This document shows positions 1 through 64,000 of a stretch of DNA of 64,000 nt, piece by piece (position 1 is the first letter of the stretch; every line of letters starts with the position of its first letter). The notes under the pieces are model-generated. The model was given only the letters and a program-made list of their open reading frames with translations, made no database searches and had not been told where the DNA came from. The stretch is from Pseudomonas sp. DG56-2 (lineage in GTDB: Bacteria > Pseudomonadota > Gammaproteobacteria > Pseudomonadales > Pseudomonadaceae): positions 1,504,501 to 1,568,500 of the forward strand of contig NZ_CP032311.1 of NCBI RefSeq assembly GCF_004803755.1, read 5' to 3'. A program made the translations under genes and the position numbers.

Positions 1-702
1 CTCCTGCGCCTGCAGGATGAAAACGGGCGCATCATCCTGCCCGACAGTTTCATTCCAGCCGCCGAGCGCTACGGTTTGATGACTGCGCTGGATCGTTGGG
101 TGGTGCGCAATGTTTTCGAGGTGATTCGCCAGTGCCTGGATGAGCGCGGTGATGGCCCGCTGGCCATGTGTGCGATCAATTTGTCCGGTAGCAGTATCGG
201 CGATGACAAATTCCTCGAGTACCTGCGCCGGCTGTTCGGGGAATATGGCATTCCGCCGCAAATGATCTGTTTCGAGATTACCGAAACCAGCGCCATTGCC
301 AATCTGGGCAGTGCCATACGCTTTATCAACGAGTTGAAGAGCCTTGGTTGCCGATTCTCGCTGGATGACTTCTGCGCCGGAATGTCGTCGTTCGCCTATT
401 TAAAGCATCTGCCCGTGGATTTCCTGAAAATTGACGGCAGTTTCGTCAAGGACATGCTCGATGATCCGGTCAATCGAGCTATGGTTGAGGTCATCAATCA
501 TATCGGCCATGTCATGGGCAAACGCACCATTGCCGAGTTCGTCGAAACGCCGTTGATTGAGCAGGCCCTGCAGGAAATAGGTGTCGACTACGCCCAGGGC
601 TACCTGATCGAGCGACCGCAGGCGTTTACCTGCGACAGCTTGCAGCGCCAACGGATTGCAGCAAGGCCTTTGTTGTTCAAGGCACCAGGGACTTTTCGCT
701 GA
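1..702 (+). CDS. EAL-domain c-di-GMP phosphodiesterase, C-terminal part
   Basis: The gene enters from the left edge; only about 233 C-terminal residues are visible. They form an EAL domain, which hydrolyses cyclic di-GMP to pGpG. Visible hallmarks are the CFEITET strand, the DDFCAGMSS loop (DDFGxG-type metal-binding aspartates), KIDGSFV with the catalytic lysine, AEFVET with the loop glutamate, and the terminal QGYLIERP. These conserved residues suggest an active phosphodiesterase. The EAL motif itself and any PAS or GGDEF modules lie upstream of the window, so the full architecture and possible membrane anchoring cannot be judged. A TenA-like gene follows after 38 bp. Confidence 0.9.
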   Translation, partial: LLRLQDENGRIILPDSFIPAAERYGLMTALDRWVVRNVFEVIRQCLDERGDGPLAMCAINLSGSSIGDDKFLEYLRRLFGEYGIPPQMICFEITETSAIANLGSAIRFINELKSLGCRFSLDDFCAGMSSFAYLKHLPVDFLKIDGSFVKDMLDDPVNRAMVEVINHIGHVMGKRTIAEFVETPLIEQALQEIGVDYAQGYLIERPQAFTCDSLQRQRIAARPLLFKAPGTFR

Positions 703-740
703 AATCTGCACGAATAATCACAAGGAACAAGGAGCTAAAA

Positions 741-1526
741 GTGATTGACGCGTTTGTCCGTACCGGTCCATTGATGGACCCCACCAGTTACCCGCTCTGG
801 GCCCAGCAGTTGATCAAAGACTGTCATGAGAGCAAGCGTCGGGTAGTCGAACACGAACTTTACCAGCGTATGCGAGATGGCCGGCTCAGCGCCCGCACCA
901 TGCGCCAGTACCTGATTGGCGGCTGGCCGGTAGTCGAGCAGTTTTCCCTGTACATGGCCAAGAACCTGACCAAGACCCGCTACGCCCGCCATCCCGGCGA
1001 AGACATGGCGCGTCGCTGGTTGATGCGCAACATTCGTGTCGAGCTCAATCATGCCGATTACTGGCTGTACTGGAGCCAGGCCCATGGCGTTAGCCTGGAA
1101 GACCTGCAGGCCCAGGAAGTGCCGGCTGAGCTCAACGCATTGAGCGATTGGTGCTGGCACACCTGTGCAGCCGATTCGCTGGTGGTGGCGGTGGCGGCGA
1201 CCAACTATGCAATCGAAGGTGCGACGGGCGAATGGTCGGCGGTGGTGTGCTCTACCGGCGTTTATGCCCAGGGCTTCCCCGAGGAGGGTCGCAAGCGCGC
1301 CATGAAGTGGCTGAAGATGCATGCCCAGTACGATGACGCCCACCCATGGGAAGCACTGGAAATCGTCTGCACCCTGGCGGGCAATCATCCAACCCAGGCG
1401 CTGCAGACCGAGCTGCGGCGGGCGGTGTGCAAGAGCTACGACTACATGTTCTTGTTTCTGGAGCGCTGCATGCAACTGGAACAGCACCAGCCCGCCCGGG
1501 TTCAGGCGGAACTGGTAGAGAGCTGA
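741..1526 (+). CDS. TenA/PqqC-family (haem-oxygenase-fold) protein
   Basis: A 261-residue protein of the all-helical TenA/THI-4/PqqC fold, whose members include thiaminase II, PQQ synthase and iron-containing oxidases. Conserved segments include RVELNHADYW (metal or substrate-binding Glu/His region) and NYAIEGATGEWS in the second half. The GTG start at 741 is supported by AAGGAG at 729-734; an in-frame ATG at 774 is an alternative. No thiamine or PQQ genes are adjacent, so the reaction is not assigned. It ends only 2 bp from the convergent yciK stop. Family call is firm; function is unknown. Confidence 0.8.
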   Translation: MIDAFVRTGPLMDPTSYPLWAQQLIKDCHESKRRVVEHELYQRMRDGRLSARTMRQYLIGGWPVVEQFSLYMAKNLTKTRYARHPGEDMARRWLMRNIRVELNHADYWLYWSQAHGVSLEDLQAQEVPAELNALSDWCWHTCAADSLVVAVAATNYAIEGATGEWSAVVCSTGVYAQGFPEEGRKRAMKWLKMHAQYDDAHPWEALEIVCTLAGNHPTQALQTELRRAVCKSYDYMFLFLERCMQLEQHQPARVQAELVES

Positions 1527-1528
1527 GC

Positions 1529-2269
1529 TTACTGGGCGTTGAACGCCTGGCCGTTGACGCCAGTGCTGTCCGGGCCCATCAAGTACAGGTAGACCGGCAT
1601 GATTTGCTCAGGCAACGGGTTGTTCTCCGGGTTCTCGCCCGGGTAAGCCTGGGCACGCATGCTGGTGCGGGTGGCGCCTGGGTTGATGCTGTTGGCGCGA
1701 ACCGGGGCCACGTTTTCCAGTTCGTCGGCGAGGGTTTGCATCAACCCTTCGGTGGCGAACTTCGACACACCGTAGGCGCCCCAGTAGGCCCGGCCTTTGC
1801 GCCCGACGCTGCTGGAAGTGAAGATCACCGATGCATCCTTAGACAGCTTGAGCAGCGGCAGCAGGGTGCTGGTGAGCATGAACATGGCGTTGACGTTGAC
1901 TTGCATGACGCGCATGAAGTTATCGCCAGACAACTGCTCCAGCGGCGTGCGCGGGCCAATGATCGAGGCGTTGTGCAGCAAGCCATCGATGTGGCCGAAC
2001 TCGCTTTCAATCATCGCTGCCAGTTCGTCGTACTGATGCGGCAGTGCGGTTTCCAGGTTGAATGGAATCACCGCAGGCTTGGGGTGGCCGGCCGCTTCGA
2101 TCTCATCGTAGACCTGGCTCAGGTTGCCTTCGGTCTTGCCCAGCAACAGTACGGTCGCGCCGTGGGCAGCGTAGGCCTTGGCCGCAGCTGCACCGATTCC
2201 ACGACCAGCGCCGGTGACCATGATGGTCCGGCCTTGCAGCAGGTCGGGGCGGGCGGAATATTCGAACAT
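1529..2269 (-). CDS. yciK: YciK-family short-chain dehydrogenase/reductase
   Basis: A 246-residue classical SDR, cytoplasmic and NAD(P)-dependent. The nucleotide-binding TGAGRGIG motif lies near residues 19-26, the catalytic serine in IFTSSSVG and the YxxxK dyad in YGVSK. It matches the YciK-type oxidoreductase that follows mupP and ubiG in pseudomonads; its substrate is not known. It sits downstream of mupP, separated by about 100 bp holding a REP pair, so it may be the last gene of the leftward unit or partly uncoupled from it. Confidence 0.85.
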   Translation of the reverse strand: MFEYSARPDLLQGRTIMVTGAGRGIGAAAAKAYAAHGATVLLLGKTEGNLSQVYDEIEAAGHPKPAVIPFNLETALPHQYDELAAMIESEFGHIDGLLHNASIIGPRTPLEQLSGDNFMRVMQVNVNAMFMLTSTLLPLLKLSKDASVIFTSSSVGRKGRAYWGAYGVSKFATEGLMQTLADELENVAPVRANSINPGATRTSMRAQAYPGENPENNPLPEQIMPVYLYLMGPDSTGVNGQAFNAQ

Positions 2270-2301
2270 GGGGTTACCTCGTGGGAAGTGGGACGTTTCA
2301 T

Positions 2302-2357
2302 CGCGGGCAAGCCCGCTCCCACAGGGGAGACTACCAGCCTGTGGGGGCTTGCCCGCG
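2302..2357. repeat. Pair of inverted REP elements
   Basis: Two copies of a Pseudomonas REP unit in opposite orientation: CGCGGGCAAGCCCGCTCCCA begins at 2302, and its reverse-complement-like copy (CCTGTGGGGGCTTGCCCGCG) runs 2338-2357, with a 12-base spacer. The arrangement is BIME-like, between mupP and yciK. Such elements can form cruciforms or mRNA-stabilising hairpins and are mobilised by RAYT transposases encoded elsewhere. Confidence 0.85.
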
Positions 2358-2365
2358 TGACCAAA

Positions 2366-3043
2366 TCAGCAGCCGCAGAGTGCGCTATCGAGCACCTTGC
2401 GCAGCTCCAGCGGATGATCGACCACAACATCCGCACCCCAGTTGTTGGGGTTGTCGTCCGGGTGAATGTAGCCATAGCGCACCGCTGCGGTGCGGGTGCC
2501 GGCATCACGACCAGACTCGATGTCGCGCAGGTCATCACCGACAAACAGCACGCTGGCCGGGTCCAGGTTCAAGGTTTTGCAGGCAAGGATCAGCGGCTCG
2601 GGGTCTGGCTTGCTGTTCTTCACGTGATCGGGGCAAATTAGCAGGGCCGAGCGTTCGGCCAGCCCTAGCTGCTGCATGATCGGCTCGGCGAAACGCACCG
2701 GCTTGTTAGTGACCACGCCCCACAGCAGGTTGCCTTTCTCGATGTCGGCGAGCAATTCAGCCATGCCGTCGTAGAGTTTGCTGTGAACCGCACAACCTTG
2801 TTGGTAGCGCTCGAGGAACTCCAGGCGCAGGGCTTCGAATTCCGGTGCTTCTGGGTCAAGGTTGAAGGTAACCGCTACCATCGCCTTGGCACCGCCGGAG
2901 ACCACGTCGCGGATGCGCTGGTCGTCGATTGCCGGCAGGCCACGTTCGGCGAGCATCGCCTGGCAGATGGCGATAAAGTCCGGCGCCGTGTCGAGCAGGG
3001 TGCCGTCCATGTCGAAAAGTACTGCTCTCAGGCGCATGCTCAT
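2366..3043 (-). CDS. mupP: MupP, N-acetylmuramic acid 6-phosphate phosphatase (HAD family)
   Basis: A 225-residue HAD phosphatase starting MSMRL, with nucleophile motif [10 protein letters not shown] (Asp11 and Asp13) and the late acidic motif [11 protein letters not shown]. Similarity to phosphoglycolate phosphatase is expected, but the position directly after ubiG matches pseudomonad MupP. MupP dephosphorylates MurNAc-6-phosphate in the cytoplasmic peptidoglycan-recycling route (AnmK-MupP-AmgK-MurU) that bypasses de novo UDP-MurNAc synthesis. Its ATG overlaps the ubiG stop by 4 bp (ATGA), indicating translational coupling. An alternative start two codons in (MRLRAV) cannot be excluded. Confidence 0.88.
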
Positions 3044-3738
3044 TCCTCGCGCAGGGTCTGGATCATGTAGTTGACGTCGACATCGTTGGCCAGCTTGTAG
3101 TGCTTGGTCAACGGGTTGTAGGTCAGGCCGATGATGTCCTTGACGTTCAGGCCGGCTTCACGGCTCCAGGCGCCGAGCTCGGAAGGGCGGATGAACTTCT
3201 TGAAGTCGTGGGTACCGCGCGGCAGCAGCTTCATGATGTATTCAGCGCCGATGATCGCGAACAGGTAAGCCTTGGGGTTGCGGTTGATGGTCGAGAAGAA
3301 CACCTGGCCGCCGGGCTTGACCATGCGGTAGCAGGCACGGATCACCGAGGAGGGATCAGGCACGTGCTCGAGCATCTCAAGGCAGGTCACCACGTCGAAC
3401 TGCCCGGGCATTTCTTCGGCCAGCGCCTCGGCGGTGGTCTGGCGGTATTCCACCTCTACGCCGGACTCGAGCTGATGCAGGCGTGCCACGGCCAATGGTG
3501 CTTCACCCATGTCGATACCCATGACAGTGGCGCCGCGCTGAGCCATGGCCTCGCTGAGGATGCCGCCGCCGCAACCGACGTCGAGAACCTTCTTACCGGC
3601 CAGCTTGACCCGTTCGTCAATCCAGTTGACCCGCAGTGGGTTGATGTCGTGCAGGGGCTTGAATTCGCTTTCACGGTCCCACCAGCGATGGGCCAGGGCT
3701 TCGAATTTAGCGATTTCTGCGTGGTCGACGTTGCTCAT
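3040..3738 (-). CDS. ubiG: UbiG, ubiquinone biosynthesis O-methyltransferase
   Basis: A 232-residue SAM-dependent methyltransferase performing both O-methylations of ubiquinone synthesis. The SAM-binding motif [10 protein letters not shown] is at residues 51-60. The start at 3738 (MSNVDH) is preferred over an in-frame upstream ATG at 3774, because AGAGGAG precedes it at ribosome-binding distance and the length matches the family. It overlaps mupP by 4 bp and follows mtaD by 63 bp in the same direction, so the three may be cotranscribed. Confidence 0.95.
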
Positions 3739-3801
3739 GGAGCGCTCCTCTGAAACTTTGATTAAAGGTGTCACGGGCTGGCAGCCTCAGCGGCCGGCCG
3801 G

Positions 3802-5133
3802 TTATTCGCTACGCTCGCCGATCCGCTGGCCCCAGGCGCAGGCGGCGGCATGCAGGGCCTGCTCGTCCATGCGGGTCAGGCGGCGCTCATCGAGCAATTG
3901 TTGACCAGCAACCCAGACATGCTTCACGCAGTCACGATTGCTGGTGTAGATCAGTTGTGAAACCGGCTCATAGAGTGGTTGCTGGGCCAATCCCGACAGA
4001 TCGAATGCGACCAGGTCGGCAGCCTTGCCCACTTCCAGCGAACCTGTCACTGCTTCCAGGCCCAGCGCCCGCGCCCCATTGAGGGTGGCCATACGCAAGG
4101 CCCGGTGTGCATCCAGGGCAGCAGCCGAGCCGGCCACTGCCTTGGCCAGCAAGGCGGCGGTGCGGGTTTCACCGAGCAGGTCGAGGTCGTTGTTGCTGGC
4201 CGCACCATCGGTACCCACAGCTAGATTGACACCCGCTTGCCACAAACGCTCCACGGGGCAGAAACCACTGGCCAGCTTGAGGTTGGATTCCGGGCAATGC
4301 ACCACACTGGTGTTGCTTTCTACCAGCAGGGCCAGGTCGTCGTCGCTGATCTGAGTCATGTGCACAGCCTGCAGGCGCGGGCCGAGCAGACCCAGGCGCG
4401 CCAGGCGGGCCAGCGGGCGCTCGTTGCGGGTGGCCAGCGATTGCTCCACCTCAAACGCGGTTTCGTGGATGTGCATGTGTATCGGCGCGTCGAGTTCTTC
4501 GGCGATGACGCGGATTTTTTCCAGGTTTTCGTCGCTCACCGTGTACGGGGCATGCGGGCCCATGGCCACGGTTATGCGTGGGTGGTAGCGCAGGTCGCCG
4601 AACAGTTCGACCGCCTGATGCAGGCCGTCTTCGGCGGTGCGTGCGCCTGGTATCGCGAAGTCGAGCAGCGGTACGGCGATTTGCGCACGGATACCACTGT
4701 TGTGTACCCGTTCACTGGCGACCTTGGGAAAAAAGTACATGTCGGAAAAACAGGTAACGCCACCTTTGATCTGCTCGGCGATCGCCAGGTCGGTGCCATC
4801 ACGCACGAATGCTTCATCCACCCAGCGGCCTTCGGCCGGCCAGATGTGTTCTTCGAGCCAGGTCATCAGCGGCAGGTCGTCGGCCAGGCCGCGAAACAGG
4901 GTCATGGCGGCATGGCCGTGGGCGTTGATCAGCCCGGGGCTGAGCAGGCAGCCTGGCAGCTCGCGGGTTTCGCTGGCGACAAAGCGCTCGGCTTCGGCGC
5001 GGGTGCCGATGAAAACAATGTGGCCATCACGGATACCCAGGCCATGATCCTTCAATACCACCCCGGCAGGTTCGACAGGCACCAGCCAGGTCGGCAGGAG
5101 CAACAGGTCGAGCGGTGTAGCGGGTTTGGGCAT
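3802..5133 (-). CDS. mtaD: TRZ/ATZ amidohydrolase, MTA/SAH deaminase type
   Basis: A 443-residue cytoplasmic amidohydrolase that deaminates 5'-methylthioadenosine and/or S-adenosylhomocysteine to the inosine derivatives. All metal and catalytic positions of the subfamily are present: HGH (His72, His74), His221 with Glu224 in HIHE, His258 in VHMT and Asp309 in GTDGAASN. The start MPKPATP at 5133 is chosen over an upstream in-frame extension, because the extension would run through the divergent mtnA promoter and start. It is divergent from mtnA, the next step after MTA cleavage in some salvage routes; unlike mtnA it looks catalytically intact. Confidence 0.9.
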
Positions 5134-5201
5134 GGCAGGATTTTCCTGGGACACATGGGCTGAGGGCGAAGTATACCCGAGCGTCTGCGCCTGGGGCTCG
5201 C

Positions 5202-5207
5202 TATAAT
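5202..5207 (+). promoter_or_regulatory. Candidate sigma-70 -10 element for mtnA
   Basis: A perfect TATAAT 35 bp upstream of the mtnA ATG in the mtaD/mtnA divergent intergenic region. No good TTGACA-like -35 is visible 17 bp upstream, so it would be a weak or activator-assisted promoter. GGGGTGAG just before 5243 provides the mtnA ribosome-binding site. Confidence 0.5.
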
Positions 5208-5242
5208 CGTGCGCTTTTGATGTCCGAATGACGGGGTGAGGC

Positions 5243-6319
5243 ATGCGCGATCGACTACTGGCAGCAGAGAAGGTGAACGCCATCGATTGGCGTGATGGCA
5301 TCTTGTACTTGCTCGACCAGTGCGTTCTGCCAGCTGAAGAGCGCTGGCAAGCCTGTTCCGATGCAGCCCAGGTGGCGCAAGCCATTGCGTCGATGCGAGT
5401 GCGCGGTGCGCCTGCCATCGGCATTTGTGCGGCCTATGGCCTGGCCATGGCCGTGCGCCAGCGCCTGGCTGAGGGCGACGATTGGGAAATGGCCCTGGAG
5501 GAAGACTTCGAGACCCTGCTGCATTCGCGTCCAACCGGCGCCAACCTGTTCTGGTCGCTCAATCGCATGCGCGAGCGTCTGCTGCGAATCAAGGAAGGTG
5601 AGGATGTGGCGGCCATCATGGAGGCTGAAGCCATTGCCATCCACGACAGCGATCGAGAAGCAAACCTGACTATGGCCCAGTTGGGCGCCGAGCTGATTCG
5701 CAAGCATCAGGGCAACGAGCAGGCGGTGCTTACCCACGGCAATGCCGGCGCGCTGGCAACCGGCGGTTTCGGCACGGCCTTGGGGGTCATTCGTGCAGCT
5801 TATCTGGAGGGCATGGTTGAACGGGTGTATGTCGACGAAACCCGGCCATGGCTGCAAGGTTCGCGGCTGACAGCCTGGGAGTTGGCCAACGATGGCATTC
5901 CCTTGACCGTCAATGCCGATGCCGCTGCCGCCCACTTGATGAAAACCAAGGGTATCACCTGGGTTGTTGTCGGTGCCGAGCGCATTAGTGCCAATGGCGA
6001 CGTGGCCAGCAAGATCGGTACTTATCAGTTGGCAGTCAATGCCATGCACCACGGCGTGCGCTTCATGGTGGTTGCATCAAGTTCGAGCATCGACCTGAAC
6101 CTGGACAGCGGTGAAGACATCCTCCTCGAAGAGCGTGATGCCAGCGAGCTGATGGAGGTTGCCGGCACGCGCGTGGGCGCCGAGGTCGATGCGTTCAATC
6201 CGGTATTCGATGTAACCCCGGCGGACCTGATCGATGTCATTGTCACCGAGAAAGGTATTGTCGAACGTCCGGACACGGTAAAGATGGCGCAACTGATGTG
6301 TCGCAAGCGCTTGCATTGA
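5243..6319 (+). CDS. mtnA: MtnA-like protein (methylthioribose-1-phosphate isomerase family) lacking both catalytic residues
   Basis: A 358-residue member of the aIF-2B-related isomerase family, collinear over its length with pseudomonad MtnA, which converts 5-methylthioribose-1-phosphate to methylthioribulose-1-phosphate. In B. subtilis MtnA the catalytic pair is Cys160 and Asp240. Here the aligned positions are Gly166 (LTHGNAG, codon GGC at 5738) and Glu246 (VGAERI, codon GAG at 5978), with the same 80-residue spacing. The rest of the fold, including [29 protein letters not shown] and the conserved C-terminal [10 protein letters not shown], is intact and there is no stop or frameshift. The gene may encode an inactive or re-purposed protein. 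It is divergent from an intact mtaD. Confidence 0.85.
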
Positions 6320-6598
6320 GTGTTTGTCTGCGCTTGCGGCCTGCTGGTACGGCCTGGCGGGCGTTACTGACGAGCAGTAGGGTAGTAGTGCCGCAGCCTA
6401 CTCCCACCGTCTGGGCGATTGTGGTAACATCCGACGGTTTCCAAGGCAGCCTTATGAGGCTGTCTTTACTGCGCAGATCCATGGCTTAACTCGTTGATTT
6501 GTCGTAAGTCGCTGCAAAGAGTCACTTTGCAGCGGCGAGCTTCGTTCGTCCCATATGGATGTGACGAGGTTTCACCAGAAAAAGGAATCAGGCTTCTC
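6320..6598 (+). promoter_or_regulatory. gyrA upstream region and structured leader
   Basis: This 279-bp gap contains no gene. TAACAT at 6425-6430 is a plausible -10 for gyrA. Two stem-loops would lie in the leader RNA. One spans 6443-6466 (AAGGCAGCCT, loop TATG, AGGCTGTCTT, with one G-U pair) and is followed by a short pyrimidine tract. The other spans 6511-6533 (GCTGCAAAG, 5-base loop, CTTTGCAGC; nine perfect pairs). AAAGGA at about 6581 is the gyrA ribosome-binding site. No function is demonstrated for the hairpins. Confidence 0.5.
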
Positions 6599-9226
6599 AT
6601 GGGCGAACTGGCCAAAGAAATCCTCCCGGTCAATATCGAAGACGAACTGAGACAGTCCTACCTCGACTACGCGATGAGCGTCATTGTCGGGCGTGCACTG
6701 CCCGATGCGCGTGATGGCTTGAAGCCCGTGCATCGCCGCGTTCTGTATGCGATGAGCGAACTGGGTAACGACTGGAACAAACCGTACAAGAAATCCGCCC
6801 GTGTGGTCGGTGACGTGATCGGTAAGTACCACCCGCATGGTGATACGGCTGTATACGACACCATCGTACGTATGGCGCAGCCATTCTCGCTGCGGTACCT
6901 GCTGGTCGACGGCCAGGGCAACTTCGGTTCGGTGGACGGCGACAATGCCGCGGCCATGCGATACACCGAAGTGCGCATGACCAAGCTGGCCCATGAGCTG
7001 CTGGCCGACCTGCACAAGGAAACCGTCGATTGGGTGCCCAACTACGACGGCACCGAGCTGATCCCGGCGGTCATGCCGACCAAGATCCCCAACCTGCTGG
7101 TCAACGGTTCCAGCGGTATTGCCGTGGGCATGGCAACCAACATCCCGCCGCACAACCTCGGTGAAGTCATCGACGGTTGCCTGGCGCTGATCGACAATCC
7201 GGAAATCTCCATTGATGAACTGATGCAGTTCATCCCGGGTCCTGACTTTCCGACCGCAGCAATCATCAACGGTCGCCAGGGCATCATCGAGGCCTATCGC
7301 ACTGGTCGTGGGCGCATCTACATGCGTGCACGCTCGATGGTCGAGGACATCGACAAGGTCGGTGGCCGTCAGCAGATCGTCGTTACCGAGCTGCCGTATC
7401 AGCTGAACAAGGCGCGTCTGATCGAGAAGATCGCCGAGCTGGTCAAGGAAAAGAAACTCGAAGGCATCACCGAGCTGCGCGACGAGTCCGACAAGGACGG
7501 TATGCGTATCGTCATCGAGCTGCGTCGTGGCGAAGTGCCAGAGGTTATTCTCAATAACCTCTACGCCCAGACCCAGCTGCAGAGCGTTTTCGGTATCAAC
7601 GTGGTCGCGCTGATCGATGGCCGCCCACGGGTACTGAACCTCAAGGACCTGCTCGAAGCATTCGTTCGTCACCGTCGCGAAGTCGTTACTCGCCGTACCG
7701 TGTTCGAACTGCGCAAGGCGCGTGAGCGTGGCCATATCCTTGAAGGCCAGGCGGTAGCCTTGTCCAACATCGATCCGGTCATCGCCCTGATCAAGGCTTC
7801 GCCGACGCCGTCGGAAGCCAAAGAAGCGCTGATCAGCACACCGTGGGAATCGAGTGCCGTACAGATCATGGTCGAGCGTGCAGGCGCCGATTCCTGCCGT
7901 CCGGAAAACCTCGATGAGCAATACGGCCTGCGTGATGGCAAGTATTTCCTCTCGCCAGAACAGGCCCAGGCCATTCTTGACCTGCGTCTGCACCGCCTGA
8001 CCGGCCTCGAGCACGAGAAGCTGCTGGCCGAGTATCAGGAAATCCTCAACCAGATCGGCGAGCTGATTCGCATCCTCAGCAGCGCTGAGCGCCTGATGGA
8101 AGTGATCCGCGAAGAGCTGGAACTGATCCGTGCCGAATACGGCGACGTGCGCCGTACCGAAATTCTCGATGCGCGCCTCGACCTGACCCTGGGCGACATG
8201 ATTCCGGAAGAAGACCGGGTCGTGACCATCTCCCACGGCGGCTACGCCAAGACCCAACCGCTGGCGGCCTATCAGGCTCAGCGTCGTGGCGGCAAAGGCA
8301 AGTCGGCCACTGGCGTCAAGGACGAGGACTACATCTCGCACCTGCTGGTAGCCAACAGCCACACCACGTTGTTGCTGTTCTCCAGCAAGGGCAAGGTGTA
8401 CTGGCTCAAGACTTACGAAATTCCGGAAGCCTCCCGTGCTGCGCGCGGTCGACCTCTGGTCAACCTGCTGCCGCTGGACGAAGGCGAGTACATCTCGACC
8501 ATGTTGCCGGTCGAGGAATACACCGAAGGTCACTTCATCTTCATGGCGACCGCCAACGGTACCGTGAAGAAGACCCCGCTGGAGTCGTTCAGCCGTCAGC
8601 GTAGCGTCGGTCTGATCGCCCTGGAGCTGGACGAAGGTGACGTACTGATTTCTGCCGCCATCACCGATGGCGAGCGCGAAGTCATGCTGTTCTCCGACGC
8701 TGGCAAGGTCACCCGTTTCAAAGAGTCCGATGTTCGGGCCATGGGCCGTACCGCCCGTGGTGTACGCGGCATGCGTCTGGCCGAAGGCCAGAAGCTGATC
8801 TCCATGATCATTCCGGAGGAGGGCAGCCAGATCCTCACCGCCTCCGAACGTGGTTTTGGCAAGCGTACCGAAATCGGCGAGTTCCCCGAGTACAAGCGTG
8901 GCGGTCAAGGCGTTATTGCCATGGTCAGCAACGAGCGTAACGGCCGTCTGGTCGGTGCGGTGCAGGTGCAGGAAGGCGAAGAAATCATGCTGATTTCCGA
9001 CCAGGGCACCTTGGTCCGTACCCGCGTTGGTGAGGTTTCCAGCTTGGGTCGTAACACCCAGGGTGTCACCCTGATCAAGCTGGCCAGCGACGAGACCCTG
9101 GTAGGTCTGGAACGTGTCCAGGAGCCATCCGAAGAGGAAGGTGACGAAGACTACGAAGAAGATACTGACGCCGTTGAAGCACCAGAGGCCGCCGCCGCTG
9201 GCGACGAAGAGGCGCCGCAGGAATAA
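6599..9226 (+). CDS. gyrA: DNA gyrase subunit A
   Basis: An 875-residue catalytic subunit of the type II topoisomerase that introduces negative supercoils (GyrA2GyrB2). The start [10 protein letters not shown] at 6599 follows an AAAGGA ribosome-binding site. The breakage-reunion domain carries catalytic Tyr122 (RYTEV). The quinolone-resistance-determining region has Thr83 and Asp87 in [11 protein letters not shown], the wild-type pseudomonad residues, so no classic fluoroquinolone-resistance change is seen. The GyrA box QRRGGKG opens the C-terminal DNA-wrapping beta-pinwheel, and an acidic tail rich in Glu and Asp ends the protein. Confidence 0.99.
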
Positions 9227-9322
9227 CCAACAGTAGCGTAATCCAGGTGGGGTGGCCGTAGCGCTGCAGGTTTGCAACGCACGGCCCGCTCCCCGGACAT
9301 CATGAGCAGAGCGAGAGTGGAT

Positions 9323-10408
9323 GTGAGCAAACGAGCCTTTAACTTCTGCGCAGGCCCTGCTGCGCTTCCCGATGCTGTTCTGCAGCGCGCCCAGGCCGAA
9401 ATGCTGGATTGGAATGGCAAGGGTCTGTCAGTGATGGAAATGAGTCACCGTAGCGACGACTACGTGGCCATTGCCGAAAAGGCCGAGCAGGATCTGCGCG
9501 ACCTGATGTCCATTCCCACCAACTATAAAGTGCTGTTCCTGCAGGGCGGTGCGAGCCAGCAGTTCGCCGAAATCCCCTTGAACCTGCTGCCTGAAAATGG
9601 CACTGCCGACTATATCGAAACCGGTATCTGGTCGAAAAAAGCCATTGAAGAAGCCCGTCGCTTCGGCAACATCAACGTTGCTGCCAGCGCCAAACCCTAC
9701 GACTACCTGAACATCCCTGGTCAGAACGAGTGGAACCTGACGCCGGGTGCCGCCTACGTGCATTACGCCTCGAACGAGACCATCGGTGGTCTGGAGTTCG
9801 ACTGGGTGCCGCAGACCGGTGACGTACCGCTGGTCGTCGACATGTCCTCGGACATCCTTTCCCGTCCGGTCGATGTTTCCGATTTCGGTCTTATCTACGC
9901 CGGCGCACAGAAAAACATTGGCCCAAGCGGCCTGGTCGTTGTAATTGTCCGCGAAGACCTGCTCGGTCGCGCCCGCAGCAGTTGCCCGACCATGCTCGAC
10001 TACAAGGTCGCCGCCGACAACGGCTCGATGTACAACACCCCGGCGACCTATTCCTGGTACCTCTCGGGCCTGGTCTTCGAGTGGCTCAAGGAGCAAGGCG
10101 GCGTTGAAGCCATGGAGAAGCGCAATCGGGCCAAGAAAGATCGCCTGTACGGCTTTATCGACAGCAGCGAGTTCTACAGCAACCCGATCAGTGCCAACGC
10201 CCGTTCCTGGATGAACGTGCCGTTCCGTCTGGCTGACGAGCGCCTGGACAAGGCTTTCCTGGCCGGTGCCGACGCCCGTGGCTTGCTCAACCTCAAGGGT
10301 CACCGTTCGGTGGGCGGCATGCGTGCCTCCATCTACAACGCCCTGGGCCTGGACGCGGTCGAAGCGCTGGTAGGCTACATGGCTGAATTCGAGAAGGAGC
10401 ACGCTTGA
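9323..10408 (+). CDS. serC: Phosphoserine aminotransferase
   Basis: A 361-residue PLP enzyme converting 3-phosphohydroxypyruvate to phosphoserine (serine synthesis) and acting in pyridoxal phosphate synthesis. The cofactor lysine is Lys197 in AGAQKNIGPSG. The GTG at 9323 (first residues SKRAFNFCAGP) gives the usual length; an in-frame ATG at 9302 would add seven residues. It is the first gene of the serC-pheA-tyrA/aroA-cmk-rpsA block; its TGA overlaps the pheA ATG by one base, indicating coupling. Confidence 0.97.
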   Translation: MSKRAFNFCAGPAALPDAVLQRAQAEMLDWNGKGLSVMEMSHRSDDYVAIAEKAEQDLRDLMSIPTNYKVLFLQGGASQQFAEIPLNLLPENGTADYIETGIWSKKAIEEARRFGNINVAASAKPYDYLNIPGQNEWNLTPGAAYVHYASNETIGGLEFDWVPQTGDVPLVVDMSSDILSRPVDVSDFGLIYAGAQKNIGPSGLVVVIVREDLLGRARSSCPTMLDYKVAADNGSMYNTPATYSWYLSGLVFEWLKEQGGVEAMEKRNRAKKDRLYGFIDSSEFYSNPISANARSWMNVPFRLADERLDKAFLAGADARGLLNLKGHRSVGGMRASIYNALGLDAVEALVGYMAEFEKEHA

Positions 10409-11502
10409 TGTCTGAGCAGGAACTCAAGGCGCTGCGGGTGCGCATTGACAGCCTCGATGAGAAAATTCTCGAGCTGATCAGTGACCGTGCCCGCTGTGCC
10501 CAGGAAGTGGCTCGGGTCAAGATGGCAGCACTGCCTGCCGGTGAAGAGCCGATCTTCTACCGCCCGGAGCGTGAAGCCCAGGTGCTCAAGCGCGTCATGG
10601 ACCGTAACCAGGGGCCCCTGGGTAACGAAGAAATGGCCCGTTTGTTCCGGGAGATCATGTCCTCGTGCCTGGCTCTGGAGCAACCGCTGAAGGTTGCCTA
10701 CCTGGGGCCTGAGGGTACCTTCACCCAGGCCGCGGCGATGAAACACTTCGGTCACGCGGTCATCAGCAAGCCGATGGCTGCTATCGACGAAGTGTTCCGC
10801 GAAGTGGCGGCCGGTGCCGTCAACTTTGGTGTGGTGCCGGTGGAAAACTCCACCGAAGGTGCCGTCAACCACACCCTGGACAGCTTCCTTGAGCATGACA
10901 TGGTCATCTGTGGCGAAGTTGAGCTGCGGATTCACCATCACCTGCTGGTGGGTGAAAACACCAAGACCGACAGTATCAGTCGTATCTACTCCCACGCCCA
11001 GTCGCTGGCCCAGTGCCGCAAGTGGCTGGACGCCCACTACCCGAACGTCGAACGCGTAGCGGTAGCGAGCAACGCCGAAGCTGCCAAGCGGGTCAAGGGT
11101 GAGTGGAACTCGGCTGCCATTGCTGGCGACATGGCTGCAGGTCTGTATGGCTTGACCCGCCTGGCCGAAAAAATCGAGGACCGCCCGGACAACTCCACGC
11201 GGTTCCTGATGATCGGCAGCCAGGAAGTGCCACCTACCGGCGACGACAAGACCTCGATCATCGTCTCCATGAGCAACAAGCCGGGCGCCTTGCACGAGTT
11301 GTTGGTACCGTTCCACGAGAACGGCATCGACCTCACGCGTATCGAAACCCGTCCGTCGCGCAGTGGTAAATGGACCTACGTGTTTTTCATCGACTTCATC
11401 GGTCACCACCGTGATCCGCTGATCAAGGCCGTGCTGGAGCAGATCAGCCAGGAGGCCGTGGCGCTCAAGGTCTTGGGTTCCTATCCAAAAGCGGTACTTT
11501 GA
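10408..11502 (+). CDS. pheA: Bifunctional chorismate mutase/prephenate dehydratase (P-protein)
   Basis: A 364-residue enzyme committing chorismate to phenylalanine. Order: AroQ-type chorismate mutase (about residues 1-90), prephenate dehydratase with ENSTEGAVNHT and the NSTRF motif, then a C-terminal ACT domain (GALHELL; ETRPSRS) that binds phenylalanine for feedback inhibition. The ATG overlaps the serC stop (TGATG). Only 44 bp separate it from tyrA-aroA; P. aeruginosa carries hisC2 there, which is absent here. Confidence 0.97.
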   Translation: MSEQELKALRVRIDSLDEKILELISDRARCAQEVARVKMAALPAGEEPIFYRPEREAQVLKRVMDRNQGPLGNEEMARLFREIMSSCLALEQPLKVAYLGPEGTFTQAAAMKHFGHAVISKPMAAIDEVFREVAAGAVNFGVVPVENSTEGAVNHTLDSFLEHDMVICGEVELRIHHHLLVGENTKTDSISRIYSHAQSLAQCRKWLDAHYPNVERVAVASNAEAAKRVKGEWNSAAIAGDMAAGLYGLTRLAEKIEDRPDNSTRFLMIGSQEVPPTGDDKTSIIVSMSNKPGALHELLVPFHENGIDLTRIETRPSRSGKWTYVFFIDFIGHHRDPLIKAVLEQISQEAVALKVLGSYPKAVL

Positions 11503-11546
11503 AGTAATGAGTGGCGTGCACGCAGATTTGAATAGGGTCCTGCCCC

Positions 11547-13787
11547 GTGGTTGAAGTCGTGGTAAACAAAGCCGGGCCGCTTATCGGCCGCTTGGTAGTG
11601 GTCGGTCTCGGGCTCATTGGTGGCTCGTTCGCCAAAGGGCTGCGCGAAAGCGGCTTGTGCCGCGAAGTGGTCGGTGTCGACCTGGATCCGCAGTCGCGAA
11701 AAGTGGCGGTGGAGCTGGGTGTGGTCGACCGCTGCGAAGAAGACCTGGCTGTTGCCTGCGTCGGTGCCGATGTCATTCAGTTGGCGGTGCCGATCCTGGC
11801 CATGGAAAAACTTCTGGCGCGCCTGGCGCAGCTTGATCTTGGGCAGGCGGTGCTGACAGATGTCGGCAGCGCCAAGGGTAATGTGGTGCGTGCTGCGCGT
11901 GAGGCCTTGGGTGGACGTCTGCCTTGCTTCGTGCCCGGGCACCCGATTGCCGGCTCCGAGCAAAGCGGGGTAGAGGCCTCCAATGCTGCGCTGTTCCGCC
12001 GCCACAAGGTCATTCTTACGCCGCTGGCTGAAACCGCACCAGAAGCCCTGGCGCTGGTCGATCGGCTCTGGCGTGCGCTGGACGCCGACGTCGAGCACAT
12101 GCAGGTCGAGCGCCACGATGAAGTACTGGCGGCGACCAGCCACCTGCCGCACCTGCTGGCCTTTGGTTTGGTCGATTCGCTGGCCAAACGCAATGAAAAC
12201 CTGGATATCTTCCGTTACGCTGCCGGAGGTTTCCGCGATTTCACAAGAATCGCCGGAAGCGACCCGGTTATGTGGCACGACATATTTCTCGCCAACCGCG
12301 AAGCTGTTCTGCGCACACTCGATACATTTCGCAGCGACCTCGACGCCTTGCGCGACGCGGTCGATGCAGGGGATGGGCATCAATTGCTGGGCGTCTTCAC
12401 GCGCGCCCGGGTTGCCCGCGAGCATTTCAGTAAAATCCTGGCCCGCCGGGCCTATGTGGACGCTATGAACTCCAACGACCTGATTTTCCTGGCAAAACCT
12501 GGTGGCCAACTGTCTGGCCGAATTCGCGTACCAGGCGACAAATCGATTTCCCATCGCTCGATCATGCTGGGCTCCCTGGCCGAAGGCACCACTGAAGTCG
12601 AAGGCTTCCTTGAGGGTGAAGACGCGCTGGCGACCCTGCAGGCGTTCCGCGACATGGGCGTAGTCATTGAAGGCCCGCACCATGGTCGAGTGACCATTCA
12701 CGGCGTCGGCCTCAATGGCCTGAAGCCGCCGCCGGGCCCGATCTACCTGGGTAACTCCGGCACATCCATGCGCCTGCTCTCAGGCTTGCTGGCCGCGCAA
12801 CCTTTCGACACCGTGCTGACCGGCGATGCGTCACTGTCCAAGCGTCCGATGAACCGTGTTGCCAATCCTTTGCGGGAAATGGGTGCGGTGATCGAGACTG
12901 CAGCAGAAGGTCGTCCACCGATGACCATTCGTGGCGGTCACAAGCTCAAGGCGCTGACCTACACCCTGCCAATGGCCAGTGCTCAGGTGAAATCCTGCCT
13001 GCTGCTGGCCGGCCTGTACGCCGAAGGCAAGACAACCATCACCGAGCCTGCACCTACCCGTGACCACACCGAGCGTATGCTGCGCGGCTTCGGCTACACG
13101 GTTGAGGTCGATGGCCCGACTGCCTCCCTGGAAGCAGGCGGCAAGCTCACTGCGACCCACATCGAAGTGCCGGCTGACATCTCCTCGGCAGCGTTCTTCC
13201 TGGTCGCCGCGTCGATTGCCGAAGGTTCGGAGCTGGTGCTCGAGCACGTGGGTATCAACCCGACCCGTACTGGTGTGATTGATATCCTCAACCTGATGGG
13301 CGGTAGCATCACCCTGGAAAACCAGCGTGAAGTAGGCGGTGAGCCGGTCGCAGACCTGCGCGTACGCGGCGCTAAACTCAAGGGTATCGAGATTCCAGAG
13401 CACCTGGTGCCATTGGCTATCGACGAATTCCCGGTGCTGTTCGTAGCCGCGGCGTGTGCTGAAGGGCGCACCGTACTGCGCGGCGCCGAAGAGCTGCGGG
13501 TCAAGGAATCCGACCGCATCCAGGTCATGGCTGATGGCCTGCTGACCCTGGGTGTGAAGTGCGAGCCGACGCCGGACGGTATCATCATTGAGGGTGGTCC
13601 GATTGGCGGCGGTGAAGTGCACGGGCACGGCGACCACCGTATTGCCATGGCCTTCAGTGTTGCTTCGCTGCGTGCCACTGCGCCAATTCGTATTCATGAT
13701 TGTGCAAACGTTGCTACTTCGTTCCCCAACTTCCTGTCGCTGTGTGCTGAAGTCGGGATCCGTGTTGCAGAAGAGGGCAAGCCGTGA
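11547..13787 (+). CDS. tyrA-aroA: Fused cyclohexadienyl/prephenate dehydrogenase - EPSP synthase
   Basis: A 746-residue two-enzyme fusion. Residues 1 to about 300 are TyrA (NAD-binding [13 protein letters not shown] near residue 20), making the tyrosine precursor from prephenate or arogenate. From Met307 ([10 protein letters not shown]) a complete 440-residue AroA follows, transferring enolpyruvyl to shikimate-3-phosphate, with [23 protein letters not shown] and KESDRI motifs. The fusion is typical of Pseudomonas. The GTG start at 11547 is the only sensible one. Its TGA overlaps the cmk GTG by four bases. Confidence 0.95.
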
Positions 13788-14467
13788 GCGTAGCGCCAGT
13801 TATCACCATCGACGGTCCAAGTGGCTCGGGTAAAGGTACCGTTGCCGGTCTTCTGGCGCGTGAGCTGAACTGGAAACTGCTGGACTCGGGTGCGCTTTAT
13901 CGCCTGTTGGCGTTCGCTGCCACCAATCATGGCGTTGACCTGACCAATGAAGAGTTGCTGGTCAAGTTGGCTGCACACCTGGATGTGCAGTTTATTGCCG
14001 CCGAGCCAGGCAAATTGCAGCAGATCATTCTCGAGGGTGAGGATGTCAGCAATGTGATTCGTACCGAAACCGTCGGTGCCGGGGCCTCGATGGTCGCCTC
14101 GCTACCTGCGGTGCGTGATGCATTGTTGCAGCGTCAGCGCGCGTTCCAGGAAGCGCCGGGGCTGATCGCCGACGGTCGCGACATGGGTACGGTGGTGTTC
14201 CCCGATGCGCCCTTGAAGGTTTTTCTGACCGCCAGCGCCGAGGAGCGTGCCCGTCGACGTTACTTGCAGTTGAAGGGCAAAGGCGAAGATGTTAGTCTGT
14301 CGAGTCTGCTAGATGAGATTCGTGCGCGCGATGAGCGTGACACCCAGCGCGCAGTGGCCCCGCTCAAACCGGCGGCCGACGCGATACAGCTGGATTCCAC
14401 GGAGTTGTCCATCGAGCAGGTGTTGCAACGCATCAAGAGTGAAATCGCACTTCGCGATATCGCCTGA
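13784..14467 (+). CDS. cmk: Cytidylate kinase
   Basis: A 227-residue nucleoside monophosphate kinase phosphorylating CMP and dCMP. The P-loop GPSGSGKGT spans about residues 11-19, [13 protein letters not shown] is the conserved central segment, and [10 protein letters not shown] belongs to the lid. The GTG start overlaps the tyrA-aroA stop (GTGA). The cmk-rpsA pairing is widely conserved in proteobacteria. Confidence 0.97.
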
Positions 14468-14532
14468 TGACCAGGTAAGCAGGCAGGGGCACCAGTCAAC
14501 GTCCTGTCCGCTTTCCTTTATATGAACGAAAC

Positions 14533-14574
14533 CCACATTGTCTGGAATGTGGCTGATGGGCGTATGTTTCGCCC
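14533..14574 (+). promoter_or_regulatory. Tandem hairpins in the rpsA leader
   Basis: Two consecutive stem-loops lie just upstream of rpsA: CCACATT/AATGTGG (14533-14552, 6-base loop) and GGGCG/CGCCC (14558-14574, 7-base loop). They are followed by an A/T-rich stretch with a weak AGGAA ribosome-binding site and the ATG at 14593. E. coli rpsA has a comparable hairpin-rich leader with a weak Shine-Dalgarno that mediates autoregulation by S1; the analogy is inference. Confidence 0.55.
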
Positions 14575-14592
14575 TAATTTACAGGAATTAAA

Positions 14593-16269
14593 ATGAGCGA
14601 AAGCTTTGCAGAACTCTTTGAAGAAAGCCTGAAAACCCTCAATCTTCAGCCGGGTGCGATCATCACCGGTATCGTTGTCGACATCGACGGCGACTGGGTT
14701 ACCGTACACGCTGGCCTGAAGTCCGAGGGCGTCATCCCGCTCGAGCAGTTCTACAACGAAGCTGGCGAGCTGACCATCAAGGTCGGTGACGAAGTTCACG
14801 TTGCGCTGGACGCGGTCGAAGACGGCTTTGGCGAAACCAAACTGTCCCGTGAAAAAGCCAAGCGCGCCGAGTGCTGGATTGTTCTGGAAGCAGCTTTCGC
14901 CGCCGAAGAAGTGGTCAAGGGCGTTATCAACGGTAAAGTTAAAGGCGGCTTCACTGTCGACGTTAACGGTATCCGTGCGTTCCTGCCGGGCTCCCTGGTT
15001 GATGTCCGCCCAGTGCGCGACACCACCCACCTCGAAGGCAAAGAGCTGGAATTCAAGGTCATCAAGCTGGACCAGAAGCGCAACAACGTTGTCGTTTCCC
15101 GTCGCAGTGTCCTGGAAGCCGAAAACAGCGCCGAGCGCGAAGCTCTGCTGGAATCGCTGCAGGAAGGCCAGCAGGTCAAAGGTATCGTCAAGAACCTCAC
15201 CGACTACGGCGCATTCGTTGACCTGGGCGGCGTTGATGGCTTGCTGCACATCACCGACATGGCCTGGAAGCGTATCAAGCACCCATCGGAAATCGTCAAC
15301 GTTGGCGACGAGATCGATGTCAAGGTTCTGAAGTACGATCGTGAGCGTAACCGTGTATCCCTGGGCCTGAAGCAACTGGGTGAAGACCCATGGGTTGCTA
15401 TCAAAGCTCGTTACCCAGAAAGCACTCGCGTAATGGCGCGTGTTACCAACCTGACCGACTACGGCTGCTTCGCAGAGCTGGAAGAAGGCGTGGAAGGTCT
15501 GGTGCACGTTTCCGAAATGGACTGGACCAACAAAAACATCCACCCTTCGAAAGTCGTACAAGTCGGCGACGAAGTGGAAGTTATGGTTCTGGACATCGAC
15601 GAAGAGCGTCGTCGTATCTCCCTGGGCATCAAACAGTGCAAGTCGAACCCATGGGAAGACTTCTCTGGCCAGTTCAACAAGGGCGACAAGATCTCCGGCA
15701 CCATCAAGTCGATCACCGATTTCGGTATCTTCATTGGTCTGGACGGCGGCATCGACGGCCTGGTTCACCTGTCGGACATCTCCTGGAACGAAGTCGGCGA
15801 AGAAGCCGTACGTCGCTTCAAGAAGGGCGACGAGTTGGACACCGTCATCCTGTCTGTTGATCCAGAGCGTGAGCGCATCTCGCTGGGCATCAAGCAGCTG
15901 GAAAGCGATCCGTTCTCCGAGTACGTTCAAACGAACGACAAGGGTGCAATCGTTAAGGGTGTTGTAAAAGAAGTTGACGCCAAAGGCGCCATCATCACCC
16001 TGGCCGACGACATCGAAGCTACTCTGAAAGCTTCCGAAATCAGCCGTGACCGCGTTGAAGACGCGCGTAACGTTCTGAAGGAAGGCGAAGAGATCGAAGC
16101 CAAGATCATCAGCGTTGACCGCAAGAGCCGCGTAATCAGCCTCTCCATCAAGTCGAAAGACGACGCTGAAGAGAAAGAAGCCATCCAGAGCCTGAAAGAA
16201 ACTGCTCCGGAAGCTGCTGATACCACCATGGCCGCGCTGCTGCGTCAGGCAATGGCCAAACAGAACTAA
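14593..16269 (+). CDS. rpsA: 30S ribosomal protein S1
   Basis: A 558-residue mRNA-binding ribosomal protein made of six S1/OB-fold repeats; the later repeats show the recurrent pattern of a TDYGAF/TDFGIF-type strand, a DGL(V/L)H segment and a [15 protein letters not shown]-type end. The length is normal. It helps dock structured or weak-SD mRNAs and may autoregulate through the preceding leader. A strong intrinsic terminator follows, closing the serC-rpsA block. Confidence 0.99.
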
Positions 16270-16283
16270 GTTCTGCTTGGATC

Positions 16284-16316
16284 AAAAAAGGGCGACCTTC
16301 GGGTCGCCCTTTTTTT
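16284..16316 (+). terminator. Rho-independent terminator of rpsA
   Basis: AAAAAAGGGCGACC, a TTCG tetraloop, then GGTCGCCC followed by a run of seven T. The GC-rich stem closed by a UUCG loop and the U-tract are textbook. The flanking A-run could allow some bidirectional activity. Confidence 0.95.
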
Positions 16317-16552
16317 ATGCCTGGCTGCATTTACAGCGCACAAGAGAGCAACCTTGCTAATCCGCGAATGCGTACCTCGAAAGACGCTGTAACCCTTGCG
16401 CCCGCTGACTCAGACAAAATCCCCAGATTCCTCTTTGAGGGGTGCGATACAAGTTTCTTCGATTAAGTCAATAACCACCCTGTTCAAAACCTTCAGGTCA
16501 TGCTAAAAACAATGAAGCAATGATCTAGCTGCTTGATAAAGAAGGGAAAAAT

Positions 16553-16867
16553 ATGACGAAGTCGGAGCTGATCGAACGTATTGTCACCCATCAAGGGCTG
16601 CTCTCATCCAAGGATGTGGAGCTGGCCATCAAGACCATGCTTGAACAGATGTCCCAGTGCCTGGCGACCGGAGATCGTATCGAGATCCGTGGCTTTGGCA
16701 GCTTCTCCTTGCACTACCGCGCGCCACGGGTAGGCCGCAATCCAAAGACGGGGCAGTCGGTCAGTCTTGACGGCAAATTCGTGCCGCACTTCAAGCCTGG
16801 CAAAGAACTACGCGATCGCGTCAATGAAGAAGAACAAGGTGCAGACTGGATGCCAGGGGGCGAGTGA
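16553..16867 (+). CDS. ihfB: Integration host factor subunit beta
   Basis: A 104-residue HU/IHF-family DNA-bending protein that pairs with IhfA. It starts [10 protein letters not shown], with the beta-arm segment [15 protein letters not shown] and [12 protein letters not shown] at the C-terminus. AAGGGA precedes the ATG. It marks the standard left boundary of pseudomonad O-antigen loci. The 236 bp between the rpsA terminator and this gene hold only its presumed promoter; no clear IHF autoregulatory site was recognised. Confidence 0.97.
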
Positions 16868-17106
16868 TGCGTAATCTCAAGCGCGCCTTGGCGGTACTGT
16901 TTGTTCTGGCGCTAGCGTTACTGGTGCTGTTTTTCGTACTGGAAAACCAGCAGACCGTTGCCTTGGTCCTGTTTGGTTGGTCAGCCCCGGAAATGCCCGT
17001 CGCAGTTCCTGTGGTTGCCGCGTTGCTGGTCGGACTGGCGATAGGCCCATTGCTCGGGGCTTATGGCGTGCTGCGTAGTAGGCGTCGGTTGCGAGCAACC
17101 TCCTAA
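16867..17106 (+). CDS. LapA-domain (DUF1049) inner-membrane protein
   Basis: A 79-residue protein with two hydrophobic helices (about residues 8-27 and 42-64), separated by the conserved ENQQTVALVLFGW segment and ending in an Arg-rich cytoplasmic tail. This is the DUF1049/LapA family, whose enterobacterial member acts with LapB in controlling LPS synthesis through LpxC. Its ATG overlaps the ihfB stop. Proximity to the O-antigen locus is suggestive, but lapB itself is not here. Confidence 0.8.
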   Translation: MRNLKRALAVLFVLALALLVLFFVLENQQTVALVLFGWSAPEMPVAVPVVAALLVGLAIGPLLGAYGVLRSRRRLRATS

Positions 17107-17224
17107 GGAGGCCTTGCGTGATAATCGGACTTTTCCTAGAGGGGAGCGCGATTCGTCCGAGTTTGGTGCTGAGGAGGGTATGGGACTATAGCGGCCCTCT
17201 TTATCAGCCTGGAGCATACCTCCC

Positions 17225-18682
17225 ATGAGGGGCTATCCAACCCTTTCGCATCATGGCGCCACCCGCGGCGTCACTGGCTCCTGCCATCAGCTCCACCTGG
17301 ATGATCACTGCAGTCTGTTGGTGGATTGCGGCCTCGAGCAAGGGGCTGACGCACAAGATACCGAACAGCACCTGGGCTTCGATGTTCGTGGTATCGAGGC
17401 GCTGGTAGTCACCCATGTTCACCTCGATCATGTCGGCCGCATCCCTGCCTTGTTAGCGGCAGGTTTCAACGGCCCGATACTGTGTAGCGATCCCTCAGCC
17501 CGGCTACTGCCGCTTGTGCTGGAAGACGCCTTCAAACTTGGCATCACCAACGAGCCGGCTCAAGTGACGCGCTACATAGAGCGCATCCAAAAGCTCATCG
17601 TGCCTCTGCCTTATGGCCAGTGGCATTCAGTGGTAGACCGCGACAACGTCAAATGTCGAATCCGCCTACAGCGTGCAGGCCACTTGCTGGGCTCCTCCTA
17701 CGTTGAGTGCGAAGTCCAGTCTGCGAGTGCCGAAAAAGACACTCGCGTCGTTTTCTCTGGAGACCTGGGAGCGCCATGCAATCCGCTGCTGCGCAGCGTC
17801 CAGCCGCCAGATCGTGCCGACATCCTGGTACTTGAAAGCACCTACGGTGACCGCCTGCATCCTGATCGCATGCAGCGCCAGCAACGCCTTGAAGCTGCCA
17901 TCGATAGAGCACTGGCGGACCAGGGCACCATCATGATTCCGGCGTTCAGCCTGGGCCGAACCCAGGAGCTGCTGTATGAAATCGAAGACATACTCCACCG
18001 CAAAGCATTGCTGAAAACCGACGACAACCAGGGTGGCAGCGAAGCCGACCTGATCCAGTCCATCGACTGGTCCCAACTGCCGATCATCCTCGACTCCCCC
18101 TTGGCTCAACGCATTACCCAGGCTTATCGTGACCTGCACCAGTACTGGAATGACGAAGCCCGACTACGCCTCAGCGAAGGCCGAGCGCCATTGGGATTTC
18201 GACAGCTCATCAGCATCGACACCCACGCCAAACACCAACAAGTCGTCAACTACCTCAAAAGCACCGGCCGCCCAGCCATCGTCATCGCCGGCAACGGCAT
18301 GTGCTCGGGTGGTCGCATCGTCAACTACCTCAAGGCCATGTTGGGTGATCCCCGCCATGAAGTAGTGTTCGTCGGGCATCAGGTCAAAGGCACCCCAGGA
18401 GCAGTCATCCAGGCAAGCGAAGGCGCGTCCGGTTTCGTTCAAATCGATCTTGATGCCCAAATGTACGAAGTGCGGGCAAAGGTCATCACCCTGGAAGGCT
18501 ATTCCGGCCATGCGGATCAGGCGGGACTGGTCGAATTTGCGATCGGCATGGAACAACCACCAAGTGAAATAGTGTTGGTGCATGGTGAGGGCAGGGCGAA
18601 GCGTGCATTGAGCGATGCGCTTGTGCGACGTTTTGCTGACGCGGGACGAGAGGTGAAGGTGACGATCCCCGGCATCGACTGA
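17225..18682 (+). CDS. Beta-CASP metallo-beta-lactamase fold RNase-like protein
   Basis: A 485-residue protein with an N-terminal metallo-beta-lactamase core (HVHLDHVG; later AGHLLGSS and SGDLG metal ligands), an inserted beta-CASP region (about 200-390) and a C-terminal RMMBL/RNA-specificity segment with GYSGHADQ and VHGEGRAKRAL. These are the traits of CPSF73/Int11-like and bacterial beta-CASP nucleases acting on RNA. It lies alone between lapA and wzz, 118 bp after the former. Target and physiological role are unknown; catalytic residues look intact. Confidence 0.85.
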   Translation: MRGYPTLSHHGATRGVTGSCHQLHLDDHCSLLVDCGLEQGADAQDTEQHLGFDVRGIEALVVTHVHLDHVGRIPALLAAGFNGPILCSDPSARLLPLVLEDAFKLGITNEPAQVTRYIERIQKLIVPLPYGQWHSVVDRDNVKCRIRLQRAGHLLGSSYVECEVQSASAEKDTRVVFSGDLGAPCNPLLRSVQPPDRADILVLESTYGDRLHPDRMQRQQRLEAAIDRALADQGTIMIPAFSLGRTQELLYEIEDILHRKALLKTDDNQGGSEADLIQSIDWSQLPIILDSPLAQRITQAYRDLHQYWNDEARLRLSEGRAPLGFRQLISIDTHAKHQQVVNYLKSTGRPAIVIAGNGMCSGGRIVNYLKAMLGDPRHEVVFVGHQVKGTPGAVIQASEGASGFVQIDLDAQMYEVRAKVITLEGYSGHADQAGLVEFAIGMEQPPSEIVLVHGEGRAKRALSDALVRRFADAGREVKVTIPGID

Positions 18683-18947
18683 CCGCTTGGCAGTTGGGCT
18701 GGTTGGTGGTCGGAAGCGATTGAACTTATTGCGCTTTTTGGGGTTCTACTACAGATTAATGCTCCCAATATGGTGAGAGCACCAGCAATTCGAAGAAGTC
18801 GCGAGCAGGTTGGCAAAATGCCGCTACGCTACAGAGCGAGGAGGGTGATAGCCGTCTGGCTCTATGTTGATGAGGCCAGTTGAGGCCCAACGATCGCGCT
18901 CCTCACGTACGAATACAGATAGACGGACCCAAGGAAAATTAGAATAA

Positions 18948-20003
18948 ATGCGCAATGAACCTGAGCGCCGTGGTGACGATGAAATTGATCTGTTTGAGTT
19001 GCTGGGGGGATTGTGGAGGCAGAAGCTGCTGATCATTCTGACTGCAGCAATTGTGACGGGTGGTGCGGTGGCGTATGCGTTGCTGGCTACGCCTATCTAC
19101 GAGGCGAAAGTCGTCGTGCAGCCGCCCTCACAGAGCAACATATCCCAGCTTAACTACGGGCGTGGTGGCGACAGCGGGTTGGCGATGTTGTCGGTTAAGG
19201 ATGTTTATGATGCGTATCTGCGGAATTTGCAGTCTGAATCTTTGAAGAGGGAGTTCTTTCGGAAGGTGTATCTGCCCAGCTTGCCGGAGGAGCAGCGAAA
19301 AGGATCGCAGGATGATTTGTACGGTCGGATGAATGGTGTGTTGACGGTGGCTGTAACCAGCAAAGAAACCCCGAATCGTTACTATGTCATGGCTAACCTC
19401 CCGGTCGCGGAGCAAGCGGCGAAGTGGGTGGTGCAATACGTACAAATGGCCGGTGAGCACGCCAAGCGTGAAGTGACTCGGGATGTTCGTGGCGATGCCA
19501 TGATCAAGGCCAATAACTTGGAGCAACAGATCAAGGCCGCGCGCGAGAGCACACGTAAACAGCGAGAAGACCAGATTGTTCAACTAGCAGAAGCTTTGAG
19601 GGTTGCTGATTCTATAGGTTTGGAGAAACCGCCCATCATTTCGAATGGCCTCTCCAGTGAGGTTTCTGCTGGTATGGATGGCTCTCTCACCTACATGCGG
19701 GGCAGCAAGGCATTGCGTGCCGAAATCGAGAATTTGCGTAACCGAACCTCAGATGATCCTTTTATTCCAAAATTGAGGCAGCGCGAGGAGGCGGTGGCTT
19801 TTTACCGCTCTTTGGAAATTGAGCCCGATGTCATCGAAGTTTATCGTCAGGATGGAGCAATTGAGCTACCTGACAAGCCAGTTAAGCCAAGAAAGATGAT
19901 CATAATGGTGATGGGGGCGTTCGCTGGTGTAGCGTTAGGCGTTTTGATCGGCCTAATGAGGCATGTGTGGATTAATCGTTTGCGTCGTACCCCGACCGTT
20001 TGA
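18948..20003 (+). CDS. wzz: Wzz-type O-antigen chain-length regulator (first copy)
   Basis: A 351-residue polysaccharide copolymerase. One TM helix lies near residues 27-47 after an acidic N-terminus, followed by a long periplasmic coiled-coil region, and a second TM near 317-338 is preceded by the Pro-rich PDKPVKPRK segment typical of Wzz. It sets the modal length of polymer made by Wzy. The 265 bp upstream carry no gene. A second, larger wzz follows after 171 bp. Confidence 0.9.
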   Translation: MRNEPERRGDDEIDLFELLGGLWRQKLLIILTAAIVTGGAVAYALLATPIYEAKVVVQPPSQSNISQLNYGRGGDSGLAMLSVKDVYDAYLRNLQSESLKREFFRKVYLPSLPEEQRKGSQDDLYGRMNGVLTVAVTSKETPNRYYVMANLPVAEQAAKWVVQYVQMAGEHAKREVTRDVRGDAMIKANNLEQQIKAARESTRKQREDQIVQLAEALRVADSIGLEKPPIISNGLSSEVSAGMDGSLTYMRGSKALRAEIENLRNRTSDDPFIPKLRQREEAVAFYRSLEIEPDVIEVYRQDGAIELPDKPVKPRKMIIMVMGAFAGVALGVLIGLMRHVWINRLRRTPTV

Positions 20004-20174
20004 TGAGTGAGAATCGTTATCCTAGGTGGGTGATGGAGAATTTCTGCATTTGCTGTCACAATGATGGCTGTTCGTTTTCATTGGACAGGGATGGTTCTGC
20101 TAGTTGTTGATGCTCAGGATGAGACGATGATGGCAATTATGCTACCCCTGTCATGAGGATGCATTTCTCTCTGA

Positions 20175-21533
20175 ATGGCAGGCATTGGTGTGACTAGTAT
20201 TTCTCCTACCCCCCCGGTTGTACCTCGCGATGAGATAGATGTTCTGGCTATTCTTCAATCGCTTTGGCGGCAAAAAGTACTGATTACGGCTGTGGCGTCG
20301 CTGTTCGCTGGTATAGCAGCTATCTATGCCTTCTCAGTCACCCCAGAGTACGAGGTCAGTACGATTCTCCGGCCGGTCGCTTTGAATGACCTCGATGAAC
20401 TCAATCGGTCCAAGGTTTATTCATTATCACCAAGCAAGGCTCTAATTCGTGTGGGAGCAGCCCTCGACTCTTATGAAACACGCTTAGGCTACTTCCGTTC
20501 GAATGCTGAGCTGCAGACGGTATTTAGTAGGCCCGGAGGTGAGCCAGAACAAGCCTTTGAGGTCTTCAACCGCAGCGCACTAAAGCTAGTACAGCCTGAT
20601 CCCAAGAAAACTGATCTGTTGACTTCTTTCATCGGGCTTGAGATGCGTTATCCCAAAGGGCTAAACGGAAAGGAAGCTCTCAACGGTCTGGTGCAGTATG
20701 CGATCGAAGGTGAACGTCGGCAGATAGCCGAAGATCTCCAGGTCATCATTGGCAACCGTATCAAAGAGGTGGATGCTCAACTGGTGGCGGCCCGTGTTAA
20801 ATACGACTCGGCAAAGGAAGGGCAAATCGCTGGATTGCTTGAGTCTGATCACCTCAAGCGAGCCCAGTTAAGTGACGAGCTTAAGGCGCTGCGGGTGCAA
20901 CTCAAGCTGCGTCGCGAGGATCGAATCGCGCAGTTGAACGAGGCGATTTCTATCGCTAAGTCCCTTGGCCTGAAAAAGCCCACTACGCCATCGGCTATGG
21001 GGCGGAGCGAAGTCGAAGCCACAGGTAATGTCATTACCGAGGTTAATAACCAGCAAGTGCCGCTTTACTTCCTTGGGACGGACGCTCTCGAAGCCGAACA
21101 GCAGGCGCTGCGCAAGCGTACATCGGATGACTTCGTTGATCCACGGATCGCTCAAATACGCCGAGAACTTTTGTTATTAAGCAACAATCGACAGGTCCAG
21201 GCGTTACAGCAGCGACAAAATGAAGAGCTGTTTGTCAAAGGGATCGAATCCCTCAAGGCGGAGCGAACTCGGTTAGTGAATATTTCCACCGACATGAGCG
21301 GTTTGCGTTTGGTCAGTATTGACCGCTTGGCCGTTGAGCCACTCAGCCCTGTCAAGCCGAACAAATCTCTGTTAGTTGTGTTGGCCTTGATCTTGGGTGG
21401 CGGGGTTGGATGCATTATCGTGCTGTTACGTTCCGCTTTCAAAAAGCGGCGTCGAGAGCTGGCTCATGTTTCAATCAACTCACTGCCAAAGAAAATCGAG
21501 GCTGAGGTTACCTCTCCCCTGGTTATGAGATGA
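20175..21533 (+). CDS. wzz2: Second Wzz-type chain-length determinant
   Basis: A 452-residue Wzz-family protein with the same layout as its neighbour: acidic N-terminus (EIDVLAILQSLWRQK), TM about 35-52, a long coiled-coil periplasmic part, then PLSPVKPNKS before the C-terminal TM (about 398-418) and a basic tail. It is about 100 residues longer than the first Wzz in the periplasmic part. The start is uncertain: ATG 20175 or GTG 20190 (VTSISP), neither with a strong ribosome-binding site. Two Wzz proteins would permit two modal chain lengths. Confidence 0.88.
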   Translation: MAGIGVTSISPTPPVVPRDEIDVLAILQSLWRQKVLITAVASLFAGIAAIYAFSVTPEYEVSTILRPVALNDLDELNRSKVYSLSPSKALIRVGAALDSYETRLGYFRSNAELQTVFSRPGGEPEQAFEVFNRSALKLVQPDPKKTDLLTSFIGLEMRYPKGLNGKEALNGLVQYAIEGERRQIAEDLQVIIGNRIKEVDAQLVAARVKYDSAKEGQIAGLLESDHLKRAQLSDELKALRVQLKLRREDRIAQLNEAISIAKSLGLKKPTTPSAMGRSEVEATGNVITEVNNQQVPLYFLGTDALEAEQQALRKRTSDDFVDPRIAQIRRELLLLSNNRQVQALQQRQNEELFVKGIESLKAERTRLVNISTDMSGLRLVSIDRLAVEPLSPVKPNKSLLVVLALILGGGVGCIIVLLRSAFKKRRRELAHVSINSLPKKIEAEVTSPLVMR

Positions 21534-21905
21534 GTAGAAACTTACGCTGGTGATATCTTCGTCTGTGACGCTAGACCTGAGTAACTCTTATGTGGCCGTC
21601 CTAGGCGACACCCGGTATGACCAAATTCTAGGCGGAAAGGTACGATTAGGGATGGATGAATACCTGAGGTAAACTCGGGGCATCCATAGCGGTGGCAGCT
21701 GCTTAGGTCACTCATAAACGGAAATATGTGGCCAGTGGCTGCCATGACGGGGCCTGACAGGCGCCTTCCGCGTGCTGCTATAGCTCCTGGTTGCCTCGAT
21801 TAATCGATGACTAGGTACATACGGTCGAGGGGCGGCCGATTCAGATTTGAACGATCGACGTACCATCCCAAGCAAAAAAATTTCGTGACTATCTTGGAAT
21901 AACTC
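21534..21905. other. Gene-free interval upstream of the sugar-nucleotide genes
   Basis: A 372-bp interval of mixed composition with no convincing reading frame. No JUMPstart/ops element (GGCGGTAGCGTG) was found. It probably contains the promoter for the tviB-to-wbpM run, but no good -35/-10 pair is obvious; TTGGAATAA just before 21906 could serve as ribosome-binding site. Confidence 0.5.
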
Positions 21906-23183
21906 ATGTTCTCATTGAAAGACATCAAACTCGCGGTGATTGGACTTGGCTACGTTGGCTTGCCGCTGGCCGTGGAGTTTGGCAAGCAGCGTAGCGTTAT
22001 CGGGTTTGATATCAATCAGGGGCGAATCGATGCCCTGAATGACGGGCACGATGCCACGCTTGAAGTCAGCGATGAGGAGTTACTACAAGCCAAAGGCTTG
22101 AAGTACAGCGCGAACCTTGATGATTTGCGTGACTGCAATGTCTTCATTGTGACCGTGCCAACACCTATTGATGAGTACAAGCAGCCCGACCTCACACCCT
22201 TGGTGAAAGCTTCCGAAACCATTGGTAAGGTGCTGAAGGTAGGCGACATCGTAATTTACGAGTCGACGGTTTATCCGGGTGCAACTGAAGAGGACTGTGT
22301 TCCGGTTCTGGAGAAGGTTTCCGGTCTGATATTCAACCAGGACTTCTATGCAGGCTATAGCCCGGAACGTATTAACCCTGGGGATAAAGAGCACCGTGTC
22401 ACCACCATCAAAAAAGTAACATCGGGCTCTACTCCAGAAGTAGCTGACCTAGTTGACGCTTTGTATCGTGAAATTATTATCGCCGGTACGCACAAGGCCA
22501 GCAGTATAAAGGTAGCCGAGGCTGCCAAAGTGATTGAAAACACCCAGCGCGACCTGAACATTGCATTGATCAATGAGCTGGCCCTAATTTTCAACAAGAT
22601 GGGCATCGATACTGAAGCGGTGCTGCAGGCTGCAGGGACGAAGTGGAATTTCCTTCCGTTCCGCCCAGGTCTTGTTGGTGGACACTGCATTGGCGTCGAT
22701 CCTTACTACCTTACCCATAAGGCGCAGAGTATCGGCTATCACCCGGAAATTATTCTGGCGGGCCGTCGTCTGAACGATAGCATGGGTGCGTACGTCGTCT
22801 CCCAGTTGGTCAAGGAAATGGTCAAGCGACGTATCCATGTTGATGGTGCGCGAGTGTTGATCATGGGGTTGACCTTCAAGGAGAACTGCCCAGACCTGCG
22901 CAATACCAAGGTCGTGGATATCGTCAAGGAGCTTCAGGAGTACAACATTCAAGTAGATGTTCATGATCCATGGGTCAGTGTGCAAGAAGCTCAGCATGAG
23001 TACGCAATCACTCCTGTGCAGACGCCTCAGCCCGCAGCCTACGATGGTGTGATCCTGGCTGTTGCTCACCAGCAGTTCAAGGATATGGGGGTTGAAAATA
23101 TCCGTGCGCTCGGAAAAGCAGAGCATGTGCTATACGACTTGAAGTACCTTCTGTCAGCAGAAGCTTCCGATCTACGCCTGTAA
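21906..23183 (+). CDS. tviB: UDP-N-acetyl-hexosamine 6-dehydrogenase (TviB/WbpO type)
   Basis: A 425-residue UDP-sugar dehydrogenase oxidising UDP-GlcNAc (or UDP-GalNAc) at C6 to the uronic acid with two NAD+. Visible are the Rossmann start [17 protein letters not shown], the [10 protein letters not shown] segment, the [13 protein letters not shown] helix and the catalytic cysteine in [11 protein letters not shown]. Paired with the epimerase downstream it supplies UDP-GalNAcA for the O antigen. Whether oxidation or epimerisation comes first differs between the Vi and P. aeruginosa O6 systems and cannot be decided here. Confidence 0.92.
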
Positions 23184-23242
23184 TACATCCCTGGAGGCAC
23201 TTTGTGCCTCCAGTCTTCTCTTTCCATTGTGGTGATTCCTTC

Positions 23243-24268
23243 ATGAATGCTTACCAAGCCATTGTCGACACCCTACCTCGTGCCCCTCGAACTTGGTTGA
23301 TCACCGGTGTAGCTGGCTTCATTGGCTCCAACCTGTTGGAAACTTTGCTCAAGCTTGATCAACGAGTGGTCGGTCTGGACAACTTTGCCACTGGGCATCA
23401 GCGTAATCTTGACGAAGTAAAGTCGCTGGTGTCGCCTCAGCAATGGTCGGCTTTTAACTTCATTCAGGGTGATATCCGTAACCTTGAAGACTGCCACAAG
23501 GCATGTGCAGAAGTGGATTATGTGCTGCATCAAGCAGCATTGGGCTCAGTTCCACGCTCAATAAATGACCCGATCACAACTAATAGCACCAATATAGATG
23601 GTTTTTTAAATATGTTGGTTGCTGCACGTGACGCGGGGGTTAAAAGCTTCACCTATGCCGCAAGCAGTTCGACATATGGAGATCATCCAGGATTGCCGAA
23701 GGTAGAAGATACTATTGGTAAGCCACTTTCGCCCTATGCTGTTACTAAACTTGTAAATGAGCTTTATGCCGAAGTTTTTGCGCGTACCTATGGTTTCAAA
23801 ACCATTGGATTGCGCTATTTCAACGTCTTTGGCAAGCGTCAAGATCCTAATGGAGCTTACGCGGCAGTAATTCCCAAGTGGACTGCTGCCATGATCAACG
23901 GTGAAGAAGTGTTTATTAACGGTGATGGTCAGACGAGCCGCGATTTTTGCTACATAGAGAATACAGTGCAAGCAAACTTACTGGCGGCGACTGCGACCGA
24001 TGATGAAGCATTGGACCAAGTCTATAACGTGGCCGTTAGTGGCCGTACCGACCTCAATCAACTATTCAGCGCATTGCGTCAAACGTTGAACCTAAATGGC
24101 GTGAACTACACGAGTGACCCGGTATACCGGGACTTCCGTGCTGGTGATGTGCGTCACTCACAGGCGGATATCAGTAAGGCGCATCGATTGCTGGGGTATG
24201 AACCTCAGTTCGACATCGCTGCTGGTATTGCCCAAGTGATGCCTTGGTACATTCGCTTCTTGAAATAA
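23243..24268 (+). CDS. tviC: UDP-GlcNAc(A) 4-epimerase (TviC/WbpP type)
   Basis: A 341-residue extended SDR, the same length as characterised WbpP. The NAD motif is [12 protein letters not shown], the catalytic region contains [13 protein letters not shown] and the YxxxK dyad in [11 protein letters not shown]. It interconverts the gluco and galacto forms of UDP-HexNAc or UDP-HexNAcA. The start is set at MNAYQAIV (23243), matching the family, although an in-frame ATG at 23204 exists. With tviB it yields UDP-GalNAcA. Confidence 0.92.
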
Positions 24269-24354
24269 TCATGCGTCATCTCTGGAGCGCCAAGCCCTTT
24301 GTCCAACCTTCCCCTACCGGGGCCTGAAAGATTGAATCGGATTAGTACTAACGC

Positions 24355-25449
24355 ATGAAAATTCTCGTCACTGGCGGTGCAGGCTTTATCGGATCTGCGG
24401 TGATCCGCCATATCCTGTCCAATACTGTTGACACTGTTGTCAACCTCGACAAGCTAACCTACGCAGGTAATCTTGACTCTTTGATCAATGTGGCTGATAG
24501 CGAACGTTACTGTTTCGAGCGGGTGGATATCTGTGATCGCATTGGTTTGGACAGTGTTTTGCAGCGCCATCAGCCCGATGCCATTATGCATTTGGCTGCC
24601 GAATCTCATGTTGACCGCTCCATTGATGGGCCGGCGGCGTTCATAGAAACGAATATCATTGGTACCTATACTCTGCTCGAAGCCGCGCGGGGATATTGGC
24701 AAGGGCTGAATAAGGAGCGTAAAGAATCTTTTCGCTTCCACCATGTATCTACGGATGAAGTTTATGGCGATCTTGAGGGGCCGGAGGACTTTTTCTATGA
24801 AACGACCTCCTACGCACCCAGTTCACCTTATTCCGCAAGTAAAGCCAGTTCCGACCATCTTGTCCGAGCTTGGCACCGTACTTACGGTTTTCCCGTGCTA
24901 ATCACCAATTGCTCAAACAACTACGGCCCTTACCATTTTCCCGAAAAGCTCATCCCACTCATGATATTGAACGCGCTTGAGGGTAAGCCACTACCGGTTT
25001 ACGGGAAGGGCGATCAAGTGCGTGATTGGTTATATGTCGAGGACCATGCGCGCGCCTTGTACACTGTAATTAGTCATGGTGAAGTAGGTGAAACCTATAA
25101 CATCGGCGGCCATAATGAGCGCCGCAACATTGATGTAGTGCGTACCTTGTGTGCGTTACTGGATGAGCTAAGTCCGACCGATCAAAACCCTTCGGCCCAG
25201 CATCTTGGAAGTTACAGCGAGCTTATTACCCACGTGCCGGACCGACCAGGTCACGATCTTCGCTATGCAATTGACGCGACCAAGATTCAGCAGGCGCTGG
25301 GTTGGACCCCTGCGGAAACTTTTGGGTCTGGCATTCGCAAGACCGTTGAGTGGTATTTGTGCAACCTAGCATGGTGCCAACGTGTCCAGGATGGCAGTTA
25401 TCAACGTGAGCGCTTGGGCGCTTTGGGCCAAGGAGCAGCTACTTCATGA
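24355..25449 (+). CDS. rmlB: dTDP-glucose 4,6-dehydratase
   Basis: A 364-residue SDR making dTDP-4-keto-6-deoxyglucose from dTDP-glucose. Motifs: [10 protein letters not shown] (7-16), [25 protein letters not shown] with the catalytic Asp-Glu, and [10 protein letters not shown]. Neither rmlC nor rmlD is present in the locus, so the product is not directed to rhamnose here but to the 4-aminotransferase two genes on. Its stop overlaps the rmlA ATG by four bases. Confidence 0.96.
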
Positions 25450-26318
25450 AAGGTATTGTACTGGCTGGAGGTTCCGGCACGCGTCTGTACCCCATTACTA
25501 AAGGGGTATCTAAACAACTGTTGCCGATCTATGACAAGCCAATGATCTACTACCCGCTGTCGGTCCTGATGCTAGCGGGTATCCGAGATATTTTGCTGAT
25601 TAGTACGCCTGAAGATATTGGGGGGTACCAGCGCTTGTTAGGCGATGGTAGTGATTTTGGCATTCATCTTCACTATGCTATACAGCCGAGCCCGGATGGG
25701 CTTGCGCAGGCTTTTCTCATAGGCGAAGAGTTCATTGGCGATGACTCCGTTTGCTTAGTTCTTGGTGACAACATTTTTTATGGGCATGGTTTTACCCCGA
25801 TGTTGCGCCAGGCAGCCCAGCGAATAAATGGTGCGACGGTTTTTGGTTACCAAGTAAAGGATCCCGAGCGCTTTGGAGTCGTTGAGTTTGACTCTCAAAA
25901 GAGGGTTGTCTCAATAGAAGAAAAACCCCTCAAACCCAAGTCCCACTTTGCTGTAACGGGGTTGTATTTTTACGACAACAATGTTGTCAGCATAGCAAAA
26001 AATGTTCGCCCCTCTTCTCGGGGTGAGTTAGAAATTACCAGTATTAATCAGACCTATCTGGAACTTGGCACGCTCAATGTTGAGTTGCTGGGGCGCGGTT
26101 TCGCTTGGCTTGACACAGGGACCCACGAAAGTTTGCTCGAAGCTGGGCATTTCGTGGAAACCATCGAGAAACGCCAAAGTTACAAAGTAGCGTGCCTAGA
26201 AGAGATTGCCTTCAATAATGGTTGGCTACGCGCAGACGATATTCTACGAATTGCAAAATCGCTGAGTAAGAATAGCTATGGTCAGTATCTGTTGTCACTG
26301 ACTGAGGAGTTGATATGA
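25446..26318 (+). CDS. rmlA: Glucose-1-phosphate thymidylyltransferase
   Basis: A 290-residue nucleotidyltransferase forming dTDP-glucose from dTTP and glucose-1-phosphate. The signature [13 protein letters not shown] is at the N-terminus, followed by [28 protein letters not shown] and EEKPLKPKS. Length and sequence are typical of RmlA/RfbA. Start and stop overlap the neighbouring genes by four bases each, indicating a tightly coupled rmlB-rmlA-vioA unit. Confidence 0.97.
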
Positions 26319-27427
26319 GTGACAAGCCAGTTTTCGTAACACAACCTTACCTACCTCCGTTGGAAGAATTCATTCCTTATCTGGAACAGATCTGGGAGAC
26401 GAAGACGCTGACCAACGGTGGTCCGATGCATCAGAAATTGGAGCAGGCCCTGTGTGAGTATCTTGGCGTCGAGCATGTTGCACTATTCAATAATGGAACT
26501 ATAGCTTTATTAACGGCCCTACAATCATTGCGGATAACAGGAGAGGTAATTACGACGCCGTACTCTTTTGTTGCGACCGCGCATTCATTACTATGGAATG
26601 GAATTAAGCCGGTTTTCGCGGATATTGACCCGAAAACTTTAAATTTAGACCCTGATAAAATTGAGGCTGCTATCACCCCGCAAACGACTGCTATTATGCC
26701 GGTGCATTGCTATGGTAATCCTTGTGACGTAAAGGCGATTCAACGCATTGCGGATAATTATAATTTGCGGGTGATTTACGATGCGGCGCATGCTTTTGGC
26801 GTAAAAGATGACTCTGGTAGCTTGTTGCGCTACGGTGATTTAAGTGTGCTTAGTTTTCATGCTACAAAAGTTTTTAACACGTTCGAAGGAGGGGCTATCG
26901 TTTGCCCGGACCTTAAAACTAAGAAGAGGATAGATCAGCTCAAGAACTTTGGAATCACCGATGAGGTAACGGTGGTTGCTCCTGGTATCAATGGTAAAAT
27001 GAGTGAAATAAATGCAGCGTTCGGTCTACTCCAGTTGCAGTATATAGATAAGGCTATCGCACATAGACTTAAGTTGGATAGTGTCTATCGAGAGGGATTG
27101 GGACAGATTAAAGGTATAAAGCTTGTTGATTCAGCGCCTAATATTATAAATAATTATTCATATTTCCCTATCATTGTTGGAAACGATTACGGTTTAAGCA
27201 GGGATGAGCTTTATGAAAAGCTAAAATCGCATAATATCAATGCGCGGCGTTACTTTTATCCATTAATAACAGACTTTCCTATGTACAGAGGTTTGCATTC
27301 AGCCCATAGAGATAATTTGCCGGTGGCAAGTTACATCTCTGATAGGGTTCTGTGCTTGCCGATATACTCTACGCTTGAAGAAGGCGTTGTTGTGGAGATA
27401 GTTAATATAATAAAGGAGTGCGTATGA
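26315..27427 (+). CDS. dTDP-4-keto-6-deoxyglucose 4-aminotransferase (VioA/WbtI-like, DegT/DnrJ/EryC1 family)
   Basis: A 370-residue PLP sugar aminotransferase. Landmarks are Asp156 (IYDAAHAFG) and the cofactor Lys185 in [14 protein letters not shown]. Following RmlA/RmlB and directly preceding a sugar N-formyltransferase, it is predicted to make dTDP-4-amino-4,6-dideoxyglucose (dTDP-Qui4N) from the RmlB product. AT content rises from here, marking the serotype-specific centre. A C3-aminotransferase is less likely because no 3,4-ketoisomerase gene is present. Confidence 0.85.
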
Positions 27428-28152
27428 TAAAGGTTCTGGTTGTTTCGGATAATATTGAGATGGCGCGCTATTTCAAAAAGGTCATTGCAGATAATCCAGG
27501 ATTGGAGGTTACAGTTGATTATGCATATAGTTCCATCAACAGTGCCCCGGAAACCCTTGCTGATTTCGGAGCATTACCTTTAAATTTGAAGTGTGGCAAC
27601 GCTGTAAGTGAGGTGGTGAGAAAATATAGATTTGTTTTTTCTATCCACTGTAAGCAAATCTTTCCTGGTGATTTGGTAAGGAAAGTTCGTTGTATTAATC
27701 TACATCCTGGCCTCAATCCATTTAACAGAGGTTGGTTTCCTCAGGTTTTTTCAATAATTAACGGGCTGCCTATAGGTGCAACTTTTCATTATATGGACGA
27801 GGAGGTCGACCATGGAGCAGTGATTGCGCAGAGAGAAGCTTCGATAAACTCCTGGGATACTTCGCTAGATGTATATAACAGGGTCATAGGACTTGAGAAA
27901 AAAATACTTTCCGAAGAACTGGTTAGTATTCTCTCAGGCGATGAAAAAGAGACTGTTAGTATGGATGAGGGGAACTACAATTCAATCGCTGACTTCAAGG
28001 CTTTATGCAAAATCAATTTGAGTGATGTTGGAACCTTGAGAAGCCACATTGATCTGCTCAGGGCGCTGACTCATGGTGATTATAAGAATGCGTACTACTT
28101 TGAGGAGGATGGCAAGAAGGTATTTGTAAGTATAAAGCTAGAAGTTGAGTAG
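27424..28152 (+). CDS. dTDP-4-amino-4,6-dideoxyglucose N-formyltransferase (VioF/WbtJ-like)
   Basis: A 242-residue protein of the formyltransferase family using N10-formyl-tetrahydrofolate. The catalytic triad is visible as Asn92 and His94 (INLHPGLNPFNRGWFPQ) and Asp129 (DEEVDHGAVIAQ). Tight coupling (ATGA) with the aminotransferase supports formylation of dTDP-Qui4N to dTDP-Qui4NFo. The C-terminal part (about 190-242) is the accessory segment usual in sugar N-formyltransferases. Start ATG 27424 is preferred to the upstream GTG at 27418. Confidence 0.88.
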   Translation: MIKVLVVSDNIEMARYFKKVIADNPGLEVTVDYAYSSINSAPETLADFGALPLNLKCGNAVSEVVRKYRFVFSIHCKQIFPGDLVRKVRCINLHPGLNPFNRGWFPQVFSIINGLPIGATFHYMDEEVDHGAVIAQREASINSWDTSLDVYNRVIGLEKKILSEELVSILSGDEKETVSMDEGNYNSIADFKALCKINLSDVGTLRSHIDLLRALTHGDYKNAYYFEEDGKKVFVSIKLEVE

Positions 28153-28224
28153 TAACGCGAGTCATGTATGTGTTTTTCTGTATTTGCTGTAATTGGCCGC
28201 AAGAGAAAAATTGGTATCCTTGGT

Positions 28225-29748
28225 ATGTCTACTCTTAATAAGAATATTGCGGCAAATTATGTAAGCCAGCTTTATGTCACCTTGATCGGCATACTTATAC
28301 TGCCACTTTATGTAAAGTTCATGGGGGCAGAAGCATATGGGCTTATCGGTTTTTTTACTATGCTTCAGTCCTGGTTTATGTTGTTGGATATGGGGTTAAC
28401 TCCTACTATCAGTCGAGAGACAGCAAGATATAAAGCCGGGGCGTTGGAACCAATATATTTTTTACGGTTATTTCGTGCGTTAAGTGTGATTTTTCTATTC
28501 GTGGCTTTTGTTGGTGCGGGTGGATTGCTTTTGTCATCAAATGAAATTGCGGGCTATTGGCTAAATGTAAACAATCTTAGCGCGAATGAAGTTGGTTCCT
28601 CACTCAAGATTATAGCGGTCCTTGTCGCTCTTAGATGGTGTGGGGGGCTGTATCGTGGGGTGATTACAGGGGCAGAACAATTTTTTTGGCTTAGTATTTT
28701 CAACATCTGTATCGCCACTCTTCGTTTTGTGGCTGTATTCATCAGTATGTCGTTTTATGGTTATTCAATTGAGGTGTTCTTTTATCATCAACTCGCTGTG
28801 GCTGTCTTGGAAGTTTCTGGACTTTTTTATGCTTGCTCAAAAGTGCTACCAAAGGCAAAGAGTTTTCCAGAAGCGGTGGGGTGGTCATTTAAGCCAGTAA
28901 AAAATATTCTAAAATTCTCACTAAGTATTGCATTTACCGCGTCGGTTTGGGTAATGGTAACGCAAACTGATAAAATGGTGCTCTCTGGAATTCTACCTTT
29001 AGACGAGTATGGCTACTTTTCAATGGCTGTGTTAATGGCCAGCGGTATAATGGTTATTAGTGGGCCTATTAGTAATGCGTTAATGCCGCGCTTAGCTAAG
29101 TTAAATGCTTCCTCAAAATATGAGGAAATGATTGATTTATATAGAAAGTATACCCGAATGGTTGCAGGTGTTGCAGGGGTCGTAGTTATCGTTTTTGCTT
29201 CATGTGCAGATCAGATTGTATACGTTTGGACAGGTAATGCTGAATATTCCGACAGTGTGGCCCCAGTTCTAAGGCTTTATTCCTTGGGTAATGGCTTCTT
29301 GGTTCTATCTGCATTCTCCTATTATTTGCAGTATGCGAAAGGAAATTTACGATACCACTTGATTGGTAACGGTGTTTTGCTGGTTTTCTTGATTCCCTTA
29401 GTCGTTGTGGCTTCCATTAAGTACGGCGGAATAGGTGCTGGTTATGTGTGGCTTGGACTTAACTTGGTTTTTTTCGTATGTTGGGTAGGTTACATCCATA
29501 AAAAAATTGTACCGGGACTCCACATGACTTGGCTGACAGATGATATCGGTAAAACCTTAATGCCTAGTATAGTGTTAGGATTTTTCATATTTTATGTAGA
29601 ATCCTATATGTCATTGGAGAATCGTGTTACAAGTTTATTTTTCCTAATGGGTGCTTCGTTGATGTTGATGGTTTCCATGCTTGCCACGTTTAAAGATATT
29701 AGAAGTAAATTGGTGGTTGTTTTGCAAAGGATCGGGAGGTGCTCCTAA
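28225..29748 (+). CDS. wzx: Wzx O-antigen flippase
   Basis: A 507-residue polytopic protein of the MATE/MOP-type polysaccharide exporter family with about 12-14 hydrophobic segments. It begins MSTLNKNIAANYVSQLY, has LYVKFMGAEAYGLIGFF early, and QTDKMVLSGILPLDEYGYF in the middle. It would flip the undecaprenyl-linked repeat unit to the periplasm. The start is placed at 28225; an in-frame ATG at 28168 would add 19 non-family residues. AT-rich. The stop overlaps the next glycosyltransferase ATG. Confidence 0.9.
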   Translation: MSTLNKNIAANYVSQLYVTLIGILILPLYVKFMGAEAYGLIGFFTMLQSWFMLLDMGLTPTISRETARYKAGALEPIYFLRLFRALSVIFLFVAFVGAGGLLLSSNEIAGYWLNVNNLSANEVGSSLKIIAVLVALRWCGGLYRGVITGAEQFFWLSIFNICIATLRFVAVFISMSFYGYSIEVFFYHQLAVAVLEVSGLFYACSKVLPKAKSFPEAVGWSFKPVKNILKFSLSIAFTASVWVMVTQTDKMVLSGILPLDEYGYFSMAVLMASGIMVISGPISNALMPRLAKLNASSKYEEMIDLYRKYTRMVAGVAGVVVIVFASCADQIVYVWTGNAEYSDSVAPVLRLYSLGNGFLVLSAFSYYLQYAKGNLRYHLIGNGVLLVFLIPLVVVASIKYGGIGAGYVWLGLNLVFFVCWVGYIHKKIVPGLHMTWLTDDIGKTLMPSIVLGFFIFYVESYMSLENRVTSLFFLMGASLMLMVSMLATFKDIRSKLVVVLQRIGRCS

Positions 29749-30647
29749 TGCTGAAAGAAATTTCTAGTGGTTCTGGTGTTAAGGTATCTGTGTGCATCGT
29801 CTCATATAATCAAAAGGGTTACATCGCAGAGTGCCTTGAAAGCCTTGTCACGCAGGTAACAGATTTCAAGTTCGAAATCATTGTCTCAGATGATGCATCT
29901 ACTGATGGGACAGCAGATATAATCAGAGATTATTCTGCAAGGTATCCTGATATTGTTATCCCGGTTCTTCATGGCACTAATCAAGGCGGGGCCAATAACT
30001 ACTACTTTGTGCATAGTAAGGCGCGTGGTGATTATATATGCCATATGGATGGAGATGATGTTGCGCTTCCTGGGAAGTTGCAACGATCAAATGATATCTT
30101 AGATGGCTATCCGGATGTGAATGTTGTTTTTCACAGGATGATTCTAAGGCGTGGTGATAACGAATGCCAAGATTTACTTGATACACTCAAAATAGGAAAA
30201 TCTAAATTCAATCGGGCGGATATTCTTACGATTGGTTCTTTGGCGTGCCATAGCTCAAAAATGTATAGGCGAAGTGTTCAAGGAGAGGAACGAACCTCAC
30301 TGCCTTTGTTGGATTTTTTTAATGATGTGGAACAGGTGGCTGACGGATTTGCGTTTATAATAAATGAGTTTCTTGGTGTGTATAGAGTGGGCGTCGGTAT
30401 TACTAAATCCGGCATGACTAAGTCATATTACTTAAAGCATCTTGAGTATTTCCTCGAAAAGTATCCTTGCTATTCAGCCGAAATCGGAGCCAATGCATTG
30501 GTATGTAGCATTGCTGATTTAAAAAATTTCCGTAGAACTTTTTTTAAGTCATTTAGCTTGTGGATGAAATGCCGGTCTTTAAGGTCTATTTACGTTTTTC
30601 TTAAATCATTAGGCTTTCGCAAAATTTTCCGAATTCCAGCTGTTTGA
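29748..30647 (+). CDS. Family 2 glycosyltransferase
   Basis: A 299-residue GT-A enzyme: VSVCIVSYNQKGYIAECLES at the N-terminus, the nucleotide-sugar site SDDASTDGTADI, and the DxD-like MDGDDVALPGK. It is predicted to be cytoplasmic or membrane-associated, adding one sugar to the lipid-linked O unit. The start at 29748 uses GGGAGG about 9 bases upstream and overlaps the wzx stop. Donor and linkage cannot be read from sequence; it is one of three elongating transferases. Confidence 0.88.
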   Translation: MLKEISSGSGVKVSVCIVSYNQKGYIAECLESLVTQVTDFKFEIIVSDDASTDGTADIIRDYSARYPDIVIPVLHGTNQGGANNYYFVHSKARGDYICHMDGDDVALPGKLQRSNDILDGYPDVNVVFHRMILRRGDNECQDLLDTLKIGKSKFNRADILTIGSLACHSSKMYRRSVQGEERTSLPLLDFFNDVEQVADGFAFIINEFLGVYRVGVGITKSGMTKSYYLKHLEYFLEKYPCYSAEIGANALVCSIADLKNFRRTFFKSFSLWMKCRSLRSIYVFLKSLGFRKIFRIPAV

Positions 30648-30664
30648 TATAACAGGAGTGAGAA

Positions 30665-31216
30665 ATGCTATTCGCAGCTTTGAGTTTTATATTTAGAGTC
30701 GTTGATCGTGTGAGGCGAAAGTCAAATTTGTATGCAGCGTTTTCTAATGGTCTCCATGTCGGTGAAGGAACAAAGTTTGTAGGGAGTCAACATTTTGGCT
30801 CTGAGCCATATTTGGTAAAGATTGGGAATGATTGTCTAATTACTGATGACGTTAAGTTTATTACACATGATGGTGGGATTCAGGTTCCGATGATTGCTCA
30901 GGGACTTTTATTTGACGAGGTTTATTCTAATTGCTCAGTTTTCGCCCCCATTACTATTGGCAATAATGTTTTTATAGGAATGTCTACAGTTCTACTGCTT
31001 GGTGCGGATGTGGCTGATAACACTGTAATTGCGGCTGGTAGCGTGGTTAAGGGTTCCTTTCCCCCGAATGTAGTAATCGGTGGAGTTCCGGCAAAGATAA
31101 TTTGTACGTTAGATGAGTACCGTTTCAAGAACGCAAATAATTTATTGAATTTTGAAAAAGGCAAGGATAGAAAGTCTCAAATTCTTGGGTTTCTATCTGA
31201 AAAATTGACAAAATGA
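30665..31216 (+). CDS. Hexapeptide-repeat acyltransferase (LbH family)
   Basis: A 183-residue left-handed beta-helix acetyltransferase. The hexapeptide ladder is visible from about 90 (APITIGNNVFIGMSTVLLLG) to 140 (IAAGSVVKGSFP, VIGGVPAKII). A likely catalytic His lies in FITHDGG. The Qui4N amine is already expected to be formylated, so O-acetylation of a repeat-unit sugar is the most likely job. An N-acetyl acceptor is possible but no other free amino sugar is predicted. It ends directly at the wzy GTG. Confidence 0.8.
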   Translation: MLFAALSFIFRVVDRVRRKSNLYAAFSNGLHVGEGTKFVGSQHFGSEPYLVKIGNDCLITDDVKFITHDGGIQVPMIAQGLLFDEVYSNCSVFAPITIGNNVFIGMSTVLLLGADVADNTVIAAGSVVKGSFPPNVVIGGVPAKIICTLDEYRFKNANNLLNFEKGKDRKSQILGFLSEKLTK

Positions 31217-32545
31217 GTGGGGGTGGCCTTGTTTGATTTGATCATATTGTTATGTATTGCCATATCATTCATGTTGCTGGCAAGTATTATTGTCTTTGAT
31301 TTGCTTAAATCACGCAGTAGCTATTTGCCTAGTTATTTGGCTTGCTTGCTGATCTTATCTTACGTGGTTTCCCCCTTTATGATGTATAACTTCTCAGTGG
31401 GGGTTCATCCTTATTTTAAGTCTGATATCCGCTCAGTGATTGATGTTTTTTCACTGCTGTGTTTTATTGTGTTGTTATTTGTGCTTTCATTTTTTACTGG
31501 CTTCTTTATGTTGGGGGCAGGTAGGCATAAAGTCTTCATTTCCGTTAATCATCGGTTTAGAGAGGGGCGGTTTGTTCTTTGTTTGTTTTTGATTTCACTG
31601 TTTTTTTTGTATATGTTTATAGTTTCTTATGGTGGTATTGACTATGTTTTGTCCAATGCTTCACGGATAAGAAGTGGCACCGATGAAAATAAAAACTATC
31701 TCGGTGCGGTATTTAAGATGTTTTCGTATTATCTTGAACTTGTAGTGTTTTTTTGTTTTGCACGCTTTATTACGTACGGAGGGCTAACGAGGTTTTGTGT
31801 TTTTCTTGCGGTTGTTTCAGTCGTTCTTCTTAAGGCTTTCCTCGATGCAGGGAGGGGAGGGCTTTTGAATATTTTTATAGGTTTGATCTTTGTTTTCATT
31901 TTAGTCCGGGGGCGGCTACCCATATTGTCTTTATGTCTGCTTTTGCCTGTTTTTGCATTTGTTGTGGTATACGGTAAGGTTTTACTGATGCTTCTAACTG
32001 CTGGTGGTTTTGAATCTGTATCTGATGGCCCCAGTTTTTTTGAAAAAGCAGATTTTGTACTTGTGGAGTTTTCTCATCAATTTTTGTCATTATTCCCAGT
32101 CGTAAGAGATGACTTGTTGGGTGATCGTTTCTATAGTGATTTTTTTATATGGATGTTGAAGCCTTTGAAATTATTGGGGGTGTCTGGTGTGGACTCAATT
32201 TCCTATTATAATACTTATAATATAACTGGGGTCTGGGATAGTGAAATACCTCCCGGGCCGGTGGCTTTGTTTCTGTACAATGGCGGTGTTTTTCTTGTTT
32301 TGTTGGGTGGGTGCTTTGCAGGCTTCTTTTTACGGTTTGTGGACCGGCTTATAGTGAACTCAACCACCGTGGAAGGCAAAGTATCTAGTTTCTTAGTCGC
32401 CTCGCTTGCAGTATTTTCAATATATATACCATTCGCTTACGTCAACTCAGATCCGGCTTTGTTTGTTCAATGGTGTTTGGTGTATATAATTTTATTCTTC
32501 TTCTTAATGGTTTTTCGAATACTGACTTTCAGGCGTTTTCAATAG
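31217..32545 (+). CDS. wzy: Wzy O-antigen polymerase
   Basis: A 442-residue, highly hydrophobic protein with about 12 predicted membrane segments and larger loops around residues 150-165 (SRIRSGTDENKNY) and 260-360, as expected for Wzy. LDAGRGGLLNI is a recurring O-antigen polymerase motif. No other polymerase is in the locus, and wzx and wzz are present, so it would polymerise repeats in the periplasm. The GTG at 31217 directly follows the previous stop; GTG 31223 is an alternative. It is strongly AT-rich, as usual for wzy. Confidence 0.88.
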   Translation: MGVALFDLIILLCIAISFMLLASIIVFDLLKSRSSYLPSYLACLLILSYVVSPFMMYNFSVGVHPYFKSDIRSVIDVFSLLCFIVLLFVLSFFTGFFMLGAGRHKVFISVNHRFREGRFVLCLFLISLFFLYMFIVSYGGIDYVLSNASRIRSGTDENKNYLGAVFKMFSYYLELVVFFCFARFITYGGLTRFCVFLAVVSVVLLKAFLDAGRGGLLNIFIGLIFVFILVRGRLPILSLCLLLPVFAFVVVYGKVLLMLLTAGGFESVSDGPSFFEKADFVLVEFSHQFLSLFPVVRDDLLGDRFYSDFFIWMLKPLKLLGVSGVDSISYYNTYNITGVWDSEIPPGPVALFLYNGGVFLVLLGGCFAGFFLRFVDRLIVNSTTVEGKVSSFLVASLAVFSIYIPFAYVNSDPALFVQWCLVYIILFFFLMVFRILTFRRFQ

Positions 32546-32557
32546 GGCTCAGTGGTT

Positions 32558-34432
32558 ATGTGCGGATTTTCCGGTTTTTTTACTAATAAAGTTATGGGGC
32601 TATCTCAAAGTATTTTGCGCTCTATGGGTGAAAAAATATCTCATCGAGGGCCTGATGCTGAAGGCATTTGGTTTGATGCTGAGGTAGGTATGGTTCATAG
32701 AAGACTATCTATTATTGATAGATCTTCTGCTGGCGCGCAACCTATGATTTCTCCTTGCCAGAACTATGTGATTTCTTTTAATGGTGAGATATATAATCAT
32801 CTGGAACTCAGGAGTGCCTTAGAGAAGGATGGTGTATGTCACGTATGGAAAGGTCATTCCGATACTGAAACTTTACTTGTATGCTTTGAGGCCTGGGGGG
32901 TTGAGAAAACGCTCCGTTCTGCTGTAGGGATGTTCGCAGTGGCCCTATGGGATAGGGAGAGAAAATTACTAACGTTAGCAAGAGATAGATTGGGGGAAAA
33001 GCCTCTTTACTGGGGATGGCAGAACGGTGTGTTGTTATTTGGCTCGGAGTTAAAATCTCTTAAGGCTCATCCTTCTTTTTCGGGTGTGATTGATCGCAAT
33101 TCTTTAGCATTGCTTTTACGGCATAATTACATCCCTGCACCATATAGTATTTATTCCGGGATTAATAAGCTTCCTCCAGCTAATTATATTCAGTTTTCCC
33201 CAGGGTCTGAACCGGGAAACGAAAATATGAAGTGCTACTGGGATGTCAACGCCATTATTGAAGGCGGTCAAGACAATCTCCTTGGTTTTGAAGATGCTGA
33301 TGCTATTTCAGCTTTAGGTGATGTGCTAAGTAATTCGGTTGCAGGACAAATGTTAGCGGATGTCCCTTTGGGAGCTTTTTTGAGTGGCGGTATTGATAGT
33401 AGCTTGATTGTTGCGTTGATGCAGCAGCAAAGTTCGCAGCCGATCCGCACTTTCACCATCGGCTTTAATGAGCCCGGTTTCAATGAAGCCGAGCATGCTA
33501 AAAATGTCGCTAGCCACTTGAAGACTGATCACACGGAGTATTATGTAGGGGCCGCTGAGGCCTTAGATGTTATTCCTCGCTTGGCGCAGATTTATTGCGA
33601 ACCATTTGCCGACAGCTCACAGATTCCAACTTTTCTAGTAAGTAAGCTTGCCAAGCAGTATGTGACAGTAGCCTTAAGTGGCGATGCGGGTGACGAGCTT
33701 TTTGGTGGTTATAACCCATATCAATTTGCGCCGAGAGTTTGGAAGAACATTGCTACTGTGCCGTTCAACGTACGAAGTGTAGTTAGCAAATTATCTAACA
33801 AATTACCTCTGCCCAATAAGGCTCACAAACTATTAGATGTTCTTGATGCTCCAACACGGGAGTCATTTTATCAAAAGCTACTCAGTCACTGGCATTATCC
33901 CAATGATGTTGTAATTGGTGCTATCGAACCGTACACCCTGTTCAATCAGCCAGAAGCTTGGCCTAAAATTGATAGTTTTGAACACTGGATGATGGCAGTA
34001 GATTCGCAAACCTACATGACAGATGACATCCTGGTAAAAGTAGATCGGGCAGCTATGGCTAATAGTTTGGAAACCCGTGTTCCTCTGTTGGATCATCGGG
34101 TTGTCGAGTTCGCTTGGCGGTTGCCTTTAAGTATGAAAATCCGTGATGGTAAGGGTAAATGGATCTTGCGCGAATTGCTCTATCGACACGTACCTAGGGA
34201 GTTGATTGAGCGCCCGAAAAAAGGTTTTTCCATTCCTTTGGGTAGTTGGTTGAAAGGTCCGTTGCGCGAATGGGCAGAGTCACTCCTTGATCCAGCACTG
34301 CTAGTTCAACAAGGTTACTTCCATCCAGGACCGATAAGGAAGCTCTGGCAACAACACCTGACTGGTAAGTGTGACCGGTCGAGGCAATTGTGGAGCATTC
34401 TGATGTTCCAGGCCTGGTTGCAGGAGCAATGA
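32558..34432 (+). CDS. AsnB-type glutamine amidotransferase (WbpS/WbtH-like)
   Basis: A 624-residue class B asparagine-synthetase family protein. After Met removal Cys2 (MCGFSGFF) is the glutaminase nucleophile; the synthetase half carries the PP-loop LSGGIDSSLI and LSGDAGDELFGGY. In O-antigen loci with uronic acids, such proteins (WbpS in P. aeruginosa O6, WbtH in Francisella) amidate the uronic carboxylate. With tviB/tviC here, conversion of GalNAcA to GalNAcAN is predicted. A housekeeping asparagine synthetase role is less likely given the position. It overlaps the next ATG by four bases. Confidence 0.87.
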   Translation: MCGFSGFFTNKVMGLSQSILRSMGEKISHRGPDAEGIWFDAEVGMVHRRLSIIDRSSAGAQPMISPCQNYVISFNGEIYNHLELRSALEKDGVCHVWKGHSDTETLLVCFEAWGVEKTLRSAVGMFAVALWDRERKLLTLARDRLGEKPLYWGWQNGVLLFGSELKSLKAHPSFSGVIDRNSLALLLRHNYIPAPYSIYSGINKLPPANYIQFSPGSEPGNENMKCYWDVNAIIEGGQDNLLGFEDADAISALGDVLSNSVAGQMLADVPLGAFLSGGIDSSLIVALMQQQSSQPIRTFTIGFNEPGFNEAEHAKNVASHLKTDHTEYYVGAAEALDVIPRLAQIYCEPFADSSQIPTFLVSKLAKQYVTVALSGDAGDELFGGYNPYQFAPRVWKNIATVPFNVRSVVSKLSNKLPLPNKAHKLLDVLDAPTRESFYQKLLSHWHYPNDVVIGAIEPYTLFNQPEAWPKIDSFEHWMMAVDSQTYMTDDILVKVDRAAMANSLETRVPLLDHRVVEFAWRLPLSMKIRDGKGKWILRELLYRHVPRELIERPKKGFSIPLGSWLKGPLREWAESLLDPALLVQQGYFHPGPIRKLWQQHLTGKCDRSRQLWSILMFQAWLQEQ

Positions 34433-35559
34433 TTTTGAAAATTCTGCATGTAATTGTGGGCCTTAATGTTGGTGGCGCGGAGCTCATGCTCAAGCGACTG
34501 ATCGAATCGCAGCTCAAGTGTCCAGAGTATGAGCACTCGGTCATATCGCTAACCGATATTGGGGTAATCGGTCCGCAATTGCAGGCGCAGGGCATTTCTG
34601 TAAGTAGTGTTGGGATGCGGAATTTACTGGGTATTCCCAAGACATTGGGAATTTTGTATCGCACAGTTCGCCAACGGCGTCCGGATATCGTGCAGACTTG
34701 GATGTATCACGCAGATTTGTTGGGGGGCTTGGCCGCCCGCGCTGCAGGCGTGCGAAATGTGATTTGGGGCATTCGCACGACCGACCTAGGCAAGGGGGGG
34801 AAGCGTTCGACGCAGTTGATTCGGAAGTTATGCGCTTACCTTTCCAGCTGCTTGCCAGCCAAGATAATTTGTGCAGCGGAGGCCTCGAGGATTGCTCACG
34901 TTCAAATCGGCTATGACAGTAGTCGAATGGAGGTCATTCCCAACGGTTTCGATCTCAACCGCTTAGCCGCAACTGGCGAGCAACGTGATGCAATTCGCAG
35001 AAGCTTTTCCATTGCTGAGGGGCAGATTGTCATTGGCAGTCTGGGGCGTTTTAATCCCGTTAAGGACCAAGCAAACTTCATCGCTGCCACGGGGGTTCTG
35101 GCAAAACGCTACCCAACACTGCGCTTCATGATGGTAGGGAGGGGGCTCGAAGACGACAATCAGATACTGAAAGGTCTACTTGATTCCACAGGATGCTCAG
35201 ATCGCTATATATTGATGGGTGAAAGGAATGACGTGCCCGCCTGTCTGATATCGATGGATATCTATTGTCTTCACTCCAGGACGGAAGGTTTCCCTAACGT
35301 ATTAGGAGAGGCAATGGCTGTCGGAGTGCCCTGCGTCGCTACGGATGTTGGCGATGCTGCGATTCTGCTTGGTGGGAACGGCATTGTTGTTCCACCACAG
35401 GACTCGGAGGCACTTGCAGAAGGCTTGGAGCAGATGGTAAAGCTCTCTCAAGAAGCCCGTGCGAAACTGGCGGAGCATGGTAAGGCCCGTATTTTCGACG
35501 AGTTCACGCTGGAACGTGCCTCTCAGCGCTTTCGTGCACTGTATGATTCATTAATGTAG
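34429..35559 (+). CDS. Family 4 glycosyltransferase
   Basis: A 376-residue GT-B enzyme. The N-terminal acceptor half begins ILHVIVGLNVGGAELMLKRL; the C-terminal donor half contains GSLGRFNPVKDQANFI and the retaining GT4 motif SRTEGFPNVLGEAMAVGVP with its two glutamates. ATG 34429 overlaps the AsnB stop (ATGA) and has CAGGAG upstream. Composition returns toward the GC-rich core from about here. It adds a repeat-unit sugar of unknown identity. Confidence 0.9.
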   Translation: MILKILHVIVGLNVGGAELMLKRLIESQLKCPEYEHSVISLTDIGVIGPQLQAQGISVSSVGMRNLLGIPKTLGILYRTVRQRRPDIVQTWMYHADLLGGLAARAAGVRNVIWGIRTTDLGKGGKRSTQLIRKLCAYLSSCLPAKIICAAEASRIAHVQIGYDSSRMEVIPNGFDLNRLAATGEQRDAIRRSFSIAEGQIVIGSLGRFNPVKDQANFIAATGVLAKRYPTLRFMMVGRGLEDDNQILKGLLDSTGCSDRYILMGERNDVPACLISMDIYCLHSRTEGFPNVLGEAMAVGVPCVATDVGDAAILLGGNGIVVPPQDSEALAEGLEQMVKLSQEARAKLAEHGKARIFDEFTLERASQRFRALYDSLM

Positions 35560-35624
35560 GTTCACTGCATACAGATTTGCTGGGAAAGAAGAATGGAATT
35601 TATTTCAGTAGTGATGGGAATGGC

Positions 35625-36755
35625 ATGAAACCGGTTTTACTGATAGTGGTGAATGATGCGGCATTCTTTCTTTCCCACCGTTTGCCGATTGCAGAGGCGG
35701 CCAGACAGGGTGGATACGAAGTGCATGTAGCTACCCAGGCGGGACCATCGGTGAGTGGTATTAGTAGCCGCGGCTTTTACCATCATGAGTTGTCGCTGTC
35801 ACGCAGTGGCAAAAACCCTTTCGGTGAGATGAAGGTCTTGGTGTCACTTTGGTCTCTTTGCTGGCGCTTGCGGCCAGACGTACTGCATCTTGTAACGATC
35901 AAGCCCGTTTTGTACGGGGGGATTGCTGCGCGATTTTCACCTGTGAAAGGTGTTCTAGCGGCTATTTCTGGTCTTGGCTTTGTGTTCATGGCAAAGGGGC
36001 GCAAGGCAGTCGTGCTGCGTTCTATTATCGGGATAATGTACAGGCTGGCACTGGGCAAGCGAAACCTTCGAGCAGTATTTCAAAACCCTGATGATCGCCA
36101 AGCATTGGCTGCGATCGGAGCAATTACTCCACAGAAGAGTGTACTCATTCGTGGCTCAGGTGTGGACCTAACTCAGTATCAGTTTTCTCCGGAAGAACCG
36201 GGAGTTCCAGTGATAACCCTCGCTGCCCGGTTACTTCGTGACAAAGGCGTTGTGGAGTTCATCGAAGCGGCCCGTTTGCTCGTTGAGCGCGGCGTCGAGG
36301 CACGTTTCCAATTAGTTGGAGACCCCGATCCAGGGAATCCGACCAGTATCCACGCAGAGGATATAGTCCGTTGGCAAAAAGAGGGCTTGGTCGAGTGTCT
36401 AGGTTATCGTTCTGACATGGCCATGGTTTTTACGCATTCGCACATAGTCGTCCTTCCTTCCTATCGGGAAGGACTGCCCAAGGTATTGGTAGAAGCAGCG
36501 GCCAGTGGTCGCGCAGTTGTCACCACTGATGTACCTGGTTGTAGGGATGCGATAGATGCCGGGAAATCGGGGTTACTTGTTCCGGTACGTGACGCAGTGG
36601 CTCTCGCTAATGCAATTCAGCGCTTGCTGGAAGATCCCGCGCTTCGGCGAAGCATGGGGCAGGCCGGGCGCGCCTTAGCGGAGCGGGCATTTGCTATCGA
36701 GAGCATTGTCGAGCAGCATTTGGATATTTATCGGACGTTGGAGAACAATGTTTGA
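35625..36755 (+). CDS. Family 4 glycosyltransferase
   Basis: A 376-residue GT-B retaining transferase: N-terminal FLSHRLPIAEAARQGGYEVH, C-terminal LAARLLRDKGVVEFIEAA and SYREGLPKVLVEAAASGR. Its position directly before wbpV-wbpL-wbpM is common in pseudomonad loci, and such a transferase often acts early, adding to the QuiNAc or FucNAc started by WbpL; that assignment is inference. The start at 35625 (MKPVLLIVV) is preferred to ATG 35592-type upstream options. The gene end overlaps wbpV by four bases. Confidence 0.88.
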   Translation: MKPVLLIVVNDAAFFLSHRLPIAEAARQGGYEVHVATQAGPSVSGISSRGFYHHELSLSRSGKNPFGEMKVLVSLWSLCWRLRPDVLHLVTIKPVLYGGIAARFSPVKGVLAAISGLGFVFMAKGRKAVVLRSIIGIMYRLALGKRNLRAVFQNPDDRQALAAIGAITPQKSVLIRGSGVDLTQYQFSPEEPGVPVITLAARLLRDKGVVEFIEAARLLVERGVEARFQLVGDPDPGNPTSIHAEDIVRWQKEGLVECLGYRSDMAMVFTHSHIVVLPSYREGLPKVLVEAAASGRAVVTTDVPGCRDAIDAGKSGLLVPVRDAVALANAIQRLLEDPALRRSMGQAGRALAERAFAIESIVEQHLDIYRTLENNV

Positions 36756-37720
36756 AGCAGCGCAGAGTGCTTGTTACCGGTGCGACAGGATTCGTTGGTA
36801 GCAGTGTCGTAGATAATTTTTCACGTGATTCCTCCTTACAGGTTCTCGCCGGGGTGAGGAACGTTAAAGCGAATTTTCCTGAGAACGTAGAACCATTCTT
36901 GCTCGGCAGTTTGGAGGCAGGCACTACGCTGGGGTCTTTGGAGGGAATCGAAGCAATTGTCCATTGCGCCGCCCGGGTTCACGTTATGAATGACCAGGCC
37001 GCAGACCCGCTAAGCGAGTTTCGTAAGGTAAATGTCGAGGGTACCTTGAATTTGGCACGCCGTGCCGCGGCGGCCGGTGTCCAGCGTTTCATCTTTATCA
37101 GTTCTATTAAAGTCAATGGCGAAGGGACGGATAATCGCCTGCCTTATACAGCTGACGAAATGCCATCGCCGGTGGATCCGTACGGAATTTCGAAACTTGA
37201 GGCCGAGCAATCACTACGTGCTTTGGCATCCGAAAGCGGGATGGCCGTAACAATCATTCGCCCTGTGTTAGTGTACGGGCCGGGGGTCAAAGCTAACTTC
37301 TATTCGATGATGAAGTGGTTGCAAAATGGACTTCCTCTTCCGTTAGCGAATGTCCACAACAAGCGCAGCATGGTCGCATTAGAGAATTTGGTGGATTTGA
37401 TTAAGACCTGTCTTGACCATCCTGCCGCGATTAACCAGATTTTTTTGGTAAGTGATGACGAAGACTTATCCACACCCGAGTTGCTGCGTCTTACGGCTCG
37501 AGCGCTCGGAGGGAAGGCATTCTTGGTCCCCTTTCCAGTAATTGCGCTCACCTTTATTGCGCGTCTGTTCGGGCGACCTGCAATAGCCGCTCGACTTTGC
37601 GGGACTTTGCAAGTGGATATATCTAAAACTCGAAGCATGCTTGAGTGGACTCCCCCGGTGAGTGTCGACCAAGCCCTGAACACTACTGCTCGTCAATATC
37701 TGGAAAGCCGAAGAACATGA
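36752..37720 (+). CDS. wbpV: WbpV-like NAD-dependent 4-keto-sugar reductase/epimerase
   Basis: A 322-residue extended SDR with GATGFVGSSVVDNF at the N-terminus and YGISKLEAEQ as YxxxK. In P. aeruginosa O6-type loci WbpV reduces the WbpM product to UDP-D-QuiNAc; the same wbpV-wbpL-wbpM order is seen here. A UDP-glucose 4-epimerase-like activity cannot be excluded from sequence alone. It seems to start at a TTG (36752) overlapping the previous stop, as no ATG or GTG is placed upstream of the Rossmann motif. Confidence 0.85.
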   Translation: MKQRRVLVTGATGFVGSSVVDNFSRDSSLQVLAGVRNVKANFPENVEPFLLGSLEAGTTLGSLEGIEAIVHCAARVHVMNDQAADPLSEFRKVNVEGTLNLARRAAAAGVQRFIFISSIKVNGEGTDNRLPYTADEMPSPVDPYGISKLEAEQSLRALASESGMAVTIIRPVLVYGPGVKANFYSMMKWLQNGLPLPLANVHNKRSMVALENLVDLIKTCLDHPAAINQIFLVSDDEDLSTPELLRLTARALGGKAFLVPFPVIALTFIARLFGRPAIAARLCGTLQVDISKTRSMLEWTPPVSVDQALNTTARQYLESRRT

Positions 37721-38733
37721 TGCTCTGGTTGATACTGCCCGCACTGATCCTGTTGGCTTGGGTTTTGACGGGACTTTTGCGTCGTTACGCACTGGCACGT
37801 AGCATAATCGACATTCCTAACGCTAGGAGCTCGCACTCTGTACCTACGCCTCGTGGAGGTGGTGTTGCTATCGTCGCCAGTTTTTTGTTGGCGGTTCCGA
37901 TTATGGCGAGTGTCGGAGCGTTGGGCTGGAACGAAGCCTGGGCGTTGCTTGGAGCGGGAGCCGGGATCGCGATCCTCGGGTTTTTGGATGACCATGGACA
38001 CATTGCTGCACGCTGGCGGCTGTTAGGGCATTTCGCAGCGTCAACTTGGGTTCTCTTCTGTCTAGGCGGCTTTCCTCCCGTTATGTTTTTTGGGGTTAGT
38101 CTGGAGCTAGGATGGTTTGGCCATGTTTTGGCGGTCTTCTATTTGGTCTGGTTGCTCAACCTATACAATTTCATGGACGGTATCGATGGTTTGGCTAGCG
38201 TCGAAGCGCTTTGTGTTTGTCTTGGAGGCGCGTTGCTGTACGTCTTGATAGGTCAACCGATGCACATCTGGGGGCCGCTCGCTCTGGCGTGTGCCACTTT
38301 GGGCTTCCTGTTGTGGAATTTCCCGCCTGCACGGATATTCATGGGGGATGCTGGCAGTGGATTTCTTGGCATTGCACTGGGAATTTTGTCGTTGCAAGCC
38401 GCGTGGGTTAATTCCAATTTGCTTTTTGCATGGTTGATTCTTCTGGGGATTTTCATCGTAGATGCTACCGTGACTTTGTTCCGTCGACTCCTGAGAGGCG
38501 AAAAGGTGTACGAGGCGCATCGAAGTCATGCCTACCAGTTCGCCTCTCGGCAATACGGAAGGCACCTACCTGTTACGTTGGCGGTTATGATGATCAATGT
38601 TGTCTGGTTGATACCGCTAGCAGTCTCTGTGGCGCTTGAGGCGGTAGCAGGATGGCTTGGACTGTTTGTTGCTTATTTACCGTTGATCTATTTAGCTTTC
38701 AGGTTCAGGGCTGGCCAAGCCGAAAGCCGCTGA
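37717..38733 (+). CDS. wbpL: WbpL-type initiating glycosyl-1-phosphate transferase
   Basis: A 338-residue MraY/WecA-family integral membrane protein with about 10-11 TM segments. It transfers HexNAc-1-phosphate (QuiNAc or FucNAc in Pseudomonas) to undecaprenyl phosphate, initiating O-unit assembly. Family signatures: RSSHSVPTPRGGG, LGFLDDHGHI with the aspartate pair, NFMDGIDG and MGDAGSGFLG. ATG 37717 overlaps the wbpV stop. Given the neighbouring wbpV and wbpM, the first sugar is most likely QuiNAc. Confidence 0.93.
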   Translation: MMLWLILPALILLAWVLTGLLRRYALARSIIDIPNARSSHSVPTPRGGGVAIVASFLLAVPIMASVGALGWNEAWALLGAGAGIAILGFLDDHGHIAARWRLLGHFAASTWVLFCLGGFPPVMFFGVSLELGWFGHVLAVFYLVWLLNLYNFMDGIDGLASVEALCVCLGGALLYVLIGQPMHIWGPLALACATLGFLLWNFPPARIFMGDAGSGFLGIALGILSLQAAWVNSNLLFAWLILLGIFIVDATVTLFRRLLRGEKVYEAHRSHAYQFASRQYGRHLPVTLAVMMINVVWLIPLAVSVALEAVAGWLGLFVAYLPLIYLAFRFRAGQAESR

Positions 38734-38824
38734 ACGGTGGCTCCACCCTCCATAAACTACATACAGATAACGGGAATGTTCTACTCCAGTTGTGGAGTGA
38801 AGGTAGAGGACATACAGAGGGGAT

Positions 38825-40819
38825 ATGGATAAATTAAGAAAGCGCATGCTCGGGTTGCCGCGTCGTTACAAGCGCGCGCTCCAGGTCGTCACTGATGTGG
38901 CGCTGGTGTGGTTAGCGCTTTGGCTGGCGTTTGTCGTACGCCTGGGCTATGACGAGATGAGCAATCCTTTGGTGGGGCACCTCTGGTTGTTCGCGTCGGC
39001 GTCGGTGGTAGCTATCCCGATTTTCATTCGTTTTGGTATGTACCGAGCAGTGATGCGTTACTTCGGCAACGATGCGTTGATTGCTATCGTCAAGGCCGTC
39101 AGCCTGTCCGCTCTGATCCTGGCGTTAGTGGTGTATTGGTATAGCAATCACAAGACAGTTGTACCTCGTTCGATCATTTTCAACTATTGGTGGTTGAGTC
39201 TGGTCATGATAGGCGGTTTGCGCCTTATTATGCGTCAGTACTTTCTTGGAGACTGGTACGCCGCTAAACAGCATGTACCATTCACTAGTCGTGAAAATGG
39301 CTTGCCTAAAGTTGCTATTTACGGTTCCGGCGCAGCTGGGAACCAGCTGTTAGCAGCTCTGCGAATGGATCGGGTTATGCGTCCTGTCGCCTTCATTGAT
39401 GATGACGAAAGTGTCGCTGATCGCTCGATTGCTGGTTTACAGGTTTTTAGGGGCCAGGATATTCAGCGTATGATCGACTTGACGGGAGCGGAGGAGGTGC
39501 TTCTTGCTATCCCTTCTGCCAGTCGAGCGCGGCGACGTGAAATTCTTGGTTTCCTTGAAAATTTCCCACTGCATGTACGTAGTGTCCCAAGCTTTATGGA
39601 TCTTGCCAGCGGTCGCGTCAAAGTAGACGATATCCAAGAAGTAGACATTGCGGACCTACTTGGTCGTGATGCAGTTCCCGCACAAAGCGATCTTTTGGCG
39701 CACTGCATCACTGGGCAAGTTGTAATGGTGACAGGGGCAGGGGGCTCAATTGGGTCGGAACTTTGTCGTCAAATTCTTTCGCTCAAACCGACAATATTGC
39801 TTTTGTTCGAGCACAGCGAGTTCAATCTTTACAACATTTCTAGTGAGCTCGAACAACGAATCAAGCGAGAGTCGCTATCGGTTCGTCTGCTCCCTTTCCT
39901 TGGCTCTATCCGCAATCAAAAACACCTATACGACACCATGAGTATGTGGCGTGTGAGTACTGTTTATCACGCGGCAGCGTACAAGCACGTTCCCATGGTA
40001 GAGCACAACATCTCCGAAGGTGTGTTGAACAATGTCATTGGCACCATGAGTACGGCGCAGGCAGCCTTACAGGCAAATGTTGCCAACTTCGTGCTGATTT
40101 CCACAGATAAGGCAGTACGCCCAACCAATGTGATGGGCAGCACCAAGCGTCTAGCAGAAATGACCTTACAGGCATTGAGTCGAGAACTTGCCCCGGTTTT
40201 ATTCGGTGACTCGGCCAACGTTGCCCGGGTAAACAAGACTCGGTTTACCATGGTGCGTTTCGGCAATGTGCTGGGTTCGTCCGGTTCGGTGATTCCGCTG
40301 TTCCATAAGCAGATCAAAGCCGGTGGGCCTTTAACGGTCACTCACCCCAAAATCACTCGTTACTTCATGACAATTCCCGAAGCTGCGCAATTGGTGATTC
40401 AGGCTGGGTCCATGGGGCAGGGCGGCGATGTATTCGTTTTGGATATGGGCGAACCTGTTCGGATTGCAACGCTAGCGGAAAAAATGATTCATCTCTCAGG
40501 CTTGAGCGTGAGATCGGAACGAAATCCACATGGTGATATTGCCATCGAATTTACGGGGCTGAGGCCAGGTGAAAAGCTTTATGAAGAGCTTCTGATTGGT
40601 GACAATGTTTCACCCACTCGGCATCCTATGATCATGACTGCTAGTGAGGATTATCTGACTTGGGACATCCTTAAGGATCGTTTAGCCGATTTGTTAAAAG
40701 CAGTGTCTGAAGATGATTTCACCCGTGTGCGGCAGCTGTTGAGAGAAACTGTCAGCGGCTACTCACCTGATGGCGAGATTGTCGATTGGGTGTATCAGCA
40801 GCTTCGCTCCGAGCCCTGA
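38825..40819 (+). CDS. wbpM: WbpM, membrane-anchored UDP-GlcNAc C4,6-dehydratase
   Basis: A 664-residue inverting-type SDR found at the end of Pseudomonas O-antigen loci. Four N-terminal TM helices (about 18-120) are followed by a CoA-binding-like Rossmann domain (AIYGSGAAGNQLL) and the catalytic domain (MVTGAGGSIGSELC). The active site has the Ser-Met-Lys arrangement reported for WbpM (STDKAVRPTNVMGSTKR, Met replacing Tyr). It makes UDP-4-keto-6-deoxy-HexNAc, feeding WbpV to UDP-QuiNAc. It marks the right boundary of the locus. Confidence 0.96.
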   Translation: MDKLRKRMLGLPRRYKRALQVVTDVALVWLALWLAFVVRLGYDEMSNPLVGHLWLFASASVVAIPIFIRFGMYRAVMRYFGNDALIAIVKAVSLSALILALVVYWYSNHKTVVPRSIIFNYWWLSLVMIGGLRLIMRQYFLGDWYAAKQHVPFTSRENGLPKVAIYGSGAAGNQLLAALRMDRVMRPVAFIDDDESVADRSIAGLQVFRGQDIQRMIDLTGAEEVLLAIPSASRARRREILGFLENFPLHVRSVPSFMDLASGRVKVDDIQEVDIADLLGRDAVPAQSDLLAHCITGQVVMVTGAGGSIGSELCRQILSLKPTILLLFEHSEFNLYNISSELEQRIKRESLSVRLLPFLGSIRNQKHLYDTMSMWRVSTVYHAAAYKHVPMVEHNISEGVLNNVIGTMSTAQAALQANVANFVLISTDKAVRPTNVMGSTKRLAEMTLQALSRELAPVLFGDSANVARVNKTRFTMVRFGNVLGSSGSVIPLFHKQIKAGGPLTVTHPKITRYFMTIPEAAQLVIQAGSMGQGGDVFVLDMGEPVRIATLAEKMIHLSGLSVRSERNPHGDIAIEFTGLRPGEKLYEELLIGDNVSPTRHPMIMTASEDYLTWDILKDRLADLLKAVSEDDFTRVRQLLRETVSGYSPDGEIVDWVYQQLRSEP

Positions 40820-40945
40820 AGATTCGGGACCCCAATGCTATTAGTAATGGGGCTGAATTGTTGGTCGCGTTCAGTTACTGTCTGATTTGGTAATGTTTTC
40901 TCCACATTTTTTGGTTTGACTCCTCCGCCAAGCGTTCTAGGTTTC

Positions 40946-40972
40946 AAAGGCAGCCAAGGAAAAGCTGCCTTT
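40946..40972 (+). terminator. Stem-loop between wbpM and comEA
   Basis: AAAGGCAGC, a 9-base loop, then GCTGCCTTT: nine perfect pairs. It has no U-run beyond the stem. It could end read-through from the O-antigen locus or be part of the comEA leader, since comEA starts 24 bases later. A weaker CCCCA/TGGGG hairpin occurs just after wbpM near 40850. Confidence 0.5.
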
Positions 40973-40996
40973 GCAATCACCTAGGAGTCTTACCTC

Positions 40997-41326
40997 ATGC
41001 GCAACACCGTTTTGTCCTACCTTCTGCTCCCACTCTTCGCCAGCGTCTCCTTCACACTCAGTGCAGCCCCAGCCTCTGATCCAACAAAAAACCCGATCCC
41101 CGTAGTAGCTACCCAGCAAACCTCCCCACAGCTGGACTTGAACACCGCCGACGCACCAACGCTACAGTCCACCCTGATGGGTATCGGTAAAACCAAGGCC
41201 GAGGCAATCGTTGCTTACCGTGACCAGCATGGTGCGTTCGCTTCGGTGGATGAGCTGCTGGAGATCAAGGGGATCGGCAAGGCGTTGCTGGATCGTAATC
41301 GCGATAGGCTCACGGTTAGCCAGTGA
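40997..41326 (+). CDS. ComEA-family helix-hairpin-helix DNA-binding protein
   Basis: A 109-residue exported protein. The N-terminal signal peptide (about 1-25, ending SAAPA) is followed by a low-complexity linker and a double HhH domain, DLNTADAPTLQ to LLEIKGIGKALLDRN. ComEA-like proteins bind double-stranded DNA in the periplasm during competence; whether this organism is naturally transformable cannot be inferred. A typical neighbour of wbpM in pseudomonads. AGGAGT precedes the start. Confidence 0.9.
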   Translation: MRNTVLSYLLLPLFASVSFTLSAAPASDPTKNPIPVVATQQTSPQLDLNTADAPTLQSTLMGIGKTKAEAIVAYRDQHGAFASVDELLEIKGIGKALLDRNRDRLTVSQ

Positions 41327-41569
41327 TACCCGTAAAGCTGATTTAAGTGGGCGGGTTTGCCTTGGGTATTGGGCGGCTGTTGTGGCTTTATCCCAGGGCA
41401 AACTTGCTCCTGCCAGGGGAGGGGGCTGGGGTTGAAGGTGTCGAGAGTCAGCCTGTGATCTTACCGTCGTCATCCGATGTGGCGGACCCGTGGGCTTTTT
41501 TTAAGGCGTGTGAAGCGCTGCCACCGCACGTGACACGTTATGCGCGAACCCGAGTAGTCACTATCGGAG

Positions 41570-41737
41570 TTATCGATCCTGCGCATCCTTAGCATCCATC
41601 TCAGCATTACGCTCATGCACACGCTTAAGCTGCTCTTCGGTCAGAGGCAGCTTTTTCGCGGTATCACGCAGCAGCATCAGGCCGCCGACGATGGAACCTA
41701 GCGCCAGTACTAGTATTAACCAGGCATACCAGGGCAT
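41570..41737 (-). CDS. DUF2897 small membrane protein
   Basis: A 55-residue protein, MPWYAWLILVLALGSIVGGL: one N-terminal TM helix (about 4-23), then a charged cytoplasmic tail (LTEEQLKRVHERNAEMDAKD). It matches the DUF2897 family. The start at 41737 is fixed by an excellent AAAGGAGGAC ribosome-binding site. Function unknown. It is divergent from pyrF across 180 bp. The 243 bp between comEA and this gene contain only a degenerate REP-like stretch near 41390-41420. Confidence 0.85.
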   Translation of the reverse strand: MPWYAWLILVLALGSIVGGLMLLRDTAKKLPLTEEQLKRVHERNAEMDAKDAQDR

Positions 41738-41917
41738 GTAGTCCTCCTTTGAGCAGTAACGTTCATTGTGCTCAACGATTTGGAGCCAATGGATCATTTA
41801 TTGGTTCAATTATAGAGGGCTGCTTCCTGGCGGGCCAATTCGCGATCATCGGCCCCCCACAGGCCGCTGCTTCGTTTACAATGCGCGCCGTTCAAGACTT
41901 GCCAAGAGACCCAGCCC

Positions 41918-42619
41918 ATGTCCGCCTGCCAGACGCCCATCATTGTCGCCCTGGATTTCCCTACCCGTGACGCCGCCCTGAAACTGGCGGATCAACTCGA
42001 TCCTTCCCTGTGTCGGGTAAAAGTCGGCAAGGAGCTGTTCACCAGCAGCGCTTCAGGCATTGTCGAAACCCTGGTAGAGAAGGGCTTCGAGGTGTTCCTC
42101 GATCTCAAATTCCACGATATCCCCAACACCACGGCGATGGCGGTTAAAGCGGCTGCGGAAATGGGTGTGTGGATGGTCAACGTCCATTGCTCCGGCGGCC
42201 TGCGCATGATGTCGGCCTGTCGTGAAGTGCTGGCCCAGCGCTCTGGTCCACAACCGCTGCTGATCGGTGTGACGGTGCTGACCAGCATGGAGCGTGAAGA
42301 CCTGGCCGGTATCGGTCTGGATATCGAACCGCAAGAGCAGGTGCTGCGCCTGGCTGCCTTGGCTGAGAAGGCCGGGATGGACGGTTTGGTGTGTTCGGCA
42401 CTGGAAGCCCCGGCGCTGAAAGCGGCCCATCCGTCACTGCAATTGGTAACCCCGGGTATTCGCCCCGCTGGCAGTGCTCAAGACGACCAGCGCCGTATCC
42501 TGACCCCGCGACAGGCGCTGGATGCCGGTTCCGACTACCTGGTGATCGGTCGCCCGATCAGCCAGGCCGCCGATCCGGCCCAGGCGCTGGCGGCAGTGGT
42601 CGCAGAAATCAGGGCTTAA
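41918..42619 (+). CDS. pyrF: Orotidine 5'-phosphate decarboxylase
   Basis: A 233-residue TIM-barrel enzyme making UMP from OMP in pyrimidine synthesis. [14 protein letters not shown] is at the N-terminus; the catalytic Asp-Lys-Asp network lies in [10 protein letters not shown], and TPGIRPAG and DYLVIGRPI form the phosphate site. Its tail overlaps the convergent reductase gene by 11 bp. Confidence 0.98.
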
Positions 42620-43613
42620 GTACCAGCTTGCCGAAATTTTCCCCGCTGAACAGCTTCAACAGCGTCTCGGGGAAGGTTTCCAGCCCTTCGACCACATCCT
42701 CCTTGCTCTTCAGTTTGCCGGTTGCCAACCAGCCGGCAATCTCCTGTGCCGCCTTGCCATAGTTGGCAGCGTGGTCCATCACTACAAAACCTTCCATGCG
42801 CGCACGGTTCACCAACAGTGACAGGTAGTTGGCCGGGCCTTTTACCGCCTGTTTGTTGTTGTACTGACTGATAGCACCGCAGATCACTACCCGCGCCTTG
42901 AAATTCAAACGGCTGAGTACAGCATCCAGAATGTCGCCGCCGACGTTGTCGAAGTAAACGTCGACGCCTTTCGGGCATTCGCGTTTAAGGCCTTCAAGCA
43001 CGTCTTCGGCCTTGTAGTCGATAACGCCGTCAAAGCCCAGTTCGTCCTTCAGGTACTGGCATTTTTCTGCGCCACCGGCAATGCCCACTACCCGGCAACC
43101 TTTGGTCTTGGCGATTTGTCCGGCAATGCTGCCCACCGCGCCGGCAGCGCCGGAGAGCACCACGGTTTCGCCTTCTTTCGGTGCGCCAACGTCGAGCAGG
43201 GCGAAGTAGGCAGTCATGCCGGTCATGCCCAGGGCCGAGAGGTAGCGGGGCAGAGGGGCCAGTGTTGGGTCAATTTTGTGAAAGCCCTGAGGTTCGCCGA
43301 CGAAATAATCCTGCACACCCAGGGCACCATTGATGTGGTCGCCTACGGCAAAGCCGGGATGCTTGGACGCGATAACTTCGCCGACACCCAGCGCGCGCAT
43401 GACCTGGCCCAGGCCCACCGGTGGAATGTAGGACTTGCCCTCGTTCATCCAGCCGCGCATGGCAGGGTCGAGGGACAGGTAAAGGTTTTTCACCAGCACC
43501 TGGCCTTCGCCGGGTTCACTGACCGGCGTTTGCTCGAAGGTGAAGTCGTCCCGGCTGACCGCTCCGATCGGGCGTTTGGCGAGCAGAAAGCGGCGGTTGG
43601 TCTGGGTGGTCAT
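42609..43613 (-). CDS. MDR-family NADP-dependent oxidoreductase (CurA/PTGR-like)
   Basis: A 334-residue zinc-independent medium-chain reductase. The N-terminal domain has [15 protein letters not shown]; the cofactor domain has [16 protein letters not shown]. Relatives reduce enones such as curcumin, prostaglandin derivatives or 2-alkenals with NADPH; the substrate here is not assigned. The start at 43613 (MTTQTNRRF) is preferred to an upstream in-frame ATG at 43673. It overlaps pyrF tail-to-tail. Confidence 0.88.
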
Positions 43614-43841
43614 GGCTGGGCTCTCAAAGAATGGGCAAAGGTTGTTGATAGACCCTGGCGCAGGTTCCGGCAAGGTTTACCCGTGCAGCGAATACACCAC
43701 GATACACAACGCTGATTCGTCAGTGTGCTGATAATCACCCAAGCCGATACCCCTTCAACTGGCGTTCTGATGATGCTGCCCAACCATGAGCTCGTCTGCA
43801 TAGACTCCGGGCATCACCTCACTATGTTGCGGGAGCTAGCG

Positions 43842-44603
43842 ATGAGCATGACTTTTTCCGGCCAGGTCGCCTTGGTGACCGGCGGTGCGGCAGGTATCGG
43901 GCGGGCGACAGCCTTGGCGTTTGCCGCCCAGGGTTTGAAGGTGGTGGTAGCGGATCTGGACGCAGTCGGTGGGGAGGGCACGGTCGAGTTGATCCGGGCG
44001 ACGGGTGCACAAGCGCTGTTCGTATCCTGCAACGTTACCCGCGAAGCCGATGTGCAGCATTTGATGGCCACTACGCTCGAGGCTTACGGTCGTCTCGACT
44101 ATGCCTTCAACAATGCCGGTATCGAGATTGAGCAAGGGCGTCTGGCGGATGGCAGCGAAGCTGAGTTTGACGCCATCATGGGCGTAAACGTCAAAGGTGT
44201 GTGGCTGTGCATGAAGTACCAGTTGCCGCTGCTGCTGGCCCAGGGCGGTGGCGCTATCGTTAACACTGCGTCGGTCGCCGGCCTGGGTGCCGCGCCGAAG
44301 ATGAGTATCTACAGTGCCTCCAAGCATGCCGTCATTGGCCTGACCAAATCGGCGGCTATCGAGTATGCCAAGAAGAAAATCCGCGTAAATGCCGTGTGCC
44401 CGGCGGTCATCGATACCGATATGTTCCGCCGCGCCTATGAGGCCGACCCGCGCAAGGCAGAGTTTGCTGCAGCCATGCACCCGGTGGGGCGTATCGGCAA
44501 GGTTGAGGAGATCGCCAGCGCGGTGTTGTACCTGTGCAGCGATGGGGCTGCGTTCACCACCGGTCAGGCCTTGGCGGTGGATGGTGGGGCGACGGCGATT
44601 TGA
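43842..44603 (+). CDS. Short-chain dehydrogenase (glucose 1-dehydrogenase-like)
   Basis: A 253-residue classical SDR: TGGAAGIGRATALAF, NNAGIEIEQG, the catalytic serine in NTASVAG, YSASKHAVIG as YxxxK, and a terminal AVDGGATAI. Substrate unknown. Start 43842 (MSMTFSGQ) has GGGAG upstream; the upstream in-frame ATGs do not encode family-like sequence. The 228 bp to the divergent MDR reductase hold no recognised site. Confidence 0.88.
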   Translation: MSMTFSGQVALVTGGAAGIGRATALAFAAQGLKVVVADLDAVGGEGTVELIRATGAQALFVSCNVTREADVQHLMATTLEAYGRLDYAFNNAGIEIEQGRLADGSEAEFDAIMGVNVKGVWLCMKYQLPLLLAQGGGAIVNTASVAGLGAAPKMSIYSASKHAVIGLTKSAAIEYAKKKIRVNAVCPAVIDTDMFRRAYEADPRKAEFAAAMHPVGRIGKVEEIASAVLYLCSDGAAFTTGQALAVDGGATAI

Positions 44604-44650
44604 GCGGCTTGCCTGCGTAGTGGGCCAGTTCATCTGGCCCGAATAACGCG

Positions 44651-45814
44651 TCACGGGACAACGGCTTGCCGTTCTTGCCCCTGTTCCTGAATCAGCAGTC
44701 GAACACCCACCAACGCACAACCCAGCAGTAATGCTGCCCCAAACACCAGCAGGGCAATTCTAGGCCCAAGGTGATCGGCCACTAGCCCGGTGAAAATCAC
44801 CGGCAGGCTGAAGCCCAGGTAAGCGAGAAGAAAGAAACCGGCGCTGGCGCGGGTTTTCTCAACACCTGCCAGCACGTTCACCGCTGATAATCCCCCCAGA
44901 TAGATAAAGCCGTAGCAGGCACTGCTGGCGGCCACGGTGCCCAGCAGTACGGCCAGCAAATGCCCGCTGTCGGCGCCCCAGGCCAGTAGCGCATAGCTGC
45001 ACGGCAACACGATCAGGCCGAGCAGGGTGGCCTTGGCCGGTGGCATGCGCCGAGCCAAGGGCTGGAACAGCAAGCCACAACTGATGACGCAGAAGGTCGA
45101 GAATCCCGACCAGTTGGCCAAATCATGCTGCTTGAGGATCGAAGGTAACAAGGCGATCACCAGGCCAACACAGGCCCAGGCCAGCAGGATGGCCAGGCCA
45201 TAGGGCAGGCTGCCTGCGGGATAACAGGGCAGGCGCAACCAGGCGCAGTGTGTATCTCGACGTTGATCTGGCAGCCTGCACACGGCCAGCAGTGCCAGGG
45301 CGGCCAGTATCAGATGCAGATAGAAGCTGTAGGGCGCCACGGTGGGGCCACGCAGCAAGAACAGGCTGGTCAGTGCCGCGCCCAGGCCGAACCCCAGCGA
45401 CGTGCTTGCCGTCACCCAAGTGGCGGGGTGTTGGCTGTCAGCCTCTTGCATCAACTCACTCATGTAGGCCGTCGCGGTCGCAGACGCCAGCGCGGTGCCT
45501 ATCCCCAGAAGCAGGCGCGCGAGGGCCAAGGTGTTCAGGGTAGGGGCCAGTAGCATCAGCACCGTGGCGAGCATCGATACCATCAGCGCAAGCATAATCA
45601 ATGGACGCCTTCCTACCCGGTCGGCAAGGCCGCCGAGTAGCAACAGCACTGGCACCACACCTGCGACATAGGCCGAAAAGGCCACAGCCGTGGCGGCGGC
45701 GCCCTTGCCGGAAAGCTCGGCGTAGGCGCTATAGAGCGGTGCTTGCAGATTAACGGCGAAAGTAATCAGGCACAGGGCGAAGGCGAGTAGCGCCGGCGAA
45801 CGGTGAGTGGGCAT
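44651..45814 (-). CDS. MFS transporter (drug/metabolite exporter type)
   Basis: A 387-residue, 12-TM major facilitator. The loop between TM2 and TM3 carries the family motif (GGLADRVGRRPLIM). Divergent from a MocR-type regulator with a shared 113-bp region containing an inverted repeat, so it is a likely target of that regulator. Substrate unknown; exporter character is an inference from DHA1-like features. Confidence 0.87.
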   Translation of the reverse strand: MPTHRSPALLAFALCLITFAVNLQAPLYSAYAELSGKGAAATAVAFSAYVAGVVPVLLLLGGLADRVGRRPLIMLALMVSMLATVLMLLAPTLNTLALARLLLGIGTALASATATAYMSELMQEADSQHPATWVTASTSLGFGLGAALTSLFLLRGPTVAPYSFYLHLILAALALLAVCRLPDQRRDTHCAWLRLPCYPAGSLPYGLAILLAWACVGLVIALLPSILKQHDLANWSGFSTFCVISCGLLFQPLARRMPPAKATLLGLIVLPCSYALLAWGADSGHLLAVLLGTVAASSACYGFIYLGGLSAVNVLAGVEKTRASAGFFLLAYLGFSLPVIFTGLVADHLGPRIALLVFGAALLLGCALVGVRLLIQEQGQERQAVVP

Positions 45815-45825
45815 GGAAGGCTCCT

Positions 45826-45856
45826 TGTTGATGCCGCGACTATCCGGCGATCAACA
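45826..45856. promoter_or_regulatory. Candidate operator in the MFS/mocR divergent region
   Basis: An inverted repeat TGTTGAT (45826) ... ATCAACA (45850) with 17 bases between arms, the inner flanks adding a partial CCG/CGG match. It lies just upstream of the MFS start and before the mocR promoter region. Placement fits a binding site for the adjacent GntR-type regulator. Confidence 0.45.
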
Positions 45857-45927
45857 GGGCCTCACAAGGCACACTGGCGGGGGATTTGTGGTTAACTGTT
45901 TGGACAAAATCAACGAACACTTCGCCC

Positions 45928-47310
45928 ATGAATCTGACGCTCGATCGCCAATCGTCCTCCCCGTTGGTACAGCAGTTGGCTGAACAGTTGTTGCAGTGGA
46001 TCGAGCAGCAGCGTCTGCGCCCCGGTACTCGATTGCCCTCGATTCGTCAATTGGCGAAAGAGCAGGGGATCAGCCAGTCGTGTGTGATTGAAGCTTACGA
46101 CCGTCTGGTTGCGACGGGGCTGTTGGAGGCCAGGCATGGTGCCGGCTTCTTCGTCGCCGAGCTTCGGCGCAGTGAACCCGTTGTTGACCATCCCGTACGC
46201 GATGAAGCGTTCGACAGCCGTTGGCAGCAGTTCAGCGAAGAGCGCTCCGATCTGCTCAAGCTGTGTTGCGGCTGGGTGCCCGACAGTTGGCGGGCCACCG
46301 ATGCAATTGCCCAGGCGGTACGCCACGTCAGCCGTGGGCCTATCGAGGACCTGCTCGATTACTGTCCTCCCTTGGGCCTGGCCAGTTTGCGTAGCCAGCT
46401 GCATAAAGGTTTGGGGCAGATCGGTATCCAGGTCAGTCCCCAGCAAATCCTTACCACCCAAGGCGCCAGTCATGCCTTGGATCTGCTTGTGCGTACGCTG
46501 CTCAAGCCAGGTGACAAGGTGCTGGTAGAGAGCCCCGGCTACTACAACCTGTACAACCTGCTGCGCCACCACCAGGTGGAAATGCTGGAGGTGCCGCGTA
46601 CGCCCAGCGGCCCGGACCTGCAGGTACTGGGGGACTTGCTCAAGCGTCATCGCCCTCGATGCCTGTACATCAACAGCCTGTATCACAATCCCACCGGCAG
46701 TAGCTTGACGCCGAAAGTTGCTTATCGCCTGCTCGAGCTTGCCCGGGAACATGATGTGCAGATCATCGAGGATGATATCTATGCCGACTTCCAGGATGGC
46801 GCGGTCACGCGGCTGGCCACCTTGGATGCCGAACAGCGGGTCATTTACCTCGCCAGTTTCTCCAAGACCCTGAGCAGTTCTCTGCGCTGTGGCTATCTGG
46901 TGGCCAAGCCGGCGCTGATAGCGCGCCTGGCTGAACTGAAGATGGTCGCCGGTCTTGGTACTTCACGCTTCACCGAGCAAGTAGTGGCGCAGATGTTGGC
47001 CAGCGGCAGCTACCGCAAAAGCGTCGCACGCCTGCGCCCGCGCCTGGCACAACATATGGCCAAGGCCCTGGGGCAGTTGGAGGCCTGTGGCTGGGAAGTG
47101 TTCACCGAGCCTTACGGTGGCATGTTCGTATGGGCGCGCCGTCCCGGTTGGGATTTCGCTGCGCTCAACCAGTTGGCATTGGCGTGTTCGGTGTTAGTGG
47201 CGCCGGGCAGTGCGTTTGATCCGCAGGGGGCTGCCAGTGACTGGCTGCGGATCAATGTCGCCTACGCCCAGGATCAGCGTGCCCAGGCATTCTTCCAGCG
47301 CACGCGTTAG
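45928..47310 (+). CDS. MocR-family regulator (GntR HTH plus aminotransferase-like domain)
   Basis: A 460-residue regulator: N-terminal winged helix of the GntR family (about 1-75, LRPGTRLPSIRQLAKEQGIS) joined to a fold-type I aminotransferase-like domain. The PLP-binding lysine is kept in YLASFSKTLSSS and the phosphate-binding region is recognisable. MocR proteins sense PLP or amino compounds and often control a divergent transporter, here the MFS gene. Start 45928 (MNLTLDRQ). Confidence 0.92.
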   Translation: MNLTLDRQSSSPLVQQLAEQLLQWIEQQRLRPGTRLPSIRQLAKEQGISQSCVIEAYDRLVATGLLEARHGAGFFVAELRRSEPVVDHPVRDEAFDSRWQQFSEERSDLLKLCCGWVPDSWRATDAIAQAVRHVSRGPIEDLLDYCPPLGLASLRSQLHKGLGQIGIQVSPQQILTTQGASHALDLLVRTLLKPGDKVLVESPGYYNLYNLLRHHQVEMLEVPRTPSGPDLQVLGDLLKRHRPRCLYINSLYHNPTGSSLTPKVAYRLLELAREHDVQIIEDDIYADFQDGAVTRLATLDAEQRVIYLASFSKTLSSSLRCGYLVAKPALIARLAELKMVAGLGTSRFTEQVVAQMLASGSYRKSVARLRPRLAQHMAKALGQLEACGWEVFTEPYGGMFVWARRPGWDFAALNQLALACSVLVAPGSAFDPQGAASDWLRINVAYAQDQRAQAFFQRTR

Positions 47311-47327
47311 GACCGGAGTTGGTTTCG

Positions 47328-48521
47328 CTAAATGCCTTTGCGCCAGTTGAGAATCATCAGGGTCAACACCCCCGCGACTATCCCCCAGAACGCCGAGCCA
47401 ATCGAGAACAGGGTAAAGCCCGAAGCGGTCACCATGAAGGTAATCAACGCAGCTTCACGCTCCTTGGCTTCGTTCATCGCCACCGTCAGGCCGTTCATGA
47501 TCGAGCCGAACAAAGCGAGGGCGGCTATCGACAGCACCAACTCCTTGGGCAGGGCGGCGAACAGGGCCGCCAGGGTGGCGCCGAAGACGCCGGCAATGCC
47601 GTAGAAAATCCCGCACCAAACCGCAGCGGTGTAGCGCTTGTTCGGGTCTTCGTGTGCATGCGGGCCGGTGCAGATCGCAGCACTGATAGCGGCGAGGTTG
47701 ATACCGTGCGAACCAAAGGGCGCGAGCACCAGCGAGGCCAGGCCTGTCACCGAGATCAGCGGCGAGGCTGGTACTTGATAGCCGTCGGCGCGCAGCACTG
47801 CCACCCCTGGCATATTTTGCGACGTCATGGCGACCACGAACAGCGGTATACCGATACTGATGGTGGCCGCCAGGGAGAAGCTGGGTGTTGTCCATACGGG
47901 CGTTGCCACTTCCAGGCTGAAGCCGCTGAAGTCCAGCAGTCCCATGGCGCCGGATAGCGCCGTGCCTACCAGCAACGCAGCAAGCACGGCATAGCGCGGC
48001 GACAAGCGTTTGATAATCAGATAACTGAAGAACATGCCCAGCACCAGAGCCGTGCGGTGTTGGGCGGCGATGAAGATTTCACTGCCGATCTTGAACAAAA
48101 TGCCGGCCAGCAAGGCAGACGCCAAAGACGCGGGAATGCGTTTGACCAGGCGCTCGAAGCTGCCGGTAAGCCCGCAGATCACCACCAGCACAGCGCAGGT
48201 GATATAGGCGCCGATTGCTTCGCCGTAGCTCACGCCCCCCAGGCTGGTGATCAGCAGTGCGGCGCCCGGCGTCGACCAGGCAACTGTCACCGGCGTGCGA
48301 TAGCGCAGCGACAGGCCAATGCTGCACACGGCCATGCCGATGGACAACGCCCAGATCCACGAAGAAATTTGCGCAGTGGTCAAACCGGCTGCCTGTCCAG
48401 CCTGAAACATCAGCACCAGGGAGCTGGTGTAACCGGTAAGCATGGCAATGAAGCCTGCGACCACGGCAGAGGGCGAGGTGTCAGCCAATGGGCGCAATTG
48501 CGCGGAAGAGGCATCGGGCAT
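47328..48521 (-). CDS. benE: BenE-family benzoate/H+ symporter-like transporter
   Basis: A 397-residue membrane protein with about 11-12 TM segments, of the BenE family: AWSTPGAALL, FFSYLIIKRLSPRY, SQNMPGVAVLRADGYQVP and GSHGINLAAISAAICTGP. BenE imports benzoate with protons; no aromatic-degradation genes are nearby, so the substrate may differ. It converges on mocR with a 17-bp gap. Confidence 0.9.
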   Translation of the reverse strand: MPDASSAQLRPLADTSPSAVVAGFIAMLTGYTSSLVLMFQAGQAAGLTTAQISSWIWALSIGMAVCSIGLSLRYRTPVTVAWSTPGAALLITSLGGVSYGEAIGAYITCAVLVVICGLTGSFERLVKRIPASLASALLAGILFKIGSEIFIAAQHRTALVLGMFFSYLIIKRLSPRYAVLAALLVGTALSGAMGLLDFSGFSLEVATPVWTTPSFSLAATISIGIPLFVVAMTSQNMPGVAVLRADGYQVPASPLISVTGLASLVLAPFGSHGINLAAISAAICTGPHAHEDPNKRYTAAVWCGIFYGIAGVFGATLAALFAALPKELVLSIAALALFGSIMNGLTVAMNEAKEREAALITFMVTASGFTLFSIGSAFWGIVAGVLTLMILNWRKGI

Positions 48522-48666
48522 GGTGCAGTCCTTGTGCTAGGTGTAAGCAGATTTTGCAGACTAACGCGCAGCTCTCTGAGCTTTGTCATACAGCAGGCAT
48601 TGCATTTAGCCGTACAGTCGCCAACTATGGGCGGCGAGCAGGATGAGCCATCGAACGGGGGGAGTG

Positions 48667-49269
48667 ATGTACAAGGTCTACGGTGATTACCAGTCGGGCA
48701 ATTGCTACAAGGTCAAATTGATGCTGCATCTGCTTGATCTGCCGTACGAGTGGCACGCGGTGGATATCCTCAAGGGTGAAACGGAAACCCCGGAATTTCT
48801 CGAAATGAACCCCAACGGCAAAGTGCCGGTGTTGGTGCTGGAAGACGGCACCTACCTGTGGGAGTCCAACGCGATCCTCAACTTTCTGGCCGACGGCAGC
48901 GAATACCTGCCCACCGAACCGCGCTTGCGCACTCAGGTGCTGCAATGGCAGTTTTTCGAGCAGTACAGCCATGAGCCGTATATTGCCGTGGCGCGTTTCA
49001 TCCAGTTTTACCTGGGGCTGCCGCAAGAGCGCCTTGAGGAATACAAAACCTTGCACAAGGGCGGCTACAAAGCCCTGCGGGTAATGGAAAAGCAGCTGCA
49101 GCTAACGCCGTATCTGGTCGGTGACCGCTATTCGATTGCCGATGTCGCGCTCTACGCCTACACCCATGTAGCCCAGCAGGGGGGCTTTGATCTGGACGCG
49201 TATCCGGGTATTCAGGCCTGGCTGGAGCGCGTCGCCAGTCATCCACGGCACGTGACGATGCTCGGCTAA
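48667..49269 (+). CDS. Glutathione S-transferase family protein
   Basis: A 200-residue GST: thioredoxin-like N-terminal domain (MYKVYGDYQSGNCYKVKL; NPNGKVPVLVLEDG with the cis-proline, ESNAILNFLA binding glutathione) and an all-helical C-terminal domain. Start 48667 follows a GGGGGAG ribosome-binding site. The substrate is unknown. Confidence 0.92.
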   Translation: MYKVYGDYQSGNCYKVKLMLHLLDLPYEWHAVDILKGETETPEFLEMNPNGKVPVLVLEDGTYLWESNAILNFLADGSEYLPTEPRLRTQVLQWQFFEQYSHEPYIAVARFIQFYLGLPQERLEEYKTLHKGGYKALRVMEKQLQLTPYLVGDRYSIADVALYAYTHVAQQGGFDLDAYPGIQAWLERVASHPRHVTMLG

Positions 49270-49300
49270 ACGCAGCGCTCCCACAGCTTGCTCGATTGCC

Positions 49301-49672
49301 TCAAATGGCGGAAAAACGCTTGTTGAGGTAATCGATGATCACCTTGGATTCGTACATCCAGGTGGTCTTGCCGTCTTCCTCGATGCGCAGGCACGGGACT
49401 TTGATTTTGCCGCCTTCGTTGAGCAGGGTCTGGCGATCCTGTTCGTTGTTCTTCGCATCGCGCAGGGCAACCGGCACGTTGAGGCGGTGCAGGGTGCGAC
49501 GGGTTTTCACGCAGAAAGGGCAGGCGTGAAACTGGTACAGGCTAAGGCCCTTGGCTTGCTGTTCAACCAGTGCCTGGGCAGTCGGATCGCGCTTGAGCTT
49601 GGCCGGGCGGCTGACCCAGTCGCCGAAGACAATCAATTGGCCGAGGCCGACGCGCAGTGCTTTGACGATCAT
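49301..49672 (-). CDS. Glutaredoxin/GST N-domain protein with CPFC motif
   Basis: A 123-residue thioredoxin-fold protein. An N-terminal extension of about 43 residues precedes the glutaredoxin-like domain, which has the dithiol motif HACPFCVKTRR (Cys51, Cys54), cis-proline region KIKVPCLRIEE and WMYESKVIIDYL. It could be a membrane-associated glutaredoxin (the first helix is hydrophobic) or a truncated GST-type protein. It lies 59 bp downstream of folE on the same strand, separated by the folE terminator. Confidence 0.82.
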   Translation of the reverse strand: MIVKALRVGLGQLIVFGDWVSRPAKLKRDPTAQALVEQQAKGLSLYQFHACPFCVKTRRTLHRLNVPVALRDAKNNEQDRQTLLNEGGKIKVPCLRIEEDGKTTWMYESKVIIDYLNKRFSAI

Positions 49673-49688
49673 GACAACTCCTCAGAAT

Positions 49689-49717
49689 GAAAAAAGCCGA
49701 CCCCCAAGGATCGGCTT
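49689..49717 (-). terminator. Rho-independent terminator of folE
   Basis: Read on the minus strand: AAGCCGA, a loop of about 10 bases, TCGGCTT, continuing into a T run. It lies 15 bp past the folE stop. Confidence 0.8.
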
Positions 49718-49731
49718 GCAAGCAGGCCCGA

Positions 49732-50292
49732 TTACTTGATCAGGCTGAGAAACTCGCTACGAGTCGCGGCATTTTCGCGGAACTCGCCGAGCATCACCGA
49801 AGTAATCATCGTCGAATTCTGTTTCTCCACACCGCGCATCATCATGCACATGTGCTTGGCTTCGATGACCACTGCTACGCCCAGGGCGCCGGTAACTTTC
49901 TGGATCGCCTCGGCAACCTGGCGGCTGAGGTTTTCCTGGATCTGCAGGCGACGTGCGTACATGTCGACGATCCGTGCAACCTTGGACAAGCCCAGGACTT
50001 TGCCATCGGGAATGTAGGCGACGTGCGCCTTGCCGATGAATGGCAGCATATGGTGTTCGCACAGCGAGTACAGCTCGATGTCCTTGACCAGGACCATTTC
50101 ACTGTTGTCGGAGCTGAACAAAGCGCCGTTGGTCACTTCTTCCAGGGTTTGTTCATAACCGCGGCAAAGGTACTGCATGGCCTTCGCTGCCCGCTTGGGC
50201 GTGTCGAGCAGGCCCTCGCGGGAGACGTCCTCGCCGATTTGGCCGAGGATAGCGGTGTAGTTCTGTTCCAGTGTCACAGGGGCTGATTCCAT
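49732..50292 (-). CDS. folE: GTP cyclohydrolase I
   Basis: A 186-residue enzyme converting GTP to dihydroneopterin triphosphate, first step of tetrahydrofolate synthesis. Zinc and catalytic motifs: LCEHHMLPF and [13 protein letters not shown]. Start at 50292 (MESAPVTLE); an in-frame upstream extension to 50340 would run into the integrase remnant and is rejected. The gene now abuts a decayed prophage that separates it from smr, so its original upstream promoter context has been replaced. Confidence 0.95.
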
Positions 50293-50299
50293 AAGGGTT

Positions 50300-50800
50300 T
50301 CAGAGAGGTACTGTTTCAGTCTGTACCGATTTTGTACCAATCAACTTGCTTTCAAGCTTCCCGAGCTCGTTCCAGTCTGTGCTGGAGTTGATCCACCGGG
50401 CATACGTCGACAGTAGCATTTGCACGCTATGACCCAGCTGATTGGCAATAAATGCGGGGTTCATACCCGCCATGAGGCACATAGTAGCGTATGTGTGTCG
50501 GCAGTTGTATTGCCGACGGGCGCGAATGTTCAGTTCGCCCAGCGCGGCCTGGAAGTGTTTGTCGGTCACACTGGCCTGCTGGACGAACTCAAAGTTCTTG
50601 GTCGGCGGGAACATGAAAGCTGACTGAGGGTGCCTTCTGCGGCTCTGGCGGTGTTCCACGCGTCCCTTGGCCCGTTTTCCCTGAAGGGCACGTGCGGTGG
50701 TGCCGACCAGTTTGGCCATTTTTTTCTCGGGCACAAAGTCTGACTGGTAGTAGTTGGGAGTCAGCTCTGTTGCCGTAATGGATTGGGTATTAGTCGTCAT
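50300..50800 (-). pseudogene. Excisionase N-terminus fused to integrase C-terminus (remnant)
   Basis: An open frame of 167 codons from ATG 50800 (earlier in-frame starts at 50806 and 50809). The first about 46 residues (NYYQSDFVPEKKMAKLVGTT) resemble phage excisionases. From about residue 50 the sequence is the C-terminal catalytic part of a tyrosine recombinase: RRQYNCRHTYATMC with an arginine, NQLGHSVQ with histidine and STYARWI with the nucleophile tyrosine. The core-binding domain and first catalytic arginine are missing, so it cannot be a working integrase. Most likely an in-frame deletion joined adjacent xis and int. Confidence 0.75.
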
Positions 50801-50836
50801 GGCCATCACAGCGAATACCTCTCGTCATACCAGCGA

Positions 50837-50860
50837 GCTTGGGCTTGGGCTTGGGCTGGT
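50837..50860. repeat. GCTTGG hexamer repeat
   Basis: Three exact tandem copies of GCTTGG (50837-50854) plus a degenerate fourth, just outside the integrase remnant. A simple sequence repeat, prone to slippage; no function assigned. Confidence 0.7.
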
Positions 50861-51309
50861 GTAGGGGTGTTGTTCTGTTCGAGGAGGAGGGAAAAGTTGG
50901 TACCTGGTGTTTCGGGCTCCTCTCTGTATTTCCTTTGCAATGGGCAACCCTTTCCGCAATCCTCCGGCCATGCCGTAGATCCAGAACAGTTCGTGAAGTA
51001 GCGTTTGTAGCTTCCGTCAAGAAAGCGGTAGACGGTGCATCCATTCCGGTGGAGGCAATCGGTACGGAATCGATTACCCAGGCCGTGGAGCGCATCAAAG
51101 GCAAGCTGAACTTAATGCTTGCTCTTCCGCACGCAGCGGATGCGCCTGGCTTTGCCCGGTTCCCCGTCGACATTCACAGTCCCGTTGATGGACCAGTGCA
51201 ACTTCCTGGTCTCGATCTGGCCACAGAGCAGCAGCCAGCTGTGAACGGCATTATCGATTGGTCGCAAGTGATCACCCTGGAAATGAAAGTCACGGCAGCT
51301 GCCGAATAA

Positions 51310-51552
51310 CATCTTGCGCAGGTTGTCGCCGAGATTGCAGCGCGTCGCGCCGTAGCTGACTTAGCCATTGACCCGCTGCAGGACGCTGTCGATCTCGAGG
51401 ACGCCACGGAAGCTGAAGCTGCCGAGCTTAAGGCTTGGAAGAAATACCGCATCGCGTTGATTCGGGTACCGGATCGACCGGGTTACCCCGCACCATCGAC
51501 TGGCCGAGCATCTAGGCTTACGTCATCAATCGCGGGAAATCGCTTAGCTTAA
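51310..51552 (+). pseudogene. Phage tail-fibre assembly protein (tfa) C-terminal fragment
   Basis: The frame opening after the TAA at 51307 encodes a stretch with [20 protein letters not shown] followed by [14 protein letters not shown] and PGYP, the characteristic C-terminal end of caudoviral tail-fibre assembly chaperones. It has no start codon or N-terminal domain. The frame upstream of the stop (about 50995-51309) may be another phage fragment but I do not recognise it. Between here and the acyltransferase (51553-51735) only a GGCCGTA/TACGGCC hairpin near 51618-51641 is seen. Confidence 0.7.
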
Positions 51553-51735
51553 TGGATAAAGTAATTAGTGGGCAAAAATTGTACAAAGGTTACCCTTTCG
51601 GCCTCTAGGCAGAAGGCCGTAGAAAATTTTTTACGGCCGCCGCAGTGAGATGCTCTGGACTTGACCAAGCGACTCAATCCTACTCGCGTTGGAGTATGTT
51701 GTGTCGCTCGACTATAAGGAATACTTACCTTCCCT

Positions 51736-53802
51736 CTACAGTGCGAATCCAATGTCGTCACTGTTGTAGTTTTTCAATGTTATATCTCTATTTAGTTCGT
51801 TGGATATTTTTTTGAAAAGTGCTTGGATTACTACTATGGATCCTGCTTTGGATAAGTGTTCGCCATCGCTGTACATTACTGAACCATTAATTATTGATTT
51901 GCACTTGCCATTTTTGCACAAAATACCTTGTGGTGACACGTAAGTGAGGTTTTTAATGCCGTTAAGGTCGTTAGCCATGATGCTGTTCCCAATCGCCGAC
52001 TTTATAGACCGTTGATCTACTGATGTTATGGTGTTGCAATCTTTTCTAAAAAAGTAAGGTCTTGAGAAACAACCTATTAGATCATTCACGCCAGAGCCTG
52101 GAATATCTCCAATCACAAGGATTTTTCTATCGGTAAGCTTCGATGACAATTCTTTTATTTTGTCGGAGGCAAAATGATAAGCCTCTGCCTGGTTTTTGAA
52201 TTTAAGCTTTTCATTTGTGCTTATTAGTCCTGCATTGTATAGTTGAAATAACCAGTTGTGCGAGATGATTACAAGTGAGTTTGCTGGGCTTTCTTTAATT
52301 ACTTTAATTGCATCATTTAGATAGTGCTGACAGTTTTTGTTCCAGTCAAAGCCGGGGGTCGTTCTTGTTAGGTCGGGCAGCAAGATGCAGCTAATCGAAG
52401 ATATATAAATATTTTTGTTTAACGGCTTTCCGATTACTTCATCAAGACCTTTCGCATAGTGTCTTGCATGGCTGTCGCCAATTAAAATAATGTCAGCTTT
52501 CTCTAAATTGTTCTTATGTATCCAACCTTTGTAAGGGTATCCAGCACCACCGTATTGATCTATGTGGAATTGCTTTGAGTTTGCTAGTTGCTCTTCCATC
52601 GCAATACCAGTGGGTTTTACTCTCCACTTCCAACCGTCAGATGCCAGCATATTAGCGGCAGGTAAAAGTACAAATGAAGCCAGTACCGCACACGTCATGA
52701 CAAATTTTGTTCGTGCTTTAGGGCTTGAGCTGTATCTATAAGGGGTTTCAATAAAGCGATAAAGCGCGTATCCCAAGGCAATGGATGCGAAGCATAGGGC
52801 GGATTTTTCGGTTGTGACGAGATCGCGCATCAGCCAGTATTTTGTAAATACGAAAATAGGCCAATGTACTAAATACACCGAATAGCTGATTAGCCCAATG
52901 AACACTATGGGCTTGCTTCCTATCAAAGATCCAGTAAGTGGCGCAGACTGGCATGAGAAAATTACTAATGCTGCGCCAATGCACGGGAGTAACGCATTGT
53001 ATGAGGGAAATAATGTGTTTTGATCAAAGAATATTGCAGAATATATTATTAGGGCTACACCGCTTGCCAGCGCCGCCTCGTAGAGCCATCTATTGAAATT
53101 TGGTGCCCGCAAGAAGACTAGCATCCCGCCGATGCTAAATTCGAATAATCGCATTGGGGAGAAAAAATACAGGGTCGCTGCCCCGTCGGACAACCAATTA
53201 GTAATAATCTTACCGAAGGGCTTAGTAAGAGCGCTTCGCCCATCGCTGAAAGAAAAGTTTAGTGCAAGGCTGATTGCGAATATAGCGCACAGTAGAAACA
53301 GGGCGCGATGCTTTTTGCCGGATTTCATGGCCACGATTAAGGCAGTAGGCCAAAATAAGTAAAACTGCTCTTCAATGCTTAGTGACCATGTGTGAAGAAG
53401 TGGTTTGAAATCGGATGATGTGTTGAAGTACCCACTTTCACTTAGGAAAAAGAAATTTGATAAGGATAGGGTTGAAAAGATGGCTTCGGCCCCAAACCTT
53501 CTAAGGTGTTGTGGTGTAAAAAAAATAACCGCTAATACTAAAGTTATTGAAACTGTAGTTAGTAGTGCGGGGAGTAATCGCTGGGCTCGTTTGTAGTAGA
53601 AGTTTCTGAAGTTGAATTCTCCAGAGTTTTCGTACTCTCTAACGATTAATCGAGTAATTAGAAATCCGCTGATAACAAAAAATACATCTACCCCCACGTA
53701 TCCGCCGCTAAAGGTGGAGAAACCGGCGTGGAAGAATAGTACAAGTAATACCGCAACTGCTCTAAGCCCGTCTATACCCGGTAAATATTGTTCTTTGCTC
53801 AC
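51736..53802 (-). CDS. OafA/YrhL-type acyltransferase with C-terminal SGNH domain
   Basis: A 688-residue protein. The N-terminal acyltransferase-3 domain has about 10-11 TM helices and starts YLPGIDGLRAVAVLLVLFFH, with GGYVGVDVFFVISGFLIT and LLHTWSLSIEEQFYLFWP. The C-terminal periplasmic SGNH domain (about 420-688) has the IGDSHARH block and a late DGEHLSKAG Asp-His pair. Such two-domain enzymes O-acetylate cell-surface polysaccharides, including O antigens. It is AT-rich relative to the core, has no defects, and is the only intact gene in the prophage remnant, suggesting a retained conversion (moron) gene. Confidence 0.88.
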   Translation of the reverse strand: MSKEQYLPGIDGLRAVAVLLVLFFHAGFSTFSGGYVGVDVFFVISGFLITRLIVREYENSGEFNFRNFYYKRAQRLLPALLTTVSITLVLAVIFFTPQHLRRFGAEAIFSTLSLSNFFFLSESGYFNTSSDFKPLLHTWSLSIEEQFYLFWPTALIVAMKSGKKHRALFLLCAIFAISLALNFSFSDGRSALTKPFGKIITNWLSDGAATLYFFSPMRLFEFSIGGMLVFLRAPNFNRWLYEAALASGVALIIYSAIFFDQNTLFPSYNALLPCIGAALVIFSCQSAPLTGSLIGSKPIVFIGLISYSVYLVHWPIFVFTKYWLMRDLVTTEKSALCFASIALGYALYRFIETPYRYSSSPKARTKFVMTCAVLASFVLLPAANMLASDGWKWRVKPTGIAMEEQLANSKQFHIDQYGGAGYPYKGWIHKNNLEKADIILIGDSHARHYAKGLDEVIGKPLNKNIYISSISCILLPDLTRTTPGFDWNKNCQHYLNDAIKVIKESPANSLVIISHNWLFQLYNAGLISTNEKLKFKNQAEAYHFASDKIKELSSKLTDRKILVIGDIPGSGVNDLIGCFSRPYFFRKDCNTITSVDQRSIKSAIGNSIMANDLNGIKNLTYVSPQGILCKNGKCKSIINGSVMYSDGEHLSKAGSIVVIQALFKKISNELNRDITLKNYNSDDIGFAL

Positions 53803-53956
53803 TTAACAGTTATTTCCAATGTTGTGTTCAGATGTATCGAGTGCCTGAGCTCTCGAGAAGCCGATAATCATACCTGATGGCCATAAGTCACAGCCATACG
53901 ATAGTAGAAGAGCGAGCGCGCTAATCTCGAGTCGGCGACGGATGACAATTGACAAA

Positions 53957-53983
53957 ACCGCGCCATTGCGCGGGCATTTTTTG
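53957..53983 (+). terminator. Intrinsic terminator upstream of the lysozyme remnant
   Basis: CCGCGC, loop CATT, GCGCGG, then GC and six T-rich bases (ATTTTTT). Preceded by AAAA, so it may work in both directions. It would end transcription of the phage tail genes that once lay upstream. The rest of 53803-53998 (196 bp) holds the acyltransferase promoter region but no clear signal. Confidence 0.8.
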
Positions 53984-53998
53984 CCTGGAGAAAAGTGA

Positions 53999-54429
53999 AT
54001 GCGTACATCGCAACGAGGCCTGAGCCTCATCAAGTCCTTCGAAGGCCTGCGGCTGCTCGCGTATCGGGATGTCGTCGGCGTTTGGACCATCGGCTATGGC
54101 GCCACTCGAGGAGTGAAGGCCGGCATGTCGATCACCAAAGAGCAGGCCGAGCTGATGCTACTCAACAACGTGCAGCGCTTCGAAGCGGAAGTCGAGTACC
54201 TGGTGAAGGTGCCGGTGACTGGTAACCAGGGAGATGCCTTTGTCAGCTTCACCTACAACCTCGGTGCGGCCAATCTCGAGTCGTCGACGCTGCTGCGCAG
54301 GCTCAACGCCGGCGACTATGCGGGAGCCGCCGAGCAGTTTCCGCGCCGGACAAGGCGGGTGGCAAGGTGCTGCCAGATCGCGTCCGGCGCCGGGAAGCTG
54401 AGCGCGTGCTGTTTCTGGAGGCGGCGTGA
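53999..54429 (+). pseudogene. Phage lysozyme (endolysin) with a 1-bp deletion
   Basis: A T4/P22-type lysozyme starting MRTSQRGLSLIKSFEG with the catalytic pattern Glu15-x8-Asp24-x5-Thr30. After EQFPR (near 54345) the frame breaks; in the next frame the expected tail (DKAGGKVLP ... RREAERVLFLEAA) continues to a TGA at 54427-54429. The shift fits loss of one base in a TGGGAC-like sequence. The frame actually used runs on to 54565 with unrelated residues. It would have degraded peptidoglycan during lysis. Confidence 0.85.
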
Positions 54430-54497
54430 TCAGCGCCCGAACCATTGGTGCCGCGGCAGCCCTGGCGCTGGTACTCGCCGCCTTCTGGGGCACCTAA
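54426..54497 (+). pseudogene. Truncated Rz-like i-spanin gene start
   Basis: GTG at 54426 overlaps the lysozyme TGA and opens MISARTIGAAAALALVLAAF, an N-terminal signal-anchor typical of phage Rz spanins. It stops after 23 codons at a TAA exactly where the chromosome resumes with the 3' end of smr. It is therefore probably cut by the right-hand deletion or recombination junction. Confidence 0.65.
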
Positions 54498-54519
54498 CAG
54501 CATGGTCGCAAGCACGGCG

Positions 54520-55077
54520 TTACTCGTCACGGCCTTCGAGCATGGTTCGTTTGAGCATTACATAGACTGCACCGGTGCCGCCATGGCGGGCCTGGCACGA
54601 GGTAAAACCCAGTACCTGCGGGTGTTGGCGCAGCCAGGTGTTGACGTGGCTCTTGATCATCGGCTTCTTGCCATCCAGGCGTACCGCCTTGCCGTGGGTG
54701 ACCCGCACACAACGTACTTCGAAGCGGGTCGCCTCGGCGAGAAACGCCCAGAGGGTTTCACGGGCTTTTTCCACGTTCATGCCATGCAGGTCGAGGCTGC
54801 CTTCGAAGCCTATCTGACCGGCCTTGAGCTTGCGCATCTGGCTTTCCTGAACGCCATCACGGCTCCAGTGCAGGTCGTCTTCGGGGCCGACGTCGATGAC
54901 AAACTGATCCGACAGGCCGTCGACTACACCCTGGTTGCTGCGCACGGTGGCAGCCTGGCGCAGGCCCGCCAACTGCTTGCGATCAGCCTTGGGTTTACCG
55001 ACTTCGGCGCGATCATGCTTGATCGGCTTGACGCCGCGCATCTCGCTTTTGAACAGGGAAAAATCGTCGTCTTGCAT
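54520..55077 (-). CDS. Smr-domain protein
   Basis: A 185-residue protein with a C-terminal Smr domain: LDLHGMNVEKARETLWAFL (the LDxHG motif) and VRVTHGKAVRLDG, GTGAVYVML. Stand-alone Smr proteins have RNA or DNA nuclease activity; in E. coli the SmrB relative cleaves mRNA at collided ribosomes. It is cotranscribed with the small membrane protein upstream. The phage remnant begins 23 bases past its stop, where folE presumably followed ancestrally. Confidence 0.9.
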   Translation of the reverse strand: MQDDDFSLFKSEMRGVKPIKHDRAEVGKPKADRKQLAGLRQAATVRSNQGVVDGLSDQFVIDVGPEDDLHWSRDGVQESQMRKLKAGQIGFEGSLDLHGMNVEKARETLWAFLAEATRFEVRCVRVTHGKAVRLDGKKPMIKSHVNTWLRQHPQVLGFTSCQARHGGTGAVYVMLKRTMLEGRDE

Positions 55078-55129
55078 GTAAGCCTCCGCCTGGGCGGCGC
55101 AGTTTACGCGACTCTTCCTCAGGTTGCAG

Positions 55130-55450
55130 TCAATCGTGTTTCTTCATCAGGTGGGGCGACAAGTTCAGTTCGCGGCTGCGGCGCAGGCGCAGACGGCTGC
55201 GTCGCCAGAACAACACACCCAGGTACAACAGCAACAGGCCACCGGCAAGTACCACGGCGGCACCTGCACGGCTGGCGTTAAGCTCGGCCAGTGCCGGGAC
55301 GTTACCCAGCAGGCTGGCGGCGCCAGCCATGGCCAGCAGGACGCCGAGGGTGGCCAACAGTGCCGAAAACGCAGCCGCCATGCGCGCCCCCCAATTGCTG
55401 GGTTCACGCTGGCGCAAGCGCTTGGCATCGAAACCGTTGGACAACTTCAT
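55130..55450 (-). CDS. Two-TM membrane protein of unknown function
   Basis: A 106-residue protein. TM helices lie at about 24-48 and 61-82, with a basic C-terminal tail (WRRSRLRLRRSR). AGAGGAAAT precedes the ATG. It lies 52 bp upstream of smr on the same strand, a pairing I recall from other pseudomonads. No family name recognised. Confidence 0.75.
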   Translation of the reverse strand: MKLSNGFDAKRLRQREPSNWGARMAAAFSALLATLGVLLAMAGAASLLGNVPALAELNASRAGAAVVLAGGLLLLYLGVLFWRRSRLRLRRSRELNLSPHLMKKHD

Positions 55451-55526
55451 GCCAATTTCCTCTGTGGATATCCGGTTTTTGACCGAACTGCCGCAAGGTG
55501 GTTCCGTGAGCCCGCCAGGCGGCTGA

Positions 55527-56117
55527 TCAGATCAGGCTGCTGGTTGGCGCCACGCAAGCGAAGTTGTCGGCCATGATCGCCATCTCGCTTTGCTGGATTT
55601 GCGCAGCGGGAATCACACCATCCTTGAACGGCAGGTCGCGGGTGGCGCAGGCATCCTCGATCAGGGTGCAACGATAACCATAGTCCTTGGCACGGCGTAC
55701 GGTGGTGCTGACGCTGGAGTGACTCATGAAACCGCAGACAATCAGGTCCAGGTGGCCGTACTTCTGCAGGGTTTCATGCAGCGTGGTGTTCTTGAAGGCG
55801 TTGGGCATGCGCTTCTCGATGATCACCTCATCGCCTTGGGGCTCAAGGCCCGGGATGAACTCGCCGCGTGGTCCCTGTGGGTCGAACATGCCACCGACAG
55901 TACCCAGGTGGCGCACATGGATGATCGGGCGACCGGCTTTGCGGGCAGCCTCGAGCATTTTAGCGATGTTCTTCACAGCTTCGTCCATGCCCGACAGTCC
56001 CAGAGGACCGCTGAGGTACTCTTTTTGCGCGTCGATAATGAGCAGGCTGGCATTGCTCAGCTTGGCGGGCGGATAGCCACGGCCGCTGAGGTGGAACATC
56101 GTCATTGGAACAGACAT
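55527..56117 (-). CDS. Isochorismatase-like hydrolase with Ser at the catalytic-Cys position
   Basis: A 196-residue cysteine-hydrolase-superfamily protein. Asp29 (LLIIDAQKEYL) and Lys102 (EKRMPNAF) of the triad are present. In the GxxTxxC segment the sequence is CGFMSHSSVSTT, so the usual cysteine is Ser135. Amidohydrolases of the superfamily need that cysteine, whereas isochorismatases such as PhzD are reported to have serine there. Substrate unknown. Start at 56117 (MSVPMT); AAGGAG precedes it. Confidence 0.85.
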   Translation of the reverse strand: MSVPMTMFHLSGRGYPPAKLSNASLLIIDAQKEYLSGPLGLSGMDEAVKNIAKMLEAARKAGRPIIHVRHLGTVGGMFDPQGPRGEFIPGLEPQGDEVIIEKRMPNAFKNTTLHETLQKYGHLDLIVCGFMSHSSVSTTVRRAKDYGYRCTLIEDACATRDLPFKDGVIPAAQIQQSEMAIMADNFACVAPTSSLI

Positions 56118-56307
56118 CAAGGGCTCCTTTGGATAGGGCTTTTCAACCTATTGTCCCCTGCCTGAGCACTTATGTGAATCGCTTCGCGCACAAGCAGCGT
56201 GGTTAGTGGCCTGCAGCCATGTCAGCGAATCGCTTACACGCCGTTTTCAGCGACCTTTTCTGTGACCGGGCTGTTAGAATTGCAGGTCGTCTTTCAAGGA
56301 GTCTGTT

Positions 56308-57216
56308 GTGATCACTTCTCGCCTGCGCACCCTGCGCGATCATATCCGTTGGGCTGTCAGCCGTTTCCATGAGCATGACCTGTTTTTCGGCCATGGGGCC
56401 GACAACGCCTGGGATGAAGCCCGGCTTCTGGTGCTGGGCTCGGTACATTTGCCTTGGGAGGTTGCCGACAGCTACCTCGATTGCCAGCTTGAAGACGACG
56501 AGCTGGTCAATCTACAGCGCCTGCTCAAACGCCGTATCGAAGACCGCGTGCCTACCGCTTATCTGTTGGGCGAGGCGTGGTTCTGTGGTTTGTCCTTCAT
56601 TGTCGATGAACGTGTGCTGATCCCGCGTTCACCCATCGGCGAGTTGATCGAGAAACGCTTCGAACCGTGGCTGGCCAGCGAGCCTGCGCGCATTCTCGAC
56701 CTGTGTACCGGTTCAGGTTGTATCGGCATTGTCAGCGCCGAGGTATTCCCGCAAGCCGAAGTGGTGCTGGCCGACCTGTCGTTCGAAGCGCTGGAAGTGG
56801 CTAATCAGAACATCGAGCGTCACGGTCTGGAAGAGCGCGTCTACACCGTTCAAGGTGACGGTTTCGGCGGCTTGCCGGGTCAACGCTTCGATCTGATCCT
56901 GTCCAATCCGCCCTATGTCGACGCCGAGGATTTTGCCGACATGCCGGATGAATACCATCACGAGCCGGAGCTGGGCCTGGCCTGTGGCAACGACGGTCTG
57001 GACCTGGTGCGCCGCATGCTCGCCGAGGCGGCGGATCACCTCACCGATAAAGGGCTGCTGATTGTCGAGGTCGGCAACAGCCAGGTTCACGTCGAAGCGT
57101 TGTACCCGGAAGTGGACTTTGCCTGGCTGGAATTCGAGCGTGGCGGGCACGGCGTGTTCATGCTGACGGCGCAGCAGTGCCGCCAGCATCAGCAATTGTT
57201 TGCTGCGAGGGTTTAA
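56308..57216 (+). CDS. prmB: PrmB, 50S ribosomal protein L3 glutamine methyltransferase
   Basis: A 302-residue HemK-family N5-glutamine methyltransferase acting on ribosomal protein L3. An N-terminal helical domain precedes the SAM-binding [13 protein letters not shown] (129-141) and the NPPY signature at 200-203. GTG start with AAGGAG upstream. It precedes aroC in many gammaproteobacteria; here two leftward genes lie between them. Confidence 0.96.
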
Positions 57217-57226
57217 GCGAGGACTT

Positions 57227-57250
57227 CATCGCGGGGCGAGCCCCGCGATG
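57227..57250. terminator. Bidirectional terminator-like hairpin
   Basis: CATCGCGGGG, CGAG, CCCCGCGATG: a perfect 10-bp stem between the convergent prmB and the coiled-coil gene ending at 57254. It has no long U-run; it may act as a terminator or be a degenerate REP core. Confidence 0.6.
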
Positions 57251-57253
57251 TAT

Positions 57254-58042
57254 TCAGTGCGTCGCAATCCAGATCAACAACCCGGCCTGAAACACCGCAA
57301 AGGCCACCAGGCAAGTAATGGTGAAACGTAGCCCGCTGTCTTCACGGCGGTACTTGCTGACACGCTCGTCGCGCTCGCGAAGCTGGGCGTCTTTTTCCTG
57401 CAGGGTCTGTTCGGCTTGCTGCAGCATGTGCGCAGCATCGAGTATTTCAACCCGTTGCACCTTCTCGTTGTTCCAGCCGCCTTTCAGTTCGCCGACCTGC
57501 ACCTCGACGTAGCGTCCCTTTAGATGCTGGGCGTCGGCGTACTCAACCTCCAGGCCATGCCTGTTCAGCATCCGATCTCGACGCTGGCGGGTGTCTTCAT
57601 TGAGCGCGTCCTTGCTTGCCAGTGCGGCCCCGTCAACGCGGTAGTGCGACCACTTGCGTTGCGCCCAGGCAATTGCCTGGGACAGCAGGAAGCCACCCAG
57701 GCCGCGGTTCAAGGGTTCAAGTTGCAAGCCGCTGTCGGGGCCGACATGGACGCGCTTCTCTTGATGATCCACCCAGATATCCAGGCAGTTCTGCTCCTTG
57801 CGCACTTTCTGCCCTGGCAACTGGATGACCATGCGCAGCAGGCTGGTCTCCTTGTTGTGCCGTTCGGCATAGCCGTACTGGACAAAGCGCAATGGGCGCG
57901 CGCCGCTGTTGCGGTCGGTAGGCAGCGGCGCCAGGCGCAGCAGCTGGAAATGTTCCGCAGTCACCTCGGCCCACGGCAGCGGGGCGGGTTCCGGCGCGGC
58001 CTCGGCGGTTTCCGGGGCGTCCTGGGGGGCGGCTTCAGTCAT
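57254..58042 (-). CDS. Conserved tail-anchored coiled-coil protein of unknown function
   Basis: A 262-residue protein I cannot name. An Ala/Pro/Glu-rich N-terminus (1-25) leads to a soluble domain (about 30-190), a charged heptad-like coiled coil (about 200-232, LQQAEQTLQEKDAQLRERDE) and one C-terminal TM helix (238-260) ending two residues before the stop. This predicts a cytoplasmic domain tethered by a C-tail anchor. ATG 58042 is preferred because AAGAGGA precedes it; GTG 58063 would contain that site. Confidence 0.75.
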   Translation of the reverse strand: MTEAAPQDAPETAEAAPEPAPLPWAEVTAEHFQLLRLAPLPTDRNSGARPLRFVQYGYAERHNKETSLLRMVIQLPGQKVRKEQNCLDIWVDHQEKRVHVGPDSGLQLEPLNRGLGGFLLSQAIAWAQRKWSHYRVDGAALASKDALNEDTRQRRDRMLNRHGLEVEYADAQHLKGRYVEVQVGELKGGWNNEKVQRVEILDAAHMLQQAEQTLQEKDAQLRERDERVSKYRREDSGLRFTITCLVAFAVFQAGLLIWIATH

Positions 58043-58148
58043 CACGGCAATCCTCTTATGCACAGCAAGCTGGACATAATCACGATGCCAGCATCGGCTT
58101 ATCGGCAGAATCGTGCGGGACTGGAGGCTGAATTTCCGTGAAGTTCGT

Positions 58149-59111
58149 TCAAGCGGCGGGCAGCCTGTGGATAAAATCGACCACGCGGGTGCCCAGCTCG
58201 CTGGCTTGCGGCAGTTTAGGGTTCAGGTAGCTTTCGCGCTGCTCGCTGGCCGCCTGAGGGGCGATCCTCAGCATATGATTCATGCCCTGGATCAACGCCA
58301 GTTCGGCATCCGGCTTGGCGGCCTTGAGCCGTTCGGCGTTGCTCACATCGACCTGCACATCGTGGGTGCCTTGAATGATCAGGGCGGGGACTTTCACGCT
58401 GGCGAATGCGGCCGCGGGGTCTTGGCGAAACAACGAAATCAGGTAGGGCTGGACGCTGGGGCGCAACACGTCCTGCAAGGGCAGCGGTACGTCGGCGGCG
58501 GGGTGTCCGGCCTTGAGACTGTCCAGTATTTGTCCCACACGTTGGCGGTAGGGGGCCGGAACCTGGTCGGCGAGCTGCGCGCGGAACACCTCATCGATAG
58601 GCCGGCCACTGCCGGCCACGCTGATCACGGCGCTGGCATCGCTTGCCTCGGCAGCCAAGCTGGCGATCAGCGCGCCTTCACTGTGGCCCAGCAGAATCAA
58701 CTGGCCAAAACGTGGATCAGCCTTGAGCGCACGGCTCCAGGCTATAGCATCGGCGACGTAGCGTTCGACGCTGAGGTTGCGTTCATCGGGTGTGGCTGGG
58801 CGGCTGGCGGCTACGCCACGTTTGTCGTAGCGCACACTGGCGATGCGGTTTTTCGCCAGTACCAGCGCCAGTTGCCTGAGGTTATCGGTGTGGGCACCGT
58901 CGGGGCTGTTGCCATTGCGATCGGTAGGCCCGGACCCCGGAATAATCAGCACCACCGGTGGCGGTTGCTCGGTGCGCGGCAATAGTAGGCTGCCATAAAG
59001 CATGCCGCTGCCGGTATCGAGGCTGATCGGGCGTTGCAGCACGGTGGGGGCAGCAGCGTGCACCAGGCCGCTGAACAGCAGGGCAAATACCACAAAAACA
59101 CGCAGCATCAT
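58149..59111 (-). CDS. Exported alpha/beta hydrolase
   Basis: A 320-residue hydrolase with a signal peptide (MLRVFVVFALLFSGLVHAAA). The fold is shown by IIPGSGPTDRNGN (oxyanion region), RYDKRGVAAS, the nucleophile elbow LLGHSEGALIA, and late Asp (IQGTHDVQV) and His (GMNHMLR). Predicted periplasmic serine esterase or peptidase. Start ATG 59111 or the adjacent 59108. Divergent from aroC. Confidence 0.87.
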   Translation of the reverse strand: MMLRVFVVFALLFSGLVHAAAPTVLQRPISLDTGSGMLYGSLLLPRTEQPPPVVLIIPGSGPTDRNGNSPDGAHTDNLRQLALVLAKNRIASVRYDKRGVAASRPATPDERNLSVERYVADAIAWSRALKADPRFGQLILLGHSEGALIASLAAEASDASAVISVAGSGRPIDEVFRAQLADQVPAPYRQRVGQILDSLKAGHPAADVPLPLQDVLRPSVQPYLISLFRQDPAAAFASVKVPALIIQGTHDVQVDVSNAERLKAAKPDAELALIQGMNHMLRIAPQAASEQRESYLNPKLPQASELGTRVVDFIHRLPAA

Positions 59112-59244
59112 CAGGCCACTATCGAGGAGATGGATTTTGGACCCAAGTGCGGGCAGAAGGTTCGCTGTCAGGGATGAACTCACGGGTTAGCCTGCGTATA
59201 CTGGCGGCCTTGTTAAAATCAGGCTGATTCGCGGAGCGTCCTGC

Positions 59245-60336
59245 ATGTCCGGCAATACCTACGGCAAGCTGTTCACTGTCACCACCGCTGGCGAAAGCCA
59301 TGGTCCGGCGTTGGTCGCCATTGTCGACGGCTGTCCGCCGGGCCTGGAAATTTCCCTGGCTGACCTGCAGCACGACCTCGACCGGCGCAAACCCGGCACC
59401 AGTCGCCATACTACCCAGCGTCAGGAAGCCGATGAAGTCGAAATCCTTTCCGGGGTTTTCGAAGGGCGCACTACAGGCTGCTCGATCGGCCTGCTGATCC
59501 GTAACACCGACCAGAAGTCCAAGGACTATTCGGCGATCAAGGATCTTTTCCGCCCGGCCCATGCCGACTACACCTATCACCATAAATACGGTGAGCGCGA
59601 TTACCGTGGCGGTGGTCGCAGTTCGGCGCGTGAAACCGCCATGCGTGTGGCCGCCGGTGCCATTGCCAAAAAGTACCTGGCCAGCCAGGGCATTCGCATC
59701 CGTGGCTACATGAGCCAACTGGGACCGATCGAGATTCCGTTCAAAACCTGGGACTCGGTCGAGCAAAATGCCTTTTTCAGCCCCGACCCAGACAAAGTCC
59801 CGGAGCTGGAGGCGTACATGGACCAACTGCGCCGTGACCAGGATTCGGTTGGCGCAAAAATCACGGTCGTCGCCGAAGGTGTCATGCCAGGCCTGGGCGA
59901 GCCGATCTTCGACCGCCTGGACGCCGAGCTTGCCCACGCCTTGATGAGCATCAATGCGGTCAAGGGTGTGGAGATTGGTGCAGGTTTCGCCAGCGTTGCC
60001 CAGCGTGGTACCGAGCATCGTGACGAGATGACCCCTGAAGGTTTTCTCAGCAACAATGCCGGTGGCATTCTCGGCGGAATCTCCTCCGGTCAGCCGATCG
60101 TTGCCCACCTGGCCTTGAAGCCCACTTCAAGTATCACCACCCCAGGTCGCTCGATTGATGTCGATGGCAACCCGGTCGAAGTGATCACCAAAGGTCGCCA
60201 CGATCCGTGCGTCGGCATCCGCGCCACGCCAATCGCTGAAGCGATGATGGCCATTGTGCTGATGGATCACCTGCTGCGTCATCGCGGCCAGAACGCCGAT
60301 GTTCGGGTGACCACGCCGGTACTGGGCCAGCTGTAA
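59245..60336 (+). CDS. aroC: Chorismate synthase
   Basis: A 363-residue FMN-dependent enzyme forming chorismate from EPSP, the last common aromatic step, directly downstream of the AroA half of the fusion at 11.5-13.8 kb. Signatures: [42 protein letters not shown] and [13 protein letters not shown]. Typical length. Confidence 0.98.
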
Positions 60337-60374
60337 TGCAGGCTTTTGGCATGCGCGCTGCGGCGTGTTGAGCC

Positions 60375-61520
60375 GTGGCGCCGATTCCCTACTGGCGGCT
60401 GTCCAGCTTTTACCTGTTCTACTTTGCCTTGCTCGGGTCTACAGCGCCGTTTCTGGCGCTGTACTTTCATCACCTGGGTTTTTCCAGCGCGCGCATCGGC
60501 GAATTGGTTGCCATCCCCATGCTGATGCGCTGTATCGCGCCCAATCTATGGGGCTGGTTGGGTGATCGCAGCGGTCAACGCCTGTTGATCGTGCGCCTTG
60601 GCGCGCTGTTCACACTGTTGAGCTTCTCACTGATCTTTTTTGCCAAAAGCTATGCCTGGCTTGCGCTGGTCATGGCCTTGCACGCGTTCTTCTGGCACGC
60701 GGTGTTGCCGCAGTTCGAGGTCATCACCCTGGCGCACTTGCAGGGTCAGACGTCGCGCTACAGCCAGATTCGGCTGTGGGGTTCGATTGGTTTCATTCTG
60801 ACCGTGGTCGGCCTTGGGCGACTGTTCGATAGCTTGAGCCTGGATGTGTATCCGCAGGCGTTGGTGGTCATCATGGCCGGTATCGTGCTCGCCAGCTTCT
60901 GGGTGCCGAACGCCCAGCCACCGGGGCAGAATGAGCGAAGCCAGGGTGGTTTTCTCAAGCAGTTGACCCGCCCTGGCGTGGCCGCCTTCTATGTTTGTGT
61001 GGCGCTGATGCAGCTCAGCCATGGTCCCTATTACACCTTTCTCACCCTGCACCTGGAGCAACTCGGCTTCAGCCGCGGGATAATCGGTATGCTCTGGGCG
61101 CTGGGCGTGGTGGCCGAAGTGCTGATGTTCCTCGGCATGAGCTGGATTCTGGCGCGGGTATCGCTGCGCCGGGTGCTGATGGCCAGTTTCATCCTGGCGG
61201 CCCTGCGTTGGCTGCTCCTGGGCAATTATGCTGAGCACCTGGCCGTGCTGTTGTTTGCCCAGGTGCTGCATGCCGCCACCTTCGGCAGCTTCCACGCCGC
61301 GGCCATCGCTTTTGTGCAGCGTAGTTTTGCTGCGCGTCAGCAAGGGCAGGGCCAGGCCCTGTACGCAGCCTTGGCCGGCACCGGCGGAGCCTTGGGCGCT
61401 CTGTATTCCGGCTACAGCTGGAACCTGTTGGGTGCAACTACCACCTTTAGTATTGCCAGCATCGCAGCCCTGGCCGCAGCCGTTATCATTGCGACCCAGA
61501 TGAAAGATGCCCAGACATAG
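60375..61520 (+). CDS. MFS transporter (HcaT/LacY-like)
   Basis: A 381-residue, 12-TM MFS protein of the 3-phenylpropionate/nucleoside permease-like group (WRLSSFYLFYFALLGSTAPF; LWGWLGDRSGQR). It begins at GTG 60375, 38 bp after aroC. In P. aeruginosa an MFS gene also follows aroC and precedes the methionine-salvage genes mtnB-mtnD-mtnC. Here only an mtnD-like gene follows, 12 bp downstream. Substrate unknown. Confidence 0.85.
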   Translation: MAPIPYWRLSSFYLFYFALLGSTAPFLALYFHHLGFSSARIGELVAIPMLMRCIAPNLWGWLGDRSGQRLLIVRLGALFTLLSFSLIFFAKSYAWLALVMALHAFFWHAVLPQFEVITLAHLQGQTSRYSQIRLWGSIGFILTVVGLGRLFDSLSLDVYPQALVVIMAGIVLASFWVPNAQPPGQNERSQGGFLKQLTRPGVAAFYVCVALMQLSHGPYYTFLTLHLEQLGFSRGIIGMLWALGVVAEVLMFLGMSWILARVSLRRVLMASFILAALRWLLLGNYAEHLAVLLFAQVLHAATFGSFHAAAIAFVQRSFAARQQGQGQALYAALAGTGGALGALYSGYSWNLLGATTTFSIASIAALAAAVIIATQMKDAQT

Positions 61521-61532
61521 GAAGCGCCTTTA

Positions 61533-62051
61533 ATGAGCAGCCTGACCGTTTACCACCAGTCCACCCCGGACATCCCCAACAAGGTGCTGACCCACCTTGA
61601 GGACATCGCTGCCACGCTGGCTGAGCACGCTGTGCGTTTCGAGCGTTGGCAAGCTGACTCTGCGATCCAGCCCGGTGCTGGCGATCAACACATCATCGAA
61701 GCCTACCGGTCGAGCATCGACACATTGCTGGCCGAACGCGGGTACGCCCATGTCGATGTAATCCGTGAAGTGGATGGCGCTTTGCGCAATGAGCATACGT
61801 GCAAGGAAGACCAGCTGCGCTTTTTTGCTGCCGGACGCGGGCTGTTCAGCCTGCGCATTGACGATTACATCTACGCAGTGCTGTGCGAGAAGGGCGATTT
61901 GATCGGCGTGCCGGCTGGCACCAGGCTGTGGGTCGATATGGGTGATGAACCGCGATTCGTTGCCATTCGCCTGTCCAACGCCCCAGAAGGGCAAGCTGTA
62001 GATTTCACCGGCGACCCGATTGCCGAGCGTTATCCACGCCTTGATGATTGA
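61533..62051 (+). CDS. Acireductone dioxygenase-like cupin lacking metal ligands
   Basis: A 172-residue protein clearly descended from MtnD (SSLTVYHQSTPDIPNKVLTH; YAVLCEKGDL). MtnD binds Fe or Ni through His96, His98, Glu102 and His140 (Klebsiella numbering). Here the aligned residues are His88, Cys90, Gln94 (NEHTCKEDQLRFF) and Leu132 (GTRLWVDMG, codon CTG at 61926), so three of four ligands are gone. It is also about nine residues shorter than pseudomonad MtnD, just before the metal motif. The frame is intact and well spaced after the MFS gene. Unlikely to be a dioxygenase; possibly a re-purposed cupin. Confidence 0.85.
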   Translation: MSSLTVYHQSTPDIPNKVLTHLEDIAATLAEHAVRFERWQADSAIQPGAGDQHIIEAYRSSIDTLLAERGYAHVDVIREVDGALRNEHTCKEDQLRFFAAGRGLFSLRIDDYIYAVLCEKGDLIGVPAGTRLWVDMGDEPRFVAIRLSNAPEGQAVDFTGDPIAERYPRLDD

Positions 62052-62084
62052 TCGGTAGGACGGGTAGCGGCTGCTAGACAGGTT

Positions 62085-62137
62085 TTCACAAACAAGGCCA
62101 ACCCCGACGTCCTGTTGGGGTTGGCCTTGTTTGTGAA
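62085..62137. terminator. Long perfect inverted repeat, bidirectional terminator
   Basis: Two 21-base arms pair perfectly (62085-62105 with 62117-62137) around an 11-base loop; the core is GGCCAACCCC/GGGGTTGGCC with A/T-rich outer parts. It lies between the convergent ARD-like and DUF3509 genes and would terminate both. Confidence 0.9.
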
Positions 62138-62152
62138 GGGGGGTGTCAAGGC

Positions 62153-62425
62153 TTAGCGGTAAGTCGGCAGGGCGAACCGCTGTTGGCTCTGCAGCCGAGA
62201 AATCATCGGCAACTCACTGGCTTGTTCGGCCAGGTCGCGGCGAATCGCACTGATCGCCCACGTCAGCTGTTCAGCGCAGTGCAGTTGTCCATACGAAATC
62301 GAGCGCTTTACCTGCTTGCCATCTGCGGCGCGCAAGGTCAGCAGAATGCCGCCGTCAGGCCGCGCTTGGGTGACCACGGTGTAGGCGGGGAAAACCGAGG
62401 CAAATTTTTCCTGGATGAGGTCCAT
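62153..62425 (-). CDS. DUF3509 family protein
   Basis: A 90-residue protein, MDLIQEKFASVFPAYTVVTQ with a following GGILLTLRAADGKQVKRSIS strand-rich segment and C-terminal SRLQSQQRFALPTY. It matches the small DUF3509 family, common in Pseudomonas and often multicopy. Function unknown. Confidence 0.82.
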   Translation of the reverse strand: MDLIQEKFASVFPAYTVVTQARPDGGILLTLRAADGKQVKRSISYGQLHCAEQLTWAISAIRRDLAEQASELPMISRLQSQQRFALPTYR

Positions 62426-62546
62426 ATCGACTCCTGGCTGTTAGTGGCAGACATGGAGTGATGGTTGCAGCGACTGTGCCAGGTTTTTATTGAAATAAAA
62501 TCTATATAAATCAACTACTTAAATATAAATACGGGCGGGCGCCTCA

Positions 62547-62590
62547 TGCATTGTGCAAGGTCGTGCAATTTGCACAGTGCATTTTGCAAG
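62547..62590. promoter_or_regulatory. TGCA-type repeat array upstream of the ankyrin gene
   Basis: A 13-base direct repeat, TGCATTGTGCAAG at 62547 and TGCATTTTGCAAG at 62578, spaced 31 bp (about three helical turns). Between them lies a perfect 13-base palindrome GTGCAATTTGCAC (62563-62575). All three share TGCA half-sites, about 110-150 bp upstream of the ankyrin start. It looks like a cooperative regulator-binding array. The remaining 62426-62697 interval has an AT-rich block near 62485-62530 that could hold a promoter. Confidence 0.5.
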
Positions 62591-62697
62591 ATCCCTTTGC
62601 CAATAGATTGGCTCTGTCGGCACCATGCGTTATCCACAGTGGACCTCGCGGCGTTACTGACAAATACTTGGGCTTTCCGTAAGCCAGGAGGTTCCCC

Positions 62698-63222
62698 ATG
62701 TCTGATCAACGCAGCCCTACGCCCATGAATGATGACGAGGCTGCCGCATTCGCCGAGCAGGTGTTCGACCGGGCACGCCAGGGCGATGCCGAGATGCTTG
62801 GGCGTCTGCTCGACAAAGGCCTGCCTGCCAACCTGCGCAACCACAAGGGCGACACCTTGCTGATGCTCGCTTGCTACCACGGGCATCTGGATGCGGTAAC
62901 CGTGCTGCTGCAGCACGGCGCCGATGCGCAAATCGCCAATGACAATGGTCAGCTGCCCATGGCCGGTGCAGCATTCAAAGGTGACCTGGCGATGGTGACG
63001 CTGCTGGTAGAGCAAGGCGTTGCGGTGGACTCGGCGTCTACTGATGGTCGCACCGCGTTGATGATGGCGGCCATGTTCAACCGCACCGCGATTGTCGATT
63101 ACCTGTTGAGCAAGGGCGCCGATGCCCAGCGCCAGGATGCCAAGGGCGTTACCGCGCTCGGCGCTGCGTTGGCAATGGGCGCTGTTGATACTACCGCGCA
63201 GTTGCAAGCGCTGGCCGGCTAA
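62698..63222 (+). CDS. Ankyrin-repeat protein
   Basis: A 174-residue protein of four or five ankyrin repeats: NHKGDTLLMLACYHGHLDAV, NDNGQLPMAGAAFKGDLAMV, STDGRTALMMAAMFNRTAIV and a degenerate last one. No signal peptide, so cytoplasmic. Similar small ankyrin proteins accompany catalase genes (AnkB with KatB) in P. aeruginosa, but no catalase is visible here. AGGAGG precedes the ATG. Confidence 0.88.
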   Translation: MSDQRSPTPMNDDEAAAFAEQVFDRARQGDAEMLGRLLDKGLPANLRNHKGDTLLMLACYHGHLDAVTVLLQHGADAQIANDNGQLPMAGAAFKGDLAMVTLLVEQGVAVDSASTDGRTALMMAAMFNRTAIVDYLLSKGADAQRQDAKGVTALGAALAMGAVDTTAQLQALAG

Positions 63223-63282
63223 CCCCCAGGGGCCTTTTGCGGCTATCCTTGGCGACTTTTTTCAGCGTCGCAGGGCCCCTTC

Positions 63283-63813
63283 ATGAAAACCCAACTGGTC
63301 GAACTCATCGGCAAAATCAGCGCCGGCTGCATGCGCGAAGACGATATCGAGCGCATTGCCGAAGAAGCGTCCCAGGCCTATGCCGACCCACAAGCCTTCC
63401 TCGCCAACAATCCAGATATCAACTACGACGACAGCTTTCCGATCCCACTCGGAGAGTGGATGGTCGTTGGCAGCTTGCCAGACACCGTGCTGTTCCAGGC
63501 CGATAGCTACCAGGACCTGTTCGCGCAGATTGTCGATTCTTTCGACAAGAGCGTGGCCTTCAACCTCAAGCCCAAGCAATTGGCTAAGGTCGAACCCTTG
63601 ACCGCGCTCAACCGGATCCAGGTGCAAATGGGGGCGATGAACAAAGAAGCCGGCGGCTATGTGCTGATGAACTTCAGTCAGTTACTGGATGATGAACTGC
63701 AGTTGGTGCTGGTCGGCGCCAATGACCTGCCGCGGGTGCTCGAACTGTGCGCCGAAGTCGGTATTGCCGCAGCGCCATCACTGGAAGCGCTGCGGGTGGC
63801 TGTACACGTTTAA
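63283..63813 (+). CDS. Conserved protein of unknown function
   Basis: A 176-residue acidic, soluble protein (MKTQLVELIGKISAGCMRED). It has no signal peptide or TM segment; mixed helices first, then a conserved-looking GGYVLMNFSQLLDDELQLVLVG region. I do not recognise the family. It overlaps the convergent ZIP transporter stop by four bases. Confidence 0.75.
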   Translation: MKTQLVELIGKISAGCMREDDIERIAEEASQAYADPQAFLANNPDINYDDSFPIPLGEWMVVGSLPDTVLFQADSYQDLFAQIVDSFDKSVAFNLKPKQLAKVEPLTALNRIQVQMGAMNKEAGGYVLMNFSQLLDDELQLVLVGANDLPRVLELCAEVGIAAAPSLEALRVAVHV

Positions 63814-64000
63814 CCCAGGGCGGTATCGAGGAACATCATTACCGCGAAGCCGCCCATCAAGCCAAGGGTCGCCGAGGTCTGGTGGCCATTGCGGTGGGTT
63901 TCCGGAATGACTTCGTGGGACACCACAAAGATCATCGCGCCGGCTGCCAGGCCCATGCTCACGGGGTAGGCAATGGCAAACCCGGTGGAAATACCCAGGC
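63810..64000 (-). CDS. ZIP-family metal transporter, C-terminal end
   Basis: About 62 C-terminal codons are visible; the gene continues beyond the right edge. VSMGLAAGAMIFVVSHEVIP followed by ETHRNGH is the ZIP/GufA-ZupT type metal-binding TM segment, and the protein ends GGFAVMMFLDTALG. Predicted inner-membrane divalent-metal (Zn) transporter. Confidence 0.85.
   Translation of the reverse strand, partial: LGISTGFAIAYPVSMGLAAGAMIFVVSHEVIPETHRNGHQTSATLGLMGGFAVMMFLDTALG

Follow-up and report, generated by a model that had tools for sequence, protein, structure and literature searches.

Two salvage-gene homologues in the window

The window, by which we mean the whole 64,000-nucleotide stretch of DNA that was analysed, carries homologues of two methionine-salvage enzymes. 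Positions 5243..6319 (+ strand) form an intact reading frame of 358 amino acids for a member of the MtnA family (S-methyl-5-thioribose-1-phosphate isomerase), which we consider a probable pseudoenzyme. TIGR00512, the equivalog model for MtnA, scores this protein at 423.1 bits (cut-off 279). A whole-genome search for MtnA (E 0.001; 11 candidates scored) returned one match only, the window gene. It is the sole copy found, and a second intact copy can be rejected.

Residues were matched by alignment to B. subtilis MtnA (PDB 2yrf), with positions counted by hand and the 374-residue chain of this entry taken to bear a 21-residue tag, judging by the native length of the protein. In this alignment the place of Cys160 is occupied by Gly166 (codon GGC, 5738..5740, +) and that of Asp240 by Glu246 (codon GAG, 5978..5980, +); Cys160 and Asp240 are the catalytic pair of the B. 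subtilis enzyme. The first-pass annotation had described both substitutions and the full open frame, and the alignment bears it out. Beyond these two changes we found a third one in the pocket, Ser256 (codon AGC, 6008..6010, +), where B. subtilis MtnA has Asn250. The structure model of the protein was poor (mean pLDDT 63) and too weak for mapping surface conservation.

Measured against MtnA as defined by TIGR00512 and the B. subtilis structures 2yrf and 2yvk, the window protein is full-length, colinear and above the model cut-off, keeps most of the matched phosphate-contact positions, and is encoded next to an MTA-deaminase-type gene. It differs from MtnA in the replaced catalytic Cys and Asp and in position 256, and also in its genomic setting. 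Searches of its own genome for MtnC and MtnP gave no match and those for MtnB gave weak matches below the cut-off (one family model for each protein, with MtnW and MtnX outside the search). As none of MtnP, MtnB and MtnC was found, methionine salvage seems to be interrupted here, and both substrate supply and downstream steps appear to be lost.

The divergent neighbour of mtnA (3802..5133, − strand; model NF006549) codes for an MtaD-type MTA/5'-deoxyadenosine deaminase-like hydrolase. An MtaD-type gene lies beside mtnA in all 84 loci examined, with HxH and GTD motifs present; a further His-motif expression was unmatched in this gene in 13 Cys166 loci. Directly downstream of mtnA lies gyrA (6599..9226, +), the source of the species tree used below.

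Further along the window, the gene at 61533..62051 (+) encodes a homologue of MtnD, acireductone dioxygenase (ARD), that retains only one of the four metal ligands. It scores 70.6 bits against Pfam ARD (cut-off 27), and no NCBIfam model matched it at E 0.001. Aligned to 1zrr, whose metal ligands we take to be H96, H98, E102 and H140, it keeps the first as His88 and has Cys, Gln and Leu at residues 90, 94 and 132. Its structure model is strand-rich, with a mean pLDDT of 89. Judging by these ligand positions, the MtnD homologue would be another salvage enzyme in the window that is retained yet looks inactive. The gene directly upstream (60375..61520, +) codes for an MFS transporter (MFS_1_like; the nucleoside H+ symporter family matched less strongly), whose cargo might be methylthio-nucleosides or what they break down to.

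Active-site substitutions among relatives

Position 166 was read in 131 distinct mtnA coding sequences (the window's included, 19 duplicates dropped), which represent the relatives most similar to the window and not a genus census; the 40 genus regions among the loci were hand-picked among the matches listed for the MtnA homologue search. The residue is Cys in 114 sequences, Gly in 16 and Ser in one. With 16 occurrences of Gly166, chance or a sequencing slip at this codon can be rejected. Named relatives with Gly166 include P. arcuscaelestis, P. rubra, P. wadenswilerensis, P. donghuensis, P. aegrilactucae, P. brassicae and P. kielensis, and protein records under the names P. entomophila, P. 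monteilii and P. alabamensis combine Gly166 with an Arg247 to Cys change.

On a gyrA tree (FastTree, 116 rows, G107/L122 absent), position 166 needs at least seven changes, and the starred branches alone force seven. With Cys as the starting state these are most simply six changes to Gly and one to Ser; as the parsimony count has no fixed direction, a regained Cys is also possible. Two best-120 match lists, the second of them made with a Phytopseudomonas-type protein as reference, gave 239 homologues together with the window's own. A residue other than Cys stands at this position in 75 of them, and in 74 of the 75 it is Gly, unlike the mix that free drift would give. Single-base changes of TGC that are neither silent nor stop lead to Ser in two ways and to Arg, Gly, Tyr, Phe and Trp in one way each. 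If these seven were equally likely, the chance of at least six Gly in seven events would be about 5e-5, a figure to be read as a rough guide. A preference of the backbone for Gly would also yield this excess.

Glu246 is much rarer. It occurs in one of the 131 distinct sequences, the window's own, and in five of 231 partly redundant rows, two of which are again the window's own. The MtnA of P. arcuscaelestis, which is 96% identical to that of the window, shares Gly166 and keeps Asp246, so that Glu246 appears to be the younger of the two changes.

Asp246 is kept in 15 of the 16 Gly166 genes, which leaves room for residual or altered catalysis. In seven of the 16, Arg247 has become Cys, which puts a thiol beside Asp246. 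These proteins could therefore be altered enzymes that isomerise MTR-1-P or another aldose 1-phosphate slowly or by way of other residues, or that catalyse a new reaction. Such a reading would accommodate the phosphate-contact positions, which are mostly kept, and would suit the promiscuity of MtnA-type isomerases reported for M. jannaschii (PMC6302742). We nevertheless think it rather unlikely. The window protein has neither Cys166 nor Asp246 nor Cys247, its genome holds no detected MtnP to supply the usual substrate, and position 256, matched to a sugar contact, is not Asn in any of the 16 Gly166 rows, as opposed to 112 of 113 readable Cys166 rows (one row, unreadable at a compared position, was left out). 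In phylogenetically independent pairs, positions 166 and 256 changed the same way in five of seven cases and the opposite way in none (p 0.0625). Moreover, ribose-1,5-bisphosphate (R15P) isomerase PH0208 is reported to need the equivalent Cys/Asp pair for catalysis (PMC5789824). PH0208 and Tk-R15Pi belong to the same fold family as MtnA and contain this pair; they keep both residues and are active, and in this they differ from the window protein.

A side observation concerns one further lineage, in which two loci (L153 and L154, from G209 and G124) also have Cys for Arg247 beside Asp246; Cys166 is kept in one and replaced by Ser in the other. A relocated thiol is possible in this lineage.

Phosphate-contact positions were matched by motif to PH0208. 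In the 16 Gly166 genes R54, R96 and Q205 are present without exception, and K257 is present in 14. This pattern is what one would expect of a sensor resembling eIF2B alpha, in which the pocket binds a sugar phosphate, perhaps one other than MTR-1-P, and governs a partner through its occupancy. The analogy draws on two reports, in which eIF2B alpha, a regulatory and non-catalytic protein of the same superfamily, has Ala (human) or Gly (S. pombe) in place of the catalytic Cys (PMC5789824) and uses what was ancestrally the catalytic site for sugar-phosphate binding (PMC8187479). Like the window protein, which has Gly at this place, eIF2B alpha has kept the fold without the isomerase chemistry that the window protein, too, has presumably lost. 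Ligand binding can outlast catalysis in PH0208, whose variants C135S and D204N lost activity and kept the ligand (PMC5789824). The same paper reports that the C135A variant bound no substrate and its product only weakly, and that eIF2B alpha lacks the 1-phosphate contacts which the Gly166 genes keep, making the parallel a partial one. Sequence distance adds to this difference, eIF2B alpha being much farther from the window protein than MtnA is. Since most Gly166 relatives keep Asp246, we hold an altered enzyme to be as possible as a sensor; the sensor is a serious rival, though not the likelier reading.

More distant homologues also speak against a sensor. In three genomes (G001, G146 and G163) a Phytopseudomonas-type MtnA is 53-54% identical to the window's protein; the corresponding loci (L200, L198 and L199) have lost most of the active site in a full-length frame. 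Across 19 related protein clusters, several named P. argentinensis, P. flavescens, Phytopseudomonas daroniae or Phytopseudomonas punonensis, Arg54 is lost in 18 and Arg96 and Lys257 are each lost in all 19, with the full-length frame still kept (L201, which contains unread letters, was dropped from this comparison). Pocket losses of this extent in a maintained frame make it unlikely that the gene is generally retained for its ligand chemistry, and point towards a scaffold. A sugar-phosphate-binding or regulatory role in the manner of the aIF-2B family, as suggested by the first-pass annotation, is consequently possible in the Gly166 lineages, where the phosphate-contact positions are mostly kept, and unlikely as a general explanation, given that the Phytopseudomonas-type proteins lost most of these positions and kept their frame. 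The 114 Cys, 16 Gly and three Phytopseudomonas-type rows have 107 invariant positions in common, and this conserved remainder of MtnA is probably a scaffold.

Pathway loss, retention and selection

We sorted 65 genomes by the presence of MtnP, MtnB and MtnC; MtnB and MtnC exceeded their cut-offs in exactly the same 28. Cys166 is found in all 28 genomes with MtnP, MtnB and MtnC (27 tabulated, plus G107) and in all nine genomes with MtnP only, and is lost in 17 of the 28 genomes without the three proteins (16 Gly, one Ser). This pattern fits a stepwise release of catalysis, in lineages that are nested. Any connection between losing Cys and losing the pathway depends on this nested set: phylogenetic pairs gave two cases for an association of Cys loss with MtnP loss, none against and four ties (p 0.5), and the test against MtnC loss gave no better than p 0.5. 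A strict rule by which Cys is lost only after MtnP can be rejected. Genome G132 (88% complete, outside the 65) has an MtnP match (E 2.5e-85) together with Gly166, so the order of losses is not strict. We can also reject the idea that disposal of MTA was taken over by an MTA/SAH nucleosidase; TIGR01704 exceeded its cut-off in none of the 65 genomes and matched weakly in nine, the window's own genome not among them.

The ARD homologue follows a similar course. Among 40 genomes with a complete frame (the window's own included, L164 left out for its incomplete frame), the ligand letters are intact in seven and changed in 33. They are intact in all four pathway-complete genomes examined (4 of the 28 such genomes), and changed in seven of nine MtnP-only genomes and in 26 of the 27 examined genomes without MtnP, MtnB and MtnC. 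In each of the 40 loci fetched, the ARD gene has a homologue of the window's transporter gene upstream of it. At the four pathway-complete loci mtnB stands between the transporter gene and mtnD, followed by mtnC. At the other loci the transporter gene and mtnD stand too close together to leave space for mtnB (no more than about 145 bases apart where the frame is complete), and neither MtnB nor MtnC was found in the genomes of these small-gap loci.

Both genes persist nonetheless. An MtnA homologue is present in 297 of 298 genomes of the genus and in 288 of 288 good genomes, an ARD homologue in 293 of 298 and in 285 of 288. MtnC and MtnP exceed their cut-offs in only 122 and 161 of the 298 genomes, which means that MtnA and ARD are retained even though other pathway members are frequently missing. 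No internal stop in mtnA was found in 80 loci, in the further 40 loci, or among the matches listed for the genus.

Codon models gave omega values for mtnA of 0.036 (16 pathway-complete Cys genes), 0.070 (11 Cys genes without the pathway), 0.076 (16 Gly166 genes) and 0.099 (three Phytopseudomonas-type genes), and for the ARD gene of 0.066 (7 intact genes) and 0.139 (33 ligand-changed genes). Fixing omega at 1 lowered the log-likelihood of the Gly166 mtnA set from -7896.1 to -8975.3, about 1,080 units worse, and that of the ligand-changed ARD set from -9412.0 to -10161.0; the fit was far worse in each of nine groups. Kappa was set to 2.5 in the fixed runs and estimated in the free ones; in this likelihood comparison the Phytopseudomonas-type group also included L197. 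Counting methods gave omega values of 0.03 to 0.19 for close Gly166 mtnA pairs and mostly 0.06 to 0.27 for ligand-changed ARD pairs, with 0.44 for one pair with few differences. Within the same ten Gly166 genomes, omega was 0.078 for mtnA, 0.052 for mtaD and 0.028 for gyrA, and within 11 pathway-complete genomes 0.037, 0.040 and 0.023. The Gly166 mtnA genes are thus under strong purifying selection, with constraint relaxed about twofold, as their omega is about twice that of the pathway-complete genes. This relaxation is already seen in Cys genomes without the pathway, and so goes with the loss of the pathway and not with the loss of Cys.

The comparison of dN/dS across relatives, which the first-pass annotation had named as a check, gave an omega far below 1 in the Gly166 genes. 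The same annotation had left the choice between recent inactivation and selection for another role. The latter is now well supported, by a Cys loss that is shared with P. arcuscaelestis, recurs in other lineages and is accompanied by low omega; recent inactivation fits only the change of Asp246 to Glu. A recent pseudogene can be rejected, both by these omega values and by a Cys loss shared between species.

Slow neutral decay, in which the gene is a dying remnant that no stop or frameshift has hit so far, would agree with the missing pathway genes, the variable active-site residues and the doubling of omega relative to pathway-complete genomes. We consider it very improbable in view of the failure of omega = 1 in every group, the uninterrupted frames, the presence of an MtnA match in every good genome though MtnC and MtnP are often gone, and a Cys change that is shared between species and nearly always leads to Gly. 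It is just as hard to credit that the frame is kept for its DNA, as a segment upstream of gyrA that carries promoter or leader signals. The position of mtnA directly upstream of gyrA in the window would allow this, but silent changes are plentiful and replacements rare (78 silent and 8 replacement codons between the mtnA genes of L104 and L105), and regulatory DNA would restrain silent changes too.

A possible non-catalytic function

For the window gene we favour, with roughly even confidence, the reading that it encodes a conserved pseudoenzyme which binds another protein or serves as a scaffold, as far as can be judged from comparison of sequences. MtnA in Pseudomonas would already have had a second, non-catalytic function before the pathway was lost, most likely the binding of another protein as scaffold or regulator. 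Pathway loss would then have lifted selection on catalysis, and selection on the fold and the surface would have stayed.

The parallel fate of MtnD, eroded and retained, suggests that something other than catalysis preserves the two remnants, perhaps one and the same thing in both cases. Human ARD (ADI1), a working enzyme, has reportedly been reviewed for ties to MT1-MMP and cancer (PMC8315008) and would be an earlier example of a methionine-salvage enzyme with a second role; it differs from most of the examined Pseudomonas ARD remnants without the pathway, which have changed ligands. More tentatively, MtnA and MtnD may have a further, non-catalytic function in common that predates the loss of salvage, for example in one regulatory or scaffold complex. 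Among the titles and abstracts listed by a literature search, none reported that MtnA or ARD is inactive in any Pseudomonas.

Within a single genus, two enzymes of the same pathway seem to have lost catalytic residues again and again while remaining under selection, which offers a natural experiment on the roles of metabolic enzymes apart from catalysis. Named records among the Gly166 and Phytopseudomonas-type MtnA proteins still carry the isomerase name; if our reading is true, metabolic models that take mtnA as evidence of methionine salvage would therefore be wrong for these species. If the two proteins do share a function, selection would be keeping MtnA and MtnD throughout the genus while their active sites erode, and the "salvage genes" of many species would be annotated for a reaction that they no longer perform.
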